A stretch of 38,590 bases of DNA from an uncultured Mycoplasmatota bacterium (GTDB taxonomy: Bacteria > Bacillota_I > Bacilli_A > RF39 > UBA660). The notes below the pieces were generated by a model, which ran no database searches, was not told the DNA's origin, and saw only the letters and a list, made by a program, of their open reading frames with translations. The translations under genes were made by a program, and so were the position numbers. The stretch lies in NCBI GenBank assembly GCA_947643405.1, contig CANRVY010000015.1, positions 1 to 38,590 on the forward strand. The letters are read 5' to 3'. Positions 1-38,590 of this stretch are shown piece by piece (within the stretch, counting starts at the first letter, position 1; each line of letters begins with the position of its first letter).

Positions 1-211
1 CGCCTCCCTTCAATTATAACAATAGAAGTTTGGCAAACACCCAACAAAAGTCTTGTATTCCAAATATATTTTACCACACTACATTATAATAGTAGATATT
101 TCATTATTTAAAAACCAACTTTATTTTTTCTATTCTTACAACACCAGTTGTAGTAGTAACAGTAATTACTTTGATAGAACGTCTATTTGAAATAACGCAT
201 TAATTCTATAT
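1..211. other. intergenic region with possible minus-strand promoter
   Basis: I see no convincing gene here. On the minus strand there is a TATAAT at 83-88, and an SD-like AGGGAGG lies at about 3-9. This suggests that the next minus-strand gene starts just left of the window. The plus-strand frame from base 1 is open for 36 codons but encodes nothing recognisable. Confidence 0.3.
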
Positions 212-259
212 AAAAAAACTGTTGATAAATAAATTCTTTTACTTATTTTCAACAGTTTT
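212..259 (-). terminator. intrinsic terminator after RNase J gene
   Basis: The arms AAAACTGTTGA and TCAACAGTTTT (215-225 and 249-259) pair perfectly and are followed on the minus strand by a T run. The hairpin lies directly downstream of the RNase J stop codon. Confidence 0.8.
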
Positions 260-263
260 ATTT

Positions 264-1910
264 TTATACTTCTTGCATCACAATTAAAATCATTGGCTTG
301 CATTCAGTTTGTTGGTAAAAATATTTTCCGACTTTATCACGTATTCCTGATTTAATTTTATTGAAATCTACATAATTTGGTTTAATATTTTCATTTACAA
401 TAGAAAGTGAAATACTTTCAGCTTCTTTAATTAAATCAATGTTATCTTTTACATAAATAAATCCACGGGTTAAAATTTCTGGTCCTGCCAATACTTTTTT
501 TGTTTCTTTATCCAAAGTTACTGTTACAATCACAATACCATTATCACTTAAAGCTTCACGGTCTTTTAATACAAGTTCTCCAATATCTCCTACTGTTTTT
601 CCATCAATTAAAATGTCATCTACTTTTACAGACTCACATTTGTCTTCTAATTTTCCATCAATAAATGTAACAATTTGACCATTTAGTTTCAATAATATAT
701 TCTCTTCTGGCATTCCTAAAGAGGCAGCTTTATTGGCACTCTCTACTTGATGACGATATTCTCCAATAATTGGAAAATAGTATTTTGGACTCATTAAATC
801 TAACATTAACATCAAATCTTCACTAGAAGCGTGATGAGATAAATATTGTTTACTTGATAAAATGATTAGGTTTGCCCCTAGTCTAGCAATACTATCATGC
901 ATTGCAGTTGCACTTTTTTCCATTCCATCATAAACAGGAGTCGCAAAAACCACTGTATCATTATTATTAATTTTAATAAATTTATCATAACCTCTAATAA
1001 TTCTTTTTAAATTAGAGAATGGCTTTTCTCTTTCATCAGAAATTAAAACGATAATTCCAGGGTCATTTACATGATGAATGTTTTCTAGTTTTGTTTTATC
1101 AAAGTTTAAATATCCCATTTCTAAAGCTTTTAATATGGTTGTTTCTAAACTTTTTCCTAGAATAACAACTTTTCTATTGGTCTTTAATACTTCTGTAAAT
1201 AACTCTTGAATTCGATAAAATTGTGCTCCTGAAATATTGATTAAAATTCTTTCTTCATTCCGATAAATAATTTCTCTAAATAAACTAGCAGTCCTATGTT
1301 TTGGAGATGTAAAACCTGCCTTATCTGCATATAAAGATTCGCTCATTAAGCATAATACACCTTGTTTTCCAACATAAGCAAGTTTTCCAATATCTGTTTT
1401 ATAAGCACCAACCATCGTTGGGTCAAATACAAAATTTCCAGTATAAAAAATAGCTCCGTCTGGTGTATAAATTACATATCCAACACTATCTGGAACAGAA
1501 TGTGTTACACTGATTGGGAAAATAGAAACTTTTCCAAAATTAATTTTTCGATGAGCTTTAATTTCCTTTAATTGATTTGTTTTAATTCCATCTTCTAAAA
1601 GAGTCATTTTAAGTAGTTCCATTGTAAAAGTGGTTCCATAAATTGGGACCTCTGGAAAATCTCCTATCATATCTGGAATTGCACCCATCTGCTCTTCATG
1701 ACCATGAGTAATAAAAAATCCTTTTATTCTCTCTTTATTTTCTTTTAGATAATCATAGTTAGGAATAATATAATCAACACCTAACATTTTATCATCTGCA
1801 TATTTTAAACCCGCATCAAATACAAAAATATCTTTGTCAACTTCTACAACATACATATTTTTACCAACTTCATTTAGTCCACCAAGACTAAATATTCTTA
1901 TTTTACTCAT
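264..1910 (-). CDS. RNase J family protein with degenerate metal-binding site (J2-like)
   Basis: The 548-residue protein has the RNase J layout: metallo-beta-lactamase core, beta-CASP insert and C-terminal domain, close to the ~555 residues of RNase J1. Active RNase J binds metals through HxHxDH, a later His, an Asp in TGDF and a His in the VHGE loop. Here the first motif reads HGHEEQ (69-74), keeping H69 and H71 but giving E73 for Asp and Q74 for His. H137 is kept, TGDF is TGNF (N159), and the VHGE loop is IIGE (I381). Four of seven expected ligands are therefore changed. In the family, RNase J2 subunits have weakened sites and pair with J1 in mRNA decay, so a J2-like structural or allosteric role is my inference. 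The start is fixed by AAAGGAG six bases before ATG. It is monocistronic, with its own promoter and terminator. Confidence 0.85.
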   Translation of the reverse strand: MSKIRIFSLGGLNEVGKNMYVVEVDKDIFVFDAGLKYADDKMLGVDYIIPNYDYLKENKERIKGFFITHGHEEQMGAIPDMIGDFPEVPIYGTTFTMELLKMTLLEDGIKTNQLKEIKAHRKINFGKVSIFPISVTHSVPDSVGYVIYTPDGAIFYTGNFVFDPTMVGAYKTDIGKLAYVGKQGVLCLMSESLYADKAGFTSPKHRTASLFREIIYRNEERILINISGAQFYRIQELFTEVLKTNRKVVILGKSLETTILKALEMGYLNFDKTKLENIHHVNDPGIIVLISDEREKPFSNLKRIIRGYDKFIKINNNDTVVFATPVYDGMEKSATAMHDSIARLGANLIILSSKQYLSHHASSEDLMLMLDLMSPKYYFPIIGEYRHQVESANKAASLGMPEENILLKLNGQIVTFIDGKLEDKCESVKVDDILIDGKTVGDIGELVLKDREALSDNGIVIVTVTLDKETKKVLAGPEILTRGFIYVKDNIDLIKEAESISLSIVNENIKPNYVDFNKIKSGIRDKVGKYFYQQTECKPMILIVMQEV

Positions 1911-1951
1911 TTTTTACTCCTTTCTTTTTTACAAATAAAAATGACTAATTC

Positions 1952-1980
1952 ATTATACCATAAAGGTTAAAATTAGTCTA
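1952..1980 (-). promoter_or_regulatory. promoter of RNase J gene inside an inverted repeat
   Basis: TAGACT (1975-1980), a 17-bp spacer and TATAAT (1952-1957) with an extended TG. The arms GACTAATT and AATTAGTC (1943-1950 and 1971-1978) flank the -10 and overlap the -35. This could be an operator or a DNA hairpin; that function is inferred. Confidence 0.55.
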
Positions 1981-1981
1981 T

Positions 1982-2413
1982 TTATCTTTGCTCATATTTA
2001 CTTAATGGTTTCCATAAAATTTTTACTTTAGAAAAATCACTATCTAAAGTTACTATTTGACCTCTTTCATCATACAAAGTTGCATAATCAATGCCTTGGG
2101 GCAAAACAGGATTTAATAGATAAAAATCTTCTACTTGACTACACTGAATTTTCCACCTTCTTTGTTTTAAATTAAACCGTAACAATTCTAGCCCTTTTAA
2201 ATCTTTATTCGCATATAAATATTCCAACCAATTTTCAGTTTTAGAAAGACTATCAAAAAAATAGACAGCTTTTCTAATGTCACCAACTAGCTGACTTCTT
2301 GCTCCACATTTTGGTTTTAGCCCTTCTACTATAATATTCGGCATTGCTTCTTTTTCTGTTAAATGATATACATAATGGTCCTGATTCCAAACAAATTCAT
2401 TGATGATAATCAT
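1982..2413 (-). CDS. small protein with ADP-ribosyltransferase-like N-terminal pattern (hypothetical)
   Basis: This 143-residue protein has no signal peptide or membrane segment. Its N-terminal part reads YHLT, then an Ile/Glu-Gly-Leu-Lys-Pro segment and a Val-Tyr-Phe-Phe strand. That resembles the H-h-T...GL.P...Y pattern of small ART-fold proteins (the KptA/DarT/DUF952-type neighbourhood). I cannot assign a family or activity, and the catalytic Glu is not obvious. AAGGAAG precedes the ATG and an extended -10 TATAAT lies at 2437-2442, so it is probably a single-gene unit. The preceding hairpins separate it from ybaK. It could equally be an unrelated DUF; the ART link is inference from a short motif. 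Confidence 0.6.
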   Translation of the reverse strand: MIIINEFVWNQDHYVYHLTEKEAMPNIIVEGLKPKCGARSQLVGDIRKAVYFFDSLSKTENWLEYLYANKDLKGLELLRFNLKQRRWKIQCSQVEDFYLLNPVLPQGIDYATLYDERGQIVTLDSDFSKVKILWKPLSKYEQR

Positions 2414-2436
2414 AAAAGCACTTCCTTTTGAGCCCT

Positions 2437-2442
2437 ATTATA
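2437..2442 (-). promoter_or_regulatory. extended -10 element for the ART-like gene
   Basis: TGATATAAT lies 24 bases before the ATG at 2413. The -35 is weak. Confidence 0.45.
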
Positions 2443-2489
2443 TCATAATACTCCCCATTGTTGTGATTTTTCTTACTTTAATAAAATTA

Positions 2490-2546
2490 GTACCAACCAT
2501 TTCGTTGGTACCAATACTAGGTTATAGGGTATTAAATCCCTTTATA
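2490..2546 (-). terminator. two hairpins downstream of ybaK
   Basis: GTACCAAC and GTTGGTAC (2490-2497 and 2504-2511) form a perfect 8-bp stem, followed on the minus strand by TAATTTT. A second weaker hairpin around TATAGGG/CCCTTTATA lies at 2524-2546. The first is a plausible terminator for the ybaK unit. Confidence 0.5.
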
Positions 2547-2576
2547 GTTCCTTTTTTATTTTCTACCCATTAAGGA

Positions 2577-3053
2577 TTATAAGGAAACAATAATATGGTC
2601 TATCTTATAAGGAATTACTTTCTTTAATGAATCTAATGATAATTCTACTTGATAACCTATCTTTCCGCCACTAAAAATAATTGTTTCATGATTTTGTGCT
2701 GAACTATCAATAACCGTTTCAAATTGTTTTTTCATTCCAATTGGAGAACAACCTCCATGGATGTATCCCGTTAATCCTAATAAATCTTTTGATTTAACCA
2801 TTTCAATACTTTTTTCTCCTACTGCTTTTGCTGCTTTTTTTAAATCTAATTCTTCTGCAACAGGTATCATAAAAACATAATTCTTTTTACTTTTTGATGT
2901 TGTTACAAGAGTTTTAAAAACATGTGCGACATCTTCATTTAAGACCTTTGCTACTTCTATTCCGCTAATTGCATCTGTCCCAACATAAGAATAATGCTTA
3001 TATGGGATTTTCTTTTGGTCTAAAAGTCTCATAACATTAGTTTTCTCTTCCAT
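2577..3053 (-). CDS. ybaK: YbaK/EbsC-type Cys-tRNA(Pro) deacylase
   Basis: The 158-residue protein matches the YbaK/EbsC family over its whole length. YbaK hydrolyses Cys mischarged on tRNA(Pro) in the cytoplasm, acting after prolyl-tRNA synthetase. The conserved catalytic Lys is seen in HVFKTLV (K47), followed by the VFMIPV strand, a basic AAKAVG segment and the GGCSPIG loop typical of the family. It overlaps the upstream NTP-pyrophosphohydrolase gene by 17 bases and has only a weak SD, so translational coupling is likely. Both genes are house-cleaning functions. The exact edited amino acid cannot be told from sequence alone. Confidence 0.9.
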   Translation of the reverse strand: MEEKTNVMRLLDQKKIPYKHYSYVGTDAISGIEVAKVLNEDVAHVFKTLVTTSKSKKNYVFMIPVAEELDLKKAAKAVGEKSIEMVKSKDLLGLTGYIHGGCSPIGMKKQFETVIDSSAQNHETIIFSGGKIGYQVELSLDSLKKVIPYKIDHIIVSL

Positions 3054-3351
3054 TCTCTATACTTTCTAAAAATATTTTCTCTTTAAAGCTCCCTCTATTC
3101 TGAGCCTTTTCTTTTCTTACTTTTTCAACATCTTCAAAAGTCCATCCATGAATATCTAATAATGTATAAATTACTTCCATAACATCTGCGATTTCTTCTA
3201 TATTTTGGTCACTCAAATATTCCTGAACTTCTTCTAACAATTTTTTATCTAATTCTTTTATAAACTCTTCATCAGATAAAATTCTAGTAGTTGGTACTTT
3301 GCCTTGTTCTTTTATAATATTGGGAATCAAATCTCTTACTAATTTCTGCAT
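3037..3351 (-). CDS. MazG-like nucleoside triphosphate pyrophosphohydrolase
   Basis: This 104-residue all-alpha protein begins with KLVRDLIPNII, the hallmark of the small COG4997-type NTP-pyrophosphohydrolases. It has the acidic metal-binding pairs LLEEVQEYL and EEIADVMEV expected for the MazG/PRA-PH fold. Such enzymes hydrolyse (often damaged) NTPs to NMP and PPi. The substrate is unknown. GGAGAG precedes the ATG and a consensus-like promoter lies directly upstream. The gene leads a two-gene operon with ybaK. Confidence 0.85.
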   Translation of the reverse strand: MQKLVRDLIPNIIKEQGKVPTTRILSDEEFIKELDKKLLEEVQEYLSDQNIEEIADVMEVIYTLLDIHGWTFEDVEKVRKEKAQNRGSFKEKIFLESIENGREN

Positions 3352-3373
3352 ATCTTTTCACTCTCCTAAAAAA

Positions 3374-3402
3374 ATTGTATCATATTTTTATAAAACTATC
3401 AA
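3374..3402 (-). promoter_or_regulatory. promoter of the NTP-pyrophosphohydrolase/ybaK operon
   Basis: TTGATA (3397-3402), a 17-bp spacer and TACAAT (3374-3379) with an extended TG. The -35 overlaps the stop codon of the DUF4186 gene. Confidence 0.7.
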
Positions 3403-3746
3403 TGCTTTTTTATCCATGCCATAATAACACTTACAATATATTCTTGTTCTTCTTTTGTTAATTCTTTTCCCTTTTTTATTTTATGCCATTTTTCTAAGCA
3501 GCTTCTACAACAAGTTGCTGTTGCATGTTGCGCTATAAAAACTGGATGACCTTTCATTGGTGTCTGTTTTCCATCATTGGGAATAAAAGAAGGTGTTAAA
3601 CGGGTATGTATAAAATCATACGCATGCTTTTCTACGATATCCATTCCTTTTTCTTCTATATATAATTTTTCTTTTTGACTCAATGTGAATCTACTTCTAA
3701 ATGTTGATTTTTGTAGTTGTCCTAATATCAATTCTATTTTATCCAT
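3399..3746 (-). CDS. DUF4186 family protein
   Basis: The protein matches DUF4186. It has FRSRFTLSQKEKLYI near the start, GKQTPMKGHPVF in the centre, and the conserved QHATATCCRSCLEKWH with its Cys-Cys-x-x-Cys cluster, followed by a helix ending in VSVIMAWI. I place the start at the ATG at 3746 (115 residues, about the family length). The frame is open further upstream to a TTG at 3806, inside the preceding gene, and neither start has a good SD. Reading is probably coupled to the upstream zinc-ribbon gene, whose stop is 29 bases before this ATG. Function is unknown; the Cys/His set suggests metal binding (inference). Confidence 0.8.
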   Translation of the reverse strand: MDKIELILGQLQKSTFRSRFTLSQKEKLYIEEKGMDIVEKHAYDFIHTRLTPSFIPNDGKQTPMKGHPVFIAQHATATCCRSCLEKWHKIKKGKELTKEEQEYIVSVIMAWIKKH

Positions 3747-3774
3747 TTCAAAAAAGGAAGAGGATTTCTTTCTT

Positions 3775-4458
3775 TTAAAGTAAGATTTTAGGAACGATAT
3801 AAACAACTACAAAAAGGGTAACACAAATCGTTGGAACAAATACATACGCAAGTTTGTTTTTATCTATTTTGCTAATTTCATTGATGCCTTGTAATAAATA
3901 AACAAAATAAAATAAACTAGCGATAAATAAAATAAACATAGTAAGCTTCATAGAAAGAAATACGATAATGATAGAAATTGCAAGTGCTATCGTCATTATA
4001 ATAGAACATATTCCAACCATAGATGTGATAACTTTAAGTTCTGCTTTGGCTTTGAGTAATGAACCTGCTAATATATAAATCATAAAAATTGTAACTACAA
4101 ATCCTATTCCAATGAATAAAGTACCTAACAATAAAGTTTTTATGAATGGAATATCCCTACTGATAAAGAAACCATAACTAAATGCACTCGTCCCCTCTTT
4201 TAATAAACAATAAAAGAATAAGCCAAAAATAATAGAATTGAAAAGCATTGCTATAATACTAAATCCAACGTTTTTCTCTACTCCATATTTTTTTATAGTA
4301 TCAATTGGGGCTTTTATTAGCCCTTTCATAATTTCTAAAAATAAATTTATATAACCTCTTGCAGCTTGTTTCGTTTGTGTTAACGTATCTTTGCTGCTAC
4401 AAGTACATTCTGTTCCTTCTTCTAATGGTTTTCCACACTTAATACAAAATTTTGCCAT
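3775..4458 (-). CDS. zinc-ribbon multi-pass membrane protein
   Basis: It starts with a short zinc ribbon (CIKCG then CTC) and about 40 polar residues. Five or so hydrophobic segments follow, resembling small Yip1/DUF-type membrane proteins that carry an N-terminal ribbon. The ATG at 4458 is chosen because AAAGGAG lies eight bases upstream; a GTG three codons earlier overlaps that SD. The gene sits 14 bases after another zinc-ribbon membrane protein and before DUF4186, so the three form one operon. The role is not known. A scaffold or envelope stress function is a guess from architecture only. Confidence 0.75.
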   Translation of the reverse strand: MAKFCIKCGKPLEEGTECTCSSKDTLTQTKQAARGYINLFLEIMKGLIKAPIDTIKKYGVEKNVGFSIIAMLFNSIIFGLFFYCLLKEGTSAFSYGFFISRDIPFIKTLLLGTLFIGIGFVVTIFMIYILAGSLLKAKAELKVITSMVGICSIIMTIALAISIIIVFLSMKLTMFILFIASLFYFVYLLQGINEISKIDKNKLAYVFVPTICVTLFVVVYIVPKILL

Positions 4459-4472
4459 TTTTTTCACTCCTT

Positions 4473-5678
4473 TTAATATCTAGAAAAATAGTCTTCTAAA
4501 TGGTTGGCATCTACAATATAATATGTTTTATTCTTCATATGATATGAAAGATTCATATACGTATAACTTTCTCTGCTTTTTACCTGTTCTTGTGAAGCAC
4601 TATCTAAATACTTAATGCCATATTGATAATTTGCTTTAAAACGAAATTCCAAGTTTCCAAATTCATCTAAATTCACACTTGATAAAGTGATATTGGTAAA
4701 TTCAATGGTTGTTAAAATATTATAAGATTGCTTTAATTTTTCTTTTAATGCATTATATTTTTTCTCAATTGTTTCCGTATTTCCTTTTTCTATACTAAGG
4801 TGCTCTAAATCATCAAAGCTCTTATCCTCAATTGCACCTTCATATAAAATGGTTAAATCATTTTTAATAGACGTTTTTATTTTTTCTTGTTCTTCTTTCG
4901 TGATATCATTCAATGATACATTCACAGTGTAAGAACGTTTATAAATGCTTGGTGTTATTTCATCTTCTATTTGATATCCATTTTCTAGTTCAACAACTAC
5001 TTTCGTAGATGCTCTAAATACTTGTTTTAAAATATAAATGTCAGTTGTATCTGTAGAACTATTTTTATCTAAATAGTTCTCTTTTACCTCGATTCCAGCA
5101 TAGGTTATTTTCGCATTCTTCGGGACAATGATTTTAAAATCTTCTACAATTTTATCATTTGTTTCGGAAGAAGAAATTCTCCAATCATCAAAAAATAACA
5201 ACCATTTCTTTTTTTGTTTTATTAATGATATTCTCATTGTTTTTTCTTCTTTACTATCCTTTTCTGTATAAACAATGGAAGCAGATGCTGTTAGCTTATT
5301 GTTCCCATATTCGATATCTGTAATATGATAGTTTATGATTTTATTTTCTTTTAGTATTTCTTGATATATTTCTTTTGAGATAAAAGTCTTATCACCTTTT
5401 ATTTCTAAATAAGAATATAGTTTATTGATATCTCCATTTACCAATGCTTCCATATAACGTTCTGTCACTTTTTTAGGAGATAGCATATAAGATAAAAAGA
5501 TAAAGCTGAAACTAAAAAAAAGGATAATTATTGTAATGATTCCCATGATAGATTTTGTTTTCTTTGATAACTGTTTCCTTTCTTGGAATTCTTTTTTCTT
5601 TTCTTTTAATTTCTTTCCACATTCTTCACAAAATAATGCTTCTTTTTTATTTTTTGTTCCACATTCTTTACAATACAT
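4473..5678 (-). CDS. zinc-ribbon, single-pass membrane protein with large extracytoplasmic domain (TcaA-like layout)
   Basis: The N terminus carries a double CxxC ribbon (CKECG and CEECGKK). A basic linker and one transmembrane helix at about residues 44-67 follow, then roughly 330 extracytoplasmic residues, first an NTF2-like stretch (VTERYMEALVNGD) and then beta-rich sequence. This order (ribbon, TM, NTF2-like or repeated outer domains) is that of TcaA/YvbJ-type proteins linked to cell-wall antibiotic response. The match is architectural, not proven. The start is the ATG at 5678, with GAGGTG five bases upstream. A longer frame to 5726 would run through the promoter. It is first in a three-gene operon. 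Confidence 0.75.
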   Translation of the reverse strand: MYCKECGTKNKKEALFCEECGKKLKEKKKEFQERKQLSKKTKSIMGIITIIILFFSFSFIFLSYMLSPKKVTERYMEALVNGDINKLYSYLEIKGDKTFISKEIYQEILKENKIINYHITDIEYGNNKLTASASIVYTEKDSKEEKTMRISLIKQKKKWLLFFDDWRISSSETNDKIVEDFKIIVPKNAKITYAGIEVKENYLDKNSSTDTTDIYILKQVFRASTKVVVELENGYQIEDEITPSIYKRSYTVNVSLNDITKEEQEKIKTSIKNDLTILYEGAIEDKSFDDLEHLSIEKGNTETIEKKYNALKEKLKQSYNILTTIEFTNITLSSVNLDEFGNLEFRFKANYQYGIKYLDSASQEQVKSRESYTYMNLSYHMKNKTYYIVDANHLEDYFSRY

Positions 5679-5697
5679 ATTACACCTCACTATTTTA

Positions 5698-5726
5698 AAT
5701 TTACAGGGAAAGCAATTTTTTGTCAA
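5698..5726 (-). promoter_or_regulatory. promoter of zinc-ribbon operon
   Basis: A consensus TTGACA (5721-5726), a 17-bp spacer and TAAATT (5698-5703). A palindromic pair TTTCATG/CATGAAA (5743-5763) lies just upstream of the -35 and could be an operator. Confidence 0.6.
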
Positions 5727-5756
5727 GCATATCCTTTATAGTTTCATGGGAATTTC

Positions 5757-5784
5757 ATGAAAAAGAGCTTTATCAAAAAGCTCT
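5757..5784 (-). terminator. intrinsic terminator after protease gene
   Basis: The arms AGAGCTTT and AAAGCTCT (5764-5771 and 5777-5784) pair perfectly over a 5-base loop. A run of T follows on the minus strand. Confidence 0.85.
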
Positions 5785-5797
5785 AAAATTACAGTTA

Positions 5798-8700
5798 TTA
5801 AAATTGTTGTTCTATCGTTCCTTTTCCCATGATATCGTTTTTAATTCTAACATAATCCGTTGCATAAATTCTATTATCATTATTAATGTCAGCAGCTAAT
5901 AAATAAGCTCCATTTAAAGTTGTTTTTCCCATGATGTGATTTTTAATTTTGACATAATCCGTTGCATAAATTAGTCCATCACCGTTTACATCTCCTTTAA
6001 CCACAACTGTATAATGATATTCTTGGTTATTAAAACGAAGTGTAAATTTCATATTGGTTGCAATGGTTCCATTTGTAATTTCTACTCCATTCGCATTTTT
6101 GAAACTGGATAATGTTACTTTGGTGTTGCTAGAAAGTTTATTTCTTATATTGGCAATATTACTTCCTATTTGAAATCCTGTTACATAGTTTTCTTTTTTT
6201 GTTAAACCAAAAGAGTTTAAAACTTCATTTTCATTCAATTTCTTAGCTACGATTACAGTCACAATGCATTCTGCTTTTTTTCCATTTACAGTAGTGGCCG
6301 TTATGGTGGCTGTTCCACTCTTTATAGCCATCAAATTTCCAAATTCATCTACGGAAACAATATTGGTATCACTGGATTTCCAGTCCATAGAATTTGACAT
6401 GGTATGATTGGTTGGTTTTATTATAACGTTTAGTTTAACTCGCTCATTTTCTTCTAATTCTAGTTTACTTTTCTCCAAAGTGATTTCCGTTATTTCTATG
6501 TCTGGTAAAGTACTATCTACAACACTTACTTCTGTTATGATTTCAATTTTTCTACTTCCAATAGAAAATATCAAGTAAAGTTTTGTATTTCCAGCTTGTA
6601 ATCCTTTTAGTTGTCCAGTTTGATATTCGGCAATTTCTGGTTTTTCTATTTTGCTTTCATAAGTTGTTGGTAGTGTTACTGAATAGGAAATGGTTTCATT
6701 TTTCTTAACATTTACTTGTTCTAAAGCGGCTATTTTGGTAATTCCTTTTCCCAAATCTTGTTCTGGAAGAATTGTTAAATTGTGAAGAAAGCCAGCATAA
6801 CCTCCTACTGCTGAAAGATTGCTTTTATAATATACGTTTTCTGGAACTTTATAAGGGGCTTCTGTTATACTTTGTATGCCAATAAATCCTCCTATATTTT
6901 TATCTCCACTCACAATACTTTCGGAATAACTATTTTTTATCATTGTATTAGAATTAATTCCAATAAATCCTCCTACATTTTTAGGAGCACTTACATTTGC
7001 AGAAGCGGAACAGTCTTCAATGCTACTAATAGAAAAAGTGTTTCCAGCAAAGCCCCCCGTAGAAGCTAATTCATTAATTGAGGTAATATTTGTAATGGTT
7101 CCTGATAGGACATGAACGTTTTTTATTTTTCCGTTTGTAATAACCGATGAAAATCCTCCAATAGAATCTCCTGTTCCTGTACTTTTTATATTTTCAATAT
7201 ATAGATTTTGTACAGTCGCACGAGCATTATATTCTCCAATATTATAAAAAACTCCAGAATTTTTAGAAGAAATATTAGATAATGTATGTCCATTTCCTTC
7301 TAAAGTGCCATAAAATTCCATACTCGGATAATTATTGACATCTTTAAAATCCAAATCTGCTGTTAGTTGATAATATTTTCCTTTTGAATCCAATTGCATT
7401 AAATATAAAAATGTATTAACATCACCAATCAGATAAGGAGATGTTTCGGTTCCATCTCCACCGATATTTGGGAAAGTTACATTGAATGTTATAGTGTCTG
7501 ATGTTTGACTTATTACTTCTATGATAATGCCAGAATTGTTTCCATTAGAGTAATAGATTGTTTCTGCATCAAAATCATGATTGTCTACATCGATATTCTT
7601 ACCAAGTTTTGGACGATTTAAGTTTAGAGTTGCTTGGGAGATAGTTCCATTCCCATCTCCTAGTCCAGTCTCGTTTGGTCTAAACACAAAAATGTGGTCT
7701 AATTCTCCATGGTCTCCGCCCTCTTTATTTCCTGAATATTTATTTTTTTCATTGACACGATATACGATAATTCCGCTTTCATCTACAGAATAGGCTTCAT
7801 AGGTATCTTTTTTATCATGATATTCAATAACAAAGTATTCTTCTCCATCACTTGATAATTGTACTTTTACTGCTCTTTTTTCATTGGAATCTGTAAAATT
7901 TGGTTTTGATAGTGTAATATTTGTTGTGGTTTTATCGATGACTGGTAACGGTTGGTGCCAATTGGTTGCTTGGTTATATTCGCTGATAAAATAAGTCAAA
8001 AAGTTTTGTGGATTAGAACCGATTGTTGAACCCATGATATCAAAGAAACCGACTGGATTTCCTTTGGATGGAGCAAAACGATATAAATCAACATATCCTA
8101 AGGTATGTCCAAATTCATGAATGATTGTTCCATAAGTTCCTCTATTTAGTGAAAATAATCCAGCTGCATCAGAGTAATCATAGGCATAAAGTAAGTTATA
8201 AGAGACAACCCTTTTTCCTAATATGGTTGCACTTATGCCATAGTTATCCATTTTATGAGACCATAGTAAATCTCCCCAACCGACTGGATTATCTAGTACG
8301 CCTTTTCCTTCTACAAAAAATGATATAGCATCTACAATTCCATCATTTCCAGTATCAATATCAGTCGCTTTTATTCCTGCTTGTTCAATTTGACTAGATA
8401 CATAAGATGTTGCATTATTGATAAGTTCTGTTTCTCTTTGCAAGGATTCATTGGTGTCTTTATATCCAATTGGATTTGAATCACTATATTTTTGATAGTA
8501 TGCCATTGGATGAGGGTCTACATAAGAAACTACTTTTCCATCCTGCTTTGGAAAAAATTCTGTTGTAATGGATAGTTTTCCATAGCTTTCTCTTTCATAG
8601 TATTTTTTAAATGATGGAACTTTCACTTTTCCTGTTACGGTATCCATTGTAAAAAGTTCATCACTATTCATTATGATTTCTGCATTCGAAACGCTTTCAT

Positions 8701-8959
8701 CATCATCCAAGTGATTTGGATAAGTAGCACTATCACTAAATTCAATAAATACAGCAATATATTTGAGTGATTTTTTTGTGTCGTTAAAAACAATTTGTGA
8801 ACGCTTTAATGGTTCTACTCCATATAATTCATTATAATTGGAATATACTTTACCATTTTGGGTGATTTGAACAGGCTCTTTATTTGGTAAATTCCCAATT
8901 TGAAGAAGAAGTGCGAAAAAGAGGATGAAGATACTAGCAAAATTAATGTTTTTTCTCAT
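5798..8959 (-). CDS. secreted M6-family metalloprotease with GLUG, Big2 and dockerin domains
   Basis: The 1053-residue protein has an N-terminal signal peptide (about 1-22). An M6/immune-inhibitor-A-like peptidase domain follows, with the zinc motif HEFGH at 281-285, the following VDLYR, and a GFFDIMGS loop. Next is a GLUG-type beta-helix region (about 500-700), a Big2 immunoglobulin-like domain (about 815-905), and a C-terminal type I dockerin (about 989-1053). The dockerin has two Ca2+-loop repeats, DVNGDGLIYATDYVKIKN and DINNDNRIYATDYVRIKN. The expected role is a surface or complex-bound protease. It overlaps the upstream surface-protein gene by 17 bases, so the two are made together. AGAGG precedes the ATG. 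The substrate is unknown; mucin or host-protein targets would be speculation. Confidence 0.88.
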   Translation of the reverse strand: MRKNINFASIFILFFALLLQIGNLPNKEPVQITQNGKVYSNYNELYGVEPLKRSQIVFNDTKKSLKYIAVFIEFSDSATYPNHLDDDESVSNAEIIMNSDELFTMDTVTGKVKVPSFKKYYERESYGKLSITTEFFPKQDGKVVSYVDPHPMAYYQKYSDSNPIGYKDTNESLQRETELINNATSYVSSQIEQAGIKATDIDTGNDGIVDAISFFVEGKGVLDNPVGWGDLLWSHKMDNYGISATILGKRVVSYNLLYAYDYSDAAGLFSLNRGTYGTIIHEFGHTLGYVDLYRFAPSKGNPVGFFDIMGSTIGSNPQNFLTYFISEYNQATNWHQPLPVIDKTTTNITLSKPNFTDSNEKRAVKVQLSSDGEEYFVIEYHDKKDTYEAYSVDESGIIVYRVNEKNKYSGNKEGGDHGELDHIFVFRPNETGLGDGNGTISQATLNLNRPKLGKNIDVDNHDFDAETIYYSNGNNSGIIIEVISQTSDTITFNVTFPNIGGDGTETSPYLIGDVNTFLYLMQLDSKGKYYQLTADLDFKDVNNYPSMEFYGTLEGNGHTLSNISSKNSGVFYNIGEYNARATVQNLYIENIKSTGTGDSIGGFSSVITNGKIKNVHVLSGTITNITSINELASTGGFAGNTFSISSIEDCSASANVSAPKNVGGFIGINSNTMIKNSYSESIVSGDKNIGGFIGIQSITEAPYKVPENVYYKSNLSAVGGYAGFLHNLTILPEQDLGKGITKIAALEQVNVKKNETISYSVTLPTTYESKIEKPEIAEYQTGQLKGLQAGNTKLYLIFSIGSRKIEIITEVSVVDSTLPDIEITEITLEKSKLELEENERVKLNVIIKPTNHTMSNSMDWKSSDTNIVSVDEFGNLMAIKSGTATITATTVNGKKAECIVTVIVAKKLNENEVLNSFGLTKKENYVTGFQIGSNIANIRNKLSSNTKVTLSSFKNANGVEITNGTIATNMKFTLRFNNQEYHYTVVVKGDVNGDGLIYATDYVKIKNHIMGKTTLNGAYLLAADINNDNRIYATDYVRIKNDIMGKGTIEQQF

Positions 8960-10223
8960 CTTTTTTACCTCTTCTTTTTATGAATAAGAATATAATTCCA
9001 CCTAAACTAGCAACAAAACAACCGATTAATCCATAAATAATCCATTCTTTTTGTTCTATTTCTTTTTTTAAGTTTTGATATTCTTTTTCTGTTATAGATA
9101 AAAAGTTGGAATATAATTGGAAGGTTTGCTCTGTATCTTCATATAAGTATTCTACTTTTTTTCCTTCATGATTGAAAACAGGAATTAAGAAATAATGCGC
9201 AAATTCTTTTTCAAATTGATATCCTTCTACTTCTATATTATTGATATTGACTTTTGTTTTTTTAAATCCTTTTTTTTCTTGTTCTAAATCATACAAATAA
9301 AATGTTTTGTTTTGAATGGTAATTGGAAGTATTTTACTTGTACATTCATTTAATTCTTCATCAAATAGATAAAATCCTTTTTCTTTTTTAGAATTGATAC
9401 CATAAATGAAAGTGAGACTTCCATTTGAGAAAACAGAAAATGTGTGGTCATTAATTGTGTGTTGTTTTGTTTCAAACCCTGTTGGAATGGTTACTCCTTT
9501 TAAGTTCTTTACAATCCCAATATCTTCTTTTTTATAAGAAAGGTAAACATCAGGTTCTTCTTCTACATACGCAAAAATAGTATATTCTTTTACACTTCCA
9601 TTTTCGGCTGTTACAGTTAATTTAATGGTATTATCGCCTGGATTTAAACTCACTTCTCCTGTTCCTGTAACACTCGCTTTTCCGTCAGCTGGTTTCGCAT
9701 CCACTGCTATAGATTTTTGATTGCTTGGTAAGTCTACATGATACTCTACTGTATTGGCATCAAAATTAGGGCTCAAGTTTCCTGAGTTAATTGTTAAAGA
9801 TGCTAACAAGTTATTGGTTGAACGTGTATCTACTGGAGGTTTCGTTGTCGTACTACCAGAAGATGTACTTCCTGATGAAATCACTACATTGATACTTCTA
9901 GCCCCAGGTGCATATTCGTTTGCATCTGCATCTGAAAATCCGGCTGCTGGTGTTGCTACAATTTTAACAGTTCCACTACTTCCTGCACGAACAGTTACAG
10001 TTTGATAGTTTTGTTCTACCCAAACACTCGAAGTTGATAAGGTCCCTCCACTAATACTTAAGTTTACTCTTCCAATACAGTCTCCTCCTACAGAGATTGT
10101 AAAAGTTCCATTTGGAGTTACTCTTGTTTTAGATGCACTCATTCCAAAGGAGGCTGCTTCTACATTTGTAATTCCAAATAACATGAGGAGTCCAAATATT
10201 ATCCATAATCGACATTTTTTCAT
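8943..10223 (-). CDS. membrane-anchored surface protein with cadherin-like beta-sandwich domain
   Basis: The 426-residue protein has a signal peptide (1-24, ending near EAA). An N-terminal beta-sandwich of about 95 residues follows, then a Ser/Thr-rich linker (SSGSTSSGSTTT). A cadherin-like beta-sandwich domain (PF12733-type; about 137-222, with NNLLASLTINSG and VEYHVDLP) comes next, followed by about 170 mixed residues. One C-terminal transmembrane helix (about 396-418) with a KRRGKKDEKKH tail anchors it. It is translated just before the dockerin protease and overlaps it by 17 bases. It could be the cell-surface docking partner for that protease. No classical cohesin is recognisable to me, so that role is inference. 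Confidence 0.8.
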   Translation of the reverse strand: MKKCRLWIIFGLLMLFGITNVEAASFGMSASKTRVTPNGTFTISVGGDCIGRVNLSISGGTLSTSSVWVEQNYQTVTVRAGSSGTVKIVATPAAGFSDADANEYAPGARSINVVISSGSTSSGSTTTKPPVDTRSTNNLLASLTINSGNLSPNFDANTVEYHVDLPSNQKSIAVDAKPADGKASVTGTGEVSLNPGDNTIKLTVTAENGSVKEYTIFAYVEEEPDVYLSYKKEDIGIVKNLKGVTIPTGFETKQHTINDHTFSVFSNGSLTFIYGINSKKEKGFYLFDEELNECTSKILPITIQNKTFYLYDLEQEKKGFKKTKVNINNIEVEGYQFEKEFAHYFLIPVFNHEGKKVEYLYEDTEQTFQLYSNFLSITEKEYQNLKKEIEQKEWIIYGLIGCFVASLGGIIFLFIKRRGKKDEKKH

Positions 10224-10251
10224 AAATTACCTCTTTCTTTTTATTACCACT

Positions 10252-10279
10252 ATCATATCATGAATCAGGATTTTTCCAA
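10252..10279 (-). promoter_or_regulatory. promoter of the surface protein/protease operon
   Basis: TTGGAA (10274-10279), a 16-bp spacer and TATGAT (10252-10257) with an extended TG. AGAGG lies before the ATG at 10223. Confidence 0.6.
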
Positions 10280-10315
10280 ACCTATTTTTGTTGGTATTAT
10301 TTTCTATTATTATAA

Positions 10316-10353
10316 ATAGAAAAAGTGATATATTACTTTAATATATTCACTTT
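10316..10353 (-). terminator. intrinsic terminator after ATP-grasp gene
   Basis: A long AT-rich stem AAAGTG-ATATATTA/TAATATAT-ACTTT (one mismatch) is followed on the minus strand by a T run. Confidence 0.75.
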
Positions 10354-10373
10354 ATGAAACATTTAAAATCTTT

Positions 10374-11288
10374 TTATTTTTTTACAAACTGTTTTGGTGC
10401 ATTTCTTCTTTTTAATATTTCTTCTACTAGTTTATGACTTACTTCTAATCCTGAACTACAAATTGGATTAAATTCTATCATATCAATGACTTCTTTTCCG
10501 TCCATCAAAACCTGTCCTATATCTAGCACATAACTACTAGGAAATTCTGGAACTTTTGAAATTCTCTTTATTTGAAGTTCTGCAAAAGCAGTTACTGCTT
10601 CTGGAACTTGCGTTTCATAATCTACATATGACCTAGAAATGCTAAGAAGGCTGTCATTTACTACAAAGACACGATATTCTTTACAGCTCATATCATTTTC
10701 TGGGTCTGAAATAGGTTCAAAAGCTTCTGATAAAAAAATTGTATCATCCTTTTTTAAGTCAAATAAAGGAGGTTTTGTAAAAAAGAAATCTTCTCCTTCT
10801 ATATTTATGGTTCCAAAGGCAGTTAAAATATGACGAATTCTACTTTTTATAGCCGTTTTTAAAAATATTCTTTGGAACATTGTTCTATAACTTTCTGCAT
10901 TTTCTATAAATTCTTTATAAGTTGTAACTACCAACTTTCTATGTACTGGTTTTATAAAATTAGGCCAATAAATAATTTTATCATGGTCTTCCATGGTCTC
11001 AATTGGAATTCCTCCTTGTTCTAAAATATTTGATATTAATTCTTTTTCATATGCAATATGACTTCTTGGAAAAATTACTTTGCCACTAATATCAAATTCT
11101 TCTCCTAATTTATAAAACTTTTTCGTTGTTCTATCAAAAACGATACTCATATTATTTTGTTCTGCTGTTTCTCTTAATTCTCTATCTTTTGTTTTTATCC
11201 AAATCGTATTTTCATCATCACCATCATGAATGATATCATCTGTACCATCTATACTTGGAACACTAAAACATAAATATTCAATATCCAT
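10374..11288 (-). CDS. ATP-grasp domain protein (DUF4343-like)
   Basis: The 304-residue soluble protein looks like the DUF4343/ATP-grasp group. It has an N-terminal alpha/beta part and a central FFFTKPPLFDL segment where ATP-grasp enzymes keep nucleotide-binding lysines. A CKEYRVFVVND strand is followed by the closing IDMIEFNPICSSGL, whose E-x-N is the Mg2+-ATP ligand pair of the superfamily. Such enzymes join a carboxylate to an amine or thiol, but this substrate is unknown. It is third in a unit with the HMA-like and TraB genes, 36 bases after the latter. AGGAGATG precedes the ATG. Confidence 0.75.
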   Translation of the reverse strand: MDIEYLCFSVPSIDGTDDIIHDGDDENTIWIKTKDRELRETAEQNNMSIVFDRTTKKFYKLGEEFDISGKVIFPRSHIAYEKELISNILEQGGIPIETMEDHDKIIYWPNFIKPVHRKLVVTTYKEFIENAESYRTMFQRIFLKTAIKSRIRHILTAFGTINIEGEDFFFTKPPLFDLKKDDTIFLSEAFEPISDPENDMSCKEYRVFVVNDSLLSISRSYVDYETQVPEAVTAFAELQIKRISKVPEFPSSYVLDIGQVLMDGKEVIDMIEFNPICSSGLEVSHKLVEEILKRRNAPKQFVKK

Positions 11289-11324
11289 AAAATCATCTCC
11301 TAAACAAATTGTTGTTTTTCTATA

Positions 11325-12248
11325 TTATTTTACAACTCTAACTGTATATCCTCTTTGCTCAAATTGGTCTATAATTCCACCTTTTCCAATAATATGAGCA
11401 AGACCGACTGTACAAAAAACGTTTTTTCCTTCTTGAAAATTTTTTTCTAATAAATCTGTCATATTATTGTTTCTAATTGTAATTAATTTCTCATTATATT
11501 CTATTTCATATTGATTGGGTTCCTCTTCACTTTGGAATACCAATTTTTCTAATTCTTCTTTGTCTCCTTTTTTATAAAGTTCATACAATTCTTTTAAATT
11601 CTCTTTTGAATTTTCATGTTCTTCTATACTTTGCTTCAATAAATATATTTGTGTTTCTTCATCAAATCCTAATAATACATTATATTGATATTCAGCTGAT
11701 TCCAATTCTAATATCTTTTTTCCATCTTCTTTAGCAAGTTCTAACATATATGTATCTATTCCATACGCTGAACTTAAATTAACTTCTTCTATTGCAGCCG
11801 TTTCTATTAAAGTCTGCCACATGATTGGACTATAACTATCATACATCGGACTATAAATACCTAAATTTTCTAAAATGGATACTCCACTATGATATGTTTT
11901 TTCATCCACATAATCAGTAATTTTTTTCCCATCTGGAATGATAAATTTGGATAATAGTTCCATTTGATTTGCGATATCACTAGAATATTCTACCAAGTCA
12001 AATTCTACTGCTAGAATATCACTTTCTTTATAAGCATTGATAATATAATTTGGAAGTGGATACATCGTTTTTTCTCCAGCATGAATAGAACCAAATAAAT
12101 ATAGTTTATTATCCATTCCCTCTTTTGTAACTTCTAGTAAAAGTGGCGTAGATGTACTTTCTGGTGCCCGTTCTGCTTCTTTTTTGGTACATCCTATTAA
12201 TATAATACTAATACAAAGTAATAATATCAAACACTTTAATTTTTTCAT
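11325..12248 (-). CDS. TraB/GumN family lipoprotein
   Basis: A type II signal peptide ends in LIGC with lipidated C20, so the 307-residue protein should be anchored on the outer face of the membrane. The TraB/GumN pattern follows: YLFGSIHAG, an AVEFD strand, and a C-terminal GLAHIIGKGGIID. The conserved His residues resemble the Tiki/EreA-like hydrolase fold. Family members are suspected metallohydrolases, but most are uncharacterised. AAGGAG precedes the ATG. It lies 12 bases after the HMA-like gene and before the ATP-grasp gene. Confidence 0.85.
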   Translation of the reverse strand: MKKLKCLILLLCISIILIGCTKKEAERAPESTSTPLLLEVTKEGMDNKLYLFGSIHAGEKTMYPLPNYIINAYKESDILAVEFDLVEYSSDIANQMELLSKFIIPDGKKITDYVDEKTYHSGVSILENLGIYSPMYDSYSPIMWQTLIETAAIEEVNLSSAYGIDTYMLELAKEDGKKILELESAEYQYNVLLGFDEETQIYLLKQSIEEHENSKENLKELYELYKKGDKEELEKLVFQSEEEPNQYEIEYNEKLITIRNNNMTDLLEKNFQEGKNVFCTVGLAHIIGKGGIIDQFEQRGYTVRVVK

Positions 12249-12260
12249 TCTATCAACTCC

Positions 12261-12731
12261 TTATTTTTTAATTGATTGACCATTAAATTTAAGTTCTAGC
12301 TGTTTTAGTTCTGCTTCTTTTATCAATTTGGGATTGTAATCCACTTTCATCATTATCTGTTCTTTGTGGCAATTATTTTCATCAAAATCACTAGTGACTT
12401 TTTCTATTCCATCCATGTCTAATAAATCCTCCATCATTCCCCAAAAGCAAAATTCACAACACAAATCGGTTATCACCATATCATATCTACTCGTTTTCAT
12501 TTTTGGATATTTATGAAAAGAGATGATTGTTGGAAGTTTCAATATTCCTAAAAAAAACAAAATTTCCAATTTCAACACTTTCATTTTCATTATATTAGAA
12601 TTATATTTTACATCAATTATAAAATTCCTAGAATCAGAAATAGATACCTCTAAAATTCCGGGTAATGATAATAAATATTCCTCTAATCCATCATACATCC
12701 AACAATCTATTTCTATCATAAATCTATCCAT
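12261..12731 (-). CDS. tandem HMA-like domain protein (putative metal-binding, hypothetical)
   Basis: The 156-residue protein appears to contain two beta-alpha-beta-beta-like halves. The second has ITDLCCEFCFWGMMEDLL, then a DGIEKVTSDFD strand and an IMMKVDYNP strand, the order of heavy-metal-associated (HMA) domains with C-x-x-C. The first half (MIEIDCWMYDGLEEYLL, GILEVSIS, IDVKYN) has the same order but lacks C-x-x-C. Binding of Cu+ or Zn2+ is a family-level inference. GGGTG precedes the ATG and an extended -10 lies at 12772-12777. It leads the TraB/ATP-grasp unit. Confidence 0.65.
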   Translation of the reverse strand: MDRFMIEIDCWMYDGLEEYLLSLPGILEVSISDSRNFIIDVKYNSNIMKMKVLKLEILFFLGILKLPTIISFHKYPKMKTSRYDMVITDLCCEFCFWGMMEDLLDMDGIEKVTSDFDENNCHKEQIMMKVDYNPKLIKEAELKQLELKFNGQSIKK

Positions 12732-12771
12732 ATATGCACCCTATTTTTAAACAAATTATTTCATATAAGTA

Positions 12772-12777
12772 TTATAT
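12772..12777 (-). promoter_or_regulatory. extended -10 of the HMA-like/TraB/ATP-grasp unit
   Basis: GTGATATAATACT lies about 40 bases before the ATG. The same 13-mer recurs upstream of the radical SAM gene at 17.77 kb. Confidence 0.5.
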
Positions 12778-12811
12778 CACAAATGGAAATAAATAAAAAT
12801 GTATCTCTAAA

Positions 12812-12840
12812 TTGACTTTCTGATATGTGAATGCTAGAAT
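12812..12840 (+). promoter_or_regulatory. strong plus-strand promoter
   Basis: TTGACT (12812-12817), a 17-bp spacer and TAGAAT (12835-12840) preceded by an extended TGC. It is divergent from the HMA-like unit and is followed by AAGGGGG before the ATG at 12868. Confidence 0.75.
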
Positions 12841-12867
12841 AGAAAACCAACGAAGGGGGAAAAATTT

Positions 12868-13761
12868 ATGTCCAAGCAAGTATGTGGTCCTTTGCATTCT
12901 GAAATTGCTTTAGAAGAAAAGTTATTATATTACCGAAAAAGGTTTTATTCTGATTCAAAAAGTTTTCATAGTTTTGATGATTTGGCACCTGATTTTAATA
13001 AAAAATCTGATTCTATTATAAATGCTCGTTTTTCAGATGAACAATTTCCTCAAAAAAATTGGAAAAAATATTTGTCTATATTAACATATTTAATGAATTC
13101 AAAAGAAAATAAGGACTTTGCTTCTTTTGATGAGAAAATAGCGTTTTTAATTCAAGCAATTGACCCAGAACTATCTATTTATTTCTACTTTCTAGGGTGT
13201 GGATATTCTGCAAGTGCTTCTAAGGAGAGTAGCCGTCCAATAGAAAAAGGACTGATTGATTTTATTCAATCTACTGTAGGCTGCTTCGATGCCCAGTTTT
13301 TAAAATATGAAGAAATTTATTTTCGGAAAGTTTTAAAACCGAAACATATTATTTCTCATATCCATAGTGATTTCAGCAGTCATTTTTTTGAAAATTGTCA
13401 ATCGATTCATTCTTTTGAAGAAATTCGACAAATTGAGTTTCAATTACTTTCTAAAAAAGCAGATTATTATCGTATCAATTGTGAAACTCCTCATAGCATT
13501 AATACTCTTTGCTTTAATATGAATAATCCAAATAGTATTCTTGAACTCTGGAATATTCCTTATAAAATCATTTTCTTTATTTTGGTGATTGACCCTAGTT
13601 TAGAGGCTTTAAGAATTTATGCAGAAGAGTCTCAGATTTCTGGTGTACAAAAAAGAATGATGGAAGAATTTGGATTTTACCACGAGGACTTTATTCGATT
13701 AGAAGAAATGTACAGAAGAAAATTCTTTCCTGAAATGAAAATTAGTGAATGGGAATTATAA
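12868..13761 (+). CDS. orphan protein with an internal repeat
   Basis: I do not recognise this 297-residue protein. It is acidic to neutral and mostly alpha-helical by composition, with no signal peptide or clear TM segment. Two stretches look like a diverged repeat. The first is about 93-153 (AIDPELSIYFYFLGCG, ending FLKYEEIYFRKVL). The second is about 236-289 (VIDPSLEALRIYAEES, ending FIRLEEMYRRKFF). The N-terminal LEEKLLYYRKRFYSD could be a third partial copy. It has its own strong promoter, a good SD (AAGGGGG) and an intrinsic terminator, so it is a solitary, probably well-expressed gene. Confidence 0.75.
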   Translation: MSKQVCGPLHSEIALEEKLLYYRKRFYSDSKSFHSFDDLAPDFNKKSDSIINARFSDEQFPQKNWKKYLSILTYLMNSKENKDFASFDEKIAFLIQAIDPELSIYFYFLGCGYSASASKESSRPIEKGLIDFIQSTVGCFDAQFLKYEEIYFRKVLKPKHIISHIHSDFSSHFFENCQSIHSFEEIRQIEFQLLSKKADYYRINCETPHSINTLCFNMNNPNSILELWNIPYKIIFFILVIDPSLEALRIYAEESQISGVQKRMMEEFGFYHEDFIRLEEMYRRKFFPEMKISEWEL

Positions 13762-13762
13762 G

Positions 13763-13784
13763 AAACTACAATTCGTAGTTTTTT
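13763..13784 (+). terminator. intrinsic terminator of the orphan gene
   Basis: The arms AAACTAC and GTAGTTT (13763-13769 and 13775-13781) are followed by a T run. It begins directly after the TAA. Confidence 0.8.
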
Positions 13785-13788
13785 ATAT

Positions 13789-13830
13789 ACCAATATTGGT
13801 GCCTATTGTTTTTTCATTTTGTGCTATAAT
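13789..13830 (+). promoter_or_regulatory. promoter region with a perfect palindrome
   Basis: An extended -10 (TGCTATAAT, with TATAAT at 13825-13830) lies 20 bases before the ATG. ACCAATATTGGT (13789-13800), a perfect 12-bp palindrome, lies just upstream of the expected -35 and could bind a dimeric regulator. Confidence 0.5.
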
Positions 13831-13850
13831 AAAAAAAAGGAAGTGAAAAT

Positions 13851-14429
13851 ATGACTCACTATATTGATAATTTATATGAAGAAACAACACCCCTTGTATT
13901 TTCTGATGGTACGAATATTTATAATGATTTAAAAAAGGAGTATGTTACTCATAACAAAGGATATTTTATATATGGTCCTTCTGGAGTTGGTAAAACTTAT
14001 TTTGTCAATCATCAAAAAGAAAAAAATTGGATTGATGGAGATTTATTATGGTCTCTAACTAAGGCTTTTCCTGCTGGGGATTGGTGGAATTGGTCGGGTG
14101 AAGAAATAGATACAATTGAAAGAAGAGCTGATGTGATTACAGAGCAAGCTAAAAAATTAGGATTTTGGATTATTGGTGCAAGTTCTGTAAATATAGTTCC
14201 AGATGCTATTGTAATACCTGATTTTGATACGCATTTAAGTTATATCAAATATAGAGAAAATAATTGTTATGATGGTGGGATAAAAAGTGACGATTTAAAT
14301 AAAATAAAAAGAAACCGAGAACATTTTTCTAGGTTTCATAAATCGGATAATGTGCCAATTTTTAAAAGTGTCGATGAGGCTGTTTTATTTCTCCAAAATC
14401 AAACGGATAACGAGCTCCATTCACATTAG
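13851..14429 (+). CDS. small P-loop NTPase/kinase-like protein
   Basis: The 192-residue cytosolic protein has a Walker A motif GPSGVGKT at 42-49. A WIDGDLLW segment and a Trp-rich WWNWSGEE loop follow. Then come a strand-loop WIIGASSVN where a Walker B-like region may sit, and a Lys/Arg-rich LNKIKRNREHFSRF near the C terminus that could be a lid. The size fits nucleotide or shikimate-kinase-like enzymes, but I cannot name a substrate. The SD is AGGAAG. Its last 68 bases overlap the convergent histidine-phosphatase-like gene. Two convergent reading frames in one stretch are unusual for this gene-dense DNA. Confidence 0.75.
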   Translation: MTHYIDNLYEETTPLVFSDGTNIYNDLKKEYVTHNKGYFIYGPSGVGKTYFVNHQKEKNWIDGDLLWSLTKAFPAGDWWNWSGEEIDTIERRADVITEQAKKLGFWIIGASSVNIVPDAIVIPDFDTHLSYIKYRENNCYDGGIKSDDLNKIKRNREHFSRFHKSDNVPIFKSVDEAVLFLQNQTDNELHSH

Positions 14430-15207
14430 CAATGACTCCATTTAATTCATCAATAACAAGTGAGATTCCACCACAATAATCTACTTTTAGCCAAAATGAT
14501 TTTTCTAAGTGTAAAATTCTTTGTTTTACCAAAGGACTAATCAAATCATAATGTGTTCCATTCCAAATAACCAATCGGCTATTTGGATATTTTTTGTGAA
14601 AATAAGAGGCATATCTTTGCAATATCTGAATATAACAAACTGCTCTTTCTACAATTTGTTCTGGTCCCTCTGCTCCCAATTCCTCTCTTTTTTCTTTTGA
14701 TAAATCTTCTTCGAAGTCTGTCCAAAAATCAACATTGATTCCATTATATTTTTTGCTTAAAAAGTCATAATATCCAGTCCCATCTGTAAACATCTTTGGC
14801 TCTACTAATTGTCTGCTTTCGTGAATTTGCCCATTATAATTAGAATCTTCATTTAGATTTATAATATGACTAGTAGAAATATGATGTTCTTTTAAAAACT
14901 GTTTTATAGATTCCATCGCGATATTGGTAGTTTCAATACACCTTTTAAAATCATTATCTGAAACAGTATTGCTAGAAGTAAACAAAAAATATGTATTTTG
15001 TAAATCTTCTGTACTAAATGAATTTTTTAAATCTGTAATAAAAGATTGCATAATTGATTTTTGGTCCTCTACTGATTCAGGATGTAATTTTCCATTTTTT
15101 CTATCATAATTACAGTGTCTTTGAAAAATCAATTGGGTTTGATTTTTATCTATCATTGGAACAATAGAAGCAGAATCAACCGTTATACTTACTTCCTTAT
15201 CTGACAT
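14362..15207 (-). CDS. histidine phosphatase superfamily-like protein
   Basis: The 281-residue protein carries IFQRHCNYDRKNG (R30, H31), a variant of the R-H-G phosphohistidine motif. FTSSN...RCIETT (near 77-94) is where such enzymes have their SP-x-x-R-A-x-x-T motif, and IWNGTHYDLI (H219) would supply the second catalytic His. Cys replaces Gly in RHG. Members dephosphorylate small metabolites or phosphosugars; the substrate is unknown. AAAGGAG precedes the ATG. Its 3' end overlaps the plus-strand P-loop gene by 68 bases. Confidence 0.65.
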   Translation of the reverse strand: MSDKEVSITVDSASIVPMIDKNQTQLIFQRHCNYDRKNGKLHPESVEDQKSIMQSFITDLKNSFSTEDLQNTYFLFTSSNTVSDNDFKRCIETTNIAMESIKQFLKEHHISTSHIINLNEDSNYNGQIHESRQLVEPKMFTDGTGYYDFLSKKYNGINVDFWTDFEEDLSKEKREELGAEGPEQIVERAVCYIQILQRYASYFHKKYPNSRLVIWNGTHYDLISPLVKQRILHLEKSFWLKVDYCGGISLVIDELNGVIANVNGARYPFDFGEIKQPHRHF

Positions 15208-15290
15208 ATTGCTCTCCTTTCAAAAAATATAAAATGAATTATTTCTATTAATAGAGTAACAAAATATTCTTTTATTTGCAATATTCCCTT

Positions 15291-15908
15291 TTATGATTTC
15301 TTCCAAAAGTCACAAATCTTAGAAGCAAGTTCTATAGGCGCATCTATATTTACTTCATGTGAGGAATTTTCTATTACTTCAAATTTGCTATTCATTATAT
15401 TTTGACTTAATAATTCTGCACTTTTCAAATTTACTTTATCTTTCTTTCCACATAAAATGAGTGTTGGACAAGTTATTTTTTCTAAATGTTGAGCAATATC
15501 AAGATTTTTCATAGAATATATTAAAGTAATAAATTGTTTTTTTGATAATCCTAATTTTATAAATGTTTTGTTTGGCATCATATGAAATATTAAATTTTGT
15601 ATGTGAAAAAGTATTTTAGGAATTTTATAAGGGGTTCCTATTAAAATCATTGAATTGACTTTATCTGGATATTGCTTTGCAAAGGAAAGCGCTAATATTC
15701 CTCCTAATGAAAGACCACATAGATTTAATTTTTCATTTTGATTATTACAATATTTAGAAAAGCTTTGGTACAAATTTTGGTAAGTAAGTTCATCTATGCG
15801 AAATAAATCTGGAGTTTCTACTATCATGTCATTCTCGTTTAAATTTTTTTTTGTTTGATTCCAACTTTTACTCGTTTGTCCCAAACCATGAATCAATATA
15901 TTTTTCAT
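15291..15908 (-). CDS. alpha/beta hydrolase
   Basis: The 205-residue protein has the alpha/beta hydrolase layout. An oxyanion HGLGQTSKSW lies near the N terminus and the nucleophile elbow GLSLGG has S67. D157 sits in CGKKDKV and H184 in SSHEVN, giving a full Ser-Asp-His triad. No signal peptide is present, so it is cytosolic. It follows the XRE regulator almost without gap (stop at 15910, start at 15908) and is probably co-transcribed and controlled by it. The substrate is unknown; esterase, lipase-like or peptidase activities are all possible. Confidence 0.85.
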   Translation of the reverse strand: MKNILIHGLGQTSKSWNQTKKNLNENDMIVETPDLFRIDELTYQNLYQSFSKYCNNQNEKLNLCGLSLGGILALSFAKQYPDKVNSMILIGTPYKIPKILFHIQNLIFHMMPNKTFIKLGLSKKQFITLIYSMKNLDIAQHLEKITCPTLILCGKKDKVNLKSAELLSQNIMNSKFEVIENSSHEVNIDAPIELASKICDFWKKS

Positions 15909-15909
15909 A

Positions 15910-16704
15910 TTAATGCGATTCCTTATTTTTTATTTTATAGATACAAATTCCAATAGCGCTTATGACCATAAGAATTCCACTTATAATATTGAAAATATTA
16001 CTATCTTGATTCTTTATATTCAAAACTATTTCACAAAATGGATTTGTAAATATTGTTACAATTGCAAATAGTATCAAGCTAATAGAAATTTTATACTGAA
16101 TATGGATATTTGTAAAAATCCACATGAGTATTCCAATCCAAAAGAAGAAAAAAACGAATGTAGCAATTTTAAAACTATTGAAAAGCCATGTTCCATCATT
16201 ATAAGCATGAATTGAGACAAGCAATAAATATACAAGTATTGTAAAAATGATAGAGGTTTTAAACCATCTATATTTATTCTTTTTCAATAAGTATGGAAGT
16301 GTTGTTATGGTAAAAGAAATGAATATTCCAACTAATACAATAAAAAACCAAGATAAGGTATGGTCTATTACCAAATTGCAAATAAGACAAGTAATTAGTC
16401 CAATCAAATAACCAATGTTTAAAGTATAATAAAAGCCTTTTTTTAACATCCTATAATTTCTTATTTCTTGTTTTTCTTTATTTTCTACTTCGTCATCACA
16501 AGCAATAAAAAATTCATGTTCTGAAATGTTTAATTCTTTACAAAGATTGGTAATCACAGTGATGTCAGGATAGGTAATTCCTCTCTCCCACTTCGAAATC
16601 GTAGTAGGAATTACATATAATTTGCTTGCTAATTCTTCTTGTGTTAATCCAAGCTCTTTTCTTTTTTCGGCAATATATTTTCCAAAATTTTTTTTATCTT
16701 TCAT
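15910..16704 (-). CDS. XRE-family regulator with C-terminal membrane domain
   Basis: Residues 7-62 form a Cro/C1-type helix-turn-helix (LGLTQEELASKLYV, TTISKWERGITYP). About six hydrophobic segments follow from residue 90 on, so the DNA-binding domain is tethered to the membrane. Such proteins often sense envelope state; the signal here is unknown. The start is the ATG at 16704, with AAGGAG nine bases upstream; a TTG one codon earlier is possible. An extended stretch with TATAAT at 16741-16746 lies ahead. It is followed directly by the alpha/beta hydrolase gene. Confidence 0.85.
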   Translation of the reverse strand: MKDKKNFGKYIAEKRKELGLTQEELASKLYVIPTTISKWERGITYPDITVITNLCKELNISEHEFFIACDDEVENKEKQEIRNYRMLKKGFYYTLNIGYLIGLITCLICNLVIDHTLSWFFIVLVGIFISFTITTLPYLLKKNKYRWFKTSIIFTILVYLLLVSIHAYNDGTWLFNSFKIATFVFFFFWIGILMWIFTNIHIQYKISISLILFAIVTIFTNPFCEIVLNIKNQDSNIFNIISGILMVISAIGICIYKIKNKESH

Positions 16705-16740
16705 CAAATAATTCTCCTTTCAAAAATTATTTTATTCTTT

Positions 16741-16746
16741 ATTATA
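16741..16746 (-). promoter_or_regulatory. -10 element of the XRE/hydrolase unit
   Basis: TATAAT lies 37 bases before the ATG. A direct repeat, AGCCA-AAT-AAGCCA, lies just upstream and could be bound by the regulator itself; the -35 is weak. Confidence 0.4.
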
Positions 16747-16817
16747 TTTTTTCACAATGGCTTATTTGGCTAGTTACAATTAATTCTTCAAGTTATAAAA
16801 TTGATTCATCCAAATAT

Positions 16818-17705
16818 CTAAAATAATGTGATTTGTTCTTTCCTATTTGTTTCCTTTTTATAAGCTTTTATAATATCATTCATATCATATAGAATTCCAT
16901 ATTTATCACATTCTCTTTTAAAAATTTGATACAGTTTTTTCGCGTTTGGAACAACACAATTATATTTATTTCCATAATGTTTTTTATAGGTTTCTTTCAA
17001 TCCTACAAAATGTTTATCCAATTGTTCAAAGTAATACTCTCTTTGATTTTCTCTTAATGTCATTCCCATATAAGTATGAATAAATTTTGCTCCATAATCA
17101 TGCGCTAGTCTAACAAGTTTTTTCATATCTTCTTCTGAATCAGTAATAAATGGAAGTACTGGATTTATCATAATTCCCACAAATATTCCATTATCTGATA
17201 ATACTTTAATCGCTTGAAGTCTTTTTGAAGATACACAAACATTAGGCTCTATTATTTTTGATAAATTATCATTTGGTGTTGTAATCGTAAATTTAACAAT
17301 AACATTATTTTTTGAATTAATTTCTTTCAATAGTTCTAAATCCCTTAAAATTAAATCACTTTTGGTATCAATAGAAACTCCAAAACCATATTTTAATATC
17401 AATTTTAAAGCTCCCCTTGTTTGTTCATACTTTATTTCATTTGGATTATAAGTATCAGACATGGATCCAATTCCAATAACACCTTTTTCGCGCTTTTTTG
17501 ATAACTCTTTTTCTAGAATAAATAATGCATTTTCTTTCCCCTTTACAATATCAAAGTCATCAATGTGATAACAGTTACTTCTGCTATCACAATAAATACA
17601 TCCATGACAACATCCTCTATATAAGTTCATATTATAATCAATACCATACCAATCATTTCCGTATTTCACTTTTGAAAGTATTGTTTTTCCCTTTATAAGT
17701 TTCAT
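16818..17705 (-). CDS. radical SAM protein, SPL/Rv2578c-like group
   Basis: The 295-residue protein has the radical SAM cluster motif C-x3-C-x2-C in RGCCHGCIYCD (C32, C36, C39). Next come SRSNCYH, a GIGSMSDTYNPNE loop and DTKSDLILRD, all typical of the COG1533 SplB-like group. These enzymes use a 4Fe-4S cluster and S-adenosylmethionine. True spore photoproduct lyases belong to a neighbouring branch, and this branch is mostly uncharacterised, so I give no reaction. GGTAGG precedes the ATG. It forms a unit of its own, with a palindrome over its promoter. Confidence 0.85.
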   Translation of the reverse strand: MKLIKGKTILSKVKYGNDWYGIDYNMNLYRGCCHGCIYCDSRSNCYHIDDFDIVKGKENALFILEKELSKKREKGVIGIGSMSDTYNPNEIKYEQTRGALKLILKYGFGVSIDTKSDLILRDLELLKEINSKNNVIVKFTITTPNDNLSKIIEPNVCVSSKRLQAIKVLSDNGIFVGIMINPVLPFITDSEEDMKKLVRLAHDYGAKFIHTYMGMTLRENQREYYFEQLDKHFVGLKETYKKHYGNKYNCVVPNAKKLYQIFKRECDKYGILYDMNDIIKAYKKETNRKEQITLF

Positions 17706-17763
17706 ATGTTTCCTACCTTTTCCATTTCTTCATTTAAATTATTTACACAGAATAATAACACTT

Positions 17764-17779
17764 TAATACGAGTATTATA
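17764..17779 (-). promoter_or_regulatory. -10 and overlapping palindrome upstream of radical SAM gene
   Basis: TATAAT (17774-17779) preceded by TGA overlaps TAATAC-TC-GTATTA (17764-17777), a perfect 6+6 palindrome. This is a candidate operator position. Confidence 0.4.
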
Positions 17780-17835
17780 TCACTTTTTGTTATTAAAAAA
17801 AATTTCCAATTCTATTGAAAATAGTTTTATTCTTT

Positions 17836-17856
17836 AAAAAATGAAAAACTTTTCAT
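17836..17856 (-). terminator. AT-rich terminator after PNPOx-like gene
   Basis: ATGAAAA/TTTTCAT (17841-17847 and 17850-17856) is followed by TTTTTT on the minus strand, about 80 bases after the stop. Confidence 0.5.
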
Positions 17857-17936
17857 GATTTTAATGCGATAAAAAAGCTTATTTTAGTAGTCTTTACAAA
17901 TCTTATAAATCACTCATAGAAATTATAATGTATCAA

Positions 17937-18356
17937 TTATTTAATAATAAAATTCTCGGTTTTCAAATCACAATAATATCTACCACTTGTTGCAGTAAAT
18001 TTTAAAACACAATAATCTGGGTCGGTTACACCTTTTTTATAAAACATTGTATCTCCTTTTTCCCAAATCATATTTTTAGTTTCTTGGTCTGTTAAAACCT
18101 CCATTTTCCCTTTCAGCATCACACCAACATATTTTATTAATCCTTTATGATAAAAGTAAATACTAGCATTTGGATTATTTTTATACTGACTCACTCTCAT
18201 AGATGAAGTATTTGTAGAAAAGTAAAATTCTTTTAGCTCTATCCTTTTTCTTGGTTTAAGCATTGCTTTTACATTAGGATAGTTTTCATCATCAATAGAA
18301 CATATAAAACTAACTTTTTGTTTATCAATAAAATTTTCGATTTTCTTTAAATCCAT
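17937..18356 (-). CDS. pyridoxamine 5'-phosphate oxidase-fold flavin-binding protein
   Basis: The 139-residue protein has the split-barrel pattern of the PNPOx-like/general-stress-protein 26 group. VSFICSIDDENYPNVKAML gives the first strands, then FYFSTNTSSMRVSQYKNNP, ASIYFYHKG and GVMLKGKMEVL follow. Such proteins bind FMN or F420-like cofactors, and some reduce quinones or nitro compounds. This one cannot be assigned a substrate. The SD is weak (GAGATGAAG). An extended -10 (18399-18404) lies ahead, just after a weak hairpin. Confidence 0.8.
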   Translation of the reverse strand: MDLKKIENFIDKQKVSFICSIDDENYPNVKAMLKPRKRIELKEFYFSTNTSSMRVSQYKNNPNASIYFYHKGLIKYVGVMLKGKMEVLTDQETKNMIWEKGDTMFYKKGVTDPDYCVLKFTATSGRYYCDLKTENFIIK

Positions 18357-18398
18357 AATACTTCATCTCACTTTCAGATTATTATTTTACTTTCTTTA

Positions 18399-18404
18399 AT
18401 TATA
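18399..18404 (-). promoter_or_regulatory. extended -10 of PNPOx-like gene
   Basis: TGATATAAT lies 42 bases before the ATG at 18356. The -35 region coincides with the T run of a weak hairpin at 18407-18439 (GAGCA/TGCTC). Confidence 0.45.
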
Positions 18405-18505
18405 TCAAAAAAAGAGCAAATCATAAATATAATATGCTCCTTAATTTGCTATTTTACTTGAATCTTTCCATTAAAATAATTTTTTCAAAAATTGTTCCTC
18501 CTTCA

Positions 18506-18540
18506 TAAAAAAGATAGATATGAGCTAATCATACCTATCT
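18506..18540 (-). terminator. intrinsic terminator after tRNA-Leu
   Basis: A 12-bp stem, AGATAGGTATGA/TCATATCTATCT (18512-18523 and 18529-18540, one G-T pair), is followed by T6 on the minus strand. Confidence 0.85.
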
Positions 18541-18620
18541 CTAGGACTCGTCCAAACGACTAAAAACTAAATTGTATACTTAAATTAAACCTTTTTCAAA
18601 GTTTTAATGTTCTATCAATA

Positions 18621-18706
18621 TGGTGCAAGAGAAGGGACTTGAACCCTCACAGAATATTTCTACAAGCCCCTCAAGCCTGCGTGTCTACCAATTCCACCAC
18701 TCTTGC
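18621..18706 (-). tRNA. tRNA-Leu (anticodon GAG)
   Basis: The 86-nt gene with encoded CCA folds as a class II tRNA. The acceptor is GCAAGAG/CTCTTGC, the D-arm contains GGAATTGGTAGACAC, and the anticodon stem is CAGGC/GCTTG with loop TTGAGGG. The variable arm is long (TAGAAATATTCTG) and the T-arm contains GGTTCAAGTCC. It lies 22 bases after the ileS stop on the same strand, with no terminator reading in that direction between them. Confidence 0.95.
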
Positions 18707-18709
18707 AAG

Positions 18710-18738
18710 TAGTTAGACATAAGTCTAACTATTTTTTT
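18710..18738 (+). terminator. hairpin between ileS and tRNA-Leu, terminator-like only on plus strand
   Basis: TAGTTAGAC and GTCTAACTA (18710-18718 and 18723-18731) form a perfect 9-bp stem. The T run follows on the plus strand, so on the ileS strand it is a hairpin without T tail. It contains the TAG stop of ileS. It may stop antisense transcripts or mark processing between ileS and the tRNA. Confidence 0.5.
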
Positions 18739-21700
18739 ATTACTTCTAAATACACTTCATGTCCATTAATATCAAATTTATCTTTTAAATTTTCTTTATT
18801 TGTAATAGTAAGCGCTAAAGTTTCCTCTTTCATATATTCTAAGTTATTTGCAATCGCTTTTTCTACTTCTTCATCTGCTTTATAAGAAACTTCAATACGG
18901 TCTGTTATCTCAAAATCGCTTGATTTTCTAAGTTGTTGAATTTTAGAAACAAGTTCTCTAGCAATGCCTTCTTCAATTAAAACTTCATTCAATTCAGTAT
19001 TTAAAATGATAAAATTATTATTTAACATTCCTACATTGAACCCTTCTTTTGATTCGATTCGAATATCTATCATTTCATTCGTTACTTCAAATGCTTCTCC
19101 TGAAAGAGTTACAGTAATTGTTTCATTGTTCTGAAGCTTATTTATTTCTTCAACAGATAAGGAAGATAAAACATTTCCAAACTCTCCTACTTTTGGTCCT
19201 AATATTTTTCCAACAGTTTTAAAATTTGGTTTTACAATATAATTCATATAATGACTTAATTCATTTGTAAAAACTACTTCTTTCACATTTAATTCTTCTT
19301 TTATTAAAAGTGTTAAATCATTAATCAAATCCTTGTTCTTTCCATCTATTAATGCTTCACTAATTGGTTGACGTACTTTAATTTTCGCCTCTTCTCTGAC
19401 ATAACGTCCTAGAGAAATTAAGTCACGTACCAAATCCATTCGATTTTCAATTTTTTCATCTATCATATCTTCATCACAAATTGGATAGTCTTCTAAATGA
19501 ATAGATTCTTTATCTGTTAGAGCTCTATAGATTTCTTCTGTTACAAATGGTATAAATGGTGCAGCTAATTTACAAATGCCAAGCAATACTTCATAGGTTG
19601 TACCATAAACCGCTTTTTTACTGATTGTAAGTTCGCTTTCCCAAAATCTTCTACGATTTCTTCTAATGTACCAATTTGATAAATCTTCATTTACAAAATT
19701 GTTAATAGCACGCACTGCTTTATTGAGATCATATTCATCCATTGATTCTGTTACAAATTTTATAAGTTTATGATATTTTGATAACAACCATTTATCAATT
19801 TCTTCTAAATCTTTATAATCTACATGATAACTTCTTGGGTCTACTTCATCTGTATTGGCATACATTTGAAAGAACGTATAAGTATTCTTTAAAGTATTAA
19901 AAAATTTAGATTGCACTTCTTTTACTCCATCCTCATCAAATTTTAGAGGTGTCCATACTGGAGAAGCATATAACATGTAAAAACGAATTGGGTCTGCTCC
20001 AAATTTCTCCATTAACTCAAATGGATTAATTGCATTTCCTCTACTTTTATGCATTTTATGACCAAATTTATCTAACAACAAATCATTTACTAAAACATTT
20101 TTGTATGGTGTTTTTCCTGTTACAAATGTTGAGATTACAAGCAAAGAATAAAACCATCCACGTGTTTGGTCAATTCCTTCTGAAATAAAATCTGCTGGAA
20201 ATTGGCTTTCAAACAATTCTTTATTTTCAAATGGGTAATGATATTGTGCAAATGGCATAGAACCAGAATCAAACCAACAATCAATAACATCTTTGATTCT
20301 TGTCATTTCCTTTCCACATTCTTTACATGTGATATGAATGTCATCTACATAAGGTCTATGTAATTCAATTGTTTCATCAATTTTTTCTATTGCTTTCTCT
20401 ACTAATTCTGCTCTTGAACCAATCATTTCTTGGTGTCCACAAGAACATTTCCATAATGGAATTGGAGTACCCCAATAACGATTTCTAGAAATGGCCCAAT
20501 CATTCATGTTTTCTAACCAGTTTCCAAAACGTTTTTCTCCGACATAACTTGGATACCAATTTACTGTATTATTCTGTTCTACAATCTTATCTTTGATTGC
20601 TGTCGTTTTAATATATAAACTTGGCTTTGAATAATATACAAGAGGAGTTTTACATCTCCAACAATGTGGATAATTATGTACCATTTTTTGCTTTTTAAAT
20701 AATTTATCTTCTCCTGCCAAATATTTGATGATGTCTACTTCTAATTCTGAATCAACAACAAGTCTCCCTTTCCAAGGTCCTTCTGTATAACAACCATTTT
20801 CATCAACTGGATTTATCATAGGCAAATCATATTTTAATCCAACTTCATAGTCATCAGCACCAAATGCTGGGGCGATATGAACAATTCCAGTTCCGTCTTC
20901 CATCGTTACATAATCAGCGCATGTTACAAAGAACGCTTTTTTGTTTGTTTCAATAAATGGTAGCAATTGTTCATATTCTAAATGTTCCAAATCAGTTCCT
21001 TTGTAAGTTTCTACTACTTCATAGTTATCTCCTAATACTTTATCAGCTAATTTTTTTGCTACAATAAAATGATATCCTTTTGATAAACATTCTACATATT
21101 CTTCATTTGGATTTACACAAGCAGCCACATTAGCAATTAATGTCCATGGAGTTGTTGTCCAAACTAGTAAATACGTATTCTCTTTATTCTTTAATTTTAA
21201 AGGAACGGTTACTGTATTCACACTTACTTCTTTATATCCTTGTGCTACTTCATGACTTGCAAGTCCTGTTCCACATCTTGGACAATATGGTAAAATCTTT
21301 AATCCATCATAAATATATCCTTCATCAAATAGTTTCTTCAAAATCCACCATTCTGTTTCAATATAATTATTTTCATAAGTAATGTATGGATTTTTTAAAT
21401 CAATAAATTGTCCCATTTCAGTTGTGAAATCACGAAACGCTTTTTCATTTTTCCACACACTTTCTCTACATTTTTCATTGAACTTTTGAATTCCATATTT
21501 TTCAATATCATTTTTCCCTTCAAATCCAAGCTCTTTTTCAACTTGAACTTCTACTGGTAAACCATGAGTATCCCAGCCTACTTTTCTAAGTACACGATAC
21601 CCTTTCATTGTTTTATATTTACAAACAGTATCTTTTAGTAACTTCGCCATCATATGATGAATTCCAGGCATTCCATTTGCTGTTGCAGGCCCATCATAAA

Positions 21701-21824
21701 ATACAAAATCATCTTTTCTATTCTGAATACTTTTATTTAAAATATCATTCTCTTCCCAATATTGAGAAGTCTCATTTTCTAATTCACAATTTTTTCCTTT
21801 TTTTAATTCTTTAAATTTTTCCAT
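18729..21824 (-). CDS. ileS: isoleucyl-tRNA synthetase with GIHH signature motif (IleRS2-like)
   Basis: This is a full-length 1031-residue class Ia synthetase. It has the Rossmann core start FYDGPATANGMPGIHHMM, an editing domain with TTTPWTL and a GADDYEVG Asp, and the signature KMHKS (590-594). A tRNA-anticodon domain ends it. HIGH is replaced by GIHH (54-57), first His to Gly and Gly to His. Natural IleRS2 enzymes with this G-x-H-H swap have been described as hyper-resistant to mupirocin, so resistance is expected here (inference). Zinc pairs CPRCG, CWRC and CSCG/CKECG are visible. The start is the ATG at 21824, after AGGAGGG. It is translated 10 bases behind the exchanger gene and controlled by the same Ile T-box. 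Confidence 0.95.
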   Translation of the reverse strand: MEKFKELKKGKNCELENETSQYWEENDILNKSIQNRKDDFVFYDGPATANGMPGIHHMMAKLLKDTVCKYKTMKGYRVLRKVGWDTHGLPVEVQVEKELGFEGKNDIEKYGIQKFNEKCRESVWKNEKAFRDFTTEMGQFIDLKNPYITYENNYIETEWWILKKLFDEGYIYDGLKILPYCPRCGTGLASHEVAQGYKEVSVNTVTVPLKLKNKENTYLLVWTTTPWTLIANVAACVNPNEEYVECLSKGYHFIVAKKLADKVLGDNYEVVETYKGTDLEHLEYEQLLPFIETNKKAFFVTCADYVTMEDGTGIVHIAPAFGADDYEVGLKYDLPMINPVDENGCYTEGPWKGRLVVDSELEVDIIKYLAGEDKLFKKQKMVHNYPHCWRCKTPLVYYSKPSLYIKTTAIKDKIVEQNNTVNWYPSYVGEKRFGNWLENMNDWAISRNRYWGTPIPLWKCSCGHQEMIGSRAELVEKAIEKIDETIELHRPYVDDIHITCKECGKEMTRIKDVIDCWFDSGSMPFAQYHYPFENKELFESQFPADFISEGIDQTRGWFYSLLVISTFVTGKTPYKNVLVNDLLLDKFGHKMHKSRGNAINPFELMEKFGADPIRFYMLYASPVWTPLKFDEDGVKEVQSKFFNTLKNTYTFFQMYANTDEVDPRSYHVDYKDLEEIDKWLLSKYHKLIKFVTESMDEYDLNKAVRAINNFVNEDLSNWYIRRNRRRFWESELTISKKAVYGTTYEVLLGICKLAAPFIPFVTEEIYRALTDKESIHLEDYPICDEDMIDEKIENRMDLVRDLISLGRYVREEAKIKVRQPISEALIDGKNKDLINDLTLLIKEELNVKEVVFTNELSHYMNYIVKPNFKTVGKILGPKVGEFGNVLSSLSVEEINKLQNNETITVTLSGEAFEVTNEMIDIRIESKEGFNVGMLNNNFIILNTELNEVLIEEGIARELVSKIQQLRKSSDFEITDRIEVSYKADEEVEKAIANNLEYMKEETLALTITNKENLKDKFDINGHEVYLEVIKK

Positions 21825-21834
21825 AAAAACCCTC

Positions 21835-22800
21835 CTAACCAAATATTACATATGCATAATAAGTAATAAACGTAAATATCATGATAATTCCTTCTTTTTT
21901 GCTAATCACTTTGTCATTACTTGCTGCTACAAAAAGCATAAGTGCTGAAACAAGGAATAAAACCAAATCAACATAAGAGAAACCAACGCCTGATATTCCA
22001 CCAAATATGGCAACTGGTAATCCCAAAACAATCCCAATATTAAAGATGTTACTTCCGATAATATTCCCAATTAATAAATCTTGTTCTCCTTTTCTAGCCG
22101 CCACTACTGATGTAACTAGCTCAGGAAGTGATGTTCCAAGTGCGATTACAGTAAGCGCTATCATTCTTTCACTCACTCCTAAAAACTCTGCGATACTAGA
22201 AGCACTTTCTACTACAAAATGACTTCCAGCCATTACCCCAATCAATCCTAAAAAAGTGAAAATGATAGATTTATACATTGGATATTTTGGATTATCTTCT
22301 AATGTATTTGGATCATCTACTTCCTTTTTCTTTCTAATAATTGAAAATAAATAATAAATAAAAACCATAAAAAACAATAAAATAACGAATCCATCAGAAT
22401 GACTAATCATATTGACTTGACTTTGATCAAATAAACTATCTACAAATAAAGTCACTAACAATAACGATAACATAATTGTAATTGGTAATTCTTTTCTAAT
22501 TGTATTACTTTTTACTCTAAGTGTACAAAATAAACTAGATACTCCTAATATTAATAATATGTTGATAATATTACTTCCAATCACATTTCCCAAAACCATA
22601 TCTCCACTATTAGACATCAAAGCCTTAAAAGATACCGCTAATTCTGGAGCACTTGTCCCAAAGGCTACAATGGTAAGCCCTATTACTAATCTTGAAATAT
22701 TTAAATTCCTAGCAGTAGAAGATGCTCCATCTACAAAAACATCAGCACCTTTAATTAATAACAAAAATCCTACAATTAAAATTAATATTTGTAATAACAT
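21835..22800 (-). CDS. Na+/Ca2+ exchanger, CaCA family (YrbG-like)
   Basis: The 321-residue membrane protein has the two inverted-repeat alpha motifs of the CaCA superfamily: GTSAPELAVS with GNVIGSNIIN, and GTSLPELVTS with GNIIGSNIFN. About ten TM segments are split by a hydrophilic loop (around 170-190). It would export Ca2+ in exchange for Na+ across the cell membrane. The ATG at 22800 is chosen because AGAGGG lies just upstream; the longer frame reads through the T-box antiterminator. It is the first gene behind an isoleucine T-box and precedes ileS by 10 bases. Amino-acid control of a Ca2+ exchanger is unexpected. Confidence 0.92.
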   Translation of the reverse strand: MLLQILILIVGFLLLIKGADVFVDGASSTARNLNISRLVIGLTIVAFGTSAPELAVSFKALMSNSGDMVLGNVIGSNIINILLILGVSSLFCTLRVKSNTIRKELPITIMLSLLLVTLFVDSLFDQSQVNMISHSDGFVILLFFMVFIYYLFSIIRKKKEVDDPNTLEDNPKYPMYKSIIFTFLGLIGVMAGSHFVVESASSIAEFLGVSERMIALTVIALGTSLPELVTSVVAARKGEQDLLIGNIIGSNIFNIGIVLGLPVAIFGGISGVGFSYVDLVLFLVSALMLFVAASNDKVISKKEGIIMIFTFITYYAYVIFG

Positions 22801-22821
22801 ACTTTCCCTCTTTCTATATAT

Positions 22822-23010
22822 AAAAAAGCTCATCCTATCTAAGGACGAGCTTTCTACCCGTGGTACCACCTTAATTAATACTCAAAACTATAACGCGTTA
22901 CCGTTTCTACCTTCATAGAAAACATCTAGAGTGATTTATATATAATTCCTAGTTTCGTTTTCATCAACCACGAACTTTCTTTACTATTTCTTATATATCG
23001 TCTCTATCAA
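22822..23010 (-). promoter_or_regulatory. T-box riboswitch, isoleucine-specific
   Basis: The leader has a Stem I whose base TAGAG/CTCTA closes a specifier loop reading ATC followed by A, which fits Ile. AAGGTGGTACCACGGG is the canonical antiterminator/T-box. A strong terminator (22825-22835 pairing with 22843-22853, then T6) completes it. Uncharged tRNA-Ile should bind and let transcription pass into the exchanger gene and ileS. No clear promoter is seen in front of it; transcription may start in, or run through from, divIVA. Confidence 0.92.
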
Positions 23011-23016
23011 ATGTTT

Positions 23017-23475
23017 TTAAAATTCTATTTTATCTATATCATTTACCATTTCTAATTGAGTTTCTACTACATCACGTAATCTTCTTTTGAAAACAGTCAT
23101 ATTTCGTCTTAATTGACTTGCCTCTTGTTCTGTTTTTTCTGCTCTTAGTAATGCTTCATTAATAATGCGACTAGCGTTCCTTTTAGCATCTTCTAAGATA
23201 ACATCACTTTCTCTATGAGCAGCTACTTTCATTTGGTCAGATGTTTTTTGAGCCATCATAATTGCTCTGTTTAAAGTGCCTTCCATATTTTCATATTGTC
23301 CTAGTCTTGCTTTTAAAGAAGCATTTTCTTGTTCCAAGCTTTGTAAAGCTGCGATTCTTTGGTCTTTTAATTTTAGCTCTGCAACCATTTTTTCTACTTG
23401 GTTAATTACTTGATCCAAAAAGGCATTTACCTCTATTGGGTCATAGCCGCGAAGTGTTCGATTAAATTTTTCCAT
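23017..23475 (-). CDS. divIVA: DivIVA-like cell-division/polarity protein
   Basis: The 152-residue protein has the DivIVA N-terminal membrane-binding signature (FNRTLRGYDPIEVNAFLDQV) and then a long coiled coil (about 25-150) rich in Glu, Gln and Arg. DivIVA binds curved membrane at septum and poles and recruits division or wall-synthesis partners. The ATG at 23475 is chosen because AGGGGTG lies just upstream; the frame continues further but without an SD. It lies 25 bases after sepF coding, in the same unit, and is followed by the Ile T-box and ileS, as in many Bacillota. The ylmG and ylmH genes usually between sepF and divIVA are absent. Confidence 0.92.
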   Translation of the reverse strand: MEKFNRTLRGYDPIEVNAFLDQVINQVEKMVAELKLKDQRIAALQSLEQENASLKARLGQYENMEGTLNRAIMMAQKTSDQMKVAAHRESDVILEDAKRNASRIINEALLRAEKTEQEASQLRRNMTVFKRRLRDVVETQLEMVNDIDKIEF

Positions 23476-23536
23476 AACTTCACCCCTTGGCACTACGTGA
23501 TATTGTAGCACACTTTTTTTCTGTTTTCAATATTTT

Positions 23537-23953
23537 CTACCACTCTAAATTGATATCGTGATTATCGTGAATATCTTTTCCCTCTGTATCATCAGTAATT
23601 TTTCCTTGAATATTGATATTATTTGGTGTACATAAAAAGATCCCTCCACCAATTTTTTGGATGTCTCCACCGATTGCATAAATTGTTCCACTTAAGAAAT
23701 CAACAATCCTTTTGGCTTGATCAGAAGTTACTCTTTTTAAATTCACAACTACAGTATTCCTTGATTTTAAATGATCAGCGATTTGCTGAGATTCAGAATA
23801 AGCTCGTGGTTCTAACAAAATCATCTTCGCTCCACCATTATTCTCTGCTAAAGCTGCTTCTGTTGTCACTTCATAATATTGGTCACTATTTTCTGAATTT
23901 CCAAAAATATCTGGTTCTTCATCATTAAACCATTTTTTTAAACTGAATGCCAT
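23537..23953 (-). CDS. sepF: cell-division protein SepF
   Basis: The 138-residue protein has the SepF pattern. An amphipathic N terminus (MAFSLKKWF) could bind membrane. After a low-complexity linker comes the SepF domain (about 42-118) with [37 protein letters not shown] and [10 protein letters not shown]. SepF anchors and bundles FtsZ at the septum. AGGAGG precedes the ATG and a -10 TATAAT lies at 23986-23991. It forms an operon with divIVA. Confidence 0.93.
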
Positions 23954-23985
23954 TATGTCATCCTCCTTATTTTTGTTACTTTTGC

Positions 23986-23991
23986 ATTATA
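23986..23991 (-). promoter_or_regulatory. -10 of sepF-divIVA operon
   Basis: TATAAT lies 32 bases before the sepF ATG. The -35 is poor. An inverted repeat with 14-bp arms (24033-24046 and 24062-24075) lies upstream. Confidence 0.45.
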
Positions 23992-24032
23992 TAAAACATT
24001 TTATCATAAAATAGAAAAAAAGAAAACTGCTT

Positions 24033-24075
24033 TTGTCTAATTTTAGGGATAATAATTTTTCAAAATTAGACAAAA
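24033..24075. repeat. 14-bp inverted repeat between sepF and histidine kinase genes
   Basis: The arms TTTTGTCTAATTTT and AAAATTAGACAAAA are exact reverse complements with a 15-base centre. It lies next to, but is separate from, the kinase terminator. It may be an operator or a second hairpin. Confidence 0.6.
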
Positions 24076-24110
24076 AAAGACATTGGATATCGTAATACCC
24101 AAATGTCTTT
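24072..24110 (-). terminator. intrinsic terminator of the two-component operon
   Basis: AAAGACATT-GG paired with CC-AATGTCTTT (24076-24086 and 24099-24110, small bulge), plus an inner TAT/ATA pairing, is followed by T7 on the minus strand. Confidence 0.85.
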
Positions 24111-25375
24111 TATTTAATCATAAAACTAACACCTTTCTTTTCATTTTTGACAACAATTTCGTATTGGAATAATGCAAGTGTTTTTTTAATAATAGATAAA
24201 CCAAGTCCAAATTGTCCTTTTATACCTTTCTTGTAAGGAGTAAAGATATCATTCAGTATATTGGGGTCAATATTTGGTCCATCATTATAGAACGTAATAC
24301 GATGATTTTTAATCGTTACTTTCACTTGCTTTTCTGCATATCGAATGAAATTATTTAACATGTTGTCAATAATTGCTTCCCACATGTCTTCTGTTCCTCT
24401 AAATATAGTGCTTTTATCACCGATATAGATTCCAAAGTTAACATCTGGTCTTTGTACTTTAAATTTTTCAATAGATTTTTTTAAAATATTAGAAATATCA
24501 ATTGTTCGGTCATGATAATATTTTAAGTCTTTCATATAATTTAGCTTATTTAAATATAGTAAGGAGTGTACTTTAATTTCTAATTTTTCGACTTGTTCTT
24601 TTATTATCTGACTTCCTTTTTCCCTATCTTCTATGCCATCTTCAATGGCTTCAATATATGATTTTATTACAGTGAGAGGAGTTTTAAAATCATGAGAAAT
24701 ATTTTGATACATCTGATTTTTATATTCGTCTTGTTCTTTTAATGTTACACGCATTGTATCAATTGCTTTTGATAATGCCTGTAATTCATCTTCAGTATTA
24801 TACTCATAATGATCTACATAATTATCATTATCTAAGTTATCTACTTTTTCTTTTAAATGTTCTATCTTTACTATTAATCTTCTACTCCAAAGGATTATAA
24901 GAGCAGTAATCAATAATAAAGTAATTAGTAAAATAGGAAATATTGTATAAAGAATATCCTCACGGATTTCATTAATATAATTGTTATTTGTAAGCGCCAC
25001 TTTGGTTACATAATTATTATTAGAGGTATTGTAATAATATGTTTTTCCTAAATAGTTAAACTTACCATAATTCTCGGTTATATTTTTCAAAATTTGTTTC
25101 GGAGTTGCTTTTATGACGTCTTCTAGGTTTTCTGATGTTACAATTTTGTTTTCGGCAGTAATATAAAGATAAGCAACATCAGTATTGATAATATCGTCTT
25201 CTAAGTCTGGTCTAATTAATTCAAGGGGTTGCTTTAAATAAGTATAAATATTTCTTTCATAAACTGGAAGTAATACCCTTGGAAGTAATATTCCTAAACT
25301 AAAGAATATAATTCCGACAATTAAAATTCCAACTGATAACAACTGTCTAAACAGACTATATTTCATTGGTCTCAT
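24110..25375 (-). CDS. sensor histidine kinase (PhoR/VicK-like)
   Basis: The 421-residue protein has TM1 (about 12-32), an extracytoplasmic sensor of about 110 residues and TM2 (about 143-163). A HAMP linker follows, then HisKA with H228 in SHDFKTPLTVIKSY, and an ATPase domain with the N box DNMLNNFIRYA, a G1-like NDGPNI and G2 GQFGLGLSII. It should autophosphorylate on H228 and pass phosphate to the regulator encoded just upstream. The start ATG overlaps the regulator stop by four bases (ATGA). The signal is unknown; the sensor part has no recognisable PAS or Cache domain. Confidence 0.93.
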   Translation of the reverse strand: MRPMKYSLFRQLLSVGILIVGIIFFSLGILLPRVLLPVYERNIYTYLKQPLELIRPDLEDDIINTDVAYLYITAENKIVTSENLEDVIKATPKQILKNITENYGKFNYLGKTYYYNTSNNNYVTKVALTNNNYINEIREDILYTIFPILLITLLLITALIILWSRRLIVKIEHLKEKVDNLDNDNYVDHYEYNTEDELQALSKAIDTMRVTLKEQDEYKNQMYQNISHDFKTPLTVIKSYIEAIEDGIEDREKGSQIIKEQVEKLEIKVHSLLYLNKLNYMKDLKYYHDRTIDISNILKKSIEKFKVQRPDVNFGIYIGDKSTIFRGTEDMWEAIIDNMLNNFIRYAEKQVKVTIKNHRITFYNDGPNIDPNILNDIFTPYKKGIKGQFGLGLSIIKKTLALFQYEIVVKNEKKGVSFMIK

Positions 25376-26031
25376 GTTAAACGATACCCAAATCCATATA
25401 AAGTATTAATGTGTATGTTAGGCATTTTTTTTCGTAGTCTTCTAACTAAATCATCTACTACTCTGTCGCTACCAAAATAATCTTCTCCCCATACATTTTT
25501 TAAAATGTCATCTCTACTAAAGGATTTATTCTTATTTTCTAAAAACATAATTAATAAATCAAATTCTAAAGTTGTTAATACAATTTCTTTTTCTTGCTTG
25601 AATACCAATCGTTTATTTAAATCAATTTCATATCCTTCATAAGAAATTTTCTCATTAGTTTTAGAATAAATTCTTTTAATAAAATTGTTTACTCGTAAAA
25701 CCAATTCTTTTGGAGAGTATGGTTTTGTAATATAATCATCGCTTCCAAGTTCTAAGCCAATAATCTTATCTAAATCTTGGTCCCTAGCAGAAGTAAATAT
25801 CACTGGAACATCCATATTATTTTCTCTTATTTTTTTTATTAAATCATAACCACTAATGTTATCCCCTAACATGATATCTAAAATCCATAAATGAACAATT
25901 TCTTTTCCTATATAATCAAATGCTTCTTCTCCATTATAAAAATTTATAACTTCATAAGATTCTCTTTCTAAATAGGACTTGATTAAATTATTTAAGTTGA
26001 CTTCATCTTCTACTAAACAAATCCGATACAT
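25372..26031 (-). CDS. OmpR/PhoB-family response regulator
   Basis: The 219-residue protein has a receiver domain (D9 acidic site, D52 phospho-acceptor in WILDIMLGD, T/S switch in VIFTSARD, K in YITKPYSPKEL). A winged-helix DNA-binding domain follows, with a C-terminal INTLYGFGYRLT. It pairs with the kinase gene it overlaps. GAGGTG lies five bases before the ATG. Its targets are not known; the Listeria-Bacteroides-repeat gene upstream could be one (inference from position). Confidence 0.95.
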   Translation of the reverse strand: MYRICLVEDEVNLNNLIKSYLERESYEVINFYNGEEAFDYIGKEIVHLWILDIMLGDNISGYDLIKKIRENNMDVPVIFTSARDQDLDKIIGLELGSDDYITKPYSPKELVLRVNNFIKRIYSKTNEKISYEGYEIDLNKRLVFKQEKEIVLTTLEFDLLIMFLENKNKSFSRDDILKNVWGEDYFGSDRVVDDLVRRLRKKMPNIHINTLYGFGYRLT

Positions 26032-26243
26032 ATTTACACCTCGTTTAATAGTATAACACTAATATATTCTTTTTTCTATCTCCTCCTTTCTTTTTTATTT
26101 TAGGAGTGTATTTGTTATATTTTATATTTATGTTTTTATTACTGAGTGTCTTTTATTTTTTCTTTCTTATCACCTCCACTGTAATCAGTATACACAATAA
26201 TTGTGGATAAAGTTTGATAGAATTATGGGAAATTGTGGAAAAT
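26032..26243. other. intergenic leader before the response regulator
   Basis: An unassigned 210-base stretch. On the minus strand it holds a TATACT -10 candidate near 26055, a free-standing SD-like GGAGG near 26088, and an 8-codon leader ORF (GTGGAGGTG...) near 26170. One exact DnaA-box-like TTATCCACA lies at 26202-26210. I see no gene. Confidence 0.4.
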
Positions 26244-26272
26244 AAAAAAATCAAAGTTTTTCACTTTGATTT
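26244..26272 (-). terminator. terminator of repeat-protein gene
   Basis: The arms AAATCAAAGT and ACTTTGATTT (26248-26257 and 26263-26272) are followed by T7 on the minus strand. The stem overlaps the stop codon of the gene. Confidence 0.8.
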
Positions 26273-27989
26273 AATTAAATCTCCATTCATTGTCGATTTT
26301 TTCTGCTATCACTTCTACACCATCTATAGTGAACTTAAATGATTCTGTTCCTTCTTCAATTTCAAATGCATCACGGTCTTCATAATATTTCACTACATTA
26401 TCATATTGTGATAAAACAGCAATCGTTTTTCCATTAGCAGGATATGAAACACCTGTTGCCTTTATAAATTTTACTGTAACATCTAATGTATTTGTAGTAT
26501 CAATTCCATTTGTAAACGTAATTGTTTTCTCCAATTCATCATTTTCTAACCATAATACAAACTCATTTTCTTCTAATTGATATTTGTTTTTTGTTGCCTC
26601 AGTAATATCCATTGTTCCTGCACTTGCTGTAATATAATTTGGTTTCACACCTAAGTTTAATACAATACCATATTCTCCCACTGTTGTATTTCCTGGACCT
26701 TTTAAGAAACGAGTTTCATTTACTGTAATTACATTTCCATTTTTACTAACAGTAATTGATTGATTATTATAATCCAAATCAGTATTTTCTACAGAAGCTA
26801 ATTTGTCTGTTGAATTTAATTCTACTTTTTCAAAGTCCATTACAATAGAAACAGTTCCTACTACTTCATTTGTATCAGATTTTTTAAATGTATACTCTTT
26901 TGTTTCTGCTTTCACTCTTACAACAAAGGCAGTATCCGTTGTTGCTCCCATACTTGCAGCATCATTGATATCAGTATCTTTGATTTCATAATCATCACTA
27001 GCTAATGTTGTTGGATCAATTGCAAAATCTAAAATTAATAATATCCATTCTTCTGTTTCTGTATCATTTAAATAACTATGTAATGGTGCTTTCTTTGTTA
27101 TTGTAATTAAGTTATTCTCTTTTACAACATCAATTGAATTTTGATTATGAACAGCATCTAAATCTGTTAATTTTGAAGAATCTACTTTCTCTGTTCCTTT
27201 TAAAACAGGAGACCAAATTGCTTCAATTGTCATGTTGTTATTAACAGGTGATGTAAAATCATATACATTTCCATCATAACTCCAACCTTTAAATTCAAAG
27301 TTTTCTTTTGATAAGATACTTGGTTCTTCTACTCTTTTTCCTTCTTCTACTTCTACTACAGAAACAACAGAATCCCCATCCATAAAAGTTACTTTGTATA
27401 CCCTTGTTATTACTACTGGTTTTTCTATTATTGGCTTTTTATTAGTAGTATTATTTGCATTTTTTACTGGTACATTTACTACTACATTTTGCCTCCAAAC
27501 TGCCACTAATTTAATACTTTTTTCTACTTTGCTATTAAAGTCATAACTTTTTCCATCTAGTGTCCATTCAACAAAAGTATATCCACTACGAGTGGGATTT
27601 GTAGGCTTTTTGACTTTCTCACCTTTTGATAGTTTTTGAGCTTCTACAGAACTTCCTCCAGCACTATCAAAAGTTACTGTATTTTTAATAGTTCCTACTT
27701 TTAACCATTTTGCTTCTAACTTAATATTCTTATCAAGCTCTTTTGAAAAATCAAATTTTTTTCCATCATAGTACCAACCAATAAACTCATAACCTTCTTT
27801 TGAAGGTTTTTCTGGTTCTTCTATTATTTCACCTTTTTTGATTTTTAAGCTTTCTACTTCTGTTCCGCCATGACTATCAAAGGTAACTTTAATAGAATTT
27901 CCTTTACTACTTACTACAATTGCGAAAATCAAAATTCCAAGCAATACAATTAACACAATTGCAATCATCATTTTTTTCTTTTCTTTCAT
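26271..27989 (-). CDS. membrane-anchored surface protein with three Listeria-Bacteroides repeats
   Basis: The 572-residue protein begins with one TM helix (7-27). Three Listeria-Bacteroides (InlB B-repeat/Flg_new) repeats follow, each ending in a GW-YDGK-F-like segment and an EA-W strand: about 33-96, 102-167 and 199-262. The remaining 300 residues hold two copies of a beta-rich module around LDAVHNQNSIDVVKENN and NTDLDYNNQSITVSKNG, so a second repeat type exists. There is no LPxTG, so the N-terminal helix likely anchors it with the repeats outside. GGAGGGAG precedes the ATG. The role is adhesion-like by family, unproven here. Confidence 0.85.
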   Translation of the reverse strand: MKEKKKMMIAIVLIVLLGILIFAIVVSSKGNSIKVTFDSHGGTEVESLKIKKGEIIEEPEKPSKEGYEFIGWYYDGKKFDFSKELDKNIKLEAKWLKVGTIKNTVTFDSAGGSSVEAQKLSKGEKVKKPTNPTRSGYTFVEWTLDGKSYDFNSKVEKSIKLVAVWRQNVVVNVPVKNANNTTNKKPIIEKPVVITRVYKVTFMDGDSVVSVVEVEEGKRVEEPSILSKENFEFKGWSYDGNVYDFTSPVNNNMTIEAIWSPVLKGTEKVDSSKLTDLDAVHNQNSIDVVKENNLITITKKAPLHSYLNDTETEEWILLILDFAIDPTTLASDDYEIKDTDINDAASMGATTDTAFVVRVKAETKEYTFKKSDTNEVVGTVSIVMDFEKVELNSTDKLASVENTDLDYNNQSITVSKNGNVITVNETRFLKGPGNTTVGEYGIVLNLGVKPNYITASAGTMDITEATKNKYQLEENEFVLWLENDELEKTITFTNGIDTTNTLDVTVKFIKATGVSYPANGKTIAVLSQYDNVVKYYEDRDAFEIEEGTESFKFTIDGVEVIAEKIDNEWRFN

Positions 27990-28013
27990 ACTTCTCCCTC
28001 CATCCTAATTGCT

Positions 28014-28050
28014 GATAAAGACAGATGTACTTTTCCCCCCTGACTTTATC
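28014..28050 (-). promoter_or_regulatory. leader hairpin in 5'UTR of the repeat-protein gene
   Basis: GATAAAG-T-CAG and CTG-T-CTTTATC (28040-28050 and 28014-28024) form a long stem with one T-T mismatch and a G-rich loop. It is not followed by a T run. It lies between the promoter and SD of the repeat-protein gene. Confidence 0.45.
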
Positions 28051-28058
28051 TTAACTAC

Positions 28059-28089
28059 ATTATAGAATAAGGAGTCTTCAAAAGTCAAC
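28059..28089 (-). promoter_or_regulatory. promoter of the repeat-protein gene
   Basis: TTGACT (28084-28089) and TATAAT (28059-28064) with a 19-bp spacer (18 bp if shifted by one). The spacer is longer than ideal. Confidence 0.5.
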
Positions 28090-28118
28090 ATTTTTATTAT
28101 TTTTAAACCAAATTTCTA

Positions 28119-28144
28119 CAAAAAAAGAGGTTATTCTTCCTCTT
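28119..28144 (-). terminator. terminator at the end of the zinc-ribbon membrane gene
   Basis: AAGAGG and CCTCTT (28125-28130 and 28139-28144) on the minus strand are followed by a T run. The stem contains the stop codon. Confidence 0.6.
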
Positions 28145-28952
28145 CCTCAATTCTATGCCCACATAAAAAACATACTTTAGCATCCATATCTAATCTAGCA
28201 CGACAATGTTTGCAAACTTTATATTGATCTAAACTTGCTGCTTTTACAGGCATTGCATCTGGATTAAATAATGGATCATCTTTTATCGGATCAATGGTAA
28301 CAACTTTTTTAGTAAGCTCTACTTCTGATAATTGTTCCCTATCTTCCCAAGCACTTTCTTTATCTACATCTAAAATCAAATTATCCTGTTCCATTTCTTC
28401 TACAATACCAAGTGGATTCATTGTGGATGCCTCATTAGATGGAATTTCAATTGGTATTTCTGGTTCTATATAAGAGTCTTCTAATGGAACGGGATCTATT
28501 TCTGATTCTTCACTTACAACTTCTTCTACATCTGGAAATTGATTATACAAAGTAGAATTTTGTTCTTGGACTCTAATATGGCCTATTTCTTCAGCTGGTT
28601 TATATAAGCTTTTTGTAAACGCCAAAATTGGATAAAATAAAAATGGTAAAATACAAAGTCCAATATTAAAAATTATATTCTTATGAAATCGTTCTCCTAT
28701 TCTATAGGAAACAAACCAAAAAACAAAAATATTTAGAAATGGTATAAATAATAATGGCACTACAAAAACAGGAAGATCGGCTATTTTTACAAATAAATAT
28801 AAGTTATAAAGAGGAATTAATACTTTATAACCATCAATCTTAGCTTTTTCAAATATTTTAAAACAAGATAACAACATGATAATGAAAAATACTAGTACAA
28901 CAATTATAACTGGTACAAGATAAGTTTCTAAAAATGTCATAATATATCCCAT
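28131..28952 (-). CDS. DUF5684-like membrane protein with C-terminal zinc ribbon
   Basis: The 273-residue protein begins with about four TM segments, with AKIDGYKVLIPLYNLYLF between the first two, as in DUF5684 proteins. An acidic, low-complexity linker (about 130-235, rich in Glu and Pro) follows. It ends with a zinc ribbon (CKHC ... CFLCGH) and a Glu-rich tail. The topology places ribbon and linker on one side, probably cytosolic. GGAGATG precedes the ATG, and an extended -10 (TGTTATAAT at 28976-28984) lies ahead. Function is unknown. It is one of three ribbon-plus-membrane proteins in the window. Confidence 0.75.
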   Translation of the reverse strand: MGYIMTFLETYLVPVIIVVLVFFIIMLLSCFKIFEKAKIDGYKVLIPLYNLYLFVKIADLPVFVVPLLFIPFLNIFVFWFVSYRIGERFHKNIIFNIGLCILPFLFYPILAFTKSLYKPAEEIGHIRVQEQNSTLYNQFPDVEEVVSEESEIDPVPLEDSYIEPEIPIEIPSNEASTMNPLGIVEEMEQDNLILDVDKESAWEDREQLSEVELTKKVVTIDPIKDDPLFNPDAMPVKAASLDQYKVCKHCRARLDMDAKVCFLCGHRIEEEEE

Positions 28953-28975
28953 AAATTCATCTCCATATCTTTATT

Positions 28976-28984
28976 ATTATAACA
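28976..28984 (-). promoter_or_regulatory. extended -10 of DUF5684-like gene
   Basis: TGTTATAAT lies 24 bases before the ATG at 28952. The -35 is weak. Confidence 0.5.
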
Positions 28985-29056
28985 TAATATATCTTTAGTT
29001 TATATAAAGTTTATTTTATTTTTTTGTTATTCGTAAAATAAATGTGTGAAGTTTTT

Positions 29057-29581
29057 CTAAATTTCTTTAAAAAATATATTGTGCCTTTTTTCTTCTTCTA
29101 ATGTTGTTCTTTCTCCGTGGCCTGGATAAAGATTAATATCATCTGGATAAGATTTTAATTTTTGAATACTTTCTTTCATTTTTTCAAAGTCTCCACCCTT
29201 TAAATCTGTTCTTCCAACGGAATCTTTAAATATGAAATCTCCTACAAACATATCTTTTTCAAATAGTAAACTAATGGAATCTTCTTTATGTCCTGGCGTG
29301 AATAAAACTTCAAATGTAAAATCTCCTATTTGATTATTGCCTTCTTTTAAGTTATGAAAATCGTAAATCTTGGTTTGATATTTCTCCCTCAATTCTTCCA
29401 ATGCTCCTATATGGTCAAAATGATAGTGAGTAATGATAATACCGACTACTTTCTTATTTCCAATTGCTTTTTCTATCAAATCAGCTTCTTCTCCTGGATC
29501 AATAATTAAGCAATTTTGCTCTTTTATTAGCAAATAACAATTTGTTTCTAATGGTCCTACAATAACATTTTTAATTTCCAT
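29057..29581 (-). CDS. MBL-fold hydrolase (glyoxalase II/YqgX-like)
   Basis: The 174-residue protein has the metallo-beta-lactamase ligands: THYHFDH (H52, H54, D56, H57), a His in FTPGHKED, an Asp in VGDFIF and a His in LYPGHGE. Size and pattern match small YqgX/GloB-like thioesterases, which hydrolyse thioesters such as S-lactoylglutathione or bacillithiol adducts. The true substrate is unknown. AGGTG lies nine bases before the ATG, and the gene overlaps the amidotransferase gene by 11 bases. It is last in the ABC transporter operon. Confidence 0.9.
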   Translation of the reverse strand: MEIKNVIVGPLETNCYLLIKEQNCLIIDPGEEADLIEKAIGNKKVVGIIITHYHFDHIGALEELREKYQTKIYDFHNLKEGNNQIGDFTFEVLFTPGHKEDSISLLFEKDMFVGDFIFKDSVGRTDLKGGDFEKMKESIQKLKSYPDDINLYPGHGERTTLEEEKRHNIFFKEI

Positions 29582-30263
29582 TTCTTCTACACCTTTCTAT
29601 AAAGCTCTTAAAAATCTGATTCATAATCTCATCCTCTTTGTATAAACTCTCTGGATGAAATCGAACTCCAATATAAAACTTTTTTCCTTTTGCTTCTACA
29701 ACATCTGCATACCCATCATCACAAAATCCAACTTTTTCTAAATTAGGACAAGCATCTATAGTTCTCTTATGTCTAGAATTCACCATAATTTCTTTTCTCT
29801 TCAAAATTGCATAAATATTAGATCCTTTCTCTATTTTCACAGTATGCACATATTTTTGTGTCATTTTCATATGTTTCTCAGGATTTGGAATTTTAAAAGT
29901 TGTTCCACCTAGTCCTTGTACCAAACAATTTTGACCAGCGCAAATACCTAAAACTGGAATATCATTTTGATAGCAATAATGTGCTATCCAATTTTCATAT
30001 ACCTCATTCGTTGTTCCTCCTTGTAAGATAATCCCATCACAAATGTTTAATTGTGCTTTAATTTCTTCTTTTCTGATTTTATTTTCTAAGCTGTTCCAAT
30101 TATCTCCACTATATAGAATTTCCTCATTTGGAGATAATATTCCAACTGCAATTCCACCATTATCAAAAATAGCTTGTTTTATTTCATCACGAATAAGTGA
30201 TTCTGTTCTTATAACATCTTCTTTTTTATGCTTGGCTACAATTCCTATTATTACTTTTTTCAA
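29571..30263 (-). CDS. class I glutamine amidotransferase-like (PuuD/gamma-Glu-GABA hydrolase-like)
   Basis: The roughly 230-residue protein has the C26/PuuD layout. It has a GGIAVGILSP start, an ILQGGTT strand, the nucleophile elbow LGICAGQN (C108) with LVQGLGGTTF after it, and the His-Glu pair in RFHPES. It is expected to cleave gamma-glutamyl bonds. I place the start at the TTG at 30263 because AGGTGA lies five bases upstream; the frame opens at a GTG at 30272, directly behind the ABC gene stop. It lies between ABC exporters and an MBL hydrolase, which suggests handling of a gamma-glutamyl or peptide product (inference). Confidence 0.85.
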   Translation of the reverse strand: MKKVIIGIVAKHKKEDVIRTESLIRDEIKQAIFDNGGIAVGILSPNEEILYSGDNWNSLENKIRKEEIKAQLNICDGIILQGGTTNEVYENWIAHYCYQNDIPVLGICAGQNCLVQGLGGTTFKIPNPEKHMKMTQKYVHTVKIEKGSNIYAILKRKEIMVNSRHKRTIDACPNLEKVGFCDDGYADVVEAKGKKFYIGVRFHPESLYKEDEIMNQIFKSFIERCRRNGN

Positions 30264-30272
30264 ATTTTTCAC

Positions 30273-31979
30273 CTATCTTTGCAATCTCTGATAATATTTA
30301 TTTTTCTCTAATAGCTTTTTATGCTTTCCTGTTCCTACAATCTTTCCTTGATCAATTACGATAATTGAATCTGCAATTTTCATTAAGTTTGGTTTATGAG
30401 TAATCATAATAATGGTATGGTCTTTTTTTAAGTCTTTCAATACTTTGATTACTTGTTTAGTTGTATTTGGATCTAAGGAAGAAGTTACTTCATCGAATAG
30501 TAAAATTTCTGCTTTTGAAAGTAGTGTGCGTGCTAAAGAAATTAGTTGTTTTTGACCTCCACTAATATTTGTTGCATCTTCTTTTAATACAGTTTGATAT
30601 CCTTTTGGTAATGACATAATAAAATCATGGATGCCAACTCTTTTGCAAGCTTCTATTTGATGGTTAAAGTTAGAATCTACCAAATCGAAATTTTCTTTAA
30701 TCGTCATATTAAAAATAAATGGTTTTTGAGTAGCAACCGCTACGTTAGAAGCATAAACTTCTTTGCTATAAGAGAATATATTTGTTCCATCAATATAAAC
30801 GCCTCCTTTAGTGGGTTTATAAAGACGTAGTAACAATCTAAAAATGGTAGATTTCCCAGAACCACTATGTCCTACAATAGCGTACAGAGTTTTTGGTTCA
30901 AAATGGAGATTAATGTCTTTTAAAATTGAAGTTTTCTCGTAAATAAAATCTACATGTTCAAAGTCGATAATCCCAAAAATATCATCATTTTCTAATAATC
31001 CATCTTCAATCATATTTTTAGAATGATAATTTAAAATCTTACTTAATCGATCAATTCGAACTGAATTAGAGCAAAGATTATTATATAAAGTATTAATATT
31101 CATATCACTATCATATATTTCATCATAATAACCAATAATCAAAACGAGTGCTCCAATGGTAATTTCTCCATGTGCCAACATTAGAATTAAAACAATATAT
31201 AAAAGAATTTTTCCAATTTGTAAAATCCCTGGAAGCAAAGCACTTTTTTTATCATAATATTTTCTTTTTAAAAAGTATTCTTTACTCCAACTTCTTTTCA
31301 TAACATTTAAGTGATTATTTAATCCATCTTTCATATCAAAAGTTTTGATTTCTTTATTTCCATCTATTACTTCTCCGCAAAGTCCCACAATTTTGTCTTG
31401 CCATCTTCTTTGCCCTGCTAAATGATAATCTCTTTTCTTAGTCAAACGATTATTCCAATATAAATAAATAAGAGTTAAAAAGAGAGAAAATAAGCCTATA
31501 TAAATGTTGACAATACACAAAATTACCACTGAAAAAATCAAATATATTACATTTGCCAATATGTCAAAGATATTATCATGCATTCCGCAAGCATTCCAAA
31601 TATCATTGGAAGTAGTGTTGATTAGATAAGCCTTTGACATTTTTTTAGAGAATCCTTCATCATAACTCACTATTTTCTCAGTTACCATTTCTTGCATTTT
31701 ATTATAAGTATAATTAGCATTATGTGCATAAGTCATATAACTCCAGTGATAGAAAAGATTGTATAAAATATAAGAAATGGCTAATGCCCCAATATAAAGG
31801 AATGTTTGGTTAAAATTTCGTCTTGTTGCATATTCTACAATCTCTGCAGTAAAAAAAGGTAGAGTTAGAGCAATTAGACAGTCAAGTATATAAGAAATAA
31901 CCAATAGCGTTAATAGTTTTTTATTATTTGCTTTTAGACCAAAAAAGTTCTTGCTAATTTTAATGTAGTTTTTAATCAT
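30273..31979 (-). CDS. ABC exporter half-transporter (permease-ATPase fusion), subunit 2
   Basis: The protein is about 568 residues. Six TM segments of a type I exporter come first, then a nucleotide-binding domain with Walker A GHSGSGKST, signature NISGGQKQ and Walker B ILLFDEVTS with its catalytic Glu, and an H loop ITHKP. The ATG at 31979 is chosen because GGGGGTG lies just upstream; the longer frame starts inside the previous gene, which it overlaps by eight bases. It is paired with the next-upstream half transporter as a likely heterodimer. A drug, peptide or lipid cargo is possible. Confidence 0.92.
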   Translation of the reverse strand: MIKNYIKISKNFFGLKANNKKLLTLLVISYILDCLIALTLPFFTAEIVEYATRRNFNQTFLYIGALAISYILYNLFYHWSYMTYAHNANYTYNKMQEMVTEKIVSYDEGFSKKMSKAYLINTTSNDIWNACGMHDNIFDILANVIYLIFSVVILCIVNIYIGLFSLFLTLIYLYWNNRLTKKRDYHLAGQRRWQDKIVGLCGEVIDGNKEIKTFDMKDGLNNHLNVMKRSWSKEYFLKRKYYDKKSALLPGILQIGKILLYIVLILMLAHGEITIGALVLIIGYYDEIYDSDMNINTLYNNLCSNSVRIDRLSKILNYHSKNMIEDGLLENDDIFGIIDFEHVDFIYEKTSILKDINLHFEPKTLYAIVGHSGSGKSTIFRLLLRLYKPTKGGVYIDGTNIFSYSKEVYASNVAVATQKPFIFNMTIKENFDLVDSNFNHQIEACKRVGIHDFIMSLPKGYQTVLKEDATNISGGQKQLISLARTLLSKAEILLFDEVTSSLDPNTTKQVIKVLKDLKKDHTIIMITHKPNLMKIADSIIVIDQGKIVGTGKHKKLLEKNKYYQRLQR

Positions 31980-33717
31980 TGTCAAACACCCCCATTTTGC
32001 TTGCAGATTTTTTTGTTTGTAACCATGCATAATGAGTATTGTTTTTCATTAATTCTTTGTGTGTTCCATCTCCTACAATCTTTCCTTCTTTGATTACTAC
32101 GATTCTGTCTGCACGTTTCATCAATTCTGGCTTATGAGTGATCATAATAATGGTATGATCTTTTTTTAAATCCTTTAATAAATGAGTAATATGATCTGCT
32201 GTTTCTGGATCTAAAGAAGATGTAATTTCATCAAACAAAAGAACTTTTGATTTTGTAAGCAAAGTACGTGCTAATGAAATTAGTTGTTTTTGTCCCCCAC
32301 TAATATTCGTTGCATCCTCTCTTAAAATGGTATTATATCCATCTGGTAAAGTAGAAATAAATTCATGAATTCCTACTCTTTTACAAGCTTCTATTTGATG
32401 AGTAATATCCTTATCTACAAAATCTAAATTTTTTCTAATACTCATATTAAAAATAAATGGTTTTTGATTTACTACTGATATCATAGAAGAATAGCTAGGT
32501 TTACTATATTCATAGATGTCTTTTCCATCTAAGAAAATCATCCCATTATCTACTTGATAAAGTCTTAAAATCAAATTAAATATTGATGTTTTTCCTGTTC
32601 CACTCTCTCCAACAATCGCTGTAATTTGTTTTGGGATAATTTTTAAGTTCATATCTTTAATAATTTCTTTATTTCCGTAAGAAAATGAGACATGTTCAAA
32701 TTCTAAAATTCCTTTTACTGTTTCTTTTTCATAATCTCCAAAGGATAACTTTTCTTTAGATCGGTAATGTAAAATTGTATCCACTCTTTTTACAGCTACA
32801 TTCACTTCTCGTATTGTTGAGGAGCTCTCAATTACATCATCTAAATAAGCAATCATGGATTCAAAATAGCCAATAACTAATACTAATATATCTACTCTAA
32901 TAATATTTCTTATCATAAGCAATACAAGTACAATATATAATAAAATGCTAAAGGTATGTGTAATAAAACGAACATCATTTTCTCTTCTTACATAATATTT
33001 TCTTTTGGTCATATAATTTTTAGAATATTCTTTTTTTATTTTGTTTAATTTCTGATGTAATTTTGGAAGCATATGAAAAGTTTTAATTTCCTGTAATCCA
33101 TTTAAGATTTGTGAGAATAAGCTACTATATTGGTCATTGTTCTTTTTTTGTTTTTCATAATATTCATTTACTTTTTTGTCATAATAGTTTCTACTAGCAA
33201 TATAAATATAAGCATAAATTGCAAATATAATTGCTAGACAAAGGTTAAAGCAAGAAATAATAACAAATACTGCGAATACCTGAACCAAAGTCATAAGCAA
33301 TTCTGATAAAGTATCTAACATATCACCAATATCTAAAACATCACTATTGATTGAGTTTAATAGTTTTCCTTTTGAAATTTTTTTGGTAAAATTTTCATCA
33401 ACTGTCATTAATTTATTTAATATTTTTGTATGTAAGTTGGTATAACAATATTGCATATTTTTCCCATAGATTCGGTAATTAAAATACAAAAATAAATGAT
33501 ACAATACATAAGAAATCCCTAGAAAAGCCAAACTTAAATAAGTAGTATTGAAATCACCTACTGTTGCATATTTAATAATCCAAGAAGCAAAAAAAGGAAT
33601 TAACAAAGCAAATGCTTTATAAAAAAGAGCAGTAAGAAAAGTAATCAATAAATAATCTTTTCTTGGATTTGCTAATCGTAAATATTCTTTTATAAATTGA
33701 TAGTATTCCTTAATCAT
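31972..33717 (-). CDS. ABC exporter half-transporter, subunit 1
   Basis: The roughly 581-residue protein is a paralogue of its downstream partner over its whole length. Six TM segments precede Walker A GESGTGKTS, signature NISGGQKQ, Walker B VLLFDEITS and H loop ITHKP. Both ATP sites appear intact, unlike many heterodimeric exporters with one degenerate site. AGGAG lies seven bases before the ATG at 33717. It leads an operon with subunit 2, the amidotransferase and the MBL hydrolase. Confidence 0.92.
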   Translation of the reverse strand: MIKEYYQFIKEYLRLANPRKDYLLITFLTALFYKAFALLIPFFASWIIKYATVGDFNTTYLSLAFLGISYVLYHLFLYFNYRIYGKNMQYCYTNLHTKILNKLMTVDENFTKKISKGKLLNSINSDVLDIGDMLDTLSELLMTLVQVFAVFVIISCFNLCLAIIFAIYAYIYIASRNYYDKKVNEYYEKQKKNNDQYSSLFSQILNGLQEIKTFHMLPKLHQKLNKIKKEYSKNYMTKRKYYVRRENDVRFITHTFSILLYIVLVLLMIRNIIRVDILVLVIGYFESMIAYLDDVIESSSTIREVNVAVKRVDTILHYRSKEKLSFGDYEKETVKGILEFEHVSFSYGNKEIIKDMNLKIIPKQITAIVGESGTGKTSIFNLILRLYQVDNGMIFLDGKDIYEYSKPSYSSMISVVNQKPFIFNMSIRKNLDFVDKDITHQIEACKRVGIHEFISTLPDGYNTILREDATNISGGQKQLISLARTLLTKSKVLLFDEITSSLDPETADHITHLLKDLKKDHTIIMITHKPELMKRADRIVVIKEGKIVGDGTHKELMKNNTHYAWLQTKKSASKMGVFDND

Positions 33718-33801
33718 AAAGCCCACTCCTATTATAAAAATAGTATATCATAATTTATAAAAAAGAGAAATCAAGATACATTATAAAGTCTATAGAGTTG
33801 C

Positions 33802-33828
33802 AAAAAATGTAGGTTAAAATCCTACATT
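33802..33828 (-). terminator. terminator after DHH phosphoesterase gene
   Basis: AATGTAGG and CCTACATT (33806-33813 and 33821-33828) form a perfect 8-bp stem followed by a T run on the minus strand. It contains the TAG stop of the gene. Confidence 0.85.
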
Positions 33829-34754
33829 ATCTTTCCGTCTATAAAAATCAATTTGATAATATCATTTAATAAATTTTTTGGTAAGCTACTTCCTGCTGCT
33901 TGTTTATGCCCAGCCCCTCCATAAAGTTTCGCAAATTCTGATAAATCAATATCTTTTACTCCTCTATAACTAACACTTCTAGAAATATTAACAACAGCTA
34001 TAAAATCATACTCATTTTGATATTTTTCAGCCATTCTATTTCCTAATTCACTACGATAAAGTTCTGCAAAAACAATTCCAACATGATAGCCATTTAAAGA
34101 AACTGGAATTATTTGTTGTTCTTTTTTTTCAATATAGTTTTCAATCCTAATTCTTTCTATTTCTAACAAATATTTTTGTTTTTCATCAAAAGAGAAATGT
34201 GTTTCTTTTAAACAAAATTGATAATAGAAATCAATATAATAGTTGATTCCATAGATACCTAATAAATTACTAATCCAGGTTGCTTCTATCACGTTATCTT
34301 TTTTCCACTCCCAAGTATCAATTAGTCGGACTAATTCTACCATTTCACGAACAACTGGTTTTTCTAAAGTTTCATTTGGATAAGTTTCTAATAAATGTTT
34401 CAAGTATAAACTACTTCCACATTCTTTTTTATTATTTTCGCTATCAATGACAGTAATAAATGAATATGCATTCATTTCTGCATTTGTGTGATGATGGTCA
34501 AATACTAAAATCTTTTGTTTTAAACTTTCATCTTGTTCTATTTGATATGCTAATTCATGATTGATACACAAGTCTGTTATATAGATAAAGTCATAGTTAT
34601 CTAGTATTCCTTCTTCATAAGTAGTTTTAAACTTTTCATTAATTGTAGATGGTTCTTCTAAAATATAGTCGACCTCTTCAAATGTCAATTTTGATAAAAT
34701 GACTGGGGTAATTCCGTCTGCATCAGAGCGATGACTAAAAAGTAAAATTTTCAT
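33822..34754 (-). CDS. DHH-family phosphoesterase
   Basis: The 310-residue protein has the DHH metal motifs: SHRSDADGIT (7-16), an Asp in YITDLC (D61) and DHHHT (86-90). The DHHA1-like C-terminal GGAGHKQAAG (near 288) binds the substrate. Family members cleave nanoRNA, pAp or cyclic dinucleotide products; NrnA and GdpP are relatives. There is no signal peptide or TM, so it is soluble. The ATG overlaps the rnhB stop (ATGA) with GGAGG upstream, so the two genes are coupled. Confidence 0.88.
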   Translation of the reverse strand: MKILLFSHRSDADGITPVILSKLTFEEVDYILEEPSTINEKFKTTYEEGILDNYDFIYITDLCINHELAYQIEQDESLKQKILVFDHHHTNAEMNAYSFITVIDSENNKKECGSSLYLKHLLETYPNETLEKPVVREMVELVRLIDTWEWKKDNVIEATWISNLLGIYGINYYIDFYYQFCLKETHFSFDEKQKYLLEIERIRIENYIEKKEQQIIPVSLNGYHVGIVFAELYRSELGNRMAEKYQNEYDFIAVVNISRSVSYRGVKDIDLSEFAKLYGGAGHKQAAGSSLPKNLLNDIIKLIFIDGKIM

Positions 34755-35389
34755 TTTTGTTCCTCCAAAATTTTTTTAATAGGTCCATACGTTTTTCGAT
34801 ATCCTTCTATCAATCCATACTTTTCTATAGCCTCTAAATGGGCTTTGGTTGGATATCCTTTATGCTTTTGAAAACCATATTCTGGATATTTTTTATCTAA
34901 TTCTTTTAATATATGGTCCCTTGTTACTTTCGCTAGAACAGAAGCTGCTGCGATACTAATGCTTTTCGCATCCCCTTTAATGATTGGAAGTGAGGGAATG
35001 TCTAAGCTTAATGGCATTGCATCACTTAGTACATAGTCTAACTTTATTTTTTCTCTTACTTCTTTAATGGCAATCATCATCGCTTCTCTACTCGCTTGAT
35101 AGATGTTGATTTCATCAATCCGTTCTGGGGATACAATTCCAATTCCATATGCAAGGGAATGTTCTTTGATATAGGGAAAAAATTGTTCTCTTTTCTTTTC
35201 GCTTAATTTTTTAGAATCTGTTAATCCTTCTAGGATAAAATTCCTTGGTAATACACAACAAGCTGCTACAACAGGTCCAATTAATGGTCCTCTTCCTGCT
35301 TCATCTGTTCCACCAATATATTTGTATCCTTGTTCATATAATTCTTTTTCATAATGCCATAAATCTATCTGTTCATTTGTTTTTTTCAT
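34751..35389 (-). CDS. rnhB: ribonuclease HII
   Basis: The 212-residue protein matches RNase HII. It has GGTDEAGRGPLIGPV (D29, E30), SKKLSEKKRE, LSDAMPL (D123) and a GDAKSISIAAASVLAKVTRD block. HKGYPTKAHLEAI near the C terminus is diagnostic. The enzyme nicks RNA in DNA-RNA hybrids, removing primers and misincorporated ribonucleotides in the cytoplasm. AAGGA lies before the ATG. It forms an operon with the DHH phosphoesterase. Confidence 0.95.
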   Translation of the reverse strand: MKKTNEQIDLWHYEKELYEQGYKYIGGTDEAGRGPLIGPVVAACCVLPRNFILEGLTDSKKLSEKKREQFFPYIKEHSLAYGIGIVSPERIDEINIYQASREAMMIAIKEVREKIKLDYVLSDAMPLSLDIPSLPIIKGDAKSISIAAASVLAKVTRDHILKELDKKYPEYGFQKHKGYPTKAHLEAIEKYGLIEGYRKTYGPIKKILEEQK

Positions 35390-35437
35390 ATTCTCAAATC
35401 CTTCTTATTTAGTATAGAATAAAGTCTTTAAAAAGTC

Positions 35438-35468
35438 AAAAAAGCGAATTTTATTTTCCGCTTTTTTT
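35438..35468 (-). terminator. bidirectional terminator
   Basis: AAAAAAGCG and CGCTTTTTT (35438-35446 and 35459-35467) form a stem with T runs on either side. It serves the tandem-repeat gene on the minus strand and would also stop plus-strand transcripts. Confidence 0.75.
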
Positions 35469-36126
35469 ATTTCTTTATGTATTTTTTTTGTTTTTCAAGA
35501 AATTGAACTTGTTCTCTTAATAAATTTGCATTCATTTGTTGTAACCTCGTAAATTGTCCCTCTGTAATTCTTATCTTTCCAATTCGAATCAGTAACAAAA
35601 TGTCTCCAACTTTATTTTTCTCATTTCCTATACTTTCTCCTTGATCTGGTAACCTCTTATATTTTCTATAAAATTGTCCCATTTTTATTACACTATAATC
35701 TAATTTTATATCATTTATCTGCCCTTCAAATCCTAATTTCATAAGTCTATTCATTTGTTCTTCTGTTATTTTCGTATTTCCTTGTCTTATACTATTTAAA
35801 AATTGTCCTATTGCGATTCCTTTATATACCTCATTTTGTTTTGGTAATCTTCCATTTATTTGATAAAATTCTTCTATTAACTGGATTTTTCTTTCTTTTT
35901 CTTCTTCTTTATCTGTTTCATTCTTATTAAAGCCTAATATTTCTAATCTGCTCATTTGTTCTTCTGCTATTTTCGTATTTTTTTGTTTTATATTACTTAA
36001 AAATCGTCCTATTGCTATTCCTCCAGATTTTTCTGTATATTTTGGCAATCTACCATTTATTTGGTAAAACTCTTCTATTAATTGGATTTTTCTTTCCTTC
36101 TCTACTTCATTGTTTATTTTCATCAT
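35467..36126 (-). CDS. tandem helicase-associated-like repeat protein
   Basis: The roughly 219-residue basic protein has three repeats of about 58-67 residues. Repeat 1 and 2 both begin EKERKIQLIEEFYQINGRLP and then read GIAIG-FL, a KIxEEQM segment and LGF. Repeat 3 (FYRKYKRLP) is diverged. The pattern (F-x-x-x-GRLP, GxFL, R-L-x-x-GF) resembles the helicase-associated (HA) DNA-binding repeat, without any helicase. The start is uncertain: two ATGs at 36126 and 36123 lie 12-15 bases behind AAGGAG, and an earlier ATG overlaps the SD. It sits beside IS debris and is probably part of mobile or accessory DNA. Confidence 0.65.
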   Translation of the reverse strand: MMKINNEVEKERKIQLIEEFYQINGRLPKYTEKSGGIAIGRFLSNIKQKNTKIAEEQMSRLEILGFNKNETDKEEEKERKIQLIEEFYQINGRLPKQNEVYKGIAIGQFLNSIRQGNTKITEEQMNRLMKLGFEGQINDIKLDYSVIKMGQFYRKYKRLPDQGESIGNEKNKVGDILLLIRIGKIRITEGQFTRLQQMNANLLREQVQFLEKQKKYIKK

Positions 36127-36150
36127 TTGTATTCTGCACTCCTTCATTCT

Positions 36151-36330
36151 TTATATAAAACTGTATTTTCTTACCCAACGATCTTCCTTACTAAAGTCAC
36201 TTTCGTTTATTGCAATTATAAAATTTGATTTCCTATAGTTCCTGCTTTTCAAAAACTTTCTTTATTTTTAGCAATCTTTTCTATTTTAACGTTTATCTCA
36301 AATCCTCTTTCATTATGAATTTCTAATGTT
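36151..36330 (-). pseudogene. decayed short reading frame upstream of repeat gene
   Basis: One frame gives LEIHNERGFEINVKIEKIAK, then stops. After a frame change the same strand continues with FIIAINESDFSKEDRWVRKY and ends in a stop codon at 36151-36153. This looks like the broken remnant of one small gene, but I do not recognise it. It lies in the leader between the promoter at 36361-36388 and the repeat gene. Confidence 0.35.
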
Positions 36331-36360
36331 ATATAATTTCTTTCTTTTTAAATAGCTTTT

Positions 36361-36388
36361 ATTTTATCATAAATCCAGAATTTTTCAA
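36361..36388 (-). promoter_or_regulatory. promoter of the repeat-protein region
   Basis: TTGAAA (36383-36388), a 16-bp spacer and TAAAAT (36361-36366) with an extended TG. It reads toward the tandem-repeat gene through the 230-base leader. Confidence 0.55.
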
Positions 36389-36476
36389 ATTTTGCATAAA
36401 AACTTGCTAATAAAAGTCAATAGTTTTACAACTTTTTTTAAAATTTGTATTTTCAAATATTTAAACATGCTAACGC

Positions 36477-36500
36477 AGACCTATTGCTAGGTCTTTTTTT
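36477..36500 (+). terminator. plus-strand terminator hairpin without a plus-strand gene
   Basis: AGACCTA-TTGC-TAGGTCT (36477-36494) is followed by T6. No plus-strand gene lies upstream. It is close to the 3' end of the IS110 transposase and may be part of an element edge. Confidence 0.55.
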
Positions 36501-36520
36501 GACATATTAGGAAATAGAAA

Positions 36521-37725
36521 TTACCATATTTCCAATTGTTTATATTTCTTTTTTACTATTCCATAATACATTCTTAAAAATTTGTTTAATCCTGCTATTT
36601 TGGCTACTTTCTTTAACTCACCTTCATTTTCTTTTTTTATTATATAAGACTTTAAATCATTATCCGTTCTACAACTACTTTTAATCGATTTCATTACTTC
36701 GTATCCTGTTTTTCTTAAATATTTATTTCCTCGCTTTGATATATGCCTATTTGTTGCTTCAAATTGTCCTGATTGATATGGCGGTGCATCTAATCCAGCA
36801 TAAGCTATAATTCTTCCTGCATTCTTAAATCTTCTTATATCTCCAATCTCTGCTATTACTCTTGAAGTTAGTTTTTTGCCACAGCCTGGTATTTCATTTA
36901 TCACTTCATATTCAGGTAACTCCTTTGCAAGTTTGTCCATTTCTGTTATAATTGTAGTAGTTGTTTTAATTGTTAAAATTAAAGCATCTGTACAACTAAT
37001 TGCTGATAGTTGTGCATATTCATTATTAGGACGTGGAGAAATAGTTTTTTGAGCAAGTAAATAAATCTTATTAGCTAGAGTTATTCCTGCTCCCTTATGT
37101 CCTAATTTTTTTGCTAATTTATCAATCTCTTCAATAAAGTGAGATTGTTTTTTATTTATAACTATTTCTGGATGATAATATTTTTTGAATATTTCTAATC
37201 CTAATATAAAATTATTTTCATCTAATAATTGATAATATCTTGGAAATAATAAATCACATAAATTAGAGAAATTATTTTTCTGTTTAACTTGAACATTTAT
37301 ATTATTTATATATTGCCTTGATAAGAATCTAAGATTATCATAAGTTTCATCATTTTCTCTTACTTTATTTAACTTATACCAATATCAAAAGCATACTCAG
37401 CTAATTTATAAGAATCTTTTTTATCTGTCTTTGCTTTTCTTAACCCTCGATCCAAATACTTTTTAATTTTTAACGCATTTTCAGCAACTACGAAATATCC
37501 TTTATCAAGCAAATATCCTAACACTGGTAAGTGATATGTCCCTGTTTCTTCCATAACTATCTTTAAATCTTCCTTAGAAATATCTTTTATTTTTTCCTCT
37601 AATAGATCTAATCCTTCAATATCGTGTTTTATTTCAAATGGTTCTTCAATTACTTCTCCAGCAACTGATAATATAGCTATTGTGCTTTTCCCCTTTGAAA
37701 CATCAATTCCAACTCCATACTTCGT
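36521..37725 (-). pseudogene. IS110-family transposase, frameshifted and without a normal start
   Basis: Reading through one frameshift gives about 400 residues, the usual length. The N-terminal DEDD-type half has VGIDVSKGKS, METGTY-like VMEETGTYHL and KTDKKDSYKLAEYAFD. The Transposase_20 half has INEIPGCGKKLTSRVIAEIGD, AYAGLDAPPYQSGQ and SKRGNKYLRKTGYE. Near 37381-37384 a base appears lost: the family would read D-N-W-Y-K-L there, but this copy reads into a stop. The first codon is ACG (37723-37725), where an ATG is expected, seven bases after AAAGGA. The element is probably inactive unless the lesions are assembly errors. Confidence 0.85.
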
Positions 37726-37740
37726 TTTTTTTCCTTTCTA

Positions 37741-37930
37741 TTCCTTTTTTTATTATGATTGGTTCCAACTCCTCAACATATCCTCATTTTGGTTCTTTGC
37801 ACGAGAACTATTTCAATCTCAACTTGCTTAAACGAATATATTATGTGAAGGTTGGATAACACTTTTTATGACGAGAACTTTCTCTCTAAAAGACCTACGT
37901 TATCCAATCACTTCAATCATAATAAAAAGA
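37741..37930 (-). ncRNA. candidate IS110 bridge RNA region
   Basis: This is the non-coding stretch just upstream of the IS110 transposase, where IS110-group elements encode their guide (bridge/seek) RNA. Outer arms of 15 bp (37747-37761 and 37914-37928) pair exactly. An inner stem is formed by GGATAAC/GTTATCC (37854-37860 and 37899-37905). Two copies of ACGAGAACT lie 70 bases apart (37801-37809 and 37871-37879), one in each half. Size (about 180 nt) and position fit. The loop targets were not tested. Confidence 0.55.
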
Positions 37931-37931
37931 G

Positions 37932-37971
37932 GTGTAATATTCAATCACATTTCTGTAATTAATTATTACAC
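37932..37971. repeat. hairpin at the edge of the IS110 region
   Basis: GTGTAATA and TATTACAC (37932-37939 and 37964-37971) are perfect 8-base arms with a 24-base centre. It may be part of the left end of the element. Confidence 0.4.
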
Positions 37972-38017
37972 TTTTATAGTACCAAAAAGAACGTCTTATT
38001 TATAATTAGTGATGTGA

Positions 38018-38440
38018 TTACCACTTCTTGATCAAAAGAAATGGGGCTTTTATTTATCTAAATTAAGTTATGAAGATAAAATAAATATTTATAATGTGAA
38101 TAAACAATTGTATACTGATGTAACAGAATTTAAGAGGTAAAAATTTATTTATCTCCAGTGTTAGATGGTTATAACCAAGAAATGCTATCTCATAATATTT
38201 TTACATCATCAAAAATAAAGGAATAAAACAAAGTATTTCTAAAAAAAATAGTATGGACAATGTGAAAAACTTCTTTGGAATACTAAAAACTAAAATATTT
38301 TATAATCAAGATGGAAAATATAAATTTATAAATGATTCAATAAAAATAATTGACTATATTGATTATTATAATCATGATAGAACTAAAGTCAAATTAAAAG
38401 GACTGTCCCTATAAATTACGGGTTACAATCCTTTAATTAA
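38018..38440 (+). pseudogene. IS3/IS150-family OrfB (integrase) remnant
   Basis: The plus strand reads QLYTDVTEFKR (first catalytic Asp at 38117-38119). After a frameshift it reads YLSPVLDGYNQEML, then stops. Next come GIKQSISKKNSMDNVKNFFG, YIDYYNHDRTKVKLKGLS and, after another one-base slip, INYGLQSFN with a stop at 38440. This is the IS150-type OrfB core, but the HSDQG block with the second Asp is deleted near 38217. The Glu of the ENFFG motif is Lys. It is inactive debris. Confidence 0.8.
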
Positions 38441-38455
38441 AAACTATTTATAAAC

Positions 38456-38483
38456 TATCCAATTTTTGGAGATATTCAGTTCA
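38456..38483 (+). repeat. terminal inverted-repeat remnant of the IS3-type element
   Basis: TATCCAATTTTTGGA followed by an AT-rich end resembles the TCCAA-TTTTGG ends of IS150-like elements. It lies 16 bases after the OrfB stop. Confidence 0.5.
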
Positions 38484-38506
38484 TTAGATACTCTTTTTGT
38501 TTTCTT

Positions 38507-38590
38507 TTATTTTACTCCTTTTATCATATAGATAAATGTTGTTGTATCAGCATTATTACTTGCATAGCCATGATATTCTTTACTCAAATT
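38507..38590 (-). CDS. 3' end of a minus-strand gene running off the window
   Basis: The last 27 codons of a frame, open to the window edge, read ...GYASNNADTTTFIYMIKGVK and stop with TAA at 38507-38509. It is too short to identify. It may be an ordinary gene beyond the IS debris, or chance. Confidence 0.35.
   Translation of the reverse strand, partial: NLSKEYHGYASNNADTTTFIYMIKGVK

Follow-up and report, generated by a model that had tools for sequence, protein, structure and literature searches.

We analysed a 38,590-nucleotide contig (the window) in which the gene for a CaCA-family Na+/Ca2+ exchanger lies between an isoleucine T-box leader and ileS, the gene for isoleucyl-tRNA synthetase. 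This arrangement is genuine and is shared by many genera, and the locus is probably an ordinary tRNA-Ile-sensing ileS T-box operon in which the exchanger rides as a passenger in first position. Read along the minus strand, sepF (23537-23953; PF04472, 1.2e-29) comes first, followed by a divIVA-like gene (23017-23475; PF05103, 4e-28) that immediately precedes the T-box leader, then the leader itself, the exchanger gene (21835-22800) and, as the second gene of the operon, ileS (18729-21824; 1031 aa; TIGR00392, 960 bits), the single IleRS gene of the genome. An earlier sequence-only reading of this DNA had described the exchanger as the first gene with ileS 10 bases behind it, which these coordinates bear out.

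The leader extends on the minus strand from Stem I to the terminator over positions 22822-23019, as delimited by the Rfam covariance model RF00230 and the fold, its 5' start coinciding with the divIVA stop codon. RF00230 matches at 22838-23019 (minus strand) across the full model (1-219) with 89.8 bits and an E-value of 2.2e-20; this falls 3 bits short of the gathering score of 93, and the same leader in close relatives reaches 95-113 bits (five at 106-113, two at 95). The fold energy of the leader corresponds to a z of -4.1, more stable than all 200 shuffled sequences. An antiterminator at 22841-22872 contains the T-box core AGGTGGTACCACG (22859-22871) and a UGGU bulge complementary to the ACCA of tRNA-Ile. 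Sequence and minimum-energy fold place a competing intrinsic terminator, AAAGCTCGTCCTTAGATAGGATGAGCTTTTTT, at about 22822-22853; it is followed by a T run and shares CTCGTCCTT with the antiterminator, so that the two structures are predicted to be mutually exclusive. A simple terminator scan did not include this terminator among its calls. The canonical T-box and terminator proposed in the earlier reading were thus both recovered, and its span of 21835-23010 takes in the exchanger and the leader except for a slight clip at one end, since the leader reaches 23019.

The covariance-model fold that had been suggested as a check also positions the specifier codon, AUC (Ile), at 22933-22935 on the minus strand, with A as the next base. 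This agrees with the ATC that the earlier reading had assigned and considered fitting for ileS. All 72 related leaders carry ATC at this position and none a non-isoleucine codon (71 were read by script and the last, which is clipped by a contig end, by eye), and the base preceding the ATC varies between G, A and T. Among the loci read, the genome has one tRNA-Ile(GAU), with A73 and an A-CCA end that would pair with the UGGU bulge. Specificity of the leader for isoleucine is a firm prediction because of the invariant ATC, the variable base before it and a tRNA-Ile(GAU) ending in A-CCA; the alternative specifiers AAU and UCA are ruled out by the same invariance and the variability of the preceding base.

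The exchanger gene encodes 321 aa and starts at the ATG at 22800; a longer GTG open reading frame begins within the leader. Its product scores 248 bits against TIGR00367 (cut-off 179.65) and 214 bits against PF01699 (9e-64; cut-off 24.9), has both GTSxPE motifs of the two inverted alpha-repeats (GTSAPE and GTSLPE) and can be aligned over its whole length with NCX_Mj, repeats included (E 1e-37). D240 of NCX_Mj is N in the window's protein and likewise in most relatives. By profile and motif, the protein is a full-length member of the CaCA Na+/Ca2+ family, with Ca2+ transport as its predicted activity, and it is the only CaCA gene in the genome, present in a single copy.

The exchanger is present throughout the genus, in all six of its genomes, and the order sepF-divIVA-T-box-exchanger-ileS is found in each of the five besides the window's. 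In a survey of 145 genomes of the UBA660 family, nearly always one per genus, 71 gave an exchanger match and 24, essentially 24 genera, have the gene immediately 5' of ileS in the same orientation, with a gap of 11-130 nt. The survey of relatives proposed in the sequence-only reading therefore finds the arrangement in close relatives and beyond, and this recurrence across six genomes of one genus and 24 genera rules out chance or an assembly artefact of one genome. A wider scan of named genome contigs yielded many more exchangers in gut-type Bacilli/Tenericutes MAGs, or in contigs labelled as such. An exchanger of another subgroup precedes ileS at one locus (L097), where the contig ends 111 nt upstream. 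Other families of the class contributed roughly 17 exchanger loci, and not one of them was linked to ileS or to a T-box. Seven contigs labelled Candidatus Saccharibacteria (L146, L148, L157, L172-L174 and L179) have exchangers 53-57% identical to the window's, with neither T-box nor ileS, possibly reflecting gene transfer or MAG mislabelling.

The ownership of the leader was assessed on a set of 142 distinct exchanger proteins. T-box leaders precede 68 of these; ileS follows within 1.4 kb downstream in 66 and the contig ends in the other two, so that a T-box before an exchanger is accompanied by a downstream ileS in 66 of 66 testable cases. A T-box core was found upstream of none of 70 exchangers located away from ileS, and a separate Rfam scan, covering 20 of these unlinked loci, likewise detected no T-box. 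Conversely, 106 family ileS genes have no exchanger: in 81 the T-box stands directly in front, in 11 another gene intervenes, 12 have no good core (several of these show a core with two mismatches at the usual distance) and two are cut off. These comparisons assign the T-box to ileS, with the exchanger lodged behind it, because T-box-exchanger pairs always come with ileS, unlinked exchangers have no T-box and 81 T-boxes adjoin ileS directly. The last group also upholds the proposal that the exchanger sits within an otherwise direct divIVA-T-box-ileS order. Acquisition of a T-box by the exchanger itself is ruled out, as none occurs on any of the 70 exchangers away from ileS. In relatives with wide exchanger-ileS gaps we found no second T-box, and several of the gaps contain a small open reading frame; at four loci (L109, L155, L160 and L170) a conserved small frame encodes about 50 aa and ends in basic residues (...KAKRK or KTKKRK).

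No other gene fills this slot nearly as often as the exchanger, which occurs in 24 genera, compared with single cases of the others and two of CYTH. The other occupants are CYTH, GNAT, Fic and DUF362-ferredoxin genes, small open reading frames and proteins without a Pfam match. Proteins of about 110 aa without a Pfam match occur in the ileS operon of several genera (at 6934-7266 in L123, and between T-box and ileS in L189 and L274) and have a motif resembling REYGFTDGYSG or REEGFKDGFLG. Of eight T-box operons that we inspected in the window's own genome, four have an unrelated protein-coding gene between leader and synthetase gene: besides exchanger-ileS, these are an HD-domain gene before valS, a gene for a 114-aa membrane protein before leuS and a dUTPase gene before metG (L002, L003 and L005, on contigs C19, C27 and C13). 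Together, the varied occupants of the ileS slot and the unrelated first genes before valS, leuS and metG make such passengers a general habit here and lessen the need for a special link between Ca2+ and isoleucine.

The linked state has been gained or lost repeatedly, with at least 13 changes on the exchanger tree and at least 15 on the IleRS tree (FastTree topologies in which some branches are weak), and linked members occur in both deep IleRS clades. An IleRS type only ~32% identical to the window's follows the same T-box-exchanger head at several loci (L032/L143, L063/L154, L107, L108, L123, L163, L167 and L289), a pattern that resembles an exchange of the synthetase gene behind the leader. 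Within the window's own genus, two loci (L013 and L014) have exchangers 85-86% identical to the window's and adjoining ileS genes at ~61-67%, compared with 93-100% for ileS in sister species, which on these identities is a replacement of ileS within one genus. Some single leaders are followed by a tandem duplication of the exchanger.

On the molecular level, charged tRNA-Ile would leave the terminator at 22822-22853 in place and transcription would end before the exchanger, whereas uncharged tRNA-Ile(GAU) would pair with the AUC specifier and the UGGU bulge, stabilise the antiterminator and give rise to a bicistronic exchanger-ileS mRNA. Antitermination is expected here by analogy with the established T-box mechanism. 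Co-transcription of the two genes is suggested by the 10-nt gap between the exchanger stop and the ileS start, which includes GGAGGG, by the lack of any terminator between them in a scan of the window and by the lack of a surplus of promoter-like sites. If antitermination and co-transcription both hold, induction of the exchanger under isoleucine starvation follows as a direct prediction. The genes might instead be effectively uncoupled, either by a promoter inside the exchanger that drives ileS or by a promoter in the leader region that bypasses the terminator, leaving the exchanger outside T-box control. Two promoter-like sites with 9/12 matches do lie on the coding strand inside the exchanger (22593-22565 and 22527-22499), but the number of such sites equals the shuffled expectation (13 compared with 12.0, sd 3.3), the spacer in relatives is also short, usually 10-30 nt, and a promoter-like pair stands just upstream of the leader in 57 of 72 relatives against a shuffle mean of 17. 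We consider such uncoupling improbable. The same count shows no excess that would betray the independent exchanger/ileS promoter named by the sequence-only reading as grounds for rejection, although an internal promoter is still conceivable.

A further question is whether control by the T-box is of use to the cell. The earlier reading had proposed that Ca2+ export physiologically answers isoleucine starvation, a proposal that goes beyond the data, given that roughly one in two related exchangers is located elsewhere and has no T-box, that unrelated genes occupy the same slot and that three more synthetase T-box operons have unrelated first genes. Selection could nevertheless retain the exchanger under the isoleucine T-box if Ca2+ extrusion were useful when translation stalls without Ile-tRNA, for instance because of a shift in membrane potential or in the Na+ gradient during starvation. 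The recurrence of the linked state in both deep IleRS clades with its many changes, the persistence of the pairing through the swap to the ~32% identical IleRS and across lineages within a genus (L013/L014), and tandem exchangers behind one leader speak for such selection, yet a loosely held passenger predicts many state changes equally well, the 70 exchangers elsewhere have no T-box, the pairing is absent from most family genomes and from all of the about 17 exchangers in other families of the class, and unrelated passengers are found in this and other T-box slots. We judge selected coupling of this kind to be unlikely, and it is quite unlikely that cells of the family purposely link the extrusion of Ca2+ to the charging of tRNA-Ile, with selection keeping the exchanger in the isoleucine T-box regulon and amino acid starvation altering calcium homeostasis. 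A transporter that moves not Ca2+ but a substrate of isoleucine or branched-chain metabolism would make the T-box cognate, as T-boxes often mark cognate amino acid transporters and even NhaC-family cation antiporters have been read in this way (PMC2494555). The strong full-length TIGR00367 match, the paired GTSxPE motifs and the NCX_Mj alignment, the presence of the same motifs in most unlinked homologues and a T-box that never accompanies the exchanger without ileS, unlike those of true amino acid transporters, render this highly improbable. The passenger explanation fits better than physiological coupling of Ca2+ and isoleucine: the cell would tolerate, but not need, T-box control of the exchanger, and the operon would provide steady, growth-linked expression with no calcium-isoleucine signal being necessary. 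A purely idle passenger is a less comfortable description, as a neutral gene would not obviously be so favoured as to be the commonest insert, change state repeatedly, survive IleRS replacement and be found in tandem copies.

With respect to known systems, an ileS T-box is present in nearly all Firmicutes (Wels et al. 2008; PMC2494555), and the leader described here resembles the Bacillota ileS leaders (RF00230; Staphylococcus aureus, Bacillus) in its Stem I with an AUC specifier, T-box core, terminator and ileS, but differs in the ion-exchanger gene between leader and ileS. Synthetase genes in second position are likewise known: Wels et al. 2008 (PMC2494555) describe this as a frequent place for cysteinyl- and asparaginyl-tRNA ligase genes in T-box operons, although the first gene there is not described as a Ca2+ exchanger. 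The same study lists NhaC-type antiporters under T-box control and reads them as amino-acid transporters (PMC2494555, table); these are also of a cation antiporter family, but NhaC is a different family and the T-box here is that of ileS. Bacterial CaCA exchangers (TIGR00367/YrbG-like; NCX_Mj) share the full-length homology and motifs, whereas none sampled from other families of the class has the T-box/ileS linkage. Wels et al. 2008 (PMC2494555) do not mention a calcium exchanger, and neither calcium nor an exchanger is listed in the main text of a more recent regulon survey (PMC3766115). A search of freely accessible papers brought up no account of a calcium exchanger associated with a T-box, or of an exchanger paired with ileS. 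The pairing thus appears to be undescribed, while T-box synthetase operons as a kind are already known. Should the exchanger obey the T-box, translational stress would control calcium export across a large group of uncultured gut Bacilli, a link of which we found no description. Even when regarded as a passenger, the exchanger illustrates that a T-box before a transporter is no proof of cognate amino acid transport, and that the T-box-synthetase slot in this family repeatedly takes up unrelated genes.

Another T-box operon of the same genome (L001, on contig C44) begins with an asparagine leader at 1501-1715, which scores 133 bits and has an apparent AAC specifier; behind it come two tRNA-Asn(GUU) genes (1734-1809 and 1816-1891) and then asnS, from about 1959. 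As the tRNA-Asn genes lie between leader and asnS, the sensed tRNA is encoded inside its own T-box operon. Two other genera (G030 and G024) have the same leader and tRNAs, with 78% identity.
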